Shown in pieces: positions 1 to 64,000 of a stretch of DNA of 64,000 nucleotides. How positions within the stretch are numbered: position 1 is the stretch's first letter; every line of letters begins with the position of its first letter. Under the pieces are notes generated by a model, which did no database searches, had not been told where the DNA came from, and saw nothing but the letters and a program-made list of their open reading frames with translations. Source of the stretch: Ruminococcus sp. (GTDB lineage Bacteria; Bacillota; Clostridia; Oscillospirales; Ruminococcaceae); assembly GCA_015066805.1 (NCBI GenBank), contig SVNP01000009.1:1-64000 (forward strand). The letters run 5' to 3'. Made by a program: the position numbers and the translations under genes.

Positions 1-2
1 TG

Positions 3-800
3 AGTGCCTGCCGGAGTATTTCCAAGCTGCTGCGGCGGCTGGGTATGCGTGTGGATTGGACCGTGGGCGGCAAGGAAGCGGTAGTGCGCGCCAATGAAGC
101 CATTGAAATGAAGGATGCCTACCGTATGTATCTGGTGGATTGGCTGATGCCCGATATGAACGGCATCGAAACGGCACGTCAGCTTCGCAAGATTACCGGT
201 GAGGAACCGCCCATTGTGCTGCTTTCCGCTTATGATTATGCAGAGATCGAGGCGGAAGCCAAGGAAGCGGGGATCCAGGATTTTGTGACCAAGCCTTTGT
301 TTTTGTCGGATATCCGCAGCTTGCTGAAACGCCTTTGCAATGCGGAGAAGGAAACCTCCGCCACGCCCCAGAACAGCGCCCTGAAGGGCAAACGGGTGCT
401 TGTGGTGGAAGATACCTTGTTGAATCAGGAGATCTCCGTGGATATTCTGGAGCTGGTCGGTATTCATGCAGATGTGGCAGAAAACGGACAGGTGGCTCTG
501 GATATGCTGCAAAGCAAGGACAGCAACTATTACAGCCTTGTTTTTATGGATATTCAGATGCCGGTTATGGACGGTTATGAAGCCGCCCGCAGGATCCGTA
601 AGCTGGAAGATCCTGTGCTGGCTGGGATTCCCATTGTAGCTATGACCGCCAATGCCTACGATGAGGACAGAAAACAGGCATTTGCTGCCGGCATGGATGA
701 ACACATCACCAAGCCCTTGGATGTTGCACAGCTTTTCCGTACCATTGAAACACTGGCTGCACATATGCCTTCGGCGACGCAGGGTGAAAAAGAGGGTTGA
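3..800 (+). CDS. C-terminal part of hybrid sensor histidine kinase/response regulator (two REC domains); 5' end outside window
   Basis: Frame is open from the window edge (SACRSISKLLRRLGMRVDW...); two receiver domains with YLVDWLMPDMNG and LVFMDIQMPVMDG phospho-acceptor motifs. Confidence 0.85.
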   Translation, partial: SACRSISKLLRRLGMRVDWTVGGKEAVVRANEAIEMKDAYRMYLVDWLMPDMNGIETARQLRKITGEEPPIVLLSAYDYAEIEAEAKEAGIQDFVTKPLFLSDIRSLLKRLCNAEKETSATPQNSALKGKRVLVVEDTLLNQEISVDILELVGIHADVAENGQVALDMLQSKDSNYYSLVFMDIQMPVMDGYEAARRIRKLEDPVLAGIPIVAMTANAYDEDRKQAFAAGMDEHITKPLDVAQLFRTIETLAAHMPSATQGEKEG

Positions 801-879
801 CAACTACCGCAAAACCTGGTAAAATCATTTTATGCATTGCACAGCAACGGGAACCGTAAACAGAAAATATGAGGACTAC

Positions 880-1590
880 ATGAGAATTGCGATTTGTGAT
901 GACAGCGTTTTGGATCGGGAGATTATCCGGGATTTTTTGCAGATGTATACCGCCGAGCATGCGATCTCCGTTACCATTGAGGAGTACGCCAATGGCATGC
1001 AGCTTGTTTATGATGTGGAAGACGGCAGGTTTTTTGATGTGATTTTTCTGGATATTCTCATGGATGGACTGCATGGGATGGATATTGCACGCAATCTGCG
1101 AAAAATGGATTACAACGGTAAAATCGTTTTTTTGACCTGTACCGCCGATTTTGCCGTGGACAGCTATGAGGTGGAAGCAGCGGGATACCTGCTGAAGCCC
1201 CATTATTATGAAAAGTTCTGCGCCTTATTTGAACGTATTGCGGAACGGATGCCCCATGACGGATATCGGCTGCTTTCCCGCGGGCGGGTGGTGGTTGTGC
1301 CCTATGATGAGATCGTCTATGTGGAAAGCTGCAATAATACCTGCACACTGCATCGGGCAGGCGGTGCGGTGTATACCATCTATAAAAAGCTCAGTGAGAT
1401 TGAACAGGCCTTGACAGACCGACGGTTCTTGCGCTGCCACCAGAGCTTTCTGGTGAATATGCGATATATTGCCAAGGCAGATAAACAGTTTGAGCTGACC
1501 ACCGGTGATGTGGTGCTGATCCGGCAGCGCAGCTTAAGAGAGATCCGACAGACGTATCTGGATTATACCACAATGGAGATGAAACCATGA
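880..1590 (+). CDS. LytTR-family response regulator
   Basis: MRIAICDDSVLDREI...VIFLDILMDGLHGMDIA receiver plus C-terminal LytTR domain (VVPYDEIVYVESCNNTCTLHR...FLRCHQSFLVNMRYI). ATG at 880 preferred over the ORF-track start at 832. Confidence 0.9.
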   Translation: MRIAICDDSVLDREIIRDFLQMYTAEHAISVTIEEYANGMQLVYDVEDGRFFDVIFLDILMDGLHGMDIARNLRKMDYNGKIVFLTCTADFAVDSYEVEAAGYLLKPHYYEKFCALFERIAERMPHDGYRLLSRGRVVVVPYDEIVYVESCNNTCTLHRAGGAVYTIYKKLSEIEQALTDRRFLRCHQSFLVNMRYIAKADKQFELTTGDVVLIRQRSLREIRQTYLDYTTMEMKP

Positions 1591-1937
1591 CCTTACAGGA
1601 ATTTTACAAAAAAACAGGCGGGGAGCTGGATGAAGTGCTCCGCCGCCTGATGAGCGAACGTCTGATTTTGAAGTATGTGAAAAAATTTCCGGAGGATCCG
1701 CATTTTTCTCAGCTTAGCCAGGCCGTGGCACAGCAGGATTACGAGACTGCGTACCGTGCTGTGCATACCTTGAAGGGCTTGTGCCTTTCGTTGGGCTTTC
1801 TCAAGCTGAGCAAGCCTGTTATTGCGCTGACAACAGAGCTGCGAGAAGGAAACACAGGGCATCTGCAGGCATATTTTGCGGAGATCGCCGCGGCCTACGA
1901 AGAGCTTCTGACATGGATCGCTCAGCTTGAGGGCTGA
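1587..1937 (+). CDS. Stand-alone HPt (histidine phosphotransfer) domain protein
   Basis: 116 aa helical protein with AYRAVHTLKGLCLSLGF HPt motif; overlaps the stop of the LytTR gene. Confidence 0.85.
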   Translation: MTLQEFYKKTGGELDEVLRRLMSERLILKYVKKFPEDPHFSQLSQAVAQQDYETAYRAVHTLKGLCLSLGFLKLSKPVIALTTELREGNTGHLQAYFAEIAAAYEELLTWIAQLEG

Positions 1938-1948
1938 AAAATGCGGTT

Positions 1949-2386
1949 TTACGCCGAGATGGTATGCTCCACCCGGCTTGCGGGCATATCCCGCAGGATC
2001 TGACGGATGTATTCTGCTACCACAGCAAGAAATTCACGGTTGGTGGGGAGATATGCTCTCATATCCTCAGGGTACCCGAAAATGCGGAGGATAAAGCCTG
2101 TGTTGCCTCGCTGGCAGCTCTGAGAGATGGCGTAGCGCATGGCACGCTCAATGCTGTAGGCACTGGCTGCGTAATACTGGGCGGAAATGGCCGGATATAC
2201 GATCTTGGACATACTGGTCAGGGCAATGGGGTTTTCAATGGCGAAATACAGTGCTGTTTTCAGGTAGTGGAACCCCTTTGTATTTGCGGGAACGCCCAGC
2301 TTCAGCAGCGTATTGATGATAACTGCTTCGCAATCAAAGCGCACATTGCTTTTTTCTGCCACAGATGCGTTTGCGTGAATTTCCAT
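1949..2386 (-). CDS. Stand-alone Spo0A C-terminal (effector) domain protein
   Basis: Resembles the Spo0A DNA-binding domain (LLKLGVPANTKGFHYLKTALYFAIENP...YPAISAQYYAASAYSIERAMRYAI); no receiver domain. Start taken at the internal ATG at 2386 preceded by GAAAGG. Confidence 0.8.
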   Translation of the reverse strand: MEIHANASVAEKSNVRFDCEAVIINTLLKLGVPANTKGFHYLKTALYFAIENPIALTSMSKIVYPAISAQYYAASAYSIERAMRYAISQSCQRGNTGFILRIFGYPEDMRAYLPTNREFLAVVAEYIRQILRDMPASRVEHTISA

Positions 2387-2463
2387 AAAAACCAACCTTT
2401 CAAATTGTTCCGTTCGGAATTGAATGTTTGATGCAACCCTTGTGGTTTCCATCAACAGGTATT

Positions 2464-2534
2464 ATTATACACTATTTTGCAGTGTTTGGCACAAAGTAAT
2501 GGATATTGACAAGTTTTTCGGGGAATTTGACAAA
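2464..2534 (-). promoter_or_regulatory. Putative promoter region: -10 TATAAT plus two TTGTCAA (0A-box-like) repeats
   Basis: Minus strand reads TTTGTCAAATTCCCCGAAAAACTTGTCAATA ... TATAAT (2464-2469) upstream of the Spo0A-C gene. Confidence 0.45.
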
Positions 2535-2668
2535 CCCTCTCTTTTGTACCTTTTTTCAAACCAAAACCTAATGGCTCGACACGATATCTGCCGCAGCTCA
2601 CCACCTTATAGCAAACCAACAGCCACACCGAGCATCTGCCCGGTGTGGCTGTTGACTTGTTTTGGAGA

Positions 2669-3295
2669 TCAGGTGTTCTTCATAATAATGGAGCCTACAC
2701 ATTCGCTGACGTGCTCGCAGGCATCGGCACAGGCCTCCAGACAGTCGTAGATCTTGTACCATGCGATTTTTTCAAAGGCATCGGCCTTGCCCTTGGTAAT
2801 GCTGCGTACAGAGGAAAGATACAACTTATCGCAAGCCTCCTCCACATCATTGCAGGCTACGATCAGGGAATGGAGCTTTTTGGATTTCTTGAAGTTTTCA
2901 AACTCCTCCATGATCTCACCCAGCAGATCGCAGGCCTTGACCAGATGCTTTGCATATTCAACAGCATTGGGTTCAATGGTCTGCACGTCAAAGATGTACA
3001 GCTTCTGCATAACCTCTTCCAGCAGATCGGGTACACCATCCATCTGCTGGCTCAGCAGATCCAGATCCTCACGATCCACAGGGGTAACAAAGGCCTTTGC
3101 CAGAGCTTCGTTCATCTCATGCTTTTTCAGGTCCGCACTGTGTTCAAAGGTGTGCATTTTCTCCAGCATGGATTCCAGTTGTGCAGGGTCATACTGCTCC
3201 AGACATTCCACCAGATAAGCAGCCGCATTGCGTGCCAGTGCAGCACAGGCCACATAGTTTTCAAAATAGAACTTATCACCTTTTGCCATGATCAT
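2669..3295 (-). CDS. DUF47 / PhoU-like protein
   Basis: 208 aa helical protein (KGDKFYFENYVACAALARNAAAYL...); followed directly by a PiT transporter, the usual DUF47 neighbour. Confidence 0.85.
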   Translation of the reverse strand: MIMAKGDKFYFENYVACAALARNAAAYLVECLEQYDPAQLESMLEKMHTFEHSADLKKHEMNEALAKAFVTPVDREDLDLLSQQMDGVPDLLEEVMQKLYIFDVQTIEPNAVEYAKHLVKACDLLGEIMEEFENFKKSKKLHSLIVACNDVEEACDKLYLSSVRSITKGKADAFEKIAWYKIYDCLEACADACEHVSECVGSIIMKNT

Positions 3296-3320
3296 TCCAT
3301 CCTTTCTGTAATTGATCGCA

Positions 3321-4391
3321 TTATGCGAAAATCAACATAAACAGCTTTGTCATCAGGTATCCCACCAGACCACAGCCCGGGAAGGTCAGTACCCATGTCA
3401 GCACCATTTCCTTTACTACGCCGAAGTTTATGGCAGATACCCGCTTGACCGCACCCACACCCATGATAGATGTGGTCTTTGCGTGTGTAGTTGATACCGG
3501 CAGACTGAAAACCGAACAGAACAGCAAAGACAATGCTGCTGCAATATCAGCGGAAAAGCCCTGATACTTTTCCAGCTTGACCATATCCATACCCACGGAT
3601 TTGATGATCTTTTTGCCGCCCATGGCAGTACCCAGAGCCATTACCACAGAGCATACGATCATCAGCCATACGGGAATACTGATATCGGAAGGCAAAGACT
3701 GCCCGTGGGACATATATACGCAAAGCAGGATCACACCCATAAATTTCTGGCCATCCTGTGCACCGTGCATAAATGCCATGGAGGCTGCACCTGCAATCTG
3801 TGCGCCACGGAAAAAGGGCTCGGTTTTGGGACGGTTGGCCTTTGCAAACAGCTTGGTGACCAGCTTGCACACGCACCAGCCGAGTCCGAAGCCCAATATC
3901 ACGGAAATAAAGATACCGTAAACTACCTTGACCCACTCGCTGCCATTTACGCCTTCAAAGCTGTTGTGAATGGCAATGGCACTGCCGGTCAGACCGGCGA
4001 TCAGTGCATGGCTTTCACTGGTGGGAATACCGAATACCCATGCAAGCGTGGCCCAAAGCACAATGGCGAACAATGCCGCACTGAGCGCAATAATGGCAAG
4101 ATCCGGATCTGTGCCGAAATCCACCATTTTGGTGATGGTTTCCGCTACGGTGGCGTTGACCATAGTCATGACGAATACACCCAGGAAATTAAATACCGCA
4201 GCCATGAGAATGGCAGCCTTGGGCGGCATACATCTGGTCACCACACAGGTTGCAATGGCGTTGGGGGCATCTGTCCAGCCGTTGACCAGTATCACACCCA
4301 GTGTCAGTACCACTGCAATAAACAGCAGGGGATTGGCAGTCATCTGGTTCCAAAAAGAGAGTATGTCCATATGCTTCTTCCTTTTCTTCAT
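3321..4391 (-). CDS. Inorganic phosphate transporter, PiT family
   Basis: VNGWTDAPNAIATCVVTR and VSTTHAKTTSIMGVGAVKR signatures, multi-TM. Confidence 0.92.
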   Translation of the reverse strand: MKKRKKHMDILSFWNQMTANPLLFIAVVLTLGVILVNGWTDAPNAIATCVVTRCMPPKAAILMAAVFNFLGVFVMTMVNATVAETITKMVDFGTDPDLAIIALSAALFAIVLWATLAWVFGIPTSESHALIAGLTGSAIAIHNSFEGVNGSEWVKVVYGIFISVILGFGLGWCVCKLVTKLFAKANRPKTEPFFRGAQIAGAASMAFMHGAQDGQKFMGVILLCVYMSHGQSLPSDISIPVWLMIVCSVVMALGTAMGGKKIIKSVGMDMVKLEKYQGFSADIAAALSLLFCSVFSLPVSTTHAKTTSIMGVGAVKRVSAINFGVVKEMVLTWVLTFPGCGLVGYLMTKLFMLIFA

Positions 4392-4588
4392 CAGGTTTTG
4401 TCACGGAATGCCAAAGGCATTCTTCCCGTTCATTATAACTTCTTTTTTGTAAAGTGGAAATCACAATTATGTAAAATCTATGTAAAACCGTTTTTTGAGC
4501 ACGAAAAATGTCGCACGGCAAGCGACCAAATCACCGCCTTGCTGCGGTATAATAAGATCACAAACTAAAACATAGGAGGTACCCCAAC

Positions 4589-5233
4589 ATGACTGAGCTT
4601 GTATTTATTTTAGATCGCAGCGGTTCCATGGCAGGATTGGAGAAGGACACCATCGGAGGCTTTAACGCCATGCTGGAAAAACAGCGCAAAGAGCCGGGTG
4701 AGGCAGTGATCTCTACTGTGCTGTTTGACAATGAGGTGCAGGTGGTTCATGACCGTGTTCCCATTGCACAGGTGCCGGAGCTGACCGAAAAGGATTATTT
4801 CGTCCGTGGCTGCACCGCTCTGCTGGATGCCGTGGGCGGAGCCATTCACCACATCGGCAATGTGCACAAGTACGCCCGCAAGGAGGATGTGCCTCAAAAG
4901 ACGCTCTTCATCATTACCACGGATGGCATGGAAAATGCCAGCCATCGGTACAGCTACCAGAAGGTGCGCCACATGATCGAACGGCAAAAGGAACGTTACG
5001 GCTGGGAATTCCTGTTTTTGGGTGCCAATATTGATGCTGCCAAGGAGGCAGGAAAATTCGGTATTGATGCTTCCATGGCTGCCGATTATCACAGCGATTC
5101 GGAAGGTACTGCCCTGAATTATGCGGTGCTGAGCGAAACCATTTCCTGTGCCCGTGCAGGTGCCGCCCCCCTTTCTGCCGATTGGAAAAAGCGCATTGAT
5201 GCGGATTTCAGACGGCGCGGCGGCAAGAAATAA
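4589..5233 (+). CDS. VWA domain-containing protein
   Basis: MIDAS motif LDRSGSMAG, later TTDGMENAS; GGAGG ribosome-binding site upstream. Confidence 0.85.
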   Translation: MTELVFILDRSGSMAGLEKDTIGGFNAMLEKQRKEPGEAVISTVLFDNEVQVVHDRVPIAQVPELTEKDYFVRGCTALLDAVGGAIHHIGNVHKYARKEDVPQKTLFIITTDGMENASHRYSYQKVRHMIERQKERYGWEFLFLGANIDAAKEAGKFGIDASMAADYHSDSEGTALNYAVLSETISCARAGAAPLSADWKKRIDADFRRRGGKK

Positions 5234-5249
5234 CATCTGTTGCCCACAA

Positions 5250-5296
5250 CGGGAACCCCTCTTGCTGAAAAGGCGATGGGGGTTCCCGCTTTTTTC
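5250..5296 (+). terminator. Intrinsic terminator
   Basis: GGGAACCCC...GGGGTTCCC stem followed by T-run. Confidence 0.7.
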
Positions 5297-5391
5297 ATCT
5301 GCTGTCGTTGCATTGCCGCTGCATTTGTGCTATAATGGAATCAAACTTGCTGCTTTTAAGCAGCCCGGTTCAGTGAAAAGGAGGCGTACCT

Positions 5392-6456
5392 ATGCCCTTT
5401 GCCATTGTTCGCAATGATATCGTCAATATGCAGACGGATGCTGTGGTGAATACCGCCAATCCCGAGCCGCTGATTGGTGTGGGGGTAGACAGCAGACTGC
5501 ATCAGAAAGCAGGGCGCAGATTACTGGAGGCCCGTCAGAAGATCGGAAAGATTGCCGTGGGAGAAGCCGCTGTGACAAAGGGCTACGGGCTGTCCGCCAA
5601 ATATGTGATTCATACCGTTGGCCCCGCATGGCAGGATGGCAGCCATGGGGAGGAACAACTGCTGGCTTCCTGCTATGAAAATGCCCTGAAGCTGGCAAAA
5701 CAGCAGGGCTGTACATCAGTGGCATTTCCTTTGATCGCCACAGGGCATTACGGGTTCCCCAAGCCCCTTGCCTTGCAGGTCGCCATTCGTGCTTTCAGTA
5801 CGTTTTTGCTTGAAAACGAGATGCAGATCTATCTGGTGGTGTATGATAAGGAATCCTTTGTGCTTTCGGAGAAGCTGTTTCAATCCGTTAACAGCTATAT
5901 TGATGAGAATTACATCAGTATGCAGGTGCGGCAGCAGCGCAGAGAACGCAATCTGTTCGGTGCTGTGGGTGCGCCACGGCAAATGGGCAAAATCAACCGC
6001 CCCGAAAGCAGCCTGCACATGGAATCCGCTATGTGCGAGGATGCGGCTGTTGATTTTGAGGCACCTGTCTGCTCGGCGGCTCCTGCCACTGATTGGAGCA
6101 GCCTGCTGAAAGATCTGGATGAGGGCTTTTCTGTGACGCTTTTGCAGCTCATTGACCGCACAGGAAAAAAGGACTCCGAGATTTACAAAAAGGCCAATGT
6201 GGACAGAAAACTGTTTTCCAAGATCCGCAACAATCCCGATTACAAGCCGTCAAAATCCACGGCTTTGGCCTTTGCCTTTGCGCTGGAGCTTGATCTGCAG
6301 GAAACCAAGGATTTCATTGCACGGGCAGGCTTTGCCCTTTCCCGCAGCAGCAAATTTGATGTGATCGTAGAGTATTTTCTCGTCAACGGCAACTATGATC
6401 TGTTTGAGCTGAATGAAGTGCTGTTTGCTTTTGATCAGCCTTTGATCGGTGCGTAA
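5392..6456 (+). CDS. Macro-domain protein with C-terminal HTH-like domain
   Basis: N-terminal macro domain (DAVVNTANPEPLIGVGVDSRLH...VIHTVGPAW...IATGHYGFP); C-terminal TGKKDSEIYKKANVDRKLFSKIRNNPDYKPSKSTALAFAFALEL. Confidence 0.85.
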   Translation: MPFAIVRNDIVNMQTDAVVNTANPEPLIGVGVDSRLHQKAGRRLLEARQKIGKIAVGEAAVTKGYGLSAKYVIHTVGPAWQDGSHGEEQLLASCYENALKLAKQQGCTSVAFPLIATGHYGFPKPLALQVAIRAFSTFLLENEMQIYLVVYDKESFVLSEKLFQSVNSYIDENYISMQVRQQRRERNLFGAVGAPRQMGKINRPESSLHMESAMCEDAAVDFEAPVCSAAPATDWSSLLKDLDEGFSVTLLQLIDRTGKKDSEIYKKANVDRKLFSKIRNNPDYKPSKSTALAFAFALELDLQETKDFIARAGFALSRSSKFDVIVEYFLVNGNYDLFELNEVLFAFDQPLIGA

Positions 6457-6473
6457 GGAATATAGGGGAGGAG

Positions 6474-7196
6474 ATGGATATGAGATCTGCCTTTTATCGG
6501 ATGCTTTCCGTGACCCTGCTGTGTATGGGGCTTTGCGCCTGCGGAACGCAGCAATCCCCGGAGCTTTCCGCAGATGTATCGCAGCAGACCGATGAGCCTT
6601 CTGCTGCGACCACAGTGACGACTACTGCCTCCACCTCTGCGGCAACTATGCTTTCTGCCGAGCCGGACACGCTGCTGTATGCGGAAAGCCATACCAAAGC
6701 CCTCTGTGATGCGATCGCGCGGCGGCAGTTTACCGTAAAAATGGAATCCTATTATCAGGATACACTGCTTGCGCTGGTGTATCTGGAGGTCAACAGTGAT
6801 GACCTGCATATGCGTACCGAATATATGGATACAGGGCAGGAAACGGAGCTGTATTGCGTGGAAAACGCCATGTATATACTCCGCAAGGACAGCTTGCAAT
6901 GCGTGGATGCTTCCAACCGATACGCCGTGGAAAATGATCCCGACAGCAGACAGCTTTGCGGATTGTTTTTCAATTGCGGTACGTTTGCCGCTCCTATGAC
7001 GGTACTGTCTGAAGAAACCTCCGGAACGGAGATCACCGAGCGGTTTGAGCATGTAGGGCAGGAGATGTATCTGGTGTTTGATGCGGAAAGCGGTGCCTTA
7101 CTGCGCTGCGGCAGCAAGGAAAGCGAGCAGCGGGTGAGCCTGCTGGAGGAAACAGCAGTACAGATCACCCTGCCGCAGCAGACAGCCCATAATTGA
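6474..7196 (+). CDS. Putative lipoprotein of unknown function
   Basis: Signal peptide with lipobox-like LCMGLCACG; Thr/Ala-rich linker. Confidence 0.65.
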   Translation: MDMRSAFYRMLSVTLLCMGLCACGTQQSPELSADVSQQTDEPSAATTVTTTASTSAATMLSAEPDTLLYAESHTKALCDAIARRQFTVKMESYYQDTLLALVYLEVNSDDLHMRTEYMDTGQETELYCVENAMYILRKDSLQCVDASNRYAVENDPDSRQLCGLFFNCGTFAAPMTVLSEETSGTEITERFEHVGQEMYLVFDAESGALLRCGSKESEQRVSLLEETAVQITLPQQTAHN

Positions 7197-7243
7197 ATCG
7201 ACGCACAGGGATCTATATCGGCTCGGAAAACAACCAAACCTCG

Positions 7244-7270
7244 GCACCTGCACATCAGCAGGTGCTTTTT
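7244..7270 (+). terminator. Intrinsic terminator
   Basis: GCACCTGCacatcaGCAGGTGC followed by TTTTT. Confidence 0.7.
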
Positions 7271-7410
7271 GTGCATTGACATTGCCTGCGGCATATGGTA
7301 AAATACAGCTAGGTTGCAAAGGAAGAAGGATTTCTGTTTTGAACACACAATTTCACAACTCTCAGCAGGGGAGCTCAACCTATGGTGGAGAATGTGCAAA
7401 AAAGGCTTCC

Positions 7411-7439
7411 TTGTACTCAACATTACAATATGGTATAAT
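7411..7439 (+). promoter_or_regulatory. Sigma-A-type promoter for the XRE regulator-GH44 unit
   Basis: TTGTAC-17 bp-TATAAT, 24 bp before the ATG at 7464. A second candidate, TTGACA-17-TAAAAT, lies at 7276-7304. Confidence 0.6.
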
Positions 7440-7463
7440 TCTTATTGGAAAGGAAGAAAACCT

Positions 7464-8363
7464 ATGTCCGGACAAACTGATTTTCATTCCAATCTGACAG
7501 ATCGCAGAAAAGCCCTTGGCCTGACCCAGGAGCAGCTCGCCCAACGGTTGAATGTGTCCTCTCAGGCGGTATCCAAATGGGAGAAAGGACACTTCCCCGA
7601 TGCCGCCCTGCTGCCGCAGATCGCCGAAGCACTGGATATTTCGCTGGATGCATTGTTTGGTCTCGGCGTACAGGATCATGCCGAGCCGGAAACCATTGTA
7701 TGTCGGCATCTGCAAAGTCTGCCGCCGGAAAAACGGCCCCAATGGATGGCGCATCTACTGTATGCGCTGCTGTGTTCCTATTCTCCCTCGGCGGATCTTT
7801 CCGCTATTCGCTTACGAAGCGGGGAGGAAGCGGAAACCTACGGTGTGCTGCATACCGATCATGAAATTGCACTGGAACGGTTAAATGCCGACCTGCGCTA
7901 TTTTATGTATCTGGAAAAGCCCGCTGCAGGCGTGGCAGCCTATTTGCAGGATGAAAAAGGCATTGTGCGCCTGCTTTCCACCCTTGGGGATGCCGATGCG
8001 GTACGGATGATCCGATATATGGCCGGAAACTGCCGCAACAAGCTGTTTTTGCCTGCAATGCTTGCCGAAAAGCTGAATATTCCGACGGAAAAGGTGCAGC
8101 AGATCATGAACCGACTGGATCGCTTTGGTCTGGTATGGCGCATGGCAGGGGATTTCAACGAAGCATCGCCTACCATATTATATGGTTACACCCATAATCC
8201 TGCGGTGGCTATGCTGCTGGTACTGGCCCAGTCGATCTGTAACTATCTGAAGACACGGGATCCGAATATTGACCGTTTTACCTACGGTTCCCTGCAGGAT
8301 CAACGAAACGGAGATCCAAAGCAGATCCCGCAGGTAAGCGAGTGGGATGCCGACAGTCTGTAA
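7464..8363 (+). CDS. XRE-family transcriptional regulator with C-terminal extension
   Basis: LTDRRKALGLTQEQLAQRLNVSSQAVSKWEKGHFPDAALLPQIAEALDISLDALF; ATG at 7464 follows GGAAAGGAAG. Confidence 0.88.
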   Translation: MSGQTDFHSNLTDRRKALGLTQEQLAQRLNVSSQAVSKWEKGHFPDAALLPQIAEALDISLDALFGLGVQDHAEPETIVCRHLQSLPPEKRPQWMAHLLYALLCSYSPSADLSAIRLRSGEEAETYGVLHTDHEIALERLNADLRYFMYLEKPAAGVAAYLQDEKGIVRLLSTLGDADAVRMIRYMAGNCRNKLFLPAMLAEKLNIPTEKVQQIMNRLDRFGLVWRMAGDFNEASPTILYGYTHNPAVAMLLVLAQSICNYLKTRDPNIDRFTYGSLQDQRNGDPKQIPQVSEWDADSL

Positions 8364-8387
8364 CTTTTTTCGTTTGGGGGAGGATTT

Positions 8388-10637
8388 ATGAAACGACTCA
8401 TCGCTTTTTTCACCGCAATGACTTTGCCTGCCGTGTTCTGTTCCGCTGCCATGGTACACGCAGCAGGGGAGGACACCATGCACATCACCGTTGATCTTGG
8501 CGGCAGCGGAAAGCCCATCAGCCCGTATATTTACGGCATCAATGAATACGGCCATCAGGAGAATCTGAAAAAGCTCTCGGTGAATGCCATCCGTCAGGGC
8601 GGCAACCGTATGGTGGCTTATAACTGGGAAAACAACGCCTCCAATGCCGGTTCTGACTGGAAACACAGCTCCGACAACAATCTTTCCAACTCCGATGCAC
8701 CTGCGGATTGCGTGCAGCAGTTGGTGGATGAGGGCGAAAAATACGATATTGGCTATAAGCTGACCACTTTGCAGATGGCAGGTTATGTATCAGCCGATAA
8801 AAACGGCGTGGTCAGTGAAGCGGAGGCTGCACCCTCTGCCCGCTGGAACCGTGTGCAGCTTACCAAGGGCAGTGCCTTTGCCGCAGAGCCGGATCTCACC
8901 GACGGCGTGGTTTACATGGATGAATATGTGAACTATATCATTCAGAAGTATGGTGATTCTTCTGCCGCAACGGGTATTCAGGGCTATTCTCTGGATAACG
9001 AGCCTGCCCTCTGGCATCATACCCACAGCCGCATTCATCCGCAGGAGGTAGGCATTACCGAGCTGCGTGATAAATCCGTGGAGCTGGCAACTGCCGTGAA
9101 ACAGCTTGACCCCGATGCGGAGATCTTCGGACCCGCTTTGTATGGCTACACCGCCTATGATCATCTGGCGGACAGCGACAGCAGCACCGAATGGGAAACC
9201 CTGAAGGCGGCAGGTGGCTATCACTGGTATCTGGATTACTATCTGGATTCCATGAAGGAGGCTTCCGATGCGGCAGGTGTGCGCTTGCTGGATGTGCTGG
9301 ATATCCACTACTATTCCGAATCTTCCCGTGTGGGTGCCGAGGACAGATTGCAGTCTGTGCGAACACTGTACGAAAAAGGCTTTGTGGAAAATAGCTGGAT
9401 CGGTCAGTGGTGCCAGGAGAATGTGCCGATTCTGCCTACCGTGCAGGCATCCATTGATCAATACTATCCCGGAACCAAGCTGGCTGTGACCGAGTATAAT
9501 TTCGGTGGCGATACCGATCCTTCCGGTGCCATTGCACAGGCGGAGGCTCTTGGCTGCTTTGCCGATGCCAATGTGTATTTTGCATCCCTTTGGGGCGGCA
9601 GCGGTTATATTCTTTCCGCATTGAATCTGTATACCAATTTTGACGGCAAGGGCGGTGCGTTTGGTGATACTCTGATGCCCACCACGACCGATGATGTATC
9701 CCTTTCCTCTGCCTATGCAGCCATTGACGGAGCAGATGATTCCACTGTTACCGTTATGGTGACCAATAAGAACATGACACAGCCTATGGATACCACCATT
9801 GCGCTGCAGAATGCGGACAGCACCTATAAAAAAGCTGCTGTTTATGCCATTACGCCTGAATCCGATGAGATCACTTTGCTGGAGATCGTTGATACCGCTG
9901 CGGATGCTGTGGATATCACCTTGCCTGCCTACTGTGCCGCTATGGTAGTCATCTCCGAGGATGCTGCCGCATTTGACGGCACACAGGAAGAAAAACCTGT
10001 GGAAGAATCGGTGGTGTACGATGACCCCATGGGCATGATCAACGAAAACGGTTATGTGGAGATCCCCATTACCGATGCCGAGCATCTCAAGGAGATCATT
10101 ATTACCGCCAATGTGACCTCTAAAGCAGGTTCTTCCTGGGGTAATGCAGGCTGCGCTGTGTGCATCAATGCAGTAACCCCTGAGGGCGAAGAATTCTGGA
10201 CAAGTAAAAGCTACGGTCTGGATCTTGGCAGCGGTGTAAAGGCTGTGGTGGAGTTCGACGGTACCCTTTCCCATAAGGAAAACGGTGATATTCCCGCTGT
10301 GATCGCCGATGGTAAGGTAGAACTGCAAAAATGGTGGGATTCCTCCGAAAAGATGGAGCTGGATCAGGAGGATGAGATCATCATTACCTACACCTCGGTG
10401 GAGGTTGTATATGAATACCCCGCACAGCCCGAGGAGAACAATACGCTGCCCGGCGATGTAAACTGCGACGGCCTGGTGAAAATCAACGACGTGATTCTGC
10501 TGAACCGTGTGCTGGCAGAGGACACCTCTGCTGCCATTACGGAACAGGGTATGCTGAATGCCGAATGTGACGGCATCCCCACTGTTACCGTGGATGATGC
10601 TGTGACCATTCTGCGTGGTCTGGCAGGTTTGAAATAA
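8388..10637 (+). CDS. Dockerin-bearing GH44 endoglucanase
   Basis: Signal peptide; GH44-like PISPYIYGINEYGHQ...RQGGNRMVAYNWENNASNAGSDW...YSLDNEPALWHHTH; C-terminal dockerin GDVNCDGLVKINDVILLNRVL. Confidence 0.92.
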   Translation: MKRLIAFFTAMTLPAVFCSAAMVHAAGEDTMHITVDLGGSGKPISPYIYGINEYGHQENLKKLSVNAIRQGGNRMVAYNWENNASNAGSDWKHSSDNNLSNSDAPADCVQQLVDEGEKYDIGYKLTTLQMAGYVSADKNGVVSEAEAAPSARWNRVQLTKGSAFAAEPDLTDGVVYMDEYVNYIIQKYGDSSAATGIQGYSLDNEPALWHHTHSRIHPQEVGITELRDKSVELATAVKQLDPDAEIFGPALYGYTAYDHLADSDSSTEWETLKAAGGYHWYLDYYLDSMKEASDAAGVRLLDVLDIHYYSESSRVGAEDRLQSVRTLYEKGFVENSWIGQWCQENVPILPTVQASIDQYYPGTKLAVTEYNFGGDTDPSGAIAQAEALGCFADANVYFASLWGGSGYILSALNLYTNFDGKGGAFGDTLMPTTTDDVSLSSAYAAIDGADDSTVTVMVTNKNMTQPMDTTIALQNADSTYKKAAVYAITPESDEITLLEIVDTAADAVDITLPAYCAAMVVISEDAAAFDGTQEEKPVEESVVYDDPMGMINENGYVEIPITDAEHLKEIIITANVTSKAGSSWGNAGCAVCINAVTPEGEEFWTSKSYGLDLGSGVKAVVEFDGTLSHKENGDIPAVIADGKVELQKWWDSSEKMELDQEDEIIITYTSVEVVYEYPAQPEENNTLPGDVNCDGLVKINDVILLNRVLAEDTSAAITEQGMLNAECDGIPTVTVDDAVTILRGLAGLK

Positions 10638-10644
10638 CACAAAA

Positions 10645-10670
10645 ACGGAAGCCCTGTTTGGGGCTTCCGT
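10645..10670. terminator. Intrinsic terminator between convergent genes
   Basis: ACGGAAGCCCtgtttgGGGCTTCCGT followed by a T-rich tract. Confidence 0.75.
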
Positions 10671-10688
10671 TTGTTTTTTGTAGATGGT

Positions 10689-11648
10689 TCAGCGGGATTT
10701 TGCATACCACTGCTTTACGATCTGTTCTGCCTTTTTGTCCACAATGGAAAAACCCATTTCCGGCGCACGCTTGGGCAGCTTGGTATACCAATCCCACCAG
10801 AAAAAGCCTGCAAACCAAGGCTCATTCCACATGGCGGTCATGCAGGATTCATAGAAATTGGCTTGCTCATCTTCATCATAGGGGAATTCTCTGTGGCTGA
10901 AGTCATAGGGCATCATGGCGCAGCCCTTGGCACTGCGGCAGCCGATCTCCATAAAAATGATCTGTTTGCCGCCGTGGATGCGGGAAAGCTCCCGGAGCTT
11001 TTCCTTTTTCTCATTCCATACAGCAGTCATGTTGGCAAGGGAATCTCCCGGCACCTTACCCACGCCATAATAAGCGGAAGTGCCGATATAATCCACAGCG
11101 TCCCACCATTTCACGCCAAATTCCTTACCATGATTGGTGTTGTAGGTAATGGGTCCGTGGTAGATCTCTCTGACAGCGGCAATGGCTTTGCGCCAGTGCT
11201 CTTCTTTATGCTCGGTGCCAAGCATCTCGCAGCCCACACAGAACATTTCGCAGCCGGTTTCCTCTGCGATCTCTGCATAATGGCACAAAAATGCGGTGTA
11301 GGAGGAAAACCACTCCTTCCAGTAATCCTTATCCCCGATTTCTGCTTCGGGGAAGCGGATGTTGGCTCTCCATACGCCATCGGCGCAGTTTACCATAGGC
11401 TTCATGCAGACCTTCAGACCCAGTGCGTGCAGTCGGTGAGCTGCTGCCGCAACATCCTTATCGGTAACGGTATAGCGGTAATCGGGACGAATGACCGTAG
11501 AGCTGAAGCTGTCCTGTCTGACTACAAAGGCGAGGGCAGCCCAGTCGCCGCCAAGCCCTGCCAGCCGTTCCATGGAGGCGGCTGCTTCATCGGTGCGATA
11601 ATCTCCGCGCTTGCCGTCAAATCCGTAGGTAAATCCTTTGATAAACAT
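10689..11648 (-). CDS. GH113-like glycoside hydrolase (putative intracellular beta-mannanase)
   Basis: IKGFTYGFDGKRGDY...FCVGCEMLGTEH...GGKQIIFMEIGCRSAKG...AGFFWWDWYTKLP; no signal peptide. Confidence 0.75.
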   Translation of the reverse strand: MFIKGFTYGFDGKRGDYRTDEAAASMERLAGLGGDWAALAFVVRQDSFSSTVIRPDYRYTVTDKDVAAAAHRLHALGLKVCMKPMVNCADGVWRANIRFPEAEIGDKDYWKEWFSSYTAFLCHYAEIAEETGCEMFCVGCEMLGTEHKEEHWRKAIAAVREIYHGPITYNTNHGKEFGVKWWDAVDYIGTSAYYGVGKVPGDSLANMTAVWNEKKEKLRELSRIHGGKQIIFMEIGCRSAKGCAMMPYDFSHREFPYDEDEQANFYESCMTAMWNEPWFAGFFWWDWYTKLPKRAPEMGFSIVDKKAEQIVKQWYAKSR

Positions 11649-11760
11649 ATAAAAACCTTCCTTTTACCCGGCCGGATATACAGGCCGGTATTCCTATACA
11701 GTATATCATATTTCGGCGTGATTTTCAATAGGCGGCAGCAGACAAAACCGATTTTCTTCT

Positions 11761-12294
11761 TCAGTTTTCGGAGGGAGAATCCGTGCTTTTGCTGCGTTCG
11801 TCGGTTACAAAATGTCTGACCGCAGCGGAGGGCTGTGTCAATTCTGTACGGAAGAAAGCAGGGTAGATCTGCCGCGGGTCATCGGCAGCCACCCAATGCA
11901 GATGCTCCTGTGCATCATCCATGTTCACGCTGCCTTCCACAGGAGAAAAATGCTCCGGTACCTGCATATAAAAATAAAAGGCGATCTCATAAATCAGCTT
12001 GCCCCGATTGGCGGTACAATCCCCATAGAAGTAGTTTTCGTGCACAAACCCCAGGCGGTCGATCTCCATGTGGACACCGGTTTCTTCCCAAACCTCCCGT
12101 ATCGCGGCTTCCTCAGCGGTTTCGCCGAACTGAATGCGTCCGCCTACGGAATAGAGGTACTCGGAGTGATCGTTGCCCACCATCAGCACCTTATCATCCT
12201 TGCGGATGATGGCACCTACACGGATGTTCACCAGACCGTTTCCACAGGGCAGCGTCAGATCCGACGGGGAGTAATCGTGAAGTGTATGGTCCAT
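11761..12294 (-). CDS. NUDIX hydrolase
   Basis: Nudix box GRIQFGETAEEAAIREVWEETGV. Confidence 0.9.
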   Translation of the reverse strand: MDHTLHDYSPSDLTLPCGNGLVNIRVGAIIRKDDKVLMVGNDHSEYLYSVGGRIQFGETAEEAAIREVWEETGVHMEIDRLGFVHENYFYGDCTANRGKLIYEIAFYFYMQVPEHFSPVEGSVNMDDAQEHLHWVAADDPRQIYPAFFRTELTQPSAAVRHFVTDERSKSTDSPSEN

Positions 12295-12317
12295 AAGTTG
12301 CTCCTTTCATAGGTTCA

Positions 12318-12473
12318 TCAGCCGATGCCGCAGCCGTGTGTATGGGTATCCTGAATAGAGATCACCGCATAGCTGTCGGTGCGTTCTGCCATTTTCTGTT
12401 GTCCGTTGGGATAAAAATGCTGCATCACATACTCAAAGGCATCAAAAACGGATCTGACCAGTACACGTTTCAT
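12318..12473 (-). CDS. Small ORF (51 aa), possible truncated gene
   Basis: MKRVLVRSVFDAFEYVMQHFYPNGQQKMAERTDSYAVISIQDTHTHGCGIG; preceded by GAGAGGAAAG. Confidence 0.4.
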   Translation of the reverse strand: MKRVLVRSVFDAFEYVMQHFYPNGQQKMAERTDSYAVISIQDTHTHGCGIG

Positions 12474-12602
12474 AAGCTTTCCTCTCTGAAGGCATTTTTG
12501 CATTATAGCATGATATCGGGGCTTTTGCAAGGAGATTTGACAACATCCGCAACAAGTGGTATACTTGGTGTAATTAAGATACGGAGAAAGGAGAAACACA
12601 GG

Positions 12603-13244
12603 ATGTATCAGCACATTTTATTTGATCTGGACGGCACTGTTACGGATTCCGCAGAGGGAATTCTGGCAACGGCAAGGTATACGCTGGCACAGTTTGATAT
12701 TCTTTCGCCCGCCGAGGAACAGCTCCGACGGTTTATCGGGCCGCCCTTGCAGGATTCCTTCCGTGAGATTTTTGGTTTTTCCGAGGTCGAAAGCCGCCGT
12801 GCCGTGGAGATATATCGCAGCCGCTACCGCACAGATGGTATGTTCCGCGGTCAAGTCTATGCAGGTATACCGCAGCTTCTGGAGCAGCTTTGTGCCATGG
12901 GCAGAACGCTGCATATCGCCACCTGCAAGCCGGAGCCCTTTGCGGTGCAGATTTTAGAGCATCTGGGGCTGGCACGGTATTTCGCATATATCACAGGTGC
13001 CGCCTTGGATGATAGCCGCCGTACCAAAGGGGAAGTGATCGGCTGTGCGCTGGAACGCATTGGAGCTCCGCCCAAAAGGGATGTTGTAATGATCGGTGAT
13101 CGTGAGCATGATGTTCTGGGGGCGAAAGAACATCATGTGGATTGCATTGGTGTGCTGTACGGCTATGGCACCCGTGAAGAACTGGAACAGGCAGGCGCAT
13201 CCGCCATTGCTGCCACCCCTGCGGATTGCATTCCTTTGGTCTGA
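12603..13244 (+). CDS. HAD-family hydrolase (phosphoglycolate phosphatase-like)
   Basis: MYQHILFDLDGTVTDSAEGI...MIGDREHDVLGAKEHHVDCIGVLYGYG. ATG at 12603 follows GGAGAAAGGAG. Confidence 0.9.
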   Translation: MYQHILFDLDGTVTDSAEGILATARYTLAQFDILSPAEEQLRRFIGPPLQDSFREIFGFSEVESRRAVEIYRSRYRTDGMFRGQVYAGIPQLLEQLCAMGRTLHIATCKPEPFAVQILEHLGLARYFAYITGAALDDSRRTKGEVIGCALERIGAPPKRDVVMIGDREHDVLGAKEHHVDCIGVLYGYGTREELEQAGASAIAATPADCIPLV

Positions 13245-13299
13245 TTGGTACAAGAAGAAAAGGGGCTTGCATCCGGTTGGATACAAGCCCTTTATGAAG

Positions 13300-13388
13300 C
13301 GGAAAGAGAGGGATTCGAACCCTCGAGACGCTATTAACGCCTACACGATTTCCAGTCGTGCGCCTTAGACCAGCTCAGCCATCTTTCC
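13300..13388 (-). tRNA. tRNA-Ser (GGA)
   Basis: Minus strand GGAAAGATGGCTGAG...CACGACTGGAAATCGTG...GGTTCGAATCCCTCTCTTTCCG; long variable arm. Confidence 0.92.
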
Positions 13389-13410
13389 ATATTACCGTAT
13401 TCAATTGTGG

Positions 13411-13493
13411 TGGTGCGAGTGACGGGACTTGAACCCGTACGCCGAAGCACACGCCCCTCAAACGTGCCTGTCTGCCAGTTCCAGCACACTCGC
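13411..13493 (-). tRNA. tRNA-Leu (GAG)
   Basis: Minus strand GCGAGTGTGCTGGAACTGGCAGACAGGCACGTTTGAGGGGCGTG...GGTTCAAGTCCCGTCACTCGCACCA; 3' CCA encoded. Confidence 0.9.
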
Positions 13494-13660
13494 ATCGCAT
13501 TCGGTACTTGAACATTATATCAGATTTTGCAGAAAAAGTCAAGGGCTTTTCTCAATGTTTTTATTTTCGGCAAAATGACCAAAAATATTTTGTCTGATGT
13601 TGCTTTCGGTATCGTTTGCACGAATTTAGCTTAATTGACCGCCTTTTCCCATGGAAATTC

Positions 13661-13689
13661 TTGACAAAATATACTTCATGTGATAAAAT
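13661..13689 (+). promoter_or_regulatory. Sigma-A-type promoter for the GH11 gene
   Basis: TTGACA-17 bp-TAAAAT. Confidence 0.65.
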
Positions 13690-13762
13690 GAAAAATGACG
13701 ACAGGGCGTATAATGTACCGATGTTGCCCGCGTCAGAAATATATGATTGAGGGGGAAACTCT

Positions 13763-15247
13763 ATGAAAAAACACCAGTGGCTCGCTGCGCTCTGTGCCAC
13801 AACAATGGCCTTTACCGCCATTGCAACCGATACGGTCAGTGCAGCAACGGTAATCACCGAGAACAAAACCGGTACCGAGGACGGATACAGCTACGAGCTG
13901 TGGAAGGACTCCGGCGACACCACCATGACCCTGCTGGGCAACGGCACCTTTAGCTGTGAGTGGAGCAACATCAACAATGCGCTGTTCCGCACCGGCCAGA
14001 AGTTTGACTGTACCCAGAGCTACAAGGATTTCGGCCGTGTTACAGTGGAATATGCCTGTGACTACAACCCCAACGGCAATTCCTACCTGTGTGTGTACGG
14101 CTGGACCAGAAACCCGCTGATCGAGTATTACATCGTAGATAGCTGGGGCACCTGGAGACCGCCCGGGGGCGATTCCATCGGCTCCATTACCGCCGATGGC
14201 GCAGTGTATGATGTATACAAGACCATCCGTGAGAACCAGCCCTCCATTGATGGCAACACCACCTTCTATCAGTACTGGAGCGTGCGCCGTGAGAAGCGTA
14301 CCAGCGGTACCATTTCTGTACATGAGCATTTTGCCGCATGGGAAGAGATGGGTCTGGATATGAGCGGTAAGTTCTATGAGGTTGCTCTGACCGTGGAAGG
14401 CTACCAGAGCAGCGGCAAAGCAACCGTTACCAAGAACATCCTTACCATGGGCGGAGAGGCAACTACCACCACAGCACCGCCTCCTGTGGAGCCGGATGCG
14501 GACGGCTACTACTTCTACGATACCTTTGAAGAAGATATGGGCGGCTGGAATGCCAGAGGCTCTTCTTCGCTGGGATATTCCTCCTATTTCCCCATGGCGG
14601 GCAACAGTTCGTTGTATGTCACCGACCGTGCAGATACCTGGAACGGTGCAGGCCATGATCTCAGCGCAGGCACCTTTGTACCGGGCAAAAACTATGCCTT
14701 TGGTGCATCCGTGATGCAGGAAAGCGGCAGTACGCAGAATATTCTGCTGACTCTGCAATACAATGATGCCAACGGCGAAACCCAGTATACCACAGTGGCT
14801 TCTGCCGAAGCTGCCAGCGGTGAATGGGTGAACCTGGAAAACACATCCTTTACCATTCCCGCAGGTGCAAGCTCCATGCTGCTGTACGCCGAGATCGCTG
14901 ATACCACCTGCGACTTCTACATGGATGAAGCCTACGGTGGCATTGAGGGCGTGACCGGTAAAACGCCTGTGGCAACCACTACGACTACTACTATCACCAC
15001 TACTACTACACTGGATACTACTACATCAACCACTACAACCGGTACCCCTGAACCTACCGTGGTCGGTGATGTGAACTGCGACGGCAATGTGAAGATCGGG
15101 GATGTTATCCTGCTCAACCGCTTCATCAGTGAGGATGCTGCCGTGTCTGTTACCAATCAGGGCTTGGCCAATGCCGAAGTGGATGGCGTAAAGGGCATCA
15201 ACAGCGATGATTCTACTGCCATTCTGAAGATCATTGCAGGCCTGTAA
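13763..15247 (+). CDS. Dockerin-bearing GH11 xylanase with CBM22-like module
   Basis: Signal peptide; GH11 core [35 protein letters not shown]...[28 protein letters not shown]; jelly-roll module [18 protein letters not shown]...; Thr linker; dockerin [21 protein letters not shown]. Confidence 0.93.
14983..15053 (+). repeat. Low-complexity ACT/ACC codon repeat encoding Thr-rich linker
   Basis: actacgactactactatcaccactactactaca...; translates [23 protein letters not shown]. Confidence 0.85.
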
Positions 15248-15275
15248 CCCGAAACAATCCTGTATGTGTTGTGTA

Positions 15276-15310
15276 AAGCCTCTTCCTGCTTTGGCGGGGA
15301 GAGGCTTTTT
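15276..15310 (+). terminator. Intrinsic terminator
   Basis: AAGCCTCT...GAGAGGCTTTTT. Confidence 0.75.
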
Positions 15311-15353
15311 GTGTGATGTGACTCGCGATGGTGTGAAAAACGCACAAAAGTTA

Positions 15354-15382
15354 TTGACACAAATGGTGGAATGGTGTATAAT
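15354..15382 (+). promoter_or_regulatory. Consensus sigma-A promoter for the LRR-dockerin gene
   Basis: Exact TTGACA-17 bp-TATAAT. Confidence 0.75.
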
Positions 15383-15430
15383 AGTGTTAAGCGATGAGGC
15401 TTATATGCGATTTTCGAGAGGAGTGATCCT

Positions 15431-16351
15431 ATGAAGCTGTTTCAAAAGATAAGTGTGACTGCAACCGCCGCAATGATGCTGTTTGCCGCATCGGGAGATC
15501 TTCCCCTGAGCACTGCGGTTTCTGCAATCAGCAGTGGCTCCTGTGGGCAGGATTTGTCTTGGACACTTGACGCAGCCGGTACCCTGACCATCAGCGGCGA
15601 GGGCGCCATGGAGGACTACTACTATGAGGAGGGCTATGCATCTCCTTGGGCAGACTACTCCCATGAGATTGAACGGGTCGTGGTAGAAGATGGCGTTACC
15701 TGCATCGGAGATTGGGCATTTCCTTCCTGTGGCTCGTTGACAGAAGTTATTCTTTCCGATACCGTTAGCCGTATCGGGCGTTATGCCTTTGATAATTGCA
15801 GCGCGCTGACAGAGGTGCAGATTCCTCAAGGGGTCAGCGGGATTGATGTAGGTGCATTTTATCAGTGCAGCAGCCTTACCTCGGTTGCTCTGCCTGCAAG
15901 TGTGACGAACATTGCGCTCAGTGCGTTTACCGGGTGTATAGGTCTTGTGGATTTTGTCATTTTAAACCCATCCTGCACCATATTCGATGCAAGCGGTACC
16001 ATTTCCAATCAGTACGCCTATCAGCCGGAAAGCGGCACAACGGAATACGATCATACCTATACGCTCTATGGTTATGCGGATTCCACAGCACAGGCGTATG
16101 CCGAAAAGTATGATGTGGCATTTGTCGCCATTGAGTCTGTTTCCGCAACCGGAGATGTAAATTCTGACGGCGCAGTGGATACCATTGATGCGATCTGTGC
16201 GCTGGAGGAGTATGTTGCGGTTTCCATTATGGAGCAAGGCTCTGTTCTGAACGTGCCCCAACGGTTTGCGGCCGATATGGACGGCGACGGAAAGATCTCT
16301 ACCATTGATCCGCAGGAGATCCTTGCGCTGTATGCAACAAGCTTACAGTAA
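15431..16351 (+). CDS. BspA-type leucine-rich-repeat protein with divergent dockerin
   Basis: Signal peptide; LRR_5 pattern (LTEVILSDTVSRIGRYAFDNCSALTEVQIPQGVSGIDVGAFYQCSSLTSVALPASVTNIALSAFTGC); C-terminal GDVNSDGAVDTIDAICALEEYV...ADMDGDGKISTIDPQEILALY. Confidence 0.88.
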   Translation: MKLFQKISVTATAAMMLFAASGDLPLSTAVSAISSGSCGQDLSWTLDAAGTLTISGEGAMEDYYYEEGYASPWADYSHEIERVVVEDGVTCIGDWAFPSCGSLTEVILSDTVSRIGRYAFDNCSALTEVQIPQGVSGIDVGAFYQCSSLTSVALPASVTNIALSAFTGCIGLVDFVILNPSCTIFDASGTISNQYAYQPESGTTEYDHTYTLYGYADSTAQAYAEKYDVAFVAIESVSATGDVNSDGAVDTIDAICALEEYVAVSIMEQGSVLNVPQRFAADMDGDGKISTIDPQEILALYATSLQ

Positions 16352-16403
16352 ATCATAGACCCGTTTGTGATGCGGAGTAATATCACTTATATGCATGAAA
16401 AGC

Positions 16404-16442
16404 ACATCCTGTATCAAGGATGTGCTTTCGTGTGCTTTTTTG
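16404..16442 (+). terminator. Intrinsic terminator
   Basis: AAGCACATCCTgtatcaAGGATGTGCTT followed by a T-rich run. Confidence 0.65.
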
Positions 16443-16495
16443 CTATATAATAAGCAGGATGTGACAATATGACAGTATCTGTGTGTGAATGCACA

Positions 16496-16524
16496 TTGAC
16501 TTTCGCAGCGGAAACCAGTACAAT
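16496..16524 (+). promoter_or_regulatory. Sigma-A-type promoter for the PL1 gene
   Basis: TTGACT-17 bp-TACAAT. Confidence 0.6.
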
Positions 16525-16586
16525 GAGGATGCAACATCGCAAAAGCGAGTGCATATTATCATATTTTGTTTAGGGGAGGATTTTCT

Positions 16587-19397
16587 ATGATCCGGAGAAA
16601 AAAGTCAGTCAGTCTTCTGACTGCAGCGGTGCTGGCAGTTTCTGCTGTTGCCATTGATACAGGCAACACAGATGGTCTGCATGCCGCCGCCGCAAGCTAT
16701 CCCATGCAGGAGTTCCGCATGGCCATTGCCAACACCGACCGCAATATCAACATCAGTGCCGCAGAAACAGGCGCACCGGTTACTTCCGATCTGCTCAACG
16801 GTACAGACAGTGAGGAGTGGCGGCTGAATTACATTCAGGCAGGCGTGTACGAGATCGTCAATGTGCAGACCGGCTATGTGCTGACCGCAGATGCAGGCGG
16901 CTACTGCACCGTTACCACCGATACCGATGCTGCCAATCAGCGTTGGAACATTGTGGGCGTGGAAAAGGATTTTGAGGGCTATATGCTCTATTACAAGATC
17001 ACCTCCAATGCTGACAACAGCAAAGCCCTGACCTTTACGCCCGAAACCAATTCCTTCTCGCTGGAAAGTTACAGCGGTGCCGCCTATCAGAAGTATAAGC
17101 TGAACCTGAACGGTCTGGAAGGCTTTGCCGCCAATGCCATGGTCAACGGTAAGCAGAAGGCAGGTACCATCGGCGGTCTGCTGGGTGAAACCGTATTTGT
17201 GGATACCACCGAGGAATGTGTGGCCGCCATGAAACGCACCGAGCCCCTGACCATCGTGGTGACCGGCAATCTGGAGTTTAACGACTGGGATCAGGCTGAC
17301 CAGAAGATCGAGGATGACAAGACCATTCTGGGCTCCTATTCCGCCAATATCATTTACAACTCCCGTTGGAGAAACGATGATTATAACGGCGATATCAATA
17401 TTGCTCCCAGCAACAACATTGTGCTGCAGAACCTGCATTTCCGCGCCACCGAGCTGAACAGCAACGGCTGCGGCGTGATTCTGGTTTACATCTACTGCGG
17501 CAGAAACATCTGGTTTGATCACAATGATTTCAGCGCCACCTTTGCTCACGATAAGGACAATGAGGTTGGTAAGTTCATCTGGATCAACACTCCTGCAGCT
17601 AATTGGTCGGATAGCTGCTACATCGACATCAGCCCCGATTATATCACCATTTCCTACACGCACTTCAATAACCGCTTCTGGACTGTGGCCTACGGTACGC
17701 AGAACACCGAAACTACCCGTGACCGCACCACGCTGATGTTCAACAAGTGGGAGAACTGTGCAAGACGTACGCCCCAGATCGGTAACGGTAGCGGCCATGT
17801 GTACAACAGCTACCATACCTATTCCATTTCCAACCCCTCGCAGCAGATCATTGCAGGTGATGGCTGCAAAATGCTCACCGAATACTGCTACTTTGAGGGT
17901 CTGAAGGGTCTGGAATTTGCAGGCGGCGGCAGCAGCAGCTCTCCGTTCCGTGATACAGGCTCTGTTACCGCTTCCTCCGTAGGCGGCTCCGCTTCTGCCA
18001 TGAATCAGAGCTTTTCTTACAGCCACAGTTGGGCACCTTCTTCCGAAAACTACGGCTATACGCTGATTTCCGCTGCCAACACCAAGAGCTTCTGCAACAG
18101 CTATGCAGGTGCTGTGACCGGTGACGGCAAGATGAAGTTCATTACCGATGCGGATCTTTCCAACTGGGTGATGACACAGTACGATACCCACTTCCTGGAG
18201 AGCATTACCGTTGGCGAGCTTTCTACCGGTAAAACCGGCGTTGCAATGGATACCGGTCTGAAGTATGCGTTCCGCAACTTTGGCAGCAATCTGTATCTGG
18301 AGGTTGCCGATGGTGCAGCCAACAGCAGCAATGTACAGCAGGGCAGCGGCACCGATGCAGCAGCCGTGCAGTGGACTTTGAAGGATGCAGGCGATGGCTA
18401 CTACTACATCGTTTCTCAGCTTGGCGATGGTCAGACTTATCTGCTGAATATTGCAAACGGTTCTGCTGACAACGGCACAAATGTAGAGCTGTTTACCGAC
18501 TCCGCAACCGATTCCCAGAAATTCAAGTTTGTGGATAACGGCGACGGCACCTATCAGATCGTGACCAAATCCTCCGGAGATGCAAGCGGTCTGGGCATTG
18601 TGGCAGGCTCCACCGAAGCAGGTGCCAATGTGGTGCAGTGGAAGTATGACGGTGCTGCCAACCAGTGCTGGCTCATTGAGGCTGTGATTGATCCCGTATA
18701 CGGTGATGTGATCAGCAGCATGGTGCCCAAGGATGCCACCTATTACGCAAGCTGGGGCATTGATACCGATCTGCAGGTCGGTGACTTGGTCTTTGGTGAC
18801 CGCCCCGTGACCTTTACCGCCATTCCCGAATCCCTCATAGGCTCCGAGTATGTGTATACTGCCTGTGATTCCAAATTTACCGCTTCCGATCTGGCTGTGA
18901 TCACCGCTGCAGAGGATGCCGTGATCTCCGTGGGCTTTGATTCCCGCCTGACTTCGATCCCCGCATGGGCTTCCGCATTCACCAAAACCGATCTGACCTG
19001 TACCGCCAGCAACGATGTGGTCTTTGAGATCTATCAGATGGAGGTTGCAGCAGGGGAGTCTGTAACGCTGGGCGCACAGGGCACTTCCTCCGGTGTGGTC
19101 AATTACATTGCCATGGCAACTGTGATTCCCGAAGAAACTACTACGACTACCACAACAACTACCACAACCACTAGCACTACCACCACTTCTTCCGAGCCTC
19201 TTACTGTTCTGAAGGGCGATGTGAATGTAGACGGCATGGTGAAGATCGGTGATGTGATTCTGCTGAACCGTTTCCTGGCAGAGGATCAGACCATCAGCAT
19301 TACCGATCAGGGTATGCTGAATGCAGAGTGCGACGATGTTGCCGGTGTAACATCCAATGATTCCATTGCCATTCTGAATATTCTGGCAGGCCTGTGA
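16587..19397 (+). CDS. Dockerin-bearing PL1 pectate lyase with two ricin-type beta-trefoil regions
   Basis: PL1 core (IWFDHNDFSA...YIDISPDYITISYTHFNNRFWTVAYG...GSGHVYNSYH); N-terminal and internal ricin-B-like repeats (NQRWNIVG, GAANQCWLIEA); Thr linker; dockerin [21 protein letters not shown]. Confidence 0.92.
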   Translation: MIRRKKSVSLLTAAVLAVSAVAIDTGNTDGLHAAAASYPMQEFRMAIANTDRNINISAAETGAPVTSDLLNGTDSEEWRLNYIQAGVYEIVNVQTGYVLTADAGGYCTVTTDTDAANQRWNIVGVEKDFEGYMLYYKITSNADNSKALTFTPETNSFSLESYSGAAYQKYKLNLNGLEGFAANAMVNGKQKAGTIGGLLGETVFVDTTEECVAAMKRTEPLTIVVTGNLEFNDWDQADQKIEDDKTILGSYSANIIYNSRWRNDDYNGDINIAPSNNIVLQNLHFRATELNSNGCGVILVYIYCGRNIWFDHNDFSATFAHDKDNEVGKFIWINTPAANWSDSCYIDISPDYITISYTHFNNRFWTVAYGTQNTETTRDRTTLMFNKWENCARRTPQIGNGSGHVYNSYHTYSISNPSQQIIAGDGCKMLTEYCYFEGLKGLEFAGGGSSSSPFRDTGSVTASSVGGSASAMNQSFSYSHSWAPSSENYGYTLISAANTKSFCNSYAGAVTGDGKMKFITDADLSNWVMTQYDTHFLESITVGELSTGKTGVAMDTGLKYAFRNFGSNLYLEVADGAANSSNVQQGSGTDAAAVQWTLKDAGDGYYYIVSQLGDGQTYLLNIANGSADNGTNVELFTDSATDSQKFKFVDNGDGTYQIVTKSSGDASGLGIVAGSTEAGANVVQWKYDGAANQCWLIEAVIDPVYGDVISSMVPKDATYYASWGIDTDLQVGDLVFGDRPVTFTAIPESLIGSEYVYTACDSKFTASDLAVITAAEDAVISVGFDSRLTSIPAWASAFTKTDLTCTASNDVVFEIYQMEVAAGESVTLGAQGTSSGVVNYIAMATVIPEETTTTTTTTTTTTSTTTTSSEPLTVLKGDVNVDGMVKIGDVILLNRFLAEDQTISITDQGMLNAECDDVAGVTSNDSIAILNILAGL

Positions 19398-19410
19398 TGC
19401 TGTGATATGT

Positions 19411-19444
19411 AAAAAGCCACTTCTGTGAAAGAAGTGGCTTTTTC
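19411..19444 (+). terminator. Intrinsic terminator
   Basis: AAAAAGCCACTTCtgtgaaaGAAGTGGCTTTTTC. Confidence 0.75.
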
Positions 19445-19501
19445 TTATTCATATATGGCGTGAAAGGCACGGCAGTGACAGCGTGCTTTCTCATATAGCC
19501 C

Positions 19502-19536
19502 AAAAAGAGACACCCCAGGACGGGGTGTCTCTTTTT
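19502..19536 (-). terminator. Intrinsic terminator for the TM-repeat protein gene
   Basis: AAAAAGAGACACCCCaggacGGGGTGTCTCTTTTT, symmetrical. Confidence 0.7.
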
Positions 19537-19557
19537 GTATTGCGTAGGAGGAATGGA

Positions 19558-20760
19558 TTACTGAGCGTTGTCGCTGTTGTCATCCATCTTCTTCTCCAGC
19601 TTAGCCAGAGTGTTGGCAGCGAAGGTTCTGCCGCCGATGCCAAAGGAAATAGCAAAGGCAACGCAGATAGCAGCCACCACCAGAATGAAGGTACCTTCAA
19701 CGATAGCATTGGCGATACCGAGCTGGCTCAGGCAGAGGAACACGGAAACCACATAAATAGCGATCTTTGCGATGAATGCGGTTGCCTTAGCGGTAGCAAA
19801 CTTCTTGGCGATGAGGCTCTCAACGGTGTTGCCTGCGAAGATGCCCAGACCCAGAATAGCGATCACTACCAGTGCAGTGGGGATGAAGCTGATGATTGCA
19901 GCGCCGATGTTGGTCAGCACAGGCAGGTCCAGAACATTCAGACCCTGCACAATGAAGATGATGCAGAGGATATACTTCACAGCAGCAGCGATCACCTTGG
20001 AGAGAACGACCTTCTTTGCGGGGGTGCCGGTGATCTTTTCAATGAGACCATCCACACCAACGCCGGCCAGCAGGCTCTCCAGCAGGTTAGAAACCAGAAC
20101 AGCGATGAACACGCCGACTGCGATGATAACGATTGCGCCCAGAATGCTGGGAATCAGGCCGAAGATGCTGTTGACGATGTGGTTGATGGGACCGGAGATC
20201 GCAGCGATTTCAAGCTGATCCAGAGCGCAGGCGATGACGACCAGCAGCACAAAACCGTAGATGATGTTGGTGATCACGTTGGAGAAGGTGGTCTTCTCGC
20301 CGGCCTTGATGCCGGTTTTCTCCTGCAGAGTGTCGATCTTGGTGGCCTTCAGCAGGGGCAGCAGCAGATCCTTGAGGATGTTGGCGATGAACACGCCCAC
20401 AGCCAGGATGATGCCGGCAGCGACCAGCTTAGGAATGAAGCCCAGGAAATTCTGTGCCAGGGAAGAAATGGGGGTAGAAACGCTGTGCATATTCAGCTTG
20501 TCCAGCACAGCAGGCAGGAACAGCAGGAAGGTTACGAAGTAAGCGAGCTTTGCCACAAACTTCTTTGCGCTTTCGGCTGCGGCAGGCTTAATGCCCACCT
20601 TGTTCAGCTTATCGGCCTTGATCAGACCCATCAGCTTCACAACCAGGGATTTGACAATGTTGGCAGCCACAAATGCAATGATCAGCAGCAGAATGGCAAC
20701 CAGAATGTCGGGGATGGTGTTCAGGATGCGGAGGAAAAAGTTCTTGATAGTGTCCAGCAT
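19558..20760 (-). CDS. Membrane protein of tandem conserved TM-helix repeats (MscS-associated TM_helix type)
   Basis: Repeated IP..L.A...I.AVGVFIA..L..LL units. ATG at 20760 follows AAGGAG. Confidence 0.7.
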   Translation of the reverse strand: MLDTIKNFFLRILNTIPDILVAILLLIIAFVAANIVKSLVVKLMGLIKADKLNKVGIKPAAAESAKKFVAKLAYFVTFLLFLPAVLDKLNMHSVSTPISSLAQNFLGFIPKLVAAGIILAVGVFIANILKDLLLPLLKATKIDTLQEKTGIKAGEKTTFSNVITNIIYGFVLLVVIACALDQLEIAAISGPINHIVNSIFGLIPSILGAIVIIAVGVFIAVLVSNLLESLLAGVGVDGLIEKITGTPAKKVVLSKVIAAAVKYILCIIFIVQGLNVLDLPVLTNIGAAIISFIPTALVVIAILGLGIFAGNTVESLIAKKFATAKATAFIAKIAIYVVSVFLCLSQLGIANAIVEGTFILVVAAICVAFAISFGIGGRTFAANTLAKLEKKMDDNSDNAQ

Positions 20761-20904
20761 GTTTTCAATTCTCCTTGTTTGGATAGATTTTAACAAAACA
20801 GAACAGTACCACTCTAAGGTGGTACTGCTCTGGAATGTCTGAATGGATTGTTAGCAGACCGCCCTATTTAGGGGCCCGGAAACATACAAACAGGGGATTT
20901 CTGA

Positions 20905-23379
20905 TTACTGGTTGCCCAGTGCAGAGTAAGGAATCATACCTGCCAGGTACTTCAGGATAGCGGTAGAGTCCTCAGGAGTAGTCTCGCCATCGTACTCGCA
21001 GTCGGCGTTCAGGATGCCCTGATCGCTGACAGTGATGGTGGTGTCCTCACCGATGAAGCGGTTCAGCAGGATAACGTCAGCGATCTTAACCTCGCCGTTG
21101 CAATCCACGTCGCCCCAGTTAGCATCGGTTGCAGGCGGCTCTTCCTGATCAGAAGGAATAACCTCAGGATACAGCTCATACATGGTACCCAGAGCCATCA
21201 TGATGTCACCTGCGTGCCAGAATCTGTGGTAGTCCAGCGGAACGGATGCAACGTTGGTGAAGTCAGAGCAATCGGGGCTGCCGTTTGCCTGAGTAACCTT
21301 CTCATCAAACACTGCGCCGTTAGCGATATCAGCCTCGTAAGCAGCCTTCAGCTCCTGGTACTTCTCGTTGGACTCGTACATAGAGCGGATGTCGTTGAAC
21401 ACGATGCCGTTCTGTGCAACGTCGCCATAGGGGAAGGTACCGGACTTGCCGGCGGGAACGTAAACAGGCTGTGCGAACACACGGGTCAGAGAGCCGTTGT
21501 TCTCGGTTCTGGAGAGACCGATGTTATCGCGGCCCAGGTTCCATACACGGTCCAGAAGCTGCTGGCCGAGGTACAGAGCGGAGGAAGCGGTATCGGTGCC
21601 TTCCTTAACAACGCCGGAAGCCTCAACGCCCTCAGCTGCAGCGTACCAGATCAGGGTGTTAGCCAGAGAGGTTACGCAGCCCAGGTCGCTGCTGCCGGTA
21701 CCCATAACGGTAGCGTGCAGGCCGGAGTTTGCATTGCCGGTGAAGGTCTCGTTCTCATTCCAGCTATCAGGCTGGCCTTCCCAATCCAGAACGGAAGGAA
21801 TGGAGTAGTCGCCATCAGCAGTGAGTTCAACGTTCTCGAGGAAGAACTCAACCCACTTCTTCAGCATGATGGACAGACCCTGCTCCATGGTCACGCCGCC
21901 GGGCTTAACAGCACCGTTAGATGCATCGCCATCGGTCTTGATGATGTAGTACAGCTCAGCCAGACGCTGGGTTGCCCACACCTGGTTACCGATCCAGTAG
22001 TTGGAACCGGGGTCAGCGTAAACGGGGTGCTCGATGTATGCCATCTGGTAGAAGGTAGGCACGCCGGAAGGATAAGACTCATACTTACCGTTCCAGCAGT
22101 TGGTCACGCCGCCTGCGAAGGGACCTTCAGCAGACTGGAGCCACATGTACAGCTCGAGCTGACGCTGGAGGGAGGTGGTGTAGTCCTTTGCAGCGCCGGT
22201 TGCCTTCATAGCGGAGCTCAGGCCGGAATCATACAGCAGACCGTAAGCGGCCAGAGGGCTTTGATAGAACTGGTGACAGTGGGAAGCAGAGATCTGCCAT
22301 GCCCATGCGCCGTCAGCAGCGCCGCCCCATGCGGTGTACCAGGACATCAGATAGTGAGCGGAAGCGTAGCCTGCGCCACCATTGGAGTCTGCGTTCATGC
22401 TCTGGCAGCCGATGGTCTTGTAGTACTTATCGAACATGTTGTTACGCACCATATCGCCCATCATACCGGCCTTGGTGGTAACGCCGGAATCCCCAACGCC
22501 CCATCTGTTAGCAGCGTAAACTGCCTGGATAGCACGGTTCTCGGCGTCGGGAGCGTTGGTGTAAGACCACTTCTTGGTGCCTGCGCTGGTCTCGAAGGCG
22601 AACTTCATGCCCAGGCCGCCCTTATCGCCGTACTCGAGGTTCTCGACACAGGGATGAGGAATGGTCTCGAAGCAGGACTCGGAGTCACCACGCTGGAAGG
22701 TGTTGATGAAGGTGAAGGAACCCAGGGTGCCTTCTGCGGAACCGCCGAAGCCGTACCAGTCATCAACGTCAGCCAGCCAGTGCAGCAGGTACTCGCCGCC
22801 CTGGGAGGGGTATGCGGAGGTGAAATACTGGTGGATGGGGTTTGCACCGGTGTTGCCGGAGGAACCCTCGGAAGGATACTGAGTGATGTCGGTAGGATGC
22901 TCAGCAGCTACCTGTGCGCTCAGGCTGGTCTTGCTCCAGAAGCCGGCCTGCTCGCTAGGAATCATCATCTCCAGGGTCTTCCATGCCTTTGCCAGATCAT
23001 TGGTGGCAGAGCCATAGTAGTCAGTGTTATTGGAGATGTTATCCTGCATTGCGGCCATCCATACGATGTAGGACATAGCCTCGGAAGTGGTCTCGTGACC
23101 GTAGTCGGGAGCCTCAACGATCAGCTCTTCCACTGCGTGGTAGGGCACGCCGAAGCCGCCGCTTGCCACGTTCTTGGAGCTGAGGTAGCCGTTGTCCTGA
23201 CCGTTGGTAACAACGTCATCGTACAGCGAAAGGAAACGCTGTGCATAGGTCTCGTCGCCGTATGCTTCGGGCTCGGTGCGCTTGCCGGCAGCGGATGCGG
23301 TACAGGTCATCAATGCGCTGGAAGTCATTGCTGCTGCCAGAACTGCTGCGAGAAGCGCTCTGTTCTTCTTAAATTGCAT
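20905..23379 (-). CDS. Dockerin-bearing GH48 exo-cellulase
   Basis: Signal peptide; GH48 features (YAQRFLSLYDDVVTNGQDNGYLSSKNVASGGFGVPYHAVEELIVEAPDYGHETTSEAMSYIVWM...); dockerin [21 protein letters not shown]. Confidence 0.95.
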   Translation of the reverse strand: MQFKKNRALLAAVLAAAMTSSALMTCTASAAGKRTEPEAYGDETYAQRFLSLYDDVVTNGQDNGYLSSKNVASGGFGVPYHAVEELIVEAPDYGHETTSEAMSYIVWMAAMQDNISNNTDYYGSATNDLAKAWKTLEMMIPSEQAGFWSKTSLSAQVAAEHPTDITQYPSEGSSGNTGANPIHQYFTSAYPSQGGEYLLHWLADVDDWYGFGGSAEGTLGSFTFINTFQRGDSESCFETIPHPCVENLEYGDKGGLGMKFAFETSAGTKKWSYTNAPDAENRAIQAVYAANRWGVGDSGVTTKAGMMGDMVRNNMFDKYYKTIGCQSMNADSNGGAGYASAHYLMSWYTAWGGAADGAWAWQISASHCHQFYQSPLAAYGLLYDSGLSSAMKATGAAKDYTTSLQRQLELYMWLQSAEGPFAGGVTNCWNGKYESYPSGVPTFYQMAYIEHPVYADPGSNYWIGNQVWATQRLAELYYIIKTDGDASNGAVKPGGVTMEQGLSIMLKKWVEFFLENVELTADGDYSIPSVLDWEGQPDSWNENETFTGNANSGLHATVMGTGSSDLGCVTSLANTLIWYAAAEGVEASGVVKEGTDTASSALYLGQQLLDRVWNLGRDNIGLSRTENNGSLTRVFAQPVYVPAGKSGTFPYGDVAQNGIVFNDIRSMYESNEKYQELKAAYEADIANGAVFDEKVTQANGSPDCSDFTNVASVPLDYHRFWHAGDIMMALGTMYELYPEVIPSDQEEPPATDANWGDVDCNGEVKIADVILLNRFIGEDTTITVSDQGILNADCEYDGETTPEDSTAILKYLAGMIPYSALGNQ

Positions 23380-23447
23380 TTCTTTTTTCCCCTCTCATAT
23401 AATATTGAATGAGTTTTGCACGGTGGTTCGACATTGCCGAATTCGTT

Positions 23448-23641
23448 CTGTGCCGGCAGCTCCCGTGCGCTCTGCCGTTACAGCTTGCGAATATGCGGTG
23501 TTCTCCCATACGCAAAGCAAGATAGTCACAATTTAAGCAACATTCTCGCTTCCGACGTTAGCCGGAATAAGCAGGCGCAAGATGCCGCTTTCCGGTGATG
23601 CTTGCTCAAAAAACAGCCTGTTCACTCGCTGAAGTGCTGTT
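23448..23641 (-). ncRNA. Structured 5' leader upstream of the GH48 gene (several hairpins)
   Basis: Minus-strand hairpins: AACAGC...GCTGTTTTTT (23607-23641), GCAAGCATCACCGGAAAGCGGCATCTTGC (23577-23605), CTTGC..TGCGTATG..CATATTCGCAAG (23484-23521), CTGTAACGGCAG..CTGCCGGCACAG (23448-23483). Confidence 0.5.
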
Positions 23642-23692
23642 CTCGTCGTATTGGGCAGATAGACATAGCTATACCGCATAAAGCCTATTTTC

Positions 23693-23721
23693 ATTATAGT
23701 TATTTCATCCGCATTTGTCAA
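23693..23721 (-). promoter_or_regulatory. Consensus sigma-A promoter for the GH48 gene
   Basis: Minus strand: exact TTGACA-17 bp-TATAAT. Confidence 0.8.
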
Positions 23722-24052
23722 GCGTTTCCACAAATTCAAGAGAAGCACCCACACGATTTCGGATGAATTCACAAAAACGGGTGATAGTTTTTGTGCAACT
23801 TGCCATAGCGTGGAAATTGATGCTGCCAAAGTGCTGTTGCATGATTTTATCAGCTTTTGCACACAAAGCGCACACATCCCCCTGTTAAAATAGCAATATG
23901 ATGGTGTTTTTGCTGCTTGTTCATAAAACAGTAACAGTTTGTACATCTCACATTCATGTATTTTTGCGATAATAAAAAAGAGCGTCTGCTTGCAGAACGC
24001 CGAATGCAGCGCTGCCCCAAAGTGAGGCAGCGGAAAGGGGCTGTACCGATTT

Positions 24053-25093
24053 ATGGTTGAAATCAAAAATCTGACCAAATACTACGGCGCACATCCCGCC
24101 GTACAGGATATTTCCTTTACCGTGGGTGACCACGAGGTTCTGGGCTTTCTCGGACCTAACGGTGCGGGCAAATCCACCACAATGAATATGATCACCGGCT
24201 GTCTGCCTTCCACTTCCGGCACCGTGCTGGTCGATGGCTACGATATCGCCAAGGAACCCATGGAGGTCAAGCGGCGCATTGGCTATCTGCCGGAGCTGCC
24301 GCCCGTTTACGGCGATATGCGTGTGCGGGACTACCTGCAGTTTGCTGCAGGACTCAAGGGCATCCACCGCAGCAAGCGCAAGAGCGAAGTTGACAATGCA
24401 CTGGAGCGTCTGCGTCTGGCAGATGTACAGAAGCGGCTTATCGGCAACCTTTCCAAGGGCTACCGGCAGCGTGTGGGCTTTGCACAGGCATTGCTGGGCA
24501 GCCCCAAGTTCCTGATCCTGGACGAGCCTACGGTTGGTCTGGACCCCACCCAGGTAATGGAAGTCCGTAACCTGATCACTGCTCTTGCCAAGGAGCATAC
24601 CATTATCTTCTCCACCCATATTCTGGCGGAGGTCAGTGCGGTGTGTCAGCGTGTGGTCATCATCAACAAGGGGCAGATCCGTGCAGTGGATACCATTGAA
24701 AACCTGGCTGCCGCTGCTGAGGGTGATCCTACCATACATATGAAGGTAGAGGGCGACGTGGAAAAGGTCTCTGCCATTATAAATAGTACAGAGGGCGTGC
24801 GGGAGCTGCGTGAGGTGGAGTACATCTCCGCCGGTCTGAACCGTTACAGTGTTGTGATCGCGGGGGATCCCGTGCGGAAGGCTCTGATGACCAAGCTGAT
24901 TGCCGCTGACTGCATGGTGCTGGAGATCTCCTCCGAAAAGACCAGCCTGGAGCAGGTGTTTGTGAAGCTCACCCGTATCGACCGCAAAAAGACTCGTGAC
25001 GAGGAGTTTGAGGAGCTGGCACAAAAGCTGGAGGCTGACCGTCTGGCGGAGGAAGCCGCAAACCCCTATGATGATGAGGAGGTGGCAGACTGA
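24053..25093 (+). CDS. ABC transporter ATP-binding protein (GldA/CcmA-like)
   Basis: Walker A GPNGAGKST, signature LSKGYRQRVGFAQALLGSPKFLILDEPTVGLDP. Confidence 0.92.
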   Translation: MVEIKNLTKYYGAHPAVQDISFTVGDHEVLGFLGPNGAGKSTTMNMITGCLPSTSGTVLVDGYDIAKEPMEVKRRIGYLPELPPVYGDMRVRDYLQFAAGLKGIHRSKRKSEVDNALERLRLADVQKRLIGNLSKGYRQRVGFAQALLGSPKFLILDEPTVGLDPTQVMEVRNLITALAKEHTIIFSTHILAEVSAVCQRVVIINKGQIRAVDTIENLAAAAEGDPTIHMKVEGDVEKVSAIINSTEGVRELREVEYISAGLNRYSVVIAGDPVRKALMTKLIAADCMVLEISSEKTSLEQVFVKLTRIDRKKTRDEEFEELAQKLEADRLAEEAANPYDDEEVAD

Positions 25094-25824
25094 TGTTTGC
25101 TTTGTACAAAAAGGAGCTGCAATCCTATTTTTATTCGCCCTTTGCCTATGTGATCTGTGCGCTGTTTATGATGGTATTCTCGCTGAGCTTCATTAACGGC
25201 ATCGGCAATATGGATTCCAACATCTTCAAGTTTTCGTTCTCTAACGTGTTTTACAACAACTTCTTCTACTTTATCTTTATGATCCCCATGCTGACCATGC
25301 GTACCTTTGCAGAAGAACGCAAGAACAACACTGAGACCCTGCTGCTTTCCGCGCCCATTTCCATTCCAAAGATCGTAGCGGCAAAGTACGGTGCTGTCAC
25401 CACCGTGTTCCTGTGCATGATGCTTTGTTCCCTGTTCTTCCCGCTGGTGACTGCGCTGAACGGTACTGTTATCGTAGGCAGCCTGATCTGCGGCTATGTG
25501 GGATTTTTCCTGTGGGGCATGGTGTGTATCGCCATCGGCGTGATGATCTCCGCCACCACCGATAACCCCATTCTGGCAGCAGTGCTGGGTGAAGCGGCCA
25601 TGATCCTTGTGATCTTTTTGGATAACTTCACTGCCTCTTCTCTGGTACAGTCGATGCCTGCTGTGGCAAAGATCTTTCGCTGGTTCTCTACCGAAGCCCG
25701 CTTTATCAACTTTTCTCAGGGCTTGTTCGGCGTGGATGATCTGGTGTTCTTCCTTTCCTTGACCCTTGTGGTGCTGGCATGGACCGTCATCATCATTGAA
25801 AAACGCCGCTGGAGCCGCGGTTGA
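25093..25824 (+). CDS. ABC-2 type permease (GldF-like)
   Basis: MFALYKKELQSYFYSPFAYVICALFMMVFSL..., six-TM type; overlaps preceding stop. Confidence 0.85.
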   Translation: MFALYKKELQSYFYSPFAYVICALFMMVFSLSFINGIGNMDSNIFKFSFSNVFYNNFFYFIFMIPMLTMRTFAEERKNNTETLLLSAPISIPKIVAAKYGAVTTVFLCMMLCSLFFPLVTALNGTVIVGSLICGYVGFFLWGMVCIAIGVMISATTDNPILAAVLGEAAMILVIFLDNFTASSLVQSMPAVAKIFRWFSTEARFINFSQGLFGVDDLVFFLSLTLVVLAWTVIIIEKRRWSRG

Positions 25825-25847
25825 TCCCGAAACAGGAGGAAATTTGC

Positions 25848-27350
25848 ATGAAAACTGTGGATATTCACAGCAAGAATAAAAAGTTTACCGCCATTGCATG
25901 GGCATTGGCTGCCCTGATGCTGGCGGTGATGATCCCGCTGAACCTGATTTTCGGGCGGCTGGATCTGAACATTGATATGACCCAGAACAGTATGTACACC
26001 CTGACCAAAACCACTACCGATTATCTGGATTCTCTGGATCAGCAGGGGGTTGTGGTGGATGTGTACTTTCTGACTCCCATGGAGCAGTTGGAGGGAGAGG
26101 TGGAGGTGCTGGCTCTGTACCAGACTCTGCTTGCCTATGACGAGTATGACTGCTTCAATCTGATTGATATTGATCCCGATACCGAGCCGCAGGCTCTGAA
26201 GGATCTGAATCCCGACGGCTTCTATAATCTCAGCGATGGTGACTTTATGTTCGTTTACGGCGATATGGTGAAGCGTATGCCCGGTAAGCTGATGTACACC
26301 TACGCCTATGAAACCGACGAAGCTACCGGCAGTCAGAGCGTGGTTTCCGCATCCTTTAATGCGGAAAACTACTTCACCGGTGCCATGAAATCCGTGGTGG
26401 AGGGCATGGAGCCTACCGTGTATTTCCTGGAAGGCCATGGCGAGATCCCTCTGAGCAAAATGAGCAGGCTGCAGGCAAACCTGGGCAACTATAACTACGG
26501 TGCCAAGCAGCTCAATCTGAAAAATGCTGATGCCGTGCCCGATGATGCCTGCATCCTTATGGTGGCAGGCCCCACCACCGATATTACCGACGAGGAATAC
26601 GAGAAGATCTCCGATTTTCTGGATAAGGGCGGCAACATCACTCTGCTGATGACCCCCAACGATGCAGAGCTTTCCTACAAGAATCTCACAGCACTGATGG
26701 GTGAATTCTGCATCGGCATGGAGTACAACCGCATTTATGAAACCGACAGCGCACGTCACGTTTCCGGCAATCCCTACATCTTTATGTGTGATCTGGTCCC
26801 TGCCGGCGACAATGCTGACACCGATCTGACCGGCGCACTGCTGGAGGACAAGAGCATTCTCACCTATATGCCCGCTTCCCGCAGCTTTTACAGTATGTTC
26901 GGCAGCAATTACGATACCCTGAACATGGATACGCTGCTTGCTACCGCCAATACCGCCTATGCAGAGCCTTTCGGCGGAACCTTTGAAGACCCTGAGGCCA
27001 TTGAGGGTCAGGAGCTGTATCTGGCTATGTATTCCGAGGACACCATGCGTATCAACAAGGAAACCAAGGAAGGCGCAAAAATGGCAGTGTTCGGTTCCGC
27101 AGAGTTTTTGACCGACGATGCCATGAAGACCGATTACTACATTCACCCCGTAAACCTGTTTCTTTCCACCATTACCTGGATGTACAACAGCGACGTGGAT
27201 ATGAACATCGACAACAAGGACAAGACGTTTGACAGCCTGAAGGTCAACAGCGAGGAGGCTGCAACAGGATACATCGCTCTGTTTGTGGCAGTGCCCTGCG
27301 CCATCGCTCTTGTGGGCGTTATCATCTGGCTGAGGAGGAAGGACGCATGA
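25848..27350 (+). CDS. GldG-like ABC-type transport auxiliary protein
   Basis: N-terminal TM, NMTQNSMYTLTKTTTDYLDSLDQQGVVVDVYF, C-terminal TM; position in operon. Confidence 0.8.
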   Translation: MKTVDIHSKNKKFTAIAWALAALMLAVMIPLNLIFGRLDLNIDMTQNSMYTLTKTTTDYLDSLDQQGVVVDVYFLTPMEQLEGEVEVLALYQTLLAYDEYDCFNLIDIDPDTEPQALKDLNPDGFYNLSDGDFMFVYGDMVKRMPGKLMYTYAYETDEATGSQSVVSASFNAENYFTGAMKSVVEGMEPTVYFLEGHGEIPLSKMSRLQANLGNYNYGAKQLNLKNADAVPDDACILMVAGPTTDITDEEYEKISDFLDKGGNITLLMTPNDAELSYKNLTALMGEFCIGMEYNRIYETDSARHVSGNPYIFMCDLVPAGDNADTDLTGALLEDKSILTYMPASRSFYSMFGSNYDTLNMDTLLATANTAYAEPFGGTFEDPEAIEGQELYLAMYSEDTMRINKETKEGAKMAVFGSAEFLTDDAMKTDYYIHPVNLFLSTITWMYNSDVDMNIDNKDKTFDSLKVNSEEAATGYIALFVAVPCAIALVGVIIWLRRKDA

Positions 27351-28759
27351 AGCCCATTCGCTGGATCATTGCCCTGATTGTGGCCGTTGTCGCTCTGTGT
27401 GCGATCTATTTTGTGGTGGATCGTCAGGCCGACGACAAGGAAAAACGGCAGCAGGCAGGCGCAGCCAAAACCCTCTTTGATTTTGAAAGCAGCACGGTCA
27501 CCCGCATCACACTGGAAAATGAAGATGGCTATTTTGCCTTTGACTGGGATATGACCAACGGCACCTGGCAGCTTTCCAGTGCGGATCAGTTCAGCTTCAA
27601 TACCTATGCTGTTTCCACCATCTGCAATTATTTCAGCGAGCTTTCTTCCGAAAAGACCGTTGTTTTTGATTGCGACAACACCGCCGTCTACGGTTTTGAT
27701 TCGCCCACTGTTTTGAAGGCCTATACCACCGATAAAGGCGAGGATGCACCCTATATCCTGTATGTAGGCGACAGCACCCCTACCTATGATGCCTACTACG
27801 CCATGGTGCCCGGCTCCAATGATGTATACACCATCGGCTATACCCAGGGCTCTATCTTCTGCGCCGACAAGAATATGCTGAAGAACACTTATCTGTTTGA
27901 TACTTTCAGCACATTGGTGGATTACTGTGAGATCATAGCCGATGACGAAACGGTGTTCCGTCTGGAGCGTGACGAGGATACGATGTGGCACATGACTGCT
28001 CCCAGATCCTATGGTGTGTACAACTCTGCCGTTACCGAGCTGATGGATACGCTGGTGCGTGTACAGGTGGATTCCTTTGTGGAGGAAAACCCCGATGATC
28101 TGGCACAGTATGGTCTGGATGATCCCAAGTATACCCTGAAGCTGCGTGGTATCATCAACGGGCAGCAGGTGTACCGTGAGCTGTTGTTCGGTGACATGAT
28201 CACCGATAACGACAACGAAACCCAGATGTACGGTTACCTTTCGGACAGCAAGCAGGTGTTCATCATCACCGCAGCGGCAGTCAGCTTCTTGAAGGCGGGT
28301 GCCATTGATTATGTGTTCCCCTACTGCGTGAACGTGGATGTTGCCGATCTGTCCCGTGTGGAGATCGACATGGGTGATGTGTATGATCTGAACGAAACCA
28401 TGTACCTGGATTACGCCAATGAGCAGTATGCACTGGGCAATGTGGATATTGATGCTTACGATGACGATGACATCATGACCCTGTACCAGAACTTCTTCCG
28501 TGCGGTCAGCAACCTGAAGTTTACTGCCATGGATCTGGATGCCGTACCTCAGGGCGAGGCCGCAATTACCATCCGCTACGTTCATCTGGACGGCAGTGAA
28601 ACCGTTTTGACCTTTATTCCCGAGGCGGAAAACAACTTCTACCTGATGATCAACGGAGAATATACCGGTCTGACCGTGCGCCTGAATCGCTTTACAGGCA
28701 GCTCCGGCATGGTGCTGAGCTATGAAGCACTGCTGAAGGGCCTGAAGGAGGCAAAGTAA
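27347..28759 (+). CDS. DUF4340-like protein
   Basis: N-terminal TM then FDFESSTVTRITLENEDGYFAF...; overlaps the preceding gene (ATGA). Confidence 0.75.
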   Translation: MKPIRWIIALIVAVVALCAIYFVVDRQADDKEKRQQAGAAKTLFDFESSTVTRITLENEDGYFAFDWDMTNGTWQLSSADQFSFNTYAVSTICNYFSELSSEKTVVFDCDNTAVYGFDSPTVLKAYTTDKGEDAPYILYVGDSTPTYDAYYAMVPGSNDVYTIGYTQGSIFCADKNMLKNTYLFDTFSTLVDYCEIIADDETVFRLERDEDTMWHMTAPRSYGVYNSAVTELMDTLVRVQVDSFVEENPDDLAQYGLDDPKYTLKLRGIINGQQVYRELLFGDMITDNDNETQMYGYLSDSKQVFIITAAAVSFLKAGAIDYVFPYCVNVDVADLSRVEIDMGDVYDLNETMYLDYANEQYALGNVDIDAYDDDDIMTLYQNFFRAVSNLKFTAMDLDAVPQGEAAITIRYVHLDGSETVLTFIPEAENNFYLMINGEYTGLTVRLNRFTGSSGMVLSYEALLKGLKEAK

Positions 28760-28774
28760 TTCTTTTGTGTGTCG

Positions 28775-28810
28775 AAAACGCCGTATCCAAGTTTGGGATA
28801 CGGCGTTTTT
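28775..28810 (+). terminator. Intrinsic terminator
   Basis: AAAACGCCGTATCCaagtttGGGATACGGCGTTTTT. Confidence 0.8.
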
Positions 28811-28864
28811 CGTTGACATCCTGCGGTGAATATGGTACAATGAAATCAACGAAATGAAAGGAGG

Positions 28865-30208
28865 ATGCCTGTGCCCGTTTTGTATTTGCTGCCTGAGCTT
28901 TTCGGGCTGATTTCCCGCATACTTTGCCTGTGGCCGATCTGGGTGGTGGTGCTGCGGTTTGCATCCCCCTATGGAAATACACCGTTTTTCTGTTACAGCA
29001 TATTGCTGCTGTGTGGAATGCTGCCTGCCTTCTTGGGAAGATTTACCCGTATGGGTCAAAGCCGTAGTGTGCGTATGGTGATTTCCTGTGCGGCTGCTGT
29101 TGCCGGTGCGCTGCTGTGCCGTGGGCAGATCGGCAATACGGCTGGGGTGATGCTTTCGGTTATCACTGCATTGTACGGAAACAGTGCGGCGCAGAAGGAA
29201 TCCGATGCATTGTTTGACGGCCACAGCTTTGTGGGATACTTAACGCTGGAGACTCTTTCCCTGATTTTGCTTGAAGTGGTGGAGCTGCCTGTTTCCATGG
29301 CATGGGCCTTAGGCGTTACCGCTTATCAGAGTGTGGTGTTTCTGGTGCTTGCCAACCGATATCATCTGCTGCGGCTGGTAAACCGCCGCAGTGACGGCAC
29401 TTTGCCCATTCCTGCGGAGATCCGCAAGCATAACAGCCGTCTGCTGATGGGGATCATACTGGGCTGCGTATGCGTGTTTTTGTTGCGTAAGCCCGTGATC
29501 GTTCTGCTGAACGGTATGCTGGATGGCGTGCTGTTTCTGTTGGGGCTGCTGGGCAAAGCATTGGTCTCGTTGATTCATCTGATGGGTGGCAGCGCACCGG
29601 CACAGCCTTCGGACAGCCCCTCGGATACGCCCCCTGCACCTATGCCCTATGGGGAGGGGAATCCGTGGTGGTCGCTGCTGTATCTGCTGTTGATTCCCTT
29701 GATCCTTTTGGCATGGCATGGAGTATTCCGTGGTTGGTTTTCCGATTTTCTGGAAGCTTTGCGGCAGAAAATGGGTCGGCATTCCTCACGCAGCCGCACG
29801 GAGCAGCATACCACTACCGGAGAGTACGAGGATGTGGAAACGATTTGTGAGGTTTCGGAGCGGGAAACGGCAGATGCGCTCCGAAGCTGGAAAAAAGCTT
29901 ACCGCCACTGGAAAAAACTGCCCGATACAGAGGAAAAGCTGTGCAGCGGCTATGGATTGCTGCTGACGGCTCCCGCATGGAACGAGGAAAGACCGTTGGC
30001 TTCCGATACACCTTTGGAGATCCTGCAAAAGGGCAGAGCGACCCTGCCTGCGGATACCTGCGAGGCACTTTCCGTGCTGACGGAGGATTATCAGATCACA
30101 CGGTATGGCAATACGCCTATGCCGCCCCGTACCATAGGGGAGCTGGAGCTCCTGCTGCAAAAGGCAGCGGCAAGGCCTGTATCACATGGAAAACGAACAG
30201 GATCGTAA
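28865..30208 (+). CDS. Polytopic membrane protein, DUF4129-like C-terminus
   Basis: Multi-TM N-terminal half; C-terminal helical region ADALRSWKKAYRHWKKLPDTEEKLCSGYGLLL. Confidence 0.55.
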   Translation: MPVPVLYLLPELFGLISRILCLWPIWVVVLRFASPYGNTPFFCYSILLLCGMLPAFLGRFTRMGQSRSVRMVISCAAAVAGALLCRGQIGNTAGVMLSVITALYGNSAAQKESDALFDGHSFVGYLTLETLSLILLEVVELPVSMAWALGVTAYQSVVFLVLANRYHLLRLVNRRSDGTLPIPAEIRKHNSRLLMGIILGCVCVFLLRKPVIVLLNGMLDGVLFLLGLLGKALVSLIHLMGGSAPAQPSDSPSDTPPAPMPYGEGNPWWSLLYLLLIPLILLAWHGVFRGWFSDFLEALRQKMGRHSSRSRTEQHTTTGEYEDVETICEVSERETADALRSWKKAYRHWKKLPDTEEKLCSGYGLLLTAPAWNEERPLASDTPLEILQKGRATLPADTCEALSVLTEDYQITRYGNTPMPPRTIGELELLLQKAAARPVSHGKRTGS

Positions 30209-30260
30209 CGAGAAAAAAGCGTTTCACAACTTTCAAATTGATATGCAAGGAGGATGAACG

Positions 30261-32549
30261 ATGTCTGAACAGAATCAAAAGCTGACCCCACAGCAGCAGA
30301 TCCGACTGGTGGGCGGCGGGTCGTTTTTCGGCTCTGCCCATATGCCCGAGGCGGGTATTCCACGGCTGCAATTGCTGGATGGCGGCACGGGCATGAACTT
30401 TGAACAGCTTTTCGGGGATTTTTTGAGCTTCGCCGGCAAAGGCGGCATCGGAAGCGATGCTTTGCGGGCGGTACTGGCACATTTTTACACACCGGAGCAG
30501 CTCCCCAATGAGGATTCCAAAGCCCTGTATGAATGGATCTATGCAAGGCTGAAGGAGCGTTTTCCCTCTATGACACCGCCCGGATGCTATCCTCCCGGTA
30601 TTTTGCTGGGTGCCACATGGAATCCTGAGGTGATTGAAGCGGTAGGCGAAGCATTGGGCACGGAGGCCTCTGCCTATGGTGTGAATGTTCTGCTGGGTAC
30701 ACCCAATGTGAATCTGCACAGAGATGTACGCAACGGCAGATTGTTTGAGGGCTATTCTGAGGATCCCTGCGTGGTGGCTGCTTTGGCACCCTCTATGGTC
30801 AGAGGTGTGCAGAAGTTCGGTGTAGCTGCCAATGTGAAGCATTTTGCTGCCAATAATCAGGAAACCAACCGTCTGGGCATCAATGAAATGATCCCCGAGC
30901 GTGCGCTGCATGAGCTGTACTATCCCGGCTTCCGTGCCTGTGTAGATGCAGGTGTGGCTACGGTGATGAGTGCCTATAACCGCATCAATGGTGTACCCTG
31001 CACCGAAAATCACGCCCTGCTTACGGAGCTGCTCCGTGATGAATGGGGCTTTGATGGCCTTGTGATGTCCGATTGGGGTGCGGTATATCATCCTGCGGCG
31101 GCTGTCAATGCAGGCAATGATCTGCAAATGCCGGGGCCTGTTTCTCCCGATGCTTTGACGGCTGCGCTGGCAGATGGTTCTCTGGATCCTGCGGCGTTGG
31201 AGCGTTCCGCACAGCGGATGCTGCGGCTGACAGAGCGTTATGCCCGTCCCGCACAGGGCGAGATCTCCGAGGAGATCACCGACAAAGCCGCCTATGATGC
31301 CGCTGCTGAGGGTATTGTGATGCTGAAAAATAAAGGCGGCTGCTGTCCCCTTGCAGCGGAAACACATCTGGCACTGTACGGCAAACATGCCGAATGGCTT
31401 CTGACCTGCGGAGAAGGCAGCGCGGGGATCCATACCACCCGAAATATCGGGCTGGCAGATGCACTTGCTTGCCGATTTGCATCTGTTGCGCTGCATACCA
31501 TGCCGCAAACAGCAGATGCACTGGTGTATGTATACGGTCTGCCGGGGCAGGAGGGCAATGATCTGAAAACCATTGGCGTACGGAAGGAGGTTTCCGAAGA
31601 ATGGGAAATCCTTCTTGCAGAGGCCGAAGCCAAGGGCATGAAGAAAATTCTGCTGCTGAATGTGGCGGCACCTGTGGCTCTGGGAGAGTGGGAGCAGCGG
31701 TTTGATGCTGTATTCTGCTTATGGCTGCCGGGTATGCAGGGTGCCAATGCCATTGCGGATATTCTTTGCGGTAAGGTGAATCCCAGTGGCAAGCTGCCTC
31801 TTTCCTGGCCGAAATGCTTGGAGCAGATGCCCACCTATCTGAATTTCCCCGGGGATGGCATGCAGGTCTGCTACGGAGAAGGCATTTTTGTGGGCTACCG
31901 CTGGTATGATAAACGAGAGCTGGCACCTTTGTATCCCTTTGGCCATGGATTGTCTTACAGTGATTTTACGGTAGATGCCATTACGTCTGATCGCAGCTTA
32001 TTTGCCGATGCCCTTCATGTGACAGTGACTGTGACCAATCACAGCCGGCAAGACGGCAAAACCGTGGTGCAGCTCTATGTGACGGATCCTTACAGCACCC
32101 TGACTAAGCCTGTGCGGGAGCTGAAAGCCTTCCGCAAGATCATGGTAGCCGCCGGCAGTACAGAACAAGTCACTTTTTCGCTTTCTGTGCAGGATTTTGC
32201 AAGCTATGACCCTGATCTGCATACATGGGTGACGGAAGAGGGCGAATATGTGCTTTCAGCAGGCTTATCTTCCCGTGAGATACAGGCAAGCTGTACGGTT
32301 TATGCAGATGTGTGTTCCCCCTACACCTATGGCAAAAACACCTCGGTAAAGGTGATGATGGAAACAGAGCCGCTGCGAGAGATGGTCAAAGCCTTCTTTG
32401 TGCAGCACTCCATGCCGTGGCCGGCGATGCTCAGCTCCTACGAGTACACACCACAGGATAAAGTTTCCAAGATTCTGGGCGATTGCGGTTGCGATCCCCG
32501 GCAGGCGGCAGTGCTTTACCGGCAGATGTCTGCTGTGGAAAAGCCATAA
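30261..32549 (+). CDS. GH3 beta-glucosidase
   Basis: GH3 motifs VAANVKHFAANNQETNR, RDEWGFDGLVMSDWGAVY; fibronectin-III-like C-terminus; no signal peptide. Confidence 0.93.
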   Translation: MSEQNQKLTPQQQIRLVGGGSFFGSAHMPEAGIPRLQLLDGGTGMNFEQLFGDFLSFAGKGGIGSDALRAVLAHFYTPEQLPNEDSKALYEWIYARLKERFPSMTPPGCYPPGILLGATWNPEVIEAVGEALGTEASAYGVNVLLGTPNVNLHRDVRNGRLFEGYSEDPCVVAALAPSMVRGVQKFGVAANVKHFAANNQETNRLGINEMIPERALHELYYPGFRACVDAGVATVMSAYNRINGVPCTENHALLTELLRDEWGFDGLVMSDWGAVYHPAAAVNAGNDLQMPGPVSPDALTAALADGSLDPAALERSAQRMLRLTERYARPAQGEISEEITDKAAYDAAAEGIVMLKNKGGCCPLAAETHLALYGKHAEWLLTCGEGSAGIHTTRNIGLADALACRFASVALHTMPQTADALVYVYGLPGQEGNDLKTIGVRKEVSEEWEILLAEAEAKGMKKILLLNVAAPVALGEWEQRFDAVFCLWLPGMQGANAIADILCGKVNPSGKLPLSWPKCLEQMPTYLNFPGDGMQVCYGEGIFVGYRWYDKRELAPLYPFGHGLSYSDFTVDAITSDRSLFADALHVTVTVTNHSRQDGKTVVQLYVTDPYSTLTKPVRELKAFRKIMVAAGSTEQVTFSLSVQDFASYDPDLHTWVTEEGEYVLSAGLSSREIQASCTVYADVCSPYTYGKNTSVKVMMETEPLREMVKAFFVQHSMPWPAMLSSYEYTPQDKVSKILGDCGCDPRQAAVLYRQMSAVEKP

Positions 32550-32555
32550 CCGAAT

Positions 32556-32592
32556 AAAACGGCTCCCGATGGATCATCGGAAGCCGTTTTTT
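32556..32592. terminator. Intrinsic terminator between convergent genes
   Basis: AAAACGGCTcccgatggatcatcggAAGCCGTTTTTT. Confidence 0.75.
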
Positions 32593-32600
32593 GTATGCAA

Positions 32601-34037
32601 TTATGCGTTCTCGATGCACTTCAGCAGCATCTCACGCAGTACCTGGGGATTGCAGTTGCCCTTCAGTTCCTTCATGCACTTACCAAACAGTGCCATCAGA
32701 GCCTTTTCCTTGCCGCTCTTGTAATCGGCAACAGACTTGGGATCGGCAGCCACAATGCGCTGAATGGTCTCCTCAATGGCACCCGTATCGTTGGAAACGA
32801 TAAAGCCGTTTTCGGTAGCATATGCCAGAGGGTCAATGTCCTGTTCAAACATAACGGAGAGGATCTTCTTTGCATTGCCGCGGCTGACTTTGTCCTCAGC
32901 CACCAGCTTGATGAGCTCGCCCAGTGCCTTGCCGCTGATGCGGAGCATATCGGCAGTCTGCTGCTTTTTATTGAGAATATTGTAGCAATCGGAGATCAGC
33001 CAGTTTGCAGCCTCTTTCGCCATGCCACAGACAGCGTAAGCATCCTCAAAGCAATCGCAGAAGGCACGGCTCTGGGTGAGCTGCTCGGCATCGTACTCGC
33101 TCAGACCCAGTTCGGTGATATACCGCTGTTTTTTCAGCTCAGGCAGTTCAGGCAGAGAATCGCAGATGCGCTGATACCATGCGTCATCAATGACCACAGG
33201 CATAATGTTGGGGTCAGGGAAATAGCGGTAATCGCCGGCAGTTTCCTTGTTGCGCATAGAGTAGCTCTTGCCCTTGATATCGTCCCAGCGGCGGGTCTCC
33301 TGCACCAGCTCCTCGGTGCCGTTTTCCAATGCGTCAATGTGGCGTGCCACCTCGTAGTCAATGGCGCGGGTAATGGCGGAGATGGAGTTCATGTTCTTCA
33401 TCTCGGTACGCACACCCAGCTTATCGCTGCCCTCGGGACGGATGGAAAGGTTCACGTCGCAGCGCATGGAGCCCTGCTCCATACGGCAATCGGAGACTTT
33501 TGCAAAGCGCAGCAGGGTTCTCAGCCGTTCCAGATAAGCCACAACTTCCTCTGCACTGGAGAGATCAGGCTGACTGACGATCTCGATCAGCGGTACGCTG
33601 GTACGGTTAAAGTCCACCAGAGAGGTATCGGTCCAGTCATCATGAACCAGCTTGCCGGCATCCTCTTCCATGTGGATCTGCTTGATGCGGATGGTCTTCT
33701 TACCCTTGGAGGTCTCGATCTCCACGGCACCGTTCACGCAAACGGGTGCAAACCACTGGGTGGTCTGATAAGAACAGGGGAGATCGGGGTAGTAGTAGCT
33801 CTTTTTATCAAAGGTGGTGGTGCGGTTGATCTTACAGTTGAGCATCATACCCGCAGTCATACCCAGATCCACCACGCGCTTGTTGACCACAGGCAGCATA
33901 CCGGGCATACCGCAGCAGGCGGGGCAGACATGGTCATTCTGCTCGCCACCGAATTTTGCGGAGCAGGAGCAGAAAATTTTCGATTCGGTAGCAAGTTCGA
34001 TGTGAACCTCCAGACCGATGACAGTCTCGTATTTCAT
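32601..34037 (-). CDS. gatB: Asp/Glu-tRNA amidotransferase subunit B
   Basis: MKYETVIGLEVHIELATESKIFCSC...CPACCGMPGMLPVVNKR..., HMEEDAGKLVHD, QETRRWDD, DYRYFPDPNI. Confidence 0.95.
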   Translation of the reverse strand: MKYETVIGLEVHIELATESKIFCSCSAKFGGEQNDHVCPACCGMPGMLPVVNKRVVDLGMTAGMMLNCKINRTTTFDKKSYYYPDLPCSYQTTQWFAPVCVNGAVEIETSKGKKTIRIKQIHMEEDAGKLVHDDWTDTSLVDFNRTSVPLIEIVSQPDLSSAEEVVAYLERLRTLLRFAKVSDCRMEQGSMRCDVNLSIRPEGSDKLGVRTEMKNMNSISAITRAIDYEVARHIDALENGTEELVQETRRWDDIKGKSYSMRNKETAGDYRYFPDPNIMPVVIDDAWYQRICDSLPELPELKKQRYITELGLSEYDAEQLTQSRAFCDCFEDAYAVCGMAKEAANWLISDCYNILNKKQQTADMLRISGKALGELIKLVAEDKVSRGNAKKILSVMFEQDIDPLAYATENGFIVSNDTGAIEETIQRIVAADPKSVADYKSGKEKALMALFGKCMKELKGNCNPQVLREMLLKCIENA

Positions 34038-34051
34038 GTTGTATTCCCTCC

Positions 34052-35233
34052 TTATTCGTACAGGGCAGCCAGAGTCAGCAGGCTGTCATCGGAGAACGCC
34101 TTGCCCATAAGCTGTACGCCGCCTGCGGCGACAACGGGCAGGCCGCTGATGGATGCGGGGGCAGTAAACAGCGCCTCCTCCACGGCGGTATAAGTGCCGA
34201 CTTCTTCGGTCTTGTAGGCGGTTTTGGAGCAGGCAGGCAGCAGCAGAGCATCATACTGTGCAAACAGCGCAGCAAATGCCTCACAGATCACACGGCGGAT
34301 ACGCAGTGCTTTATCGTAAACATTCATGTAGTTTTCGGTAGAAAGGGCATCGGAGCCGTAGAGGATGGCAGTTTTCAGCAGCAGACCGAAGGCCTCGGTA
34401 CGGCTGTTGGTGTACAGCTCATCAATATTGGTGTAGTTGGGGGTACGGTAGCCGAATTTGATGCCGTCATAGCGGGAAACATTGTTGCACAGCTCAGCGG
34501 AAAGCAGTACATTCCAGGCAGGGCTTGCGGCCTTGCATACATCGTCATCCACCGTGCAGATCTCCACGCCCTGTGCCTTCAGCGCATCACATACAGCGGT
34601 GATGCGTGCCTGTGTATCGGCATCGGCAGCGTTGACAAGGGATTGCAGCACAGCCACCTTCTTGATGGGTGCGCCTGCGGTTTTCACGGCAGCGCACTGC
34701 TCCTCGGAAAGGCTGGTACCGTCCTTGTCATCATGGCCTGCCATGGCAGCCAGAATCTCACGGCAATCGGCGGTATTTCTTGCCATAACGCCCACAGTTT
34801 CACCGGAGCAGGCAACGGGAATGGTGCCGTAGCGGGAGACTGTACCGTAGGTAGGCTTGATATAGACCATACCGCTGAGTGCAGCGGCACGGCGGGGCAT
34901 ACCGTTTACATCCATGGCAACTACTGCCTTGATGTCGCCGGTCTTCAGCACTTCTGCCGCAGCAGAGGTCAGAACACCGTTTTCGTCGGTGCAGGCACCG
35001 AAATAAGAGGACTCACCCAGCAGGTCAATGGAAAACTCGCCCACATTCACCTTTCCGCCGATCTCATAGCCGGCATTGGTCAGGCGGGTAATCACTTCCG
35101 CATCAAACAGGCCTTGGTAGCCTTCCAGCATCTTGGAGCCGGCAGAGGTAGGCATGGTTTTGGTCAGGATCATATCATCCGGCACAACAGTGTTGGCACC
35201 CTTTGCGCCGTTTTCGGTAATATACAGCTTCAT
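34052..35233 (-). CDS. GatA-like amidase-fold protein lacking the recognisable catalytic triad
   Basis: Aligns with GatA over TSAGSKMLEGYQGLFDAEVITRLTNAGYEIGGKVNVGEFSID and IKPTYGTVSRYGTIPVACSGETVGVMARNTADCREILAAMAGHDDKDGTS, but has no GGSSGGS or DTGGSIR motif. Located between gatC and gatB. Confidence 0.85.
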   Translation of the reverse strand: MKLYITENGAKGANTVVPDDMILTKTMPTSAGSKMLEGYQGLFDAEVITRLTNAGYEIGGKVNVGEFSIDLLGESSYFGACTDENGVLTSAAAEVLKTGDIKAVVAMDVNGMPRRAAALSGMVYIKPTYGTVSRYGTIPVACSGETVGVMARNTADCREILAAMAGHDDKDGTSLSEEQCAAVKTAGAPIKKVAVLQSLVNAADADTQARITAVCDALKAQGVEICTVDDDVCKAASPAWNVLLSAELCNNVSRYDGIKFGYRTPNYTNIDELYTNSRTEAFGLLLKTAILYGSDALSTENYMNVYDKALRIRRVICEAFAALFAQYDALLLPACSKTAYKTEEVGTYTAVEEALFTAPASISGLPVVAAGGVQLMGKAFSDDSLLTLAALYE

Positions 35234-35252
35234 AATCAAACTCCTTTTCCCA

Positions 35253-35537
35253 TCACTCAATAAGACGCGGTACCTGCCAGTAGCCGTCGTAGGTTTCGGG
35301 TGCACTTTCCTGCAGTTCATCTCTGGTAAACAGCTTGATCTCCCGATCCTCGCGCACAACGGTCAGAATAGGCATCACATGGACCATACGCTCGGTATTC
35401 TCGGTGTTGATCTGATTCAGGGCTAAGAAAACGTCTGCCTGCTGATTGAAAAATGCCGTGATCGTATCCTTTTCGGCATCCGTCAGGCAGAGCTGATTCA
35501 GCTTTTCGAGTCTTTGCAGAGTTTCAGTAGTCATCAT
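35253..35537 (-). CDS. gatC: Asp/Glu-tRNA amidotransferase subunit C
   Basis: 94 aa, C-terminus LQESAPETYDGYWQVPRLIE matches the GatC C-terminal pattern; operon position. Confidence 0.85.
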   Translation of the reverse strand: MMTTETLQRLEKLNQLCLTDAEKDTITAFFNQQADVFLALNQINTENTERMVHVMPILTVVREDREIKLFTRDELQESAPETYDGYWQVPRLIE

Positions 35538-35791
35538 AAACGCTCCTTTATCGTATGGTTAGCCATGGCAGGCAGCAGCATCCTGTTTCAGAAAAAAAGA
35601 ATGTGTTATGTCCGCCGCAACGGTACTTATTATACCACTTTTTGTGTTCTCTGTCAATGTAGATAGAAGTTTTTTTCATGTTCTGCACAGTTTTGCGGAG
35701 CGTGAGCATTCTGTGTTTGATACTGGACAAAACACGGAAAATGTGGTATACTGATTGTGATTGAGAAAAAATCGGAAAGGAATGGATTCGG

Positions 35792-36829
35792 ATGTCTCAG
35801 TGGACAAAACGCAGCACATACTATTATGATCTGCCCGAGGAACGGATCGCCCAGACGCCCGTAACACCTCGCAGCGCATCCCGTATGCTGTGTCTGGATC
35901 GTCAAAGCGGTGCTGTGGCACATCATCATTTTTATGAACTGGGAGATTTCCTGCGGGAAGGCGACCTGCTGGTCATGAACGATTCCCGTGTGCTGCCTGC
36001 CCGTTTGTATGGTGTAAAAACAGAAAACAATACCCCCATCGAGTTCCTGCTGCTGCACGCCGTGGAGCAGAATGTATGGGAGATCATCTGCAAGCCCGCA
36101 AAGAAAGCAAAAGTCGGTACAAGGTTTTCCTTTGGTGACGGCCGGCTGGAGGCCGAGGTGCTTGGCGTTACCGAGGATGGCGGCCGATTGGTGCGGTTCT
36201 TCTGCGAGGGCAATCTGTATGCCGTGCTGGATGAGATCGGGCAGATGCCCCTGCCTCCCTATATTACGGAACGTCTTACCGATCGGGAACGCTACCAGAC
36301 CGTATATGCCAAGGAGGTCGGCTCTGCGGCTGCCCCCACGGCCGGCTTGCATTTTACGCCCGAGCTGCTGGAGGAGCTTCGGCAAAAGGGTGTGCGTACC
36401 GCTTTTGTGACTCTCCATGTAGGGCTTGGTACCTTCCGCCCCGTAAAGGCAGATGACATCCGGGAGCATCATATGCATACGGAGCATTATGCCATCTCCG
36501 AAGAAACCGCCGCTTTGATTCGTGAAACAAAGGCAAAGGGCGGCAGAGTCATTGCTGTGGGCACCACCTCCTGCCGCACGTTGGAGGGTGCCATGCAGTC
36601 CAGAGGCGAGATCTGCGCCTGCGACGGCGATACGGGTATTTTCATCTATCCGCCCTATGATTTCCGCTGTATTGACGGTTTGCTGACCAATTTCCATCTG
36701 CCGGAATCCACACTGATCATGCTGGTATCTGCCTTTGCAGGCTATGAGCATACCATGCAGGCCTATCAGATCGCCGTAAATGAAAAATATCGCTTCTTCA
36801 GCTTTGGCGATGCTATGCTGATTTTGTGA
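35792..36829 (+). CDS. queA: tRNA preQ1(34) S-adenosylmethionine ribosyltransferase-isomerase
   Basis: [22 protein letters not shown]...[25 protein letters not shown]...[18 protein letters not shown]. Confidence 0.96.
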
Positions 36830-36860
36830 TTGCATCTCATATGAAAAGAGGAAAATCGTT

Positions 36861-38291
36861 ATGTTGAATCCCTTGCTTCGTAAAACAAAAATCGTTTGTA
36901 CCATGGGCCCCTCTACCGATTCCGACGCTGTACTGCGTCAGATGATGCAGGCAGGCATGAATGTGGCGCGCTTCAATTTTTCCCACTCTGTTTATGAGAA
37001 GGATAAGGAACGCTTTGAGCGTGTGGTGCGTCTGCGGGAAGAACTGGGTCTGCCCATTGCTACCATGCTGGATACCAAAGGCCCCGAGGTGCGCCTGCGC
37101 AGCTTTCCCAACGGCCCTGTGGAGATCGAGGATGGTGCCAAATATACGCTGACCACCCGTGATGTTCCCTGTGACGATCAGGTGGGCAGCGTGAATTTTG
37201 CCCGTCTGACCCATGATGTCAAGCCCGGTGATACTGTTATGATCAATGATGGCCTGGTGGAGCTTTGCGTGGAGCATGTTTCCGCTACCGAAGTGGAGTG
37301 CCGGGTGGTGCGCGGCGGCGTGCTTTCTGCCAACAAATCCTGTAATTTCCCCGGCGTAAATCTTTCCATGCCCTATCTCAGTGATGCGGATATGAACGAT
37401 CTGGAGTTCGGTGCCAAGCTGGGCTTTGATTTCATTGCGGCAAGCTTTGCCCGTACCGGTGCGGATATCCGCTACCTGCGGAAGTTTACCCAGAGCCTTG
37501 GCTGGTATGATGTACGCATCATCGCCAAGATCGAAAACCGTGAGGGTGTGGAAAACATTGATGAGATTCTGGAAGCCGCAGACGGCATTATGGTTGCCCG
37601 CGGCGATATGGGTGTGGAGATCCCCTTTGAACAGATCCCTGCCATCCAGAAGGAGCTGATCCGTAAGGGCTATGAGGCAGGCAAGCAGGTCATTACCGCT
37701 ACTCAGATGCTGGAATCCATGATCCAGCATTCCCGCCCCACCCGTGCGGAGATCACCGATGTGGCAAATGCCATTTATGACGGCACCAGCGCACTGATGC
37801 TTTCCGGTGAAACTGCTGCGGGGCAATATCCCGTGGAGGCAGTACGCACCATGGAGCGCATTGCCGTGACCACCGAGCGGGATATCGACTATAAGGGCAG
37901 GTTTATGAAACGGGAAGCGGGCCGTGTGGGTATTGCCGATGCCATTGCCCATGCAACCGTTACCACTGCCCATGATCTGGATGCAGATGCTATTATTACC
38001 GTTACCAAGGGCGGAGAAACCGCCAGACTGATCTCCAAGTACCGCCCCATGTTCCCCATTATCTCCTGCACCACCGAGGAACGGGTACAGCGGCAGATGA
38101 ATCTTTCATGGGGCGTGTATCCGCTGGTGATCTCCGAAGAAACCAATACGGATGATCTGTTCCGTCATGCAGTGGATGCCTCCTGCAAAGCAGGCTACAC
38201 TGAGCCGAGAGATCTGGTGGTGATCACCGCAGGTGTACCGCTGGGTGTTTCGGGCACTACCAATCTGCTGAAGGTAGAAAATGTTGAGTAA
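36861..38291 (+). CDS. pyk: Pyruvate kinase
   Basis: RKTKIVCTMGPSTDS...ARFNFSH...MVARGDMGVEIPFEQIP...TATQMLESMI. Confidence 0.97.
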   Translation: MLNPLLRKTKIVCTMGPSTDSDAVLRQMMQAGMNVARFNFSHSVYEKDKERFERVVRLREELGLPIATMLDTKGPEVRLRSFPNGPVEIEDGAKYTLTTRDVPCDDQVGSVNFARLTHDVKPGDTVMINDGLVELCVEHVSATEVECRVVRGGVLSANKSCNFPGVNLSMPYLSDADMNDLEFGAKLGFDFIAASFARTGADIRYLRKFTQSLGWYDVRIIAKIENREGVENIDEILEAADGIMVARGDMGVEIPFEQIPAIQKELIRKGYEAGKQVITATQMLESMIQHSRPTRAEITDVANAIYDGTSALMLSGETAAGQYPVEAVRTMERIAVTTERDIDYKGRFMKREAGRVGIADAIAHATVTTAHDLDADAIITVTKGGETARLISKYRPMFPIISCTTEERVQRQMNLSWGVYPLVISEETNTDDLFRHAVDASCKAGYTEPRDLVVITAGVPLGVSGTTNLLKVENVE

Positions 38292-38311
38292 CAAAATGCT
38301 CATCGGAATAC

Positions 38312-38347
38312 AAAACGGCTCCCCGTGAAAGCGAGGAGCCGTTTTTT
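38312..38347. terminator. Intrinsic terminator between convergent genes
   Basis: AAAACGGCTCCccgtgaaagcgaGGAGCCGTTTTTT. Confidence 0.8.
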
Positions 38348-38375
38348 CGTTATATTGATATTGCCGAATGGGCGA

Positions 38376-39725
38376 TCATACCACGCCCAGCAGGGAGGAA
38401 ACAAAGATCATCAGCAGGATCACAGGTGCAATGTAGCGGATGACCACACGGTACAGCTTCTTTGCCTTGAAGGGCTTGGTCAGCTCTACTTCTTCCTCTA
38501 CGGTTTTGGTGCCGAGAATATAACCCACCAGAATACAGGTGACCAGCGCAACCAGCGGCATGATCACATTGTTGCTGATGAAATCGAAGAAATCCAGGAT
38601 CTGCTTGCCCATAATGGTAAATTCCGACCAACTGCTGTAACCCAGCACGGAAAGCATCGCTAACCCAAAGGAAACAGCAAACACGATAAGGCAGGCGGGA
38701 ATGCGCTTCAGCTTGGTGCGTTCACACAGTACCGAAACCAGTGTTTCCATCAGGGAGATAGAAGAAGTCAGGGCAGCCAGCGTGACCAGAATAAAGAAGA
38801 TGATGCCGATGATTCTGCCCTGCCCCATGGATTCAAACACATTGGGCAGCGTAATGAACATCAGGCTGGGACCGGTACCCAAAGCGGATTCATCGCCGCC
38901 GGAGAAAGCAAACACCGCAGGAATGATCATGAGACCGGCCAGAAATGCTACGCCGGTATCAAACAGCTCAATGTGGCGTACCGATTCCTCAATGCCGTCT
39001 TCTTTCCGCATATAGGAGCCGTAGGTAAACAGAATACCCATTGCCAGCGACATGGAATAGAACAACTGACCCATGGCGGCGATCACCGTTTTAATGGAGA
39101 ACTTGGAAAAATCGGGCTTGATGTAGTAGATCAGTCCGTCGATGGCACCATCCACCGTCAGTACATAGCCTGCGATGATCACAGAGATCAGCAGCAGAAT
39201 GGGCATCATGATCTTGCTGACCTTTTCGATGCCTTTTTCCACACCCAGCATAACCACCGCAGCGGTCACACCCATAAACAGGAACATAAACAGGGCAGAA
39301 GGTCCCAGATCACCGATAAAGCTGCTGAAATAAGTACCGTCATCCGCAGCCTGTGGGCCTTGTCCCGTGATATAGACCATCAGATATTTCAGCACCCAGC
39401 CGCCGATGACACAGTAGTAGGGGAAGATGATCAGCGGTACCAATGCGGATACCCAGCCCAGCAGCCCGAATTTCGGGTGGAGCTGCCGATATGCGCCCAC
39501 AACGCTCTTGCCGGTTTTTCTGCCCAGTGCAATTTCCGTGACCATCAGCGTAAATCCAAAGGTCACTGCCAGAATCAGGTAGACCAGCAAAAAGATGCCG
39601 CCGCCGTACTGTGCGGCCAGATAGGGAAATCGCCACAAATTGCCCAGACCCACGGCGGAGCCTGCCGCAGCCAGAACAAATCCCAGCTTGGAGCTGAAGC
39701 TGCTTTTCTTTTCCTGCATAAACAA
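38376..39725 (-). CDS. Sodium-dependent transporter, neurotransmitter:sodium symporter (SNF) family
   Basis: FVLAAAGSAVGLGNLWRFPYLAAQYGGGIFLLVYLI. Confidence 0.93.
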   Translation of the reverse strand: MFMQEKKSSFSSKLGFVLAAAGSAVGLGNLWRFPYLAAQYGGGIFLLVYLILAVTFGFTLMVTEIALGRKTGKSVVGAYRQLHPKFGLLGWVSALVPLIIFPYYCVIGGWVLKYLMVYITGQGPQAADDGTYFSSFIGDLGPSALFMFLFMGVTAAVVMLGVEKGIEKVSKIMMPILLLISVIIAGYVLTVDGAIDGLIYYIKPDFSKFSIKTVIAAMGQLFYSMSLAMGILFTYGSYMRKEDGIEESVRHIELFDTGVAFLAGLMIIPAVFAFSGGDESALGTGPSLMFITLPNVFESMGQGRIIGIIFFILVTLAALTSSISLMETLVSVLCERTKLKRIPACLIVFAVSFGLAMLSVLGYSSWSEFTIMGKQILDFFDFISNNVIMPLVALVTCILVGYILGTKTVEEEVELTKPFKAKKLYRVVIRYIAPVILLMIFVSSLLGVV

Positions 39726-39814
39726 ACAACCCTTCTTTTGTAGATTTCTGTATGCTTACCAACGGAGCTGCGGCGGTTTGCTGTATCCGCCGCAGCCGGT
39801 TGGAGAAAAAATGA

Positions 39815-40405
39815 TTAACCGATGCGTACCACAGTCATATCGGCTGCAAAAGCCATAGGTGTGGTGCCGGCTTCGGGCAGTACCACAGGTGTGGTGCCTG
39901 CATTGACAAGCACAACGCTTGCACCGGCGGGCAGTGTGGCAATGGTACTGCCGCTGATGAGTGTGCTGCCGGTGGCCGGAACAGCCACCGCACCGGAGTA
40001 GGCAAGGTTATTCATACCATCCAGTGTTTGCAGCCGCAGCAGAACATCGCTTTCGCCATCGGCAGAGGCCGCCAGTACATTCCATGTGAAGTAGTAGGTA
40101 CCTGCGGTGTTGATCACAAAGGCGTTGGCGGTGCTGTCGTAGGTGAGATCGGTACCCACCACGCGGCTTGTGCTGTCAAAGGGAACGGAATCTCCCACAG
40201 CCAGTGCTGCCACGCCGACATTCTGGCGGTTGCTGATGGCACTGCCTGCGTCCGGCGCGGGGGTGGGCGTGGGATAAGGACAAGCGGGCACTGTGGAAGT
40301 GCAGCAGCCGCAGCCTGCGGGGTACGTTGTGGGATAAGTGGTGGGATAGCTGCCCATACCGCAGCAGCTTCGTCCCATACCTGCATCAATGATCATAAGG
40401 CTCAC
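39815..40405 (-). CDS. Putative surface protein with BclA/TNF-like C-terminal jelly roll and Cys/Thr/Pro-rich N-terminus
   Basis: N-term GMGRSCCGMGSYPTTYPTTYPAGCGCCTSTVPACPYPTPTPAPDAG; C-terminal FVINTAGTYYFTWNVLAASA...GSTIATLPAGASVVLVNAG. Confidence 0.55.
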   Translation of the reverse strand: MSLMIIDAGMGRSCCGMGSYPTTYPTTYPAGCGCCTSTVPACPYPTPTPAPDAGSAISNRQNVGVAALAVGDSVPFDSTSRVVGTDLTYDSTANAFVINTAGTYYFTWNVLAASADGESDVLLRLQTLDGMNNLAYSGAVAVPATGSTLISGSTIATLPAGASVVLVNAGTTPVVLPEAGTTPMAFAADMTVVRIG

Positions 40406-40526
40406 TCTTTTCTGTTGGAATTACAGATCAAAGATCTGCCTTACCAGCATATGCGGTGTGCCCATATTTGGTGCGGCTCGCGAATCGCACATACATTGTT
40501 CAGTATACCAGATTTCTGTGGCGGTG

Positions 40527-41678
40527 TCAAGTAATATTCTCTTTGGAGGCGGCTGTCTGTGGCTCTTTTCCGAACAGCAGCGTATAGATCACAGCAGTCA
40601 GCGGTACACCAATGAGCAGCCCGCCGATACCCCATAATCCACCGCCGATGACGATAGCAGTCAGTACCCATGCAGGGGGCAGCCCCACCGAATGCCCTAC
40701 GATCCGTGGGTAGATCAGATTGCTTTCCAACTGCTGCAGCACAATGATGAACAGAACAAACCACAAGGCGCAATCCGGCTTTACCAGCAGAAGAATGGCT
40801 GTACAGGGAACGGTGCCTGCAATGGGCCCCACATAGGGCACGATATTGGTCACCCCGATGATAACGCTGATGAGTACGGGGTAGGGGAAGGAGAAAATCA
40901 GCATACCCACATAGCAAAGGCAGCCCAGGATCAGGGCTTCTGTCAGTTGGGAGCTGAAAAAACGGGCAAAGGTCATGCAGATCATGCGTGTACCTTCGGC
41001 AAGCCGCTGCTGCCTTTTTTTTCCTGCAATCCGCACCACGATATCTGCTGCCTGCTGCTTCAGCCGTTGGCTGTCTGCCAGCAGATATACCGAAAATACT
41101 GCCCCGATGCCGATATCAATGATACAGCGGATCAGCCCGGCGGTATAATCATAGGTTTTGGCAAGCACCGTGGGCAGATATTCCTTTGCCATTTCCAGCA
41201 TTCTGCTTGCCTGCTGACCGGAAAGCCATTGCAGAATAAACTCCATGCGGTTGGCAGTCAGCCATTGCCGCAGGTTTTCGCCGTAAAAGGCGGAATGCTC
41301 TGTCAGCAGACCTATGGACTGCCGAAGCTGGGGCAGGATCACACAAACGATCCCTACAAGGATCAGTAAGGTCATCAGCACTGTGGCAAACAGCGCACCT
41401 ACACGGCAAAATCGCTGTGAAAAACGGTTTTTCCGACGGTGGTTCAGCTTCAGCAAAGCAGCCTCAAAGCGGCGGAAGGGACGGTTGAGGATGGATGCGA
41501 ACAGGATTCCCAGCAGCAAAGGCCGCAGTGTATCCGTAAGATACCGCAGCATGGCAAAAAAGCCCTCATACCGCAGAATGACAAAAGCCAGCAGCAGCAG
41601 GGTACCGCCGCCCAATATAATAATATGCAGCAGCCGTTCCCGATACAGCGGTGTTCGTTTTTCCGGATCCATTTTCAT
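40527..41678 (-). CDS. AI-2E family transporter
   Basis: Multi-TM; GVTNIVPYVGPIAGTVPCTAILLL...LESNLIYPRIVGHSVGLPPAWVLTAIVIGGGLWG. Confidence 0.88.
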   Translation of the reverse strand: MKMDPEKRTPLYRERLLHIIILGGGTLLLLAFVILRYEGFFAMLRYLTDTLRPLLLGILFASILNRPFRRFEAALLKLNHRRKNRFSQRFCRVGALFATVLMTLLILVGIVCVILPQLRQSIGLLTEHSAFYGENLRQWLTANRMEFILQWLSGQQASRMLEMAKEYLPTVLAKTYDYTAGLIRCIIDIGIGAVFSVYLLADSQRLKQQAADIVVRIAGKKRQQRLAEGTRMICMTFARFFSSQLTEALILGCLCYVGMLIFSFPYPVLISVIIGVTNIVPYVGPIAGTVPCTAILLLVKPDCALWFVLFIIVLQQLESNLIYPRIVGHSVGLPPAWVLTAIVIGGGLWGIGGLLIGVPLTAVIYTLLFGKEPQTAASKENIT

Positions 41679-41699
41679 GCCCCTTTCCGTGCTATGTAT

Positions 41700-42212
41700 T
41701 TATAAGGTCAGGCGTAGCTGGTTGATAAATGCCGCCAGATGATCCCATGTTGTACGGTCCAGAATGCCGTTTTCGGGCAAAGCAGCCAGCTTTTGCAGCC
41801 GCATGACCGCATCGGAGGTGGCAATATCATAGCTGCCGGAAACCGGCACCGCAGGCAGATTGGCGTAGCGTTTGGCCATGGTATTCAGCAGCACCTGCAC
41901 CAGATAGACCAGTTCGCCCGTATCGCCCCGTTGCAGGCGGAAGCCATGGTGCGGAAATATGGTAAGAGGCAGGGCAGTATCCGTCAGCAGGCGGTAGGTT
42001 GCGGTAATGGAATCCCATGTGGCAGCGTCGATCTCACCTGTAACAGGCAGGGTATATGCCTGCTGATAGGCTCGCACAGCCAGAGCTGCTTCCGGAGTAA
42101 AGCTGCTGCTTGGCGTTACAATGGGGATGCGGAGATCACGGATGGCAATATGGTAGAGGTATTCCAGTATTTCCCGCAGATGCTCCTGTCGGTCAGCATC
42201 GGTATAGGCCAT
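41700..42212 (-). CDS. Protein with two PG_binding_1-like domains
   Basis: Repeats ending VTGEIDAATWDSI and ENGILDRTTWDHL; LQRGDTGELVYLVQVLL. Confidence 0.75.
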   Translation of the reverse strand: MAYTDADRQEHLREILEYLYHIAIRDLRIPIVTPSSSFTPEAALAVRAYQQAYTLPVTGEIDAATWDSITATYRLLTDTALPLTIFPHHGFRLQRGDTGELVYLVQVLLNTMAKRYANLPAVPVSGSYDIATSDAVMRLQKLAALPENGILDRTTWDHLAAFINQLRLTL

Positions 42213-42232
42213 AGAGATAGACTCCTTTCTGT

Positions 42233-43624
42233 TCAGGCAGTAATGGTATAGCCCGGAGATTGATACGGACGTTTGCCGGCACCGCAGCGGCGGTCGCTGT
42301 ATGCACCTGCAATGGCATCCCAGGTGACAGCTCCCACAATACCATTTGGTGTCAGACCGTATTGCCGCTGAAAAGCCTGCACGGCCGAACGGGTCAGTGG
42401 GCCGAAATAGCCGGTATCGGAAACAGCGGGAATGGAAGCATCAAACTGCGAAAGATAGGTGAGATATTGCTGCAGGGTACGCACAGCAGGATCCGTAACG
42501 CCTTCCCGCAGTACCAGATCGGGATAAAGCTGCACACAGGTATCGTTTGGCTGGGATTCCAGAATGCCCAGGTAGGCAGCATAGAGGTCGTTCCATGTCT
42601 GGCGGTCGGTGATACCTGTGGGAGGCAGCCCGAAGGTCTGCTGAAAGCTGCGTACCGAGGCAGTGGTAGCATCATCATAGGTGCCGGTAATGGAAATGGG
42701 CAGCACCGAGGCATAGTATGCCCCCACCACTGCCAGATAATACTGCATGGAACGCACGGCATTGCCGCTGTCACCGGGCTGCAGGGTGGCAGGAAAGCTT
42801 CGTTCCAGTTCGCTTTGGCGCAGACCTTCGGAATTCAGCTCCGCAAGCCGCTTGACGCTGGTGAAAATATAGGAGATCTCATACCATGTGGATTCGTTGA
42901 CCTCGCCTGTGGGTGCCAGATTGAAGATCTCCTGGAATGTTCTGACAGCATCGGCAGTGCGGTCGTCATAAATGCCGTCTGCTTCCGCAATTTTGGGAAT
43001 GGCAGGGAAATTGTTGGAGATACGGTTGAGCTGTAATTGAATGGTCTGCACATCTGCTCCCACCTCTCCGATGTTCAGAACTCTGCCGGGGTAGGTGGGC
43101 GTAGCAGAACGGATATTGGCGCTGCGAACCAGCTCAATGTCATCTCCGTAGTAGTATTGCAGGATCTCCAGCGGTGTTTTTCCATCCTCCGCAAGGCCTA
43201 CCGTGCCCCATTGGGAAAGCCCCGCACAAGTGCTGGTGGTGCCGTTGCAGAATGCAGTAAACAATGGCTCCACTGTACCGATGCGCCGCACATAAACCGG
43301 ATACAGCTCATCGGTCAGGCGGCTGATGTTATCGAAGATCTCACGACCGTACACAAATACCTGATCGTACTGGGTGCTGCCTGTAATATCAAAATCATAT
43401 CCGCGGGAACGATACCATTCCGTGTAAATGCGGTTGAGCACAAAGCTGACAATGGCGTGGATATTGGCTCGCAGAGCGTTTTCCGGCCAGGTGGGGTACA
43501 GCTCGCCGGAGGCTACATTCTTGATATAATCGGGAAAGGATACGGTTACGTTTTCCGCATTACTGTCAGGCGCACCCAGATGCACCGTAACGGTCTGCGG
43601 AATAAAGGGTTCACCACTGAGCAT
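42233..43624 (-). CDS. SpoIID-like / spore-cortex-lytic-type protein with three PG_binding_1-like domains
   Basis: VTVHLGAPDSNAENVTVSFPDYIKNVASGELYPTWPENALRANIHAIVSFVLNRIYTEWY; three LQ..L...GxYDDxTxxAVRxFQ units. Confidence 0.75.
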   Translation of the reverse strand: MLSGEPFIPQTVTVHLGAPDSNAENVTVSFPDYIKNVASGELYPTWPENALRANIHAIVSFVLNRIYTEWYRSRGYDFDITGSTQYDQVFVYGREIFDNISRLTDELYPVYVRRIGTVEPLFTAFCNGTTSTCAGLSQWGTVGLAEDGKTPLEILQYYYGDDIELVRSANIRSATPTYPGRVLNIGEVGADVQTIQLQLNRISNNFPAIPKIAEADGIYDDRTADAVRTFQEIFNLAPTGEVNESTWYEISYIFTSVKRLAELNSEGLRQSELERSFPATLQPGDSGNAVRSMQYYLAVVGAYYASVLPISITGTYDDATTASVRSFQQTFGLPPTGITDRQTWNDLYAAYLGILESQPNDTCVQLYPDLVLREGVTDPAVRTLQQYLTYLSQFDASIPAVSDTGYFGPLTRSAVQAFQRQYGLTPNGIVGAVTWDAIAGAYSDRRCGAGKRPYQSPGYTITA

Positions 43625-44294
43625 GGGCTTTGCCTCCTGTTGTGTAATCCTTCATATCGTTATAAAACAGCAGGTCGGCACCTGTGGCAGGCTGTACGCC
43701 GGCAGGCAGCGGGATCAGATCAAAAGTCTGCACTGCTGACACATCGGGGAATACGGGTACCGCCATAGCAGATTCCCGATAATACCCCGGTGCGTAAACA
43801 TGGATATTGTAATCAAAATAAGCGGGTGCCTGCTGATTCCCCGAAGGAGGTGGCGCAGGCAGCGTAATGATACCGGTTTCCCCGCTGCTGTCGGTTTTTT
43901 GCAGTGCATACAAATGCTCTCGGGGGCCTGCCTCCCGCACAACTGTAACAATGGCGTCTTCCACAGGGCGTGCGCCTCTTGCAGTGGTAACACGAACCCT
44001 CACACTGCCCGTGGCGGCAGGCTCCGTGGGTGGAGTGGGCGCAGGAGGTTCAGCGGGCAGATCCATAGGGGGAGACGGAGGTGGCTGTATCGGCTGCTGC
44101 GGCGGTACGGGCAGAGCTGCGACAGGCGGCACAGGCGGCACGGGCGGCGGCATGGGCAAGGGCTGTGGCATGGTGGGGGGATTGGCATACAAACGGAACA
44201 TTTCTTCCCGGTAGCGGCGGGCGGTGTCTTCAAACTCCTGTTGGTTCATGGCTGTGCCTCCTTTGCTGATGGCAGAAAACTGCCTGTATTCCAC
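43611..44294 (-). CDS. Pro-rich protein with carboxypeptidase-regulatory-like domain
   Basis: VRVRVTTARGARPVEDAIVTVVREAGPREHLYALQKTDSSGETGIITLPAPPP; overlaps the next gene by 14 nt. Confidence 0.65.
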   Translation of the reverse strand: MEYRQFSAISKGGTAMNQQEFEDTARRYREEMFRLYANPPTMPQPLPMPPPVPPVPPVAALPVPPQQPIQPPPSPPMDLPAEPPAPTPPTEPAATGSVRVRVTTARGARPVEDAIVTVVREAGPREHLYALQKTDSSGETGIITLPAPPPSGNQQAPAYFDYNIHVYAPGYYRESAMAVPVFPDVSAVQTFDLIPLPAGVQPATGADLLFYNDMKDYTTGGKAHAQW

Positions 44295-44334
44295 TGTATG
44301 CGGGGCAGAGCAGAATCATGCGGTAAAATCAAAA

Positions 44335-44369
44335 AAGCCCGAACCGCTTTTATGACGGTTCGGGCTTTG
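44335..44369 (-). terminator. Intrinsic terminator
   Basis: AAAGCCCGAACCGcttttatgaCGGTTCGGGCTTT with A/T flanks. Confidence 0.6.
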
Positions 44370-44381
44370 GAAATGATCCCG

Positions 44382-45791
44382 TTATTTTTGGGGGAGCGAT
44401 GCAAAATAGGCTTTGGTCTCCTTGGCCACCACACCGGAAAGTGCCATCAGTGCGATGATATTGGGCAGAGCCATCAGACCGTTAAAAATATCTGCCAGAT
44501 TCCAGACGGCCTCTACTGCCAGATAAGGCCCTGCAAAGACTGCCAGAATATACAGCCAGCGATAAATCACTGCGATCCGCTTGCGGGATCCTGTCAGATA
44601 GGAAAGGCAGCGTTCGGAGTAATAATTCCAGCCTAGAATGGTGGTAAAGGCAAAGAAGATCAGACAAAGCATCAGCAGAAAAGCCGAAACCCGATGAGGG
44701 AAGGGCAGCCCGTACTGGAATGCTGCTGTGGTGATCTCCACACCCTCCAGCGTGGGATCGGCTTCCAGACAGCCGGACATTATAATAGTCAGACCGGTCA
44801 TGGTGCAAACCACTATGGTGTCGATGAAGGTGCCTGTCATGGAAACAAGCCCCTGCCGCACAGGCGAATTGGTCTTTGCGGCGGCGGCCGCAATGGGCGC
44901 AGAGCCCAATCCTGCTTCGTTGGAGAATATACCTCTTGCCACGCCGGATTGCACAGAGGCAAACACAGCACCCAGTACACCACCGCCCACGGCACGCAAT
45001 CCGAATGCGCTTTCCACAATGGTTTTCAATGCAGCGGGGATCTCATTCAGATGCAGAAAGATCATCAGCAGGCAGCAGCCCACATAGATCACCACCATGG
45101 CAGGTACAATGATCTCTGCGGCAGATGCAATACGTTTGATGCCTCCAATGATGATCAGTGCGGCAAATATGGTTACAACAGCACCGGAGATGATCTGTGC
45201 ATAGGTGTATTCCTGCCCAAATAGCGAAAGGGTATGTGCTTTTTCGGGATCAAAAAAGGCAGTTGCCGCCGAGGTGATACCGTTGATCTGTGTAATGGTG
45301 CCAATGCCCATCAGGCCGGCAAGCAATGCAAATACGGCAAAGATCTTGCCCAGCGGCCGCCATTTTCTGCCCATACCCTTTTCGATGTAGTAAAAGGGGC
45401 CGCCCAGCATATGGCCTTGGGCATCCGCCTGCCGATATTTGACTGCCAGAAGACCCTCGGCATATTTGGTCGCCATGCCAAAGAGTGCGGCAATTTCCAT
45501 CCACAGCAAGGCACCGGGGCCGCCTGCGGCAATGGCTGTGGCAACGCCTACGATATTGCCTGTACCGATGGTGGCGGAAAGTGCGGTGCAAAGTGCGGCA
45601 AAGCCGGAAACTTCGCCCTTTGCACCTTCTTCTTCAGTGACCATATAGCGCAGTGCAAGACCCAGCTTGCGGAATTGTACACCCCGCAGACGGAACGTCA
45701 GCAGAATACCGCAGCTTAAGATCAGCACGATCAGCGGCAATCCCCAGACAAAATCATCTACGGTGCGTATGATGCGGTTGAACGTATCCAT
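44382..45791 (-). CDS. Sodium:alanine symporter (AGCS) family transporter
   Basis: GEVSGFAALCTALSATIGTGNIVGVATAIAAGGPGALLWMEIAALFGMATKYAEG. Confidence 0.94.
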   Translation of the reverse strand: MDTFNRIIRTVDDFVWGLPLIVLILSCGILLTFRLRGVQFRKLGLALRYMVTEEEGAKGEVSGFAALCTALSATIGTGNIVGVATAIAAGGPGALLWMEIAALFGMATKYAEGLLAVKYRQADAQGHMLGGPFYYIEKGMGRKWRPLGKIFAVFALLAGLMGIGTITQINGITSAATAFFDPEKAHTLSLFGQEYTYAQIISGAVVTIFAALIIIGGIKRIASAAEIIVPAMVVIYVGCCLLMIFLHLNEIPAALKTIVESAFGLRAVGGGVLGAVFASVQSGVARGIFSNEAGLGSAPIAAAAAKTNSPVRQGLVSMTGTFIDTIVVCTMTGLTIIMSGCLEADPTLEGVEITTAAFQYGLPFPHRVSAFLLMLCLIFFAFTTILGWNYYSERCLSYLTGSRKRIAVIYRWLYILAVFAGPYLAVEAVWNLADIFNGLMALPNIIALMALSGVVAKETKAYFASLPQK

Positions 45792-46008
45792 AAAGCACCT
45801 TCTTTTCCAAGATTGTGAAAAATTTCACATACCTTTTTATTGTACCATGCTTTGGAGATTTCGTCAAGTCGTTTCCAAGCATTTTTCAAGGCAGGGCAAC
45901 CGGGATTTTTTTGAGAAAAAAGGTTTTTTCTGCAAAAAAACACTTGCCTTTTTCTGCAAAATGTAGTATACTAGACTTGTATGCGATTTCAGAAAGGGAG
46001 GAAACCTT

Positions 46009-46446
46009 ATGTTGAATATACTGACCCTTGCCGCTGTGAGTACAGAGGCAGTTCCGGAAATGACAAAAAGCTTTATCGCCGCTATGACGATTACCGGATT
46101 GGCTGTAGTGTTTCTTGGTCTGCTGATCCTGGTCGTGTATCTGACGCTTTCCGGTAAGCTCTTTGTGCGCTTGGGCATCGGCCAGCCAAAACCCAAAAAA
46201 GCACCTGCGGCACCTGCACCGAAACCTGTTGCTGCCCCTAAGCCTGCTGTTCCTGCGGCTGTGGCCGGAGAGGATGAGGATGAGATCGCAGCGGTCATCG
46301 CTGCGGTGGTTGCTGCCATGAGTACGGCAGACGGCACCGCATATGCTGTCCGTTCCATTAAACCTGTGCGCCGTGTTGGCAGCGGACGCTCTGCGTGGGC
46401 ACAGGCCGGTATGGCAGATCTGACCGCACCGTTTTCCATTCAATAA
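46009..46446 (+). CDS. OadG-like gamma subunit of a Na+-translocating decarboxylase
   Basis: Single N-terminal TM, Ala/Pro-rich linker, acidic EDEDEIAAVIAAVVAAMS motif; directly upstream of the beta subunit. Confidence 0.75.
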   Translation: MLNILTLAAVSTEAVPEMTKSFIAAMTITGLAVVFLGLLILVVYLTLSGKLFVRLGIGQPKPKKAPAAPAPKPVAAPKPAVPAAVAGEDEDEIAAVIAAVVAAMSTADGTAYAVRSIKPVRRVGSGRSAWAQAGMADLTAPFSIQ

Positions 46447-46462
46447 GCGGAGGTAGACAACG

Positions 46463-47674
46463 ATGGCTGAAATTCTTAATATTTTCGCAGAGACCATGAA
46501 GGGTCTCTGGCTGGACAGCGGCCTCAGTGCGCTGTTCATGGATTTCACAGACGGCGGCTGGAAGAATCTGGTCATGATCTGTGTGGCACTGTTCTGTATG
46601 TGGCTGGCAATCGCCAAAGGCTTTGAACCCTTGCTGCTGCTGCCCATTTCCTTTGGTATGCTGCTGACCAACCTGCCCTATGCCGAGATGTATCACCCGG
46701 AGCTTTGGACAGGCGAGATCGACTTTGGCAATGTGCTGCATGATGGCGGCCTTCTGGATATCCTGTATTTAGGTGTTAAATTGCAGATATTCCCGCCTCT
46801 GATCTTCCTTGGCATCGGTTGTATGACCGACTTCTCCCCCCTGATCGCCAACCCCAAAAGCTTCCTGCTGGGTGCTGCCGCACAGGCAGGTATCTTCTTC
46901 ACCTTTGTATGTGCCGGTGCCATTGGATTTGATGCACTGGAGGCGGCCTCCATCGCCATCATCGGCGGTGCGGATGGCCCCACTGCCATCTATGTTTCCA
47001 GTAAGCTGCTGAGCGGAGAGGGTTCTGTCAGTACCGGTAACATCGCACTGGCAGCCTATACATATATGGCTCTGGTTCCTGTGATCCAGCCTCCGCTGAT
47101 GCGTTTGTTCACCACTAAGAAGGAGCGTGCCGTCAAGATGGAGCAGCTCCGTGTGGTTTCCAAAACCGAGCGGATCATCTTCCCCATTGCCGTTACTTTG
47201 ATCATCTCCCTGCTGGTGCCTTCCGCAGCACCGCTGGTGGGTATGCTGATGTTCGGTAATCTGCTGAAGGAAAGTGGCGTGGCTGCTCGCCTCGTAGATA
47301 CCGCACAGAATGCGCTGATGAATATCATCACTATTTTCCTGGGCGTTTCCGTTGGTGCTACCACACAGGCTGATAAGATCATCAACTGGAGCTTCCTGGG
47401 CGTTATGGCACTGGGTGTTGTGGCATTCTCTCTGGGTACGATCTGTGGTATTCTCTTTGGTAAGATCATGTATATTGCTACCAAGGGTAAGGTCAACCCG
47501 CTGATCGGTTCCGCAGGCGTTTCTGCCGTGCCCATGGCTGCCCGTATCTCCCAGAAGGTGGGTGCTGAAACCGATCCCACCAACTTCCTGCTGATGCACG
47601 CTATGGGTCCCAATGTGGCAGGCGTCATCGGCTCTGCCGTAGCCGCAGGCGTGCTGCTGGCAGTGCTTGGCTGA
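46463..47674 (+). CDS. Na+-translocating decarboxylase beta subunit (OadB/GcdB/MmdB family)
   Basis: GIGCMTDFSPLIANPKSFLLGAAAQAGIF...IGGADGPTAIYVSSKL...GVSAVPMAARISQKVGAETDPTNFLLMHAMGPNVAGVIGSAVAAG. Confidence 0.94.
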   Translation: MAEILNIFAETMKGLWLDSGLSALFMDFTDGGWKNLVMICVALFCMWLAIAKGFEPLLLLPISFGMLLTNLPYAEMYHPELWTGEIDFGNVLHDGGLLDILYLGVKLQIFPPLIFLGIGCMTDFSPLIANPKSFLLGAAAQAGIFFTFVCAGAIGFDALEAASIAIIGGADGPTAIYVSSKLLSGEGSVSTGNIALAAYTYMALVPVIQPPLMRLFTTKKERAVKMEQLRVVSKTERIIFPIAVTLIISLLVPSAAPLVGMLMFGNLLKESGVAARLVDTAQNALMNIITIFLGVSVGATTQADKIINWSFLGVMALGVVAFSLGTICGILFGKIMYIATKGKVNPLIGSAGVSAVPMAARISQKVGAETDPTNFLLMHAMGPNVAGVIGSAVAAGVLLAVLG

Positions 47675-47680
47675 TTTCTT

Positions 47681-47715
47681 AAAACACCGCATGATGTCAC
47701 ATCATGCGGTGTTTT
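47681..47715 (+). terminator. Intrinsic terminator after the beta-subunit gene
   Basis: AAAACACCGCATGATgtcacATCATGCGGTGTTTTT. Confidence 0.8.
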
Positions 47716-48071
47716 TATCAATTGGGATTTGTAGAGCTGTTTAACGTTGCAATTCCTCATTGCAAAAGTTTTGGTCGAGCTTTTTTCAAAAGCTCGTGGG
47801 GTCGAGGGGCAAAGCCCCCGTCGCACTCCGCAGAGTGCGAAACAAATGCTATTACGTTTTTATCAAAGGCTTACGCCTTTGATAGGAGAAAAACTCTTGT
47901 TTTTCTCCCACGCCGCCTACGGCGGCTCCCTCTTTAGCGCCTTTTCATGATGGGAAATTTCGCCATCTGCGGATGGCGACCAGAGGCTCTGCCTCCGGAC
48001 TCCGCAAGCCTTTGAAAAGGCTTGACCGAAACTTATATAATGAGAGATGCAACGTCAAATCCCAATTGATA
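47716..48071. repeat. Non-coding multi-hairpin element with terminal inverted repeats and inverted homologous arms
   Basis: TATCAATTGGGATTTG (47716-47731) vs CAAATCCCAATTGATA (48056-48071), exact inverted repeat; multiple internal hairpins; no plausible CDS. Confidence 0.75.
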
Positions 48072-48118
48072 AAAAGCACCCGCCTCTGATATCGCATCAG
48101 GGGCGGGTTTGCGTTTGT

Positions 48119-48604
48119 TTAGTCGGGGATAATCTCCACGGTTTTCATGATCTGGGGCTGCAGGGGCTTATCGGCATAGTTGGTTTCCACGGCTGCGATC
48201 TCATCCACAACCTCAATGCCCTCTACCACTTCACCGAAGGCAGCGTACTGGCCATCCAGGTGGGGAGCATCCTTATGCATGATGAAGAACTGGGAGCCTG
48301 CGCTGTCGGGGTGACCGGAGCGAGCCATACTCAGAACGCCGCGGGTATGCTTCAGGCTGTTGGGCACACCATTTGCCAGGAATTCGCCCTTGATATGCCA
48401 GCCGGGGCCGCCGGTACCAATGCCCTGGGGGCAGCCGCCCTGGATCATAAAGCCGGGGATGACACGGTGGAAGATCAGGCCATTATAGAAGCCTTCCTTG
48501 ACCAGTTTTTCAAAGTTTTCGCAGGAGATGGGAGCCACCTCGGGGTGCAGCTTCAGCTTGATCTGCTTGCCGTTTTCCATTGTAATCAGAATCATAACAG
48601 TCAA
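48119..48604 (-). CDS. Cyclophilin-type peptidyl-prolyl cis-trans isomerase
   Basis: FHRVIPGFMIQGGCPQGIGTGGPGWHIKGEF...GVLSMARSGHPDSAGSQFFIMHKDAPHLDGQYAAFG. Confidence 0.96.
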   Translation of the reverse strand: MTVMILITMENGKQIKLKLHPEVAPISCENFEKLVKEGFYNGLIFHRVIPGFMIQGGCPQGIGTGGPGWHIKGEFLANGVPNSLKHTRGVLSMARSGHPDSAGSQFFIMHKDAPHLDGQYAAFGEVVEGIEVVDEIAAVETNYADKPLQPQIMKTVEIIPD

Positions 48605-48613
48605 TCCTTTCTA

Positions 48614-50215
48614 TCAGTTGAGTTCAATATCCTTCACATCATCCAATGTCAGCGTAGTCAGCTCGGCATCGGTAATGTTGGGGTCATTTGCCAGGCGGTT
48701 TGCCTGTTTGGTAATGGCACGCTCGTAGAAATTACGGATATCACGGGCGTTGGCAAAGGTTTTCAGATTCATGCCGCAGCGCTGCACAAAATACGCCAGC
48801 ACTTCATCCTCAGCCTCCTTGGTAATGGTCATGCCGGAGCGGGTACAGGTGCTTTTGAAGATATCCAGCAGCTCATCGGGCATATAATCCTGGAAGTTGA
48901 TGATTTTGTTAAATCGGGAGCGCAGACCGGGGTTGCTGTCCAGAAATTCCTCCATGAGATCGGTATATCCTGCCACGATGACGATGAAGTCATCCCGATG
49001 ATCCTCCATGGCCTTTAACAGAGTGTTGACTGCTTCCATACCGAAATCGTTTTTGCCGGTACTGGCGGTGAGTGCATAGGCCTCATCAATAAACAGCACG
49101 CCGCCCATGGCAGAATCAATGACTTCTTTGGTTTTAATGGCGGTCTGCCCCACATAGCCGCTGACCAGTCCGGAGCGATCCACTTCCACAAGCTGACCCT
49201 TTTCCAGCACGCCAAGGCTGTGGTAAATGCCTGCCAGAATACGTGCTACAGTGGTTTTACCTGTGCCGGGATTGCCCAGAAAAGCCATGTGCAGGGACAT
49301 GGGTGCCTGAGGCATACCGCGTTCCTCACGCATTTTCCGTACACGGATCAGGTTGATCAGGCTGTTGAGATCTTCCTTTACGGCCTCCAGACCTGTCAGG
49401 TCATTGAGCTTCTGAAGCTGTTCTTCCAGCGTCAGGGGTGCGTCCTCTGCTTTGGGCTGAGGTGCTGCTGTCGGTGCAGTAGTCTGCGGTGCGGGCTGTG
49501 CAGGCTTTGAGGGCTGGGAATGATTGGGCGCAAAGGGAGTGTTGGCAGGCTTTACGGGCACTGTTGGTGTTCCGGGATAAACCGGGTTCTGGGGATATAC
49601 AGGTGTCTGGGGATGGGCAGGTGCCTGAGGCGGTACAGGAGGTGCGCCCCATGGAGAGTTGCCGCCGAATCCTGCGGGGTAGTGGGGGTGGTTGCGGATA
49701 CGGTTCTGCTCTGCGATCATTTTTTCCCAATTGGAGATGTACTCCATGCGGAAATTCCGCAGTGCCAGAATCAGAGCAGCCAGATCCCGCATGACAAAGG
49801 GATCGGGCTTATGGCCGTCTGCCTGTAAGAAATCCAGGCCCGCCTGATTGAGAAACTCAATGAGGGCAAGGCTCATGCCGCCCATGGGAGAGGTTTCCAG
49901 ATCCAGCTTGAGGAAAGGCATCATCAGGGTGATAATGCTGTCCTTCAGGCTGTATTTGGTGATCTTGCAGCTTACATGGAAACGGTCGATCTGCTCGGCA
50001 GACATCATATAGCCCAGCGCACCGTTGATGTAGGCGATCTCGTTCATGGAGATGCTGCCGCTGTTGCTGCCCAGATACACAAAGAACTTCAGCAGGGTAA
50101 ACCGCAGGTAATCCTGCATGGATTTGCCCTGTACGGATACGGTATAGCCGTGGGATTCACACACCTCACACTGGGCGTGAATATGAGAAAGCTGTCTTGC
50201 AACATCCTGCTGCAT
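48614..50215 (-). CDS. AAA+ ATPase (CbxX/CfqX, SpoVK-like) with N-terminal TerB-like helical region
   Basis: MAFLGNPGTGKTTVARILAGIYHSLGVLEKGQLVEVDRSGLVSGYVGQTAIKT...GVLFIDEAYAL; N-terminal helical region plus Pro-rich linker. Confidence 0.88.
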   Translation of the reverse strand: MQQDVARQLSHIHAQCEVCESHGYTVSVQGKSMQDYLRFTLLKFFVYLGSNSGSISMNEIAYINGALGYMMSAEQIDRFHVSCKITKYSLKDSIITLMMPFLKLDLETSPMGGMSLALIEFLNQAGLDFLQADGHKPDPFVMRDLAALILALRNFRMEYISNWEKMIAEQNRIRNHPHYPAGFGGNSPWGAPPVPPQAPAHPQTPVYPQNPVYPGTPTVPVKPANTPFAPNHSQPSKPAQPAPQTTAPTAAPQPKAEDAPLTLEEQLQKLNDLTGLEAVKEDLNSLINLIRVRKMREERGMPQAPMSLHMAFLGNPGTGKTTVARILAGIYHSLGVLEKGQLVEVDRSGLVSGYVGQTAIKTKEVIDSAMGGVLFIDEAYALTASTGKNDFGMEAVNTLLKAMEDHRDDFIVIVAGYTDLMEEFLDSNPGLRSRFNKIINFQDYMPDELLDIFKSTCTRSGMTITKEAEDEVLAYFVQRCGMNLKTFANARDIRNFYERAITKQANRLANDPNITDAELTTLTLDDVKDIELN

Positions 50216-50242
50216 TGTGCGATTCCTCCTGTCAACAGATTA

Positions 50243-51460
50243 TCAGCCTACAACGATCTTATGGAAGACCTTTTTGCCCTTCTTCAGGATCACTTCACCG
50301 TCAATGACGATCTGTGCCTTGATATCGGTGACCTTTGCATCGTTGACGGAAACACCGCCCTGCTGTACCAGACGGCGTGCCTCACTGATAGAGGGTGCAA
50401 GGCCTGCCTTGACCAGCAAAGGCAGCAGACCCATTGCGCCATCGGTCAGTTCGGAAGCATCCACGGTGGTGGTAGGCATATCGGCAGAATTACCGCCGCC
50501 TGCAAAGATGGCTCTTGCGGCATCCCGCTGCTTGGCAGCTTCCTCCTCGCCGTGTACCAGCTTGGTCAGCTCAAAGGCAAGCAGCTCCTTTGCCTGATTA
50601 TAGGCTGCACCTTCCATGCTCTGCTCCATGGCCTCGATCTCCTCGATGGGCACAAAGGTCAGCATCTTCAGGCACTTAATGACATCGGCATCGGCAACAT
50701 TGCGCCAGTACTGGAAGAAATCGTAGGGGGAGGTCTTTTCGGCATCCAGCCAGACAGCACCCTTTTCGGTTTTGCCCATCTTCTTGCCCTCGGAGTTGAG
50801 CAGCAGAGTGATGGTCATGGCGTGGGCATCCTTGCCCAGCTTTTTACGGATCAGCTCGGTGCCGCCCAGCATATTGGCCCACTGGTCATCGCCGCCGAAC
50901 TGCATATTGCAGCCGTAATCCTGATACAGCTTGTAGAAGTCGTAGCTCTGCATGATCATGTAGTTGAACTCCAGGAAGGTCAGACCACGCTCCATGCGCT
51001 GCTTATAGCACTCGAAGGTCAGCATTTTGTTGACAGAGAAGCAGGCACCCACCTCACGCAGTACCTCGATGTAGTTGAGATCCAGCAGCCAGTCGGCGTT
51101 ATTGACCATCATAGCCTTGCCTTCGGAGAAGTCAATAAAGCGGCTCATCTGCTTTTTGAAGCATTCGCAGTTGTGGTCGATGTCTTCCTTGGTCAGCATC
51201 TTACGCATATCACTTTTGCCGGAGGGGTCACCGATCATGCCGGTACCGCCGCCTACCAGAGCAATGGGCTTGTTGCCTGCCATCTGCAGACGCTTCATCA
51301 GGCACAGAGCCATAAAATGACCGACGTGCAGGGAATCTGCGGTGGGGTCAAAGCCGATATAAAAGGTTGCCTTGCCCTGATTGATGAGATCGGCAATGCC
51401 CTGCTCATCGGTGGTCTGGGCGATAAGGCCTCTTCGGGTCAGTTCTTCGTATAAAGTCAT
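50243..51460 (-). CDS. tyrS: Tyrosyl-tRNA synthetase
   Basis: [19 protein letters not shown] (HIGH), [15 protein letters not shown] (KMSKS-like), C-terminal S4 domain. Confidence 0.96.
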
Positions 51461-51571
51461 AAGAAAACACGTTCCTTTCCAATGAATTGATGTACATTTG
51501 CAGTGCTGCGGATCATGCCGCAGCCATAGAATTTCATTATACCATAAAAGATGGAAAAATACAAGCCCGAT

Positions 51572-52387
51572 TTATGAGGGTGCATACCAGCCCACGACTT
51601 CTCCCCGGGTGAAAAGATTTGTTTCAATGTCACGCTGCTGTTCTGCGGACATGGGCACCAGCTCATCTTCGGTGATTTCTTTCTTCGAATAGAATGTATA
51701 GAGAATCTTGCCTTCCTCATCGCAGACAACGGCACACCAGTAATCGCCGTTATTGGAGAGATACCGATAGATATTGTAAGCGACGGAATTCTCATCGGGG
51801 GTCATTGCCTCGGAGATGTAGTAGATTTCCGTTTTCAATGGGATATCCTTGTCATAGGCCTCGGCATCGTTCTGCCATGTGATGATGGCATCATAAACAC
51901 CTTTTGCGTTGCTGTTGAAGAATTTCACGCGGGAATTTGCCACATAACCGCACATGGTTTGCAGCATCCACAAGCCGCACAGCATCAGCAAAAACAGTGA
52001 AATACCGCAGCCAATCCGTCTTTTGGAGAACCTGCTGCATTCGTGCCCAATAAGACGGATGCAATCGCATTCCGTACAGCCGCCTTCGCATTCCCACAAT
52101 TCGGGATGCCGTCTGCGCAGCCGTCGCATCATAGTGCGCTCACGCCAGTATCGCAAAGCAGCGTAAACCAGTGCTGCCGCCGTGAGCATACAGCAAGCCA
52201 CCGCAAGGGTAGTATCAACAGCATCAGCCAGCTTGAAAACGCCGATCATCGCCCCAGCCAGACAAAGCCCCGAAAGAATCCGTTCGACTCTGACTGCAGT
52301 CTGCCACCGATTCACGATCTGCACACGCTCATAATGGGGGCGGTCGCTTCCGTCATTGTTCAGAACATTCTGTCTGTCATGCTCCAT
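51572..52387 (-). CDS. Hypothetical membrane protein
   Basis: 271 aa; two predicted TM segments near the N-terminal half, Cys-rich CEGGCTECDC, and another TM. Confidence 0.6.
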   Translation of the reverse strand: MEHDRQNVLNNDGSDRPHYERVQIVNRWQTAVRVERILSGLCLAGAMIGVFKLADAVDTTLAVACCMLTAAALVYAALRYWRERTMMRRLRRRHPELWECEGGCTECDCIRLIGHECSRFSKRRIGCGISLFLLMLCGLWMLQTMCGYVANSRVKFFNSNAKGVYDAIITWQNDAEAYDKDIPLKTEIYYISEAMTPDENSVAYNIYRYLSNNGDYWCAVVCDEEGKILYTFYSKKEITEDELVPMSAEQQRDIETNLFTRGEVVGWYAPS

Positions 52388-52396
52388 ATGTAATTC

Positions 52397-53326
52397 TCAC
52401 CCACCCAGACGAAGCATTTCGTCCAGGCAATGTCTTGCGGGCAGCATCATTTCCTTAGGCAGCACCAGTTCTTGGGCGGTACCCTGTGCGATCTCCGACA
52501 GCACCCGATAAAGATCTGCCAGAGCCGTTACCCGCATATCGGGGCAGATAAGGCGGTTTGCCATGGGATAAAACCGTTTCTCGGGGCATTCCAGTGCCAG
52601 ATGTGCCACAATGCTGATCTCTGTGCCGATGATGAATTCCTTGGCGGAGGATTTTTTGGCAAACTGCATAATGCCAGAGGTGGCACCCACATAATCCGCC
52701 AGATCGGATACCTCTTTTTTGCATTCCGGGTGTACCAGCAGCAGGGCATCGGGATGCGCCTGTTTTGCTGCCTTGGCTTCCTCCAAGGTCACGGCACTGT
52801 GATAGGGACATCCGCCCTGCAGCAGATGCAAGGTTTTTTCGGGGCAGTTTGCCTGTACATAGGCACCCAGATTACAGTCGGGAATGAAAAGAATATGCTC
52901 CTGCGGCAGACGTTTTACGATCTCCACGGCAGAGGAGGAGGTCACACATACATCCGCCACTGCCTTGATGGCTGCGGTGGTGTTCACATAGGCAACCACG
53001 GCGCAGTCGGGATATTTTGCTTTTTCCGCAAGGATCTCCTCGGGGGAAAACTGTTCTGCCATGGGGCAGCCTGCGGTGGGGTTCGCTTCAAAGATCTGCT
53101 TCTCGGGGCTTAAGAGCTTTGCGGTTTCCGCCATAAAGCGTACACCGCAGACCAGCAGGCGATTTGCCTCGCTTTTGGCTGCCATACGGCTCAGCAGAAA
53201 GCTGTCGCCTGTAATATCGGCCATTTCCAGAATGTCGGGGGATTGGTAGCTGTGTGCCAGAATACATACGCCCAGCTCCTGTTTCAGCCGCAGGATCTCC
53301 TGCCGCAACTCATGCATTGTCATCAT
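52397..53326 (-). CDS. nadA: Quinolinate synthase
   Basis: LAHSYQSPDILEMADITGDSFLLSRMA...GVRFMAETAKLLSPEKQIFEANPTAGCPMAEQF. ATG at 53326 follows AAAGGAAA. Confidence 0.93.
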   Translation of the reverse strand: MMTMHELRQEILRLKQELGVCILAHSYQSPDILEMADITGDSFLLSRMAAKSEANRLLVCGVRFMAETAKLLSPEKQIFEANPTAGCPMAEQFSPEEILAEKAKYPDCAVVAYVNTTAAIKAVADVCVTSSSAVEIVKRLPQEHILFIPDCNLGAYVQANCPEKTLHLLQGGCPYHSAVTLEEAKAAKQAHPDALLLVHPECKKEVSDLADYVGATSGIMQFAKKSSAKEFIIGTEISIVAHLALECPEKRFYPMANRLICPDMRVTALADLYRVLSEIAQGTAQELVLPKEMMLPARHCLDEMLRLGG

Positions 53327-54611
53327 TTGTGGTTTCCTTTCCTTCGTTGATTTCATCTGCCAGCGTTTCCGCATCTACGGGTGTTTCCGCATAGACCAGT
53401 TCTCCGGACATATAGCTTTCCGTATCGCAGGGCATACCCTTGCGGGAAAGCCGTTCTGCGAGAAATTCCTTGGTAAAGGTATACAGTGCGGCAAACAGCG
53501 GCACAAATGCCACCATGCCGATGAATCCGAACAGACCGCCGCCGATAAAGATGGCAAACAGCACCCAGAAGGTGGGCAATCCCAGAGAATCACCCAGGAT
53601 TTTGGGGCCTAAGAAGTTTCCGTCAAACTGCTGCAGTACCAGAATAAAGATCACAAAGGGGATCAGCTTGGAGGGCTCTGCGATCAGCACCAGAAATGCA
53701 CTGGGAATGGCGCCGATAAACGGTCCGAAGAAGGGGATGATATTGGTCACGCCCACTACCAGTGAGATCAATGCCACATAGGGCATATCCATAATGGTGA
53801 GACCGATAAAGCAGAGAATGCCGATGATGAGAGAATCCAGACTTTTGCCGGAGATAAAATGCATAAAGGTGTAGCTGACTCTGGAGCCGATCCGCAGGGT
53901 GGAATGTACCCGATGCTGAGGAAACAGCGCATACAGGATCTTTTTGATCTGTGCCAGATAACGCTCCTTGTTGTACAGCAGATAAATGGCCACCATAATA
54001 CCCAGCAGAAAGTTCATGACACCGTTGAAGAAGGCGTAGGCACTGCTGGTAAGGGTGGTGATGAAATTGGCACCGCTGATGAGACTGTCTACCTTGGGCT
54101 CAAATTCCGTAACAAAGCCCACCAGCTTGTCCTGCAGGCTTTGCAGACCGGAAATAATGGAATCATAGATCTGGGGCTGGGTCTCTTTCAATCCCGCAAT
54201 GTGGGAAAACACCCATTCGCCCATGTTTTTCAGGTAATCCGGCAGATTGTTGAACAGCGTGCGTACACTTTCAATGAGTTCAGGCAGCAGCATGGCGATA
54301 ATGCCCGCCAGTGCTGCAAGAAACAACAAAATCGTAATGGTCACCGCACAAACACGCTTCAGCACGGGATGTTCTTTTTTGCGGTCTGTCAGCTTGGCAA
54401 GCTGTTTTTCGATCCAGTTTTGCAGGGGACTGAGCAAATAGGCAAATACCAATCCCCAGATCACCGGTGAAAGCACACGGATGACTTTTTGGATGATGGC
54501 AACCAGCGAAGAAAACCGCCAGACAATAATGGTCAGCAGCAGGCAGGTGAAAAACACCCATACGGTGCAGACTGCCACGGATTTTTGTTTTTCGGTAATG
54601 TGAATTTTCAT
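53310..54611 (-). CDS. AI-2E family transporter (second copy)
   Basis: GVTNIIPFFGPFIGAIPSAFLVLIAEPSKLIPFVIFILVLQQFDGNFLGPKILGDSLGLPTFWVLFAIFIGGGLFGF. Confidence 0.88.
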   Translation of the reverse strand: MKIHITEKQKSVAVCTVWVFFTCLLLTIIVWRFSSLVAIIQKVIRVLSPVIWGLVFAYLLSPLQNWIEKQLAKLTDRKKEHPVLKRVCAVTITILLFLAALAGIIAMLLPELIESVRTLFNNLPDYLKNMGEWVFSHIAGLKETQPQIYDSIISGLQSLQDKLVGFVTEFEPKVDSLISGANFITTLTSSAYAFFNGVMNFLLGIMVAIYLLYNKERYLAQIKKILYALFPQHRVHSTLRIGSRVSYTFMHFISGKSLDSLIIGILCFIGLTIMDMPYVALISLVVGVTNIIPFFGPFIGAIPSAFLVLIAEPSKLIPFVIFILVLQQFDGNFLGPKILGDSLGLPTFWVLFAIFIGGGLFGFIGMVAFVPLFAALYTFTKEFLAERLSRKGMPCDTESYMSGELVYAETPVDAETLADEINEGKETTNDDNA

Positions 54612-54883
54612 GAGGCCCCCCGATCTTTCGGTTGTGGATACAGCAATACACTTCTATTATACAGTAAAACAGAGAAAAAGGAAAGCGTTTTCCGCAAAAA
54701 AAGCAAAATTTTCATGGCAAAATCAAAAAGAATCTGTATCATCCATGCTTTTTTGAAAAAATCCATGAAAATTTCAAAACAACCCTTTTCATTTGCAAGG
54801 ATTTGTGCTATAATGGTAGTGTGTCGACTTGTGCATAGTCACACCCCAATGAATCGGATCACAAAAACGGAGCGTAATATCAT

Positions 54884-57265
54884 ATGCAGAATATGCAGAC
54901 TCTCAAGCAGGCAGCCATTGACCGCCTGCTGGCTTCCCGCCGGCTGAACCCTCCCCAGCAGGAGGCAGTACGGACTGTCAACGGCCCCGTTGTGGTGCTG
55001 GCAGGTGCGGGCAGCGGCAAAACCACCGCTATCGTCAACCGCATTGCTTACATGATGCAGTTTGGCAATACATACTACGAAGAAACCGGTGCCCTTTCCG
55101 CAGAAGAACAGCGATATCTGGAGGCTGTGGCCGCAGGCACCGCCCAGCCCGATGGCTTCCGTCTGGCGGAAATCGTCACCAACACGCCCATCCATGGTTG
55201 GAATATTCTTGCCATTACCTTTACCAACAAGGCAGCCGCAGAGCTGAAAAGCCGTCTGGAAACCATGCTGGGGGAGGAAGCCTCCACTGTGTGGGCGGCA
55301 ACCTTCCACAGTGCCTGTGTGCGGATCCTGCGGCAGCATATTGATCGTCTGGGCTATGACCGTTCCTTTACCATTTATGACAGCGACGATACCCGCCGTG
55401 TGGTAACAGCCTGCTTTACCGACCCCAATGTGACCAATCCGCTGACAGGCGGTGCGGTGAGTGAGAAGACTTTCCCTGCCAAAATGGTGGCTGCGGAAAT
55501 CAGCCGCGCCAAAGACCGCCTGATCACCCCCGAGCAGATGATGGAACAGGCAGGCGGTGACTACCGTGCTACGGTGGTGGCGATGATGTACCGTGCTTAT
55601 CAGGCAAGACTGAAGGCCGCCAATGCCTTGGATTTCGATGATATCATTGCACTGACCGTGCAGTTGTTCCGTGAGCATCCCGACGTGCTGGAGATCTATC
55701 AGAACCGCTGCCGCTACCTGTTGGTGGACGAATATCAGGACACCAACACCGCACAGTATGAGCTGATCCGTTTGCTGGCACAGAAATACCGCAATCTCTG
55801 CGTAGTGGGTGATGATGACCAGAGCATCTATAAATTCCGCGGTGCCACCATTGAGAATATCCTTTCCTTTGATGCACAGTTCCCCGATTGCAGCGTCATC
55901 CGTCTGGAGCAGAATTATCGCTCCACAGGCAGAATACTGGAAGCGGCCAATTCGGTAATCCGCAACAATACGGAGCGCAAGGAGAAGACCCTTTGGACAG
56001 CCTCCGAGGAGGGCGACCGTGTGTTCTGGTACAAAGCTGCGGATCAGAATGAAGAAGCGGCCTTTGTGACCGAAACCATCCTGGAACGGGTGAAAAATGG
56101 GGGCAGTTACAGCGAGCATGCGGTGCTGTACCGTACCCACGCCCTTTCCAATACCATTGAACGCCATTTATCGCAGGCGGGGATCCCCTACCGTGTGTAC
56201 GGCGGCCTGCGGTTCTATGACCGCAAAGAGGTCAAGGATGTGATCTCCTACCTGAGCGTCATCAACAATGAGTATGATATGCTGCGGTTCCGCCGTATCA
56301 TCAATGAGCCCAAACGGGGCATCGGCACCCAGACCCTTGCGGATATCGGCAGCATTGCCGAGGATCTGCATCTTTCTCCGCTGGAGGTACTGCGTACCGC
56401 CGCCGATTATCCCAAGCTCTCCCGCAAGGCTGCCGCTTTGCAGGAGATCGCCAAAATGTTTGATTCCCTTATTGCACTTTCCGAAGAGCTGACCCCCGAT
56501 GCTCTTTATGAGGAAGTGCTGCAGCGCACCGGCTATGTGGAAATGCTGGAGGCACTGGGGGAGGAGGGCCAGACCCGACTGGAGAACGTAGAGGAGCTGA
56601 AAACCAGCATTCTGCACTATATGGAGAATGCCGAGGAGCCTACCCTCAACGGTTTCCTGGAAGAGATCTCCCTGTATACCGATCAGGACCGTGCCGATGA
56701 AAGCGACGATGCCGTTACCATGATGACCATTCACGCTGCAAAGGGTCTGGAGTATGACACGGTATTTCTGGTGGGTATGGATGACGGCGTGTTCCCCAAT
56801 ATGCGCTGTCTGGATTCTCCCGGAGAACTGGAGGAAGAACGCAGACTGGCTTATGTGGCCATTACCAGAGCCAAACGCCGGCTGTATACCGTCAGTGCCG
56901 CCAGAAGAATGCTTTACGGCACCACCATGCGGAATTTTGCCTCCCGCTTTATCAAGGAGATCAGCCCCGAGTGCATTGAAAAGCACGGCAGCGATACGGT
57001 GGAGCAGGATCATCGTGCAGCAGCCGCAGCAGCCCCAAAAGGCAGCGGCTCCCTCTCTCTGCAGCAGCAGATCGCAGGGCAGAGAAAGCCCGCCGCCCCC
57101 GTTGGCAGCTTTTCTGTGGGAGAACGTGTGCGGCATTCCGTGTTCGGAGAAGGTACCGTGCTGAGCGTGCTGCCCACTGCGGGTGATGCCATGCTGGAGA
57201 TCGCCTTTGATAAGGTTGGCACCAAGAAGGTCATGGCAAAATTTGCAAAGATCAAAAAGCTCTAA
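54884..57265 (+). CDS. UvrD/PcrA-family ATP-dependent DNA helicase
   Basis: LNPPQQEAVRTVNGPVVVLAGAGSGKTTAIVNRIAYM...DEYQDTNTAQYELI...VGDDDQSIYKFRGATIENIL...TIHAAKGLEYDTVFLVGMDDGVFP. Confidence 0.96.
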   Translation: MQNMQTLKQAAIDRLLASRRLNPPQQEAVRTVNGPVVVLAGAGSGKTTAIVNRIAYMMQFGNTYYEETGALSAEEQRYLEAVAAGTAQPDGFRLAEIVTNTPIHGWNILAITFTNKAAAELKSRLETMLGEEASTVWAATFHSACVRILRQHIDRLGYDRSFTIYDSDDTRRVVTACFTDPNVTNPLTGGAVSEKTFPAKMVAAEISRAKDRLITPEQMMEQAGGDYRATVVAMMYRAYQARLKAANALDFDDIIALTVQLFREHPDVLEIYQNRCRYLLVDEYQDTNTAQYELIRLLAQKYRNLCVVGDDDQSIYKFRGATIENILSFDAQFPDCSVIRLEQNYRSTGRILEAANSVIRNNTERKEKTLWTASEEGDRVFWYKAADQNEEAAFVTETILERVKNGGSYSEHAVLYRTHALSNTIERHLSQAGIPYRVYGGLRFYDRKEVKDVISYLSVINNEYDMLRFRRIINEPKRGIGTQTLADIGSIAEDLHLSPLEVLRTAADYPKLSRKAAALQEIAKMFDSLIALSEELTPDALYEEVLQRTGYVEMLEALGEEGQTRLENVEELKTSILHYMENAEEPTLNGFLEEISLYTDQDRADESDDAVTMMTIHAAKGLEYDTVFLVGMDDGVFPNMRCLDSPGELEEERRLAYVAITRAKRRLYTVSAARRMLYGTTMRNFASRFIKEISPECIEKHGSDTVEQDHRAAAAAAPKGSGSLSLQQQIAGQRKPAAPVGSFSVGERVRHSVFGEGTVLSVLPTAGDAMLEIAFDKVGTKKVMAKFAKIKKL

Positions 57266-57294
57266 ATCCATCATTTGTTCCGAAAGGAAGCACT

Positions 57295-58635
57295 ATGAGT
57301 GAACAACGCAAGTCCGCAGAAAACAGCGGCAAGCAGCATACATCGGCAACTTTTGGCGACGTATGCGGACTTTTGTGGAAACGAATCAAAAAAACCGCCC
57401 AAAATGGCGTGCAGCGCTGTAAGGAGGCTGTCAAGGACCTGCCCGGTACAGTGAAAAAAGGCTGTGCGGCTCTGGGCGAAAAGATCAGAACAGGCACCAA
57501 ACGGCTGCTGAAAAAGGCCAAGAAAAACCGCAAGGCATTGATTTTGTACGCCATACAGTTTATTTTCTCCTTTGCATCGGTGGCGTATCTCATCGGCGTG
57601 GTGTGGCTGGCTGTGTATTGTATGCTGTATCGGCTGGGGATCCCTGCGGAGATGCAGTCTGCCTTCTGCTGGCGGCTCAGTGCCATTTGTCTGGGCTTTA
57701 CTGCGGTGATGATCTTTACCCGCCGCCAATTGCTGACACGGTTTTGTATTCTGGCGGCCATGCCCTTTTACTTCCCCATTTTCCTGTTTAATACGGAGTA
57801 CAAGGTGCTGATGATCCCGCTGGGCATCATGGCGGTCATCACCTTCTTTGCCAATGGTGCAAAGGAAGGCACAAAGACCATTCTGGGTACGGTGTACCTG
57901 ATGTTCTATGTGCTGGGTGCTTTCTGCTACCTGAATGTGGTGGATCTGCTGAAGACTTCTTCGGTGGAGACCATCACCGAGACCGGCGAGTCGCCATCCG
58001 GCAGCTACCGCTATGAGGTGGTGGAGGTACAGGATACCGCCAACGGCAACACCTATGTTTCTCTGGAGCCCAATACCTACGATATCCAATACGAGCACTG
58101 CAAATGGTACGCCATGGGCTATGACAAGCGTATCTATCTGGAGCGTCCCCTGACGACGTTTGAGACGGAATGGACCACCGAGACCCGTGGGCAGATCACA
58201 AAAGACCTGCTGCGTGTCAACCCCGATACTGCCTTTACTCTGACACAGTCGCAGATGGAAATTCTGGGGCTGCATGAGGATTACACCAAGTCCTACAAGG
58301 CAAGTGCGCTTTCCAAAGCACAGCGCAAGGCACTGGGTATCTGCATTGCCAAGGATCTGGGAGAGGGCGAAACAGCGGAATCGCTGGGGCTGACCCTGTA
58401 CAAAAATGCAGATACCATCGAGGTGACCTACGAACAGATGCAGGAGCTGGGGCTGGAGGCTTCCATGGATGTGAAGCTGGCCACCCTTTCCGATGCGGAT
58501 CTGGCGGCTTTGGGCATCCCCGAAGAAAACGATGTGCTGTCTGTCAACGGCAAGGTGGTGTTCCGCCAGTATATTGCCGTGCTGGAGGATACCTTTGAGG
58601 CAGCACGCAGCTACGGCTATCTTTTGGAATGGTAA
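57295..58635 (+). CDS. Hypothetical membrane protein
   Basis: Lys/Arg-rich N-terminal region, at least 4 TM segments, long C-terminal soluble region. Confidence 0.6.
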
Positions 58636-58721
58636 CCATATGGCGACCCATATGTGTATCAGATAAATCGTTTCCCAAACAAATAACCGGAAAACATATC
58701 CGGAACAGGAGGTTACTTATC

Positions 58722-60047
58722 ATGAGCGAGTTTTTCCAGAACATCGGCAAGATCCCCTTTGAGGGCAAGCAGTCCACCAATCCCCTGGCATTCAAGTATT
58801 ACAACCCCGATGAGATCATCGACGGCAAGCCTATGCGTGAGCATCTGAAGTTTGCCCTTTCCTGGTGGCACACCATGGGCGGCGACGGCACCGATATGTT
58901 CGGCTGCGGCACTACCGACAAGACCTGGGGCGAGACCGATCCCATGGCAAAGGCAAAGGCTAAGGTCAATGCCGCTTTCGAGATCATGGACAAGCTGTCC
59001 ATCGACTACTTCTGCTGGCATGACCGTGATCTTTCCCCTGAGTTCGGCACTCTGGCAGAGACCAACGCCAAGTTTGACGAGATCGTTGACTACGTTGCCG
59101 AGATGATGAAGCTGAACCCCGGCAAGAAGCTGCTGTGGGGTACCGCAAAGTGCTTCGATCACCCCCGCTTTATGCACGGCGCAGGTACTTCTCCCTCTGC
59201 CGATGTATTTGCATACGCAGCCGCACAGATCAAGAAGGCAATTGATGCTACCATCAAGCTGGGCGGTCAGGGCTATGTGTTCTGGGGCGGCCGTGAGGGC
59301 TACGAGACCCTGCTGAACACCAATCTGGGTCTGGAGCTGGACAACATGGCTCGTCTGCTGAAGATGGCTGTTGCTTATGCACGTTCCCGGGGCTATACCG
59401 GCGATTTCTACATTGAGCCCAAGCCCAAGGAGCCTACCAAGCATCAGTATGACTTTGATACCGCTACCGTAATGGGCTTTTTGACCAAGTACGGTCTGGA
59501 TAAGGACTTCAAGATGAACATTGAAGCCAACCACGCTACTCTGGCACAGCACACCTTCCAGCATGAGCTGCGTGTTGCCCGTGAAAACGGCGTGTTCGGT
59601 TCCATTGATGCCAACCAGGGCGATCCGCTGCTGGGCTGGGATACCGACCAGTTCCCCACCAACATCTACGATGCAACCCTGTGTATGTATGAAGTCATCA
59701 AGGCAGGCGGCTTTACCAACGGTGGTCTGAACTTTGATGCCAAGACCCGCCGCGGCTCCTTTACCGCAGAGGATATCTTCCTCAGCTACATTGCAGGTAT
59801 GGATACCTTTGCTCTGGGCTTTAAGGCTGCCCGTGCCCTCATCGCAGACGGCAGAATCGACAAGTTTGTGGATGACCGCTATGCAAGCTGGACTACCGGC
59901 ATCGGTAAGGATATCATCGACGGCAAGGCCGATATGGTTGCACTGGAGAAGTATGCTCTGGAGAAGGGCGAAGTGACCGATTCTCTCACCAGCGGCCGTC
60001 AGGAGCTGCTGGAGGCAATCCTCAACAATGTTCTCATGAACCTGTAA
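58722..60047 (+). CDS. xylA: Xylose isomerase
   Basis: [31 protein letters not shown]...[16 protein letters not shown]...[16 protein letters not shown]...[23 protein letters not shown] at 58722 after AGGAGG. Confidence 0.97.
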
Positions 60048-60151
60048 TTCATTCCGCAGACCGAAAGGGGACGGTAAAAACCGCCCCCTGAGGCCTGTTT
60101 GCCTGCAACATGAAAAAAGGAATTCCCACTACATAAAAGGAGTACACCCAT

Positions 60152-61675
60152 ATGGCATACTTTATTGGTGTAGATATCGGTACCAGCGGTACCAAAACCG
60201 TTTTGTTCGACGAGCTGGGCAATGTGATCACCTCTGCCACCGTGGAATACCCCATGTATCAGCCGCAAAACGGTTATGCGGAGCAGATGCCTCAGGATTG
60301 GGACAACGCTGTGATGCAGACGCTTGCTGCTGTGATGAAGGACAGCGGCGTGGATAAGGATGATGTCAAGGGCATCGGTCTTTCGGGCCAGATGCACGGC
60401 CTTGTGATGCTGGATGAAAACAACGCAGTCATCCGCCCCTCTATTATCTGGTGCGATCAGCGCACCGCTGCCGAGTGTGAGGAGATCACCCAAAAGGTAG
60501 GCGCAGAGCGTCTGATCGAGATCACCGCAAACCCCGCACTCACCGGCTTTACCGCCTCCAAAATTCTCTGGGTGCGGAACCATGAGCCTGAAAATTACGA
60601 AAAATGCCGGCATATTCTTTTGCCGAAGGATTATATCCGCTTCCGCCTGACCGGCGAATACGCCACCGAGGTTTCCGATGCCTCCGGTATGCAGCTTCTG
60701 GATATCCCCAACCGCTGCTGGTCGGATGAAGTGCTGGAGAAGCTGAACATCGACAAAGCCCTGCTGGGCAAGGTCTACGAAAGCCCCGAGATCACCGGCT
60801 ATGTGACAGCGGAAGTGGCTGCACGCACCGGCCTGAAGGAGGGGACCCCCGTGGTGGGCGGCGCAGGCGATAACGCTGCTGCAGCCATCGGTACGGGCGT
60901 TGCCGAGGACGGCAAGGCATTCACCACCATCGGTACCAGCGGCGTGGTGTTTGCCCACAGCTCCAAGATTTCCATTGACCCCAAGGGCAGAGTCCATACC
61001 TTCTGCTGCGCCGTTCCCGGCTGCTGGCATGTAATGGGCGTGACCCAGGGTGCGGGACTGAGCCTGAAGTGGTTCCGCGATAATTTCTGCGATGCGGAAA
61101 AGCAGACCGCAAAATCCATGGGTGTGGATGAATACTATCTGATGGATAAAGAGGCGGAGCAATCTCCCATTGGTGCCAACCGCCTGCTGTATCTGCCCTA
61201 TCTCATGGGTGAGCGTACACCCCATCTGGATGCCAATGCCAGAGGCGTGTTCTTCGGTCTTTCTGCTATGCATCAGAAGCGGGATATGCTCCGTGCAGTC
61301 ATGGAGGGCGTGACCTATTCGCTCCGGGATTGTCTGGAGGTCTTCCGTGAAATGCAGATCACCGTGGATGATATGATGGCCTGCGGCGGCGGCGGTTCTT
61401 CCCCCTTGTGGAGACAGATGCTTGCCGATCTGTACGGCTGTCCCATCCAGACCCTTGCCTCCAAAGAAGGCCCCGCATTGGGTGTGGCCATTCTTGCCAT
61501 GGTGGGCACAGGGTACTATTCTACTGTTGCTGACGCCTGCAAGGCGATCATCAAAACCAACCAAACCTGCAACCCCAATGAGGCGGCTATGGCTGTGTAT
61601 GAACAATACTATCAGCTCTACCGCCGGATCTACCCCGCCCTGCAGACAGAGTTTACGGCACTTGCCGCACTCTGA
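60152..61675 (+). CDS. xylB: Xylulokinase
   Basis: FIGVDIGTSGTKTVLFDELGNVITSATVEYPMYQPQNGYAEQMPQDW...GLSGQMHGLVMLDE. Confidence 0.97.
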   Translation: MAYFIGVDIGTSGTKTVLFDELGNVITSATVEYPMYQPQNGYAEQMPQDWDNAVMQTLAAVMKDSGVDKDDVKGIGLSGQMHGLVMLDENNAVIRPSIIWCDQRTAAECEEITQKVGAERLIEITANPALTGFTASKILWVRNHEPENYEKCRHILLPKDYIRFRLTGEYATEVSDASGMQLLDIPNRCWSDEVLEKLNIDKALLGKVYESPEITGYVTAEVAARTGLKEGTPVVGGAGDNAAAAIGTGVAEDGKAFTTIGTSGVVFAHSSKISIDPKGRVHTFCCAVPGCWHVMGVTQGAGLSLKWFRDNFCDAEKQTAKSMGVDEYYLMDKEAEQSPIGANRLLYLPYLMGERTPHLDANARGVFFGLSAMHQKRDMLRAVMEGVTYSLRDCLEVFREMQITVDDMMACGGGGSSPLWRQMLADLYGCPIQTLASKEGPALGVAILAMVGTGYYSTVADACKAIIKTNQTCNPNEAAMAVYEQYYQLYRRIYPALQTEFTALAAL

Positions 61676-61773
61676 GCCGCAGAGAAATCCCGTCCACCGT
61701 ATCATCAACATTCAGAAAGGAGTGCCTGTCGGTTCCCTGTTTTTCTGCGGAGCCCGACAGCAACAACATCACC

Positions 61774-62712
61774 ATGGAAACTTTCAACGGCTGGCTGATC
61801 GTTAACAGCTACTACAACCCCGCAAAATTCCGTTCGCTCTACAAGCTGCTGGCAGAATCTGCCGAGAAAGCAGAGCTGCGCTATTCTATGTGGAGCTCCG
61901 ATGCCCTGCCTACCATCATCGGCAGCAAGGCCAGAGAACCTCGCCCCGATTTTGTTATCTTCTGGGATAAGGACGTGATGCTTGCCCGTGCGCTGGAGAT
62001 TGCAGGTCTGCGGCTGTTTAACGGCGCAGATGCCATTGCCGCTGCGGATGATAAGGTGAAGACCGCATTGCTGCTTGCCGAAAAAGGCATTCCCACACCC
62101 GATACCATTCCTGCACCCATCGTGTTTCCCGGCTGCAACCGCAACGGTGCCGCTGCTGAGCAGGCCGGTAAAATGCTGGGCTGGCCTATGATCATCAAGG
62201 AGAATAACGGCAGCTTCGGTCAGCAGGTGTATCTGGTGCATAATCTGGCAGAGGCCACCAAGGTGCTGGCTCGCATCGGCGAGAAGAACTGCCTGTTCCA
62301 GCGGTTTATTGAGCCCAGCCGCGGTAAGGATCTCCGTGTGACAGTGGTTGGCGGCAAGGTTGTCTGCGCTATGGAGCGTCATGCTGCCAACGGCGAATTC
62401 CGTTCCAATATCTCCAATGGCGGTACCGCCAGCGCAAGAGCCATTACTCCGTTGGAGGAAAAGCTTGCTCTGGATGCAACCGCTGCACTGGGTCTGGATT
62501 TTGCAGGCGTGGATATTCTCATGGGCCGCACCGAGGAGGAGCGTTATGTCTGTGAGGTCAACTCCAATCCCCAGCTTCAGAGCACCATTGACTGCTGCGG
62601 CGTAAATCCTGCTCTGGATATTATGTGGCATATCCGTTCCGAGGTGAAAAAGCTGAAGAACAATGCTGCCGCTGCAACGGTTGTACCCTCTGATTTTGAG
62701 GGAGTGCTGTGA
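61774..62712 (+). CDS. RimK-like ATP-grasp ligase
   Basis: ATP-grasp features KTALLLAEKGIPTPDTI...PMIIKENNGSFGQQVYLV...FIEPSRGKDLRVTVVGGKVVCAM...CEVNSNPQL. Confidence 0.85.
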   Translation: METFNGWLIVNSYYNPAKFRSLYKLLAESAEKAELRYSMWSSDALPTIIGSKAREPRPDFVIFWDKDVMLARALEIAGLRLFNGADAIAAADDKVKTALLLAEKGIPTPDTIPAPIVFPGCNRNGAAAEQAGKMLGWPMIIKENNGSFGQQVYLVHNLAEATKVLARIGEKNCLFQRFIEPSRGKDLRVTVVGGKVVCAMERHAANGEFRSNISNGGTASARAITPLEEKLALDATAALGLDFAGVDILMGRTEEERYVCEVNSNPQLQSTIDCCGVNPALDIMWHIRSEVKKLKNNAAAATVVPSDFEGVL

Positions 62713-63518
62713 GAGGTCTGCTGATTTATCAGCCGGAGGACTTGGTGCGTAACCAATGGTTCGCACAGGAGCTTTGTAAAGAATCTGCACAATATGGCTT
62801 GGAGCTGCTGACGGTCACCACCGGGCAGCTCCTGCCTGCTTTTGTACCGGATGTGGTGGTCAATCGCAGTCGTGACAGTGCCATCTCCCGCCATTATGAG
62901 ACAATGGGTGTGCGCTGCTGCAACAATGCCGCCGTAACAGAGATCACCAATGACAAATGGCTGACCCATCAGTTTTTGCAGCAGCATGGTCTGCCCGTGG
63001 CAGAAACCTGCTTGCATACCCAAAGCACACCGCCGCCCCCTGTGTATCCCGTGATCTGCAAGCCTGTGGATGGTCACGGCGGTGCAGGAGTACGGCTTGT
63101 GGATTCGCCGGATGCCTACCTGCGCTGCAAGGAAGATCTGCCGCAGCGTTTTTTGGTGCAGCAGCCTATGGTGTTCGGCTGGGATATGCGGATCTATATG
63201 TTGGGCGGAACCGTCTATGCCGCCATGCTCCGTACCTCGCAAACCGATTTCCGCAGCAATTTCAGTCTGGGAGGTGCAGCAGAGCCCGTTTTGCTTTCCG
63301 CCGAAGCACAGCAGCTTGCAGAACAAACCGCCGCACTTTTTTCCGCCGATTTTGTGGGCATTGATCTGCTGCGGCACCCACAGGGGGGCTATGTCATCGG
63401 TGAGATCGAAGATGCTGTAGGCTGTCGTATGCTATATCAATATACGGAGCTTCAGCCGGTGCGGGATCTGGCAGCGTACCTTGCAAAAAAAACTGATACA
63501 TTGCATGGTGTGCCATAA
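62709..63518 (+). CDS. RimK-like ATP-grasp ligase (second, coupled)
   Basis: KWLTHQFLQQHGLPVAET...PVICKPVDGHGGAGVRLVDS...FLVQQPMVFGWDMRIYMLGGTVYAAML...DFVGIDLLRHPQGGYVIGEIED; GTG start overlaps previous stop (GTGA). Confidence 0.8.
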   Translation: MRGLLIYQPEDLVRNQWFAQELCKESAQYGLELLTVTTGQLLPAFVPDVVVNRSRDSAISRHYETMGVRCCNNAAVTEITNDKWLTHQFLQQHGLPVAETCLHTQSTPPPPVYPVICKPVDGHGGAGVRLVDSPDAYLRCKEDLPQRFLVQQPMVFGWDMRIYMLGGTVYAAMLRTSQTDFRSNFSLGGAAEPVLLSAEAQQLAEQTAALFSADFVGIDLLRHPQGGYVIGEIEDAVGCRMLYQYTELQPVRDLAAYLAKKTDTLHGVP

Positions 63519-63533
63519 CATATTCTATGAATT

Positions 63534-63577
63534 CAAGAGGAAATGCCCCATTTTACGGCGTTTCCTCTTGCTTTTTT
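63534..63577 (+). terminator. Intrinsic terminator
   Basis: CAAGAGGAAA...TTTCCTCTTG followed by CTTTTTTT. Confidence 0.75.
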
Positions 63578-63631
63578 TGGTGGGATAGGCTATAATGAAA
63601 TTGTATTTTTTGTTTGTTTTGGGAGGATACC

Positions 63632-64000
63632 ATGCAAAAACGCATTCTCGCATTGCTGCTTGCAGCAACCCTGACCTGCGGCGGTCTGACCGCCTGTAAC
63701 GGCAGCAGCTCTCAGGGGGAGCTGAGCCAAGTAGAATCCGTCATCCACTATACCCCCATGGAGGCCATGTCCTTTGCCAAGGGTATGGTGAAGGTCACCA
63801 CAGAAAACTTCCTTACCGCCCCCACGGAGCTGACCCTTTCCGCCCCCGAAGGCGCAAGGATATACTACACGCTGGATGGCAGTGAGCCGGATGAATCCGC
63901 CGTCCTTTATGAGGCACCTATCCCCATGAAGGGCGAGATCAGCAACTTCCCCACCTCGCTGGTGCTGCGTGCCAAGGCGTATTTCGCCGACGGCTCTGTT
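63632..64000 (+). CDS. Lipoprotein with chitobiase/beta-hexosaminidase C-terminal-like domain (3' end outside window)
   Basis: MQKRILALLLAATLTCGGLTACNGSSSQ lipobox; LTLSAPEGARIYYTLDGSEPDESAVLYEAPI; frame open to the window end. Confidence 0.8.
   Translation, partial: MQKRILALLLAATLTCGGLTACNGSSSQGELSQVESVIHYTPMEAMSFAKGMVKVTTENFLTAPTELTLSAPEGARIYYTLDGSEPDESAVLYEAPIPMKGEISNFPTSLVLRAKAYFADGSV

Follow-up and report, generated by a model that had tools for sequence, protein, structure and literature searches.

The GatCAB amidotransferase of a Ruminococcus genome is, judged by sequence and fold comparison, a variant and not a regular member of its family, because features that define the GatA subunit were absent when tested. 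We consider it likely that the enzyme depends on ammonia, with GatA serving as a scaffold pseudoenzyme, and that this ammonia is either free or provided by a partner, e.g. a linked asparaginase homologue. GatCAB is regarded as a glutamine-dependent enzyme in which the glutaminase of GatA is tightly coupled to GatB via an ammonia tunnel. A search of the openly accessible literature revealed no report of a triad-less or catalytically dead GatA or of an ammonia-dependent, glutamine-independent GatCAB. If the reading given here is true, a widespread and selectively maintained natural GatCAB works without glutaminase, so that the coupling between GatA and GatB can be abandoned, and the translation of Asn (and Gln) codons in gut bacteria is tied directly to the ammonia supply. 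Furthermore, the triad-less GatCAB would represent a natural test of the non-catalytic roles of GatA, and for annotation pipelines the presence of gatA does not equal the presence of a glutaminase.

The triad-less gatA gene and its product

The window, i.e. the whole stretch of DNA that was analysed, comprises 64,000 nucleotides of a Ruminococcus sp. contig. The features relevant to this study are as follows.

32601..34037, minus strand: gatB, amidotransferase/kinase subunit, 478 aa (PRK05477.1-2 gatB, 600 bits; kinase and zinc residues intact)
33774..33776, minus strand: gatB codon 88, Cys at an invariant canonical Lys (LPKGYQ; putative tunnel, GatA-GatB interface; alignment)
34052..35233, minus strand: gatA, triad-less, putative pseudo-glutaminase subunit, 393 aa and stop (ORF, HMM, alignment, model)
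34172..34174, minus strand: gatA codon 354, Ala at the Gln-binding Asp425 position (Asp in 0/31 triad-less proteins)
34367..34369, minus strand: gatA codon 289, Ala at the Gln-binding Arg358 position (Arg in 0/31 triad-less proteins)
34898..34900, minus strand: gatA codon 112, Met at the position of the canonical nucleophile Ser178 (GSDTGGSIRQ to AMDVNGMPRR; alignment)
34970..34990, minus strand: deletion site of the NPxxxxxVPGGSSGG loop, which holds GGSSGG and cis-Ser154 in canonical GatA (alignment)
35177..35179, minus strand: gatA codon 19, Asp at the position of the canonical catalytic Lys79 (KDN to DDM; alignment)
35253..35537, minus strand: gatC, 94 aa (TIGR00135, 64 bits; cut-off 47)

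The gatA frame is uninterrupted from its ATG start and is preceded by a strong AAAAGGAG ribosome-binding site; gatC and gatB, which flank it at intergenic distances of 19 and 14 bases, respectively, also have a strong ribosome-binding site each. The product scores 171 bits against the Pfam Amidase model and 243.9 bits against TIGR00132 (gatA), the latter below the curated equivalog cut-off of 481.1. Its AlphaFold model (pLDDT 73, pTM 0.82) has the amidase-signature fold, the top Foldseek matches all being GatA chains with TM values of 0.83-0.85. Alignment to solved GatA sequences and to canonical GatA proteins from congeneric species showed that the protein is about 90 residues shorter than canonical GatA; about 60 residues are gone at the N-terminus, and it lacks a C-terminal loop some 14 residues long. 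Thus, the description in the first-pass annotation of this DNA, a GatA relative of about 393 aa with a continuous frame and without the N-terminal 60 or so residues, is borne out by the ORF analysis, the Pfam and TIGR scores, the alignment and the Foldseek search. A local frameshift or assembly error as the origin of this protein is excluded, since the triad-less form recurs in 31 divergent proteins. Matches to GatA that carry a phage label show about 31-32% identity.

Loss of the glutaminase site

The Lys-cisSer-Ser triad of GatA is absent from the window protein, which has D19 and M112 at the Lys and nucleophile positions and lacks the loop in between. Among the triad-less proteins, the Lys79 position is occupied by Asp or Glu in all 30 that cover the site, and the cis-Ser loop is missing in 31/31. 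The position of the Ser178 nucleophile holds A, S, M, T, V, E or Y and is therefore not maintained in the lineage; Ser is found in 11 of the 31 proteins. The initial claim that the entire triad has been lost is exact for the window protein, while for the lineage as a whole it applies to the Lys and the cis-Ser only. The glycine of the TGGS motif is also gone. Arg358 and Asp425 (S. aureus numbering), which hold the glutamine in solved GatA structures, are replaced by A289 and A354 in the window protein and are missing in 31/31 triad-less proteins. Their glutamine-binding counterparts in yeast are R334 and D418 (PMC4027206). An intact Lys/Ser/Ser placed elsewhere in the protein, a possibility raised at the outset, was found neither in the alignments nor in the fold match. 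Since Foldseek matches GatA chains while the catalytic and glutamine-binding residues are replaced, the window protein is a GatA fold from which the glutaminase site is gone.

The partner subunits

The kinase and Mg/ATP residues of GatB that were tested (E10, H12, E124/E125, E152, N196 and S198) and its zinc Cys residues are kept in 28/28 partners of triad-less GatA, the intermediate form described below included. The position equivalent to yeast T189 holds S or T in both the triad-less and the canonical group. GatB is not a GatE-type kinase, as it scores 530-600 bits as gatB and 121 bits against gatE_arch, which is below the cut-off. In a phylogenetic tree, all GatBs that go with triad-less GatA group in a single clade (100/100) separate from 21 canonical-partner GatBs.

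Lys88 of GatB is present in 21/21 canonical proteins and in 0/28 partners of triad-less GatA. It corresponds to Lys89 of H. pylori GatB, which belongs to the tunnel where GatA and GatB meet. In H. pylori, mutation of GatB Lys89 impairs coupling, as does mutation of GatA Thr149, whose equivalent (T175) is replaced in the triad-less set, mostly by Val. With both Lys88 and the Thr149 equivalent replaced, the apparatus coupling GatA to GatB looks dismantled on both sides, and the loss of Lys88 looks like the counterpart, in the tunnel, of the changes in GatA. Because the tunnel Lys itself is lost, the ammonia route would not simply be the canonical one, which counts against the mechanism proposed below.

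Distribution and evolution of triad-less GatA

Scans of 299 genomes of the family, 394 of the order and 399 of the phylum, plus GTDB contigs, yielded 31 triad-less proteins, most of them 370-415 aa long, and one intermediate. Besides the window's genome, 30 genomes encode triad-less GatA of about 400 aa; they span about 20 genera and, within one order, at least 8 GTDB families, plus one in another class; the GTDB contig scan contributed two Clostridia MAGs from roe-deer caecum. In the order scan, triad-less proteins scored 498-666 bits, the intermediate 365 bits and canonical GatA at most 284 bits. Three further species of the window's genus carry triad-less GatA (58-66% identity), and most other members of the genus have a canonical GatA (about 35%). 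The dN/dS values of the gene in two unsaturated pairs are 0.078 and 0.095, i.e. in the range of 0.08-0.10, so it is under purifying selection and not decaying. The concern that only a single strain might show the change was thus dispelled by the survey, which gave 31 divergent proteins spread over a bacterial order, and by the low dN/dS.

The intermediate GatA from G567 (L241, G567:C244, positions 3008-4249, 414 aa) has lost Lys79 yet retains Ser178, part of the SGG loop and the loop at the C-terminus, and so gives some insight into the loss of the active site. L130 and L131, which are the most eroded members, lie outside L241 on the GatB tree. Intermediate and branching together suggest that loss of the Lys came first, followed by loss of the loops, partly in parallel. 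Genome G301 encodes three GatBs (L130, L242 and L258), two adjoining a canonical GatA and one adjoining the most eroded GatA (371 aa). In the genome from another class, a second GatB is encoded on the contig of the triad-less GatCAB (G1009:C4:4888-10403), about 2.5 kb downstream of it, an arrangement suggesting that a resident gatCAB was joined by one acquired through horizontal transfer.

Genomic context and probable tRNA substrates

The usual operon is aspS2-gatC-gatA-gatB with triad-less gatA, found at 26 of 32 triad-less loci. The linked AspRS2 is of the RDHGG type and shows about 40% identity to the AspRS encoded beside canonical gatCAB. A fusion of AspRS with GatC was confirmed by HMM in L128 and deduced from protein length in L127, L232 and L238. 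The AspRS2 gene of the window's genome lies apart from the operon, where a contig ends (L245), and a second, ordinary AspRS is encoded elsewhere (L244). The neighbours of gatCAB in the window are, by eye, a GH3 beta-glucosidase (30261-32549), queA (35792-36829), pyruvate kinase (36861-38291) and an SNF-type Na+ symporter (38376-39725); inspection of these neighbours by eye revealed no obvious ammonia-related gene. At other loci, an AlaX/alanyl-tRNA editing-like gene (by eye) lies 3' of the operon (L128, 10226-11413; L129, 2850-4022), and a divergent asparaginase-like family with TGGT and HGTDT kept is encoded beside it (L123, 10940-11980; L127, 4540-5658; L128, 9097-10242; L229-L234, L236 and L238).

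The window's genome, which is about 80% complete, was searched for a second canonical gatA, a GlnRS and an AsnRS, as proposed in the first-pass annotation. No second GatA-type amidase was found, no AsnRS scored above the cut-off, and the sole GlnRS candidate was rejected as a divergent GluRS (TIGR00464, 299 bits). At this completeness a canonical gatA or glnS could have been missed, though an absence by chance is unlikely, the same lack being seen in seven genomes. In these seven, including the window's, the triad-less complex is the sole GatCAB and GlnRS is absent (G000, G011, G020, G012, G288, G291 and G498; the four MAGs of the window's genus are 80-88% complete, G288 98% and G291 96%).

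AsnRS is missing from 12 of the 13 carriers checked in the family set. GlnRS is present in 4/13 family-set carriers and in 15/17 carriers from the order and phylum scans; a single GatB likewise occurs in 15/17 of the latter. Because AsnRS is mostly absent from the family-set carriers and GlnRS mostly present in those from the order and phylum scans, the typical role of the complex would be the formation of Asn-tRNA, in keeping with the linked second AspRS (26/32 loci) and the AspRS-GatC fusions. Where one triad-less GatB occurs without GlnRS, as in the seven genomes, the same complex should therefore also make Gln-tRNA(Gln). Long divergent GluRS proteins of about 545-568 aa, at the TIGR00464 cut-off, are encoded at L003/L149 (G000:C21) and L144 (G288); as no other GluRS is encoded in these genomes, which lack GlnRS, they are probably non-discriminating.

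Proposed mechanism and source of ammonia

In the mechanism that we propose, AspRS2, in most relatives linked or fused to GatC, would load aspartate on tRNA(Asn). GatA, its glutamine-binding and -hydrolysing residues lost from the sequence, would preserve the amidase fold and the complex but would not supply the NH3. GatB would phosphorylate and then amidate Asp-tRNA(Asn) at its side-chain carboxyl, and likewise Glu-tRNA(Gln) where GlnRS is lacking, since its motifs are intact and no other enzyme for this step is present. The triad-less, presumably essential enzyme of gut and rumen Clostridia thus probably runs on free ammonia or on the ammonia of another enzyme; we infer that free ammonia ranks first and a partner amidase second. 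NH3/NH4+ would most likely enter a remnant of the tunnel, and in some species the asparaginase-like protein encoded beside the operon may boost the NH3 supply. Free NH3 is plausible because such amidotransferases accept NH4Cl. In yeast GatFAB, truncation of the GatF scaffold at the GatA site lowered glutaminase activity and raised transamidation with NH4Cl (PMC4027206). The first-pass idea of a glutaminase-dead GatCAB that is still functional is supported by the lack of an intact triad elsewhere in the protein, by the many divergent members with low dN/dS (0.08-0.10) and by the searches of the window's genome, which gave no second GatA-type amidase, GlnRS or AsnRS. With somewhat less confidence, we favour a broader view: in a lineage of Clostridia, a second, glutamine-independent class of GatCAB would make all Asn-tRNA, and in some species all Gln-tRNA too, via a pseudo-glutaminase GatA, using ammonia from the environment or from an asparaginase-like partner in a transamidosome of AspRS2 with the triad-less GatCAB.

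The presence of an asparaginase-like gene at a third of the loci hints at a partner source and against free NH3. A gene of this kind occurs within some 5 kb of 11/32 triad-less loci versus 1/22 canonical controls (p 0.008 by Fisher's test on 11/30, a value that overstates independence because the loci are related). In six loci it follows gatB in the same direction after 0-55 nt, and in four it lies upstream of aspS. Its product, a PF00710 protein akin to archaeal GatD and to type I asparaginases, scores against both TIGR00519 (asparaginase I) and gatD_arch, below the cut-off in each case, and an unlinked PF00710 gene is found in the window's genome and in all members of the genus checked. Such a protein could be a dedicated donor that has replaced the amidase, docking on the triad-less GatCAB and converting Asn/Gln to Asp/Glu and NH3 in a hybrid of GatCAB with a GatD-like enzyme. 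However, the gene is missing beside two thirds of the triad-less loci, G149, G225, G066 and G301 (98% complete) have no PF00710 match at all, and PF00710 genes also occur in genus members with canonical GatA. In all linked copies the Lys of the asparaginase Thr-Asp-Lys triad is apparently lost, the equivalents of Thr12 and Thr89-Asp90 being kept. We regard such a replacement as unlikely.

Far more doubtful is a rebuilt active site that would leave GatA an amidase. Candidate residues exist, as D19, N110, R115, C249, N250 and D307 differ from canonical GatA, and all of these positions but D19 (D or E) have acquired one residue that at least 93% of the triad-less proteins share. Against this, the glutamine-binding Arg358 and Asp425 and the TGGS glycine are lost, C249 is absent from the two most eroded members, and the acidic D19/R115 exchange is explained equally well by pocket packing or NH4+ binding. 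Least probable of all is a complex that has decayed or taken up a role other than tRNA amidation, for although a canonical GatCAB or a second GatB is also kept in G030, G066, G197, G149, G225, G301, G333 and G1009, the low dN/dS, the invariant GatB active-site residues, the AspRS2 linkage, its status as sole GatCAB in many genomes and the lack of AsnRS in nearly all genomes tested speak against it.

Comparison with known systems

The ammonia-dependent GatCAB proposed here shares with the canonical enzymes of S. aureus, A. aeolicus and the P. aeruginosa Asn-transamidosome the three-subunit operon, the GatA fold, the kinase/amidotransferase and zinc motifs of GatB, GatC and the association with AspRS. 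It differs in a GatA that is about 90 residues shorter and without the Lys-cisSer-Ser triad and the Gln-binding Arg/Asp, and in a GatB without the tunnel Lys88. Bifunctional AspRS-GatC proteins of the PRK12820 type likewise head a gatAB operon, whereas the fusion described here goes with a triad-less GatA and involves a distinct AspRS2. As in archaeal GatDE, an asparaginase-type protein is found beside a GatB-type kinase at some loci; in contrast to GatDE, there is no GatE, the GatA-fold scaffold is kept, and the linked protein falls short of GatD in its score and apparently has no catalytic Lys. In mammalian carbamoyl phosphate synthetase I, a dead glutaminase domain serves as scaffold and the synthetase uses free ammonia. 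The dead glutaminase scaffold is alike in both systems, whereas fold and pathway differ and the substrate of the triad-less GatCAB is tRNA-bound.
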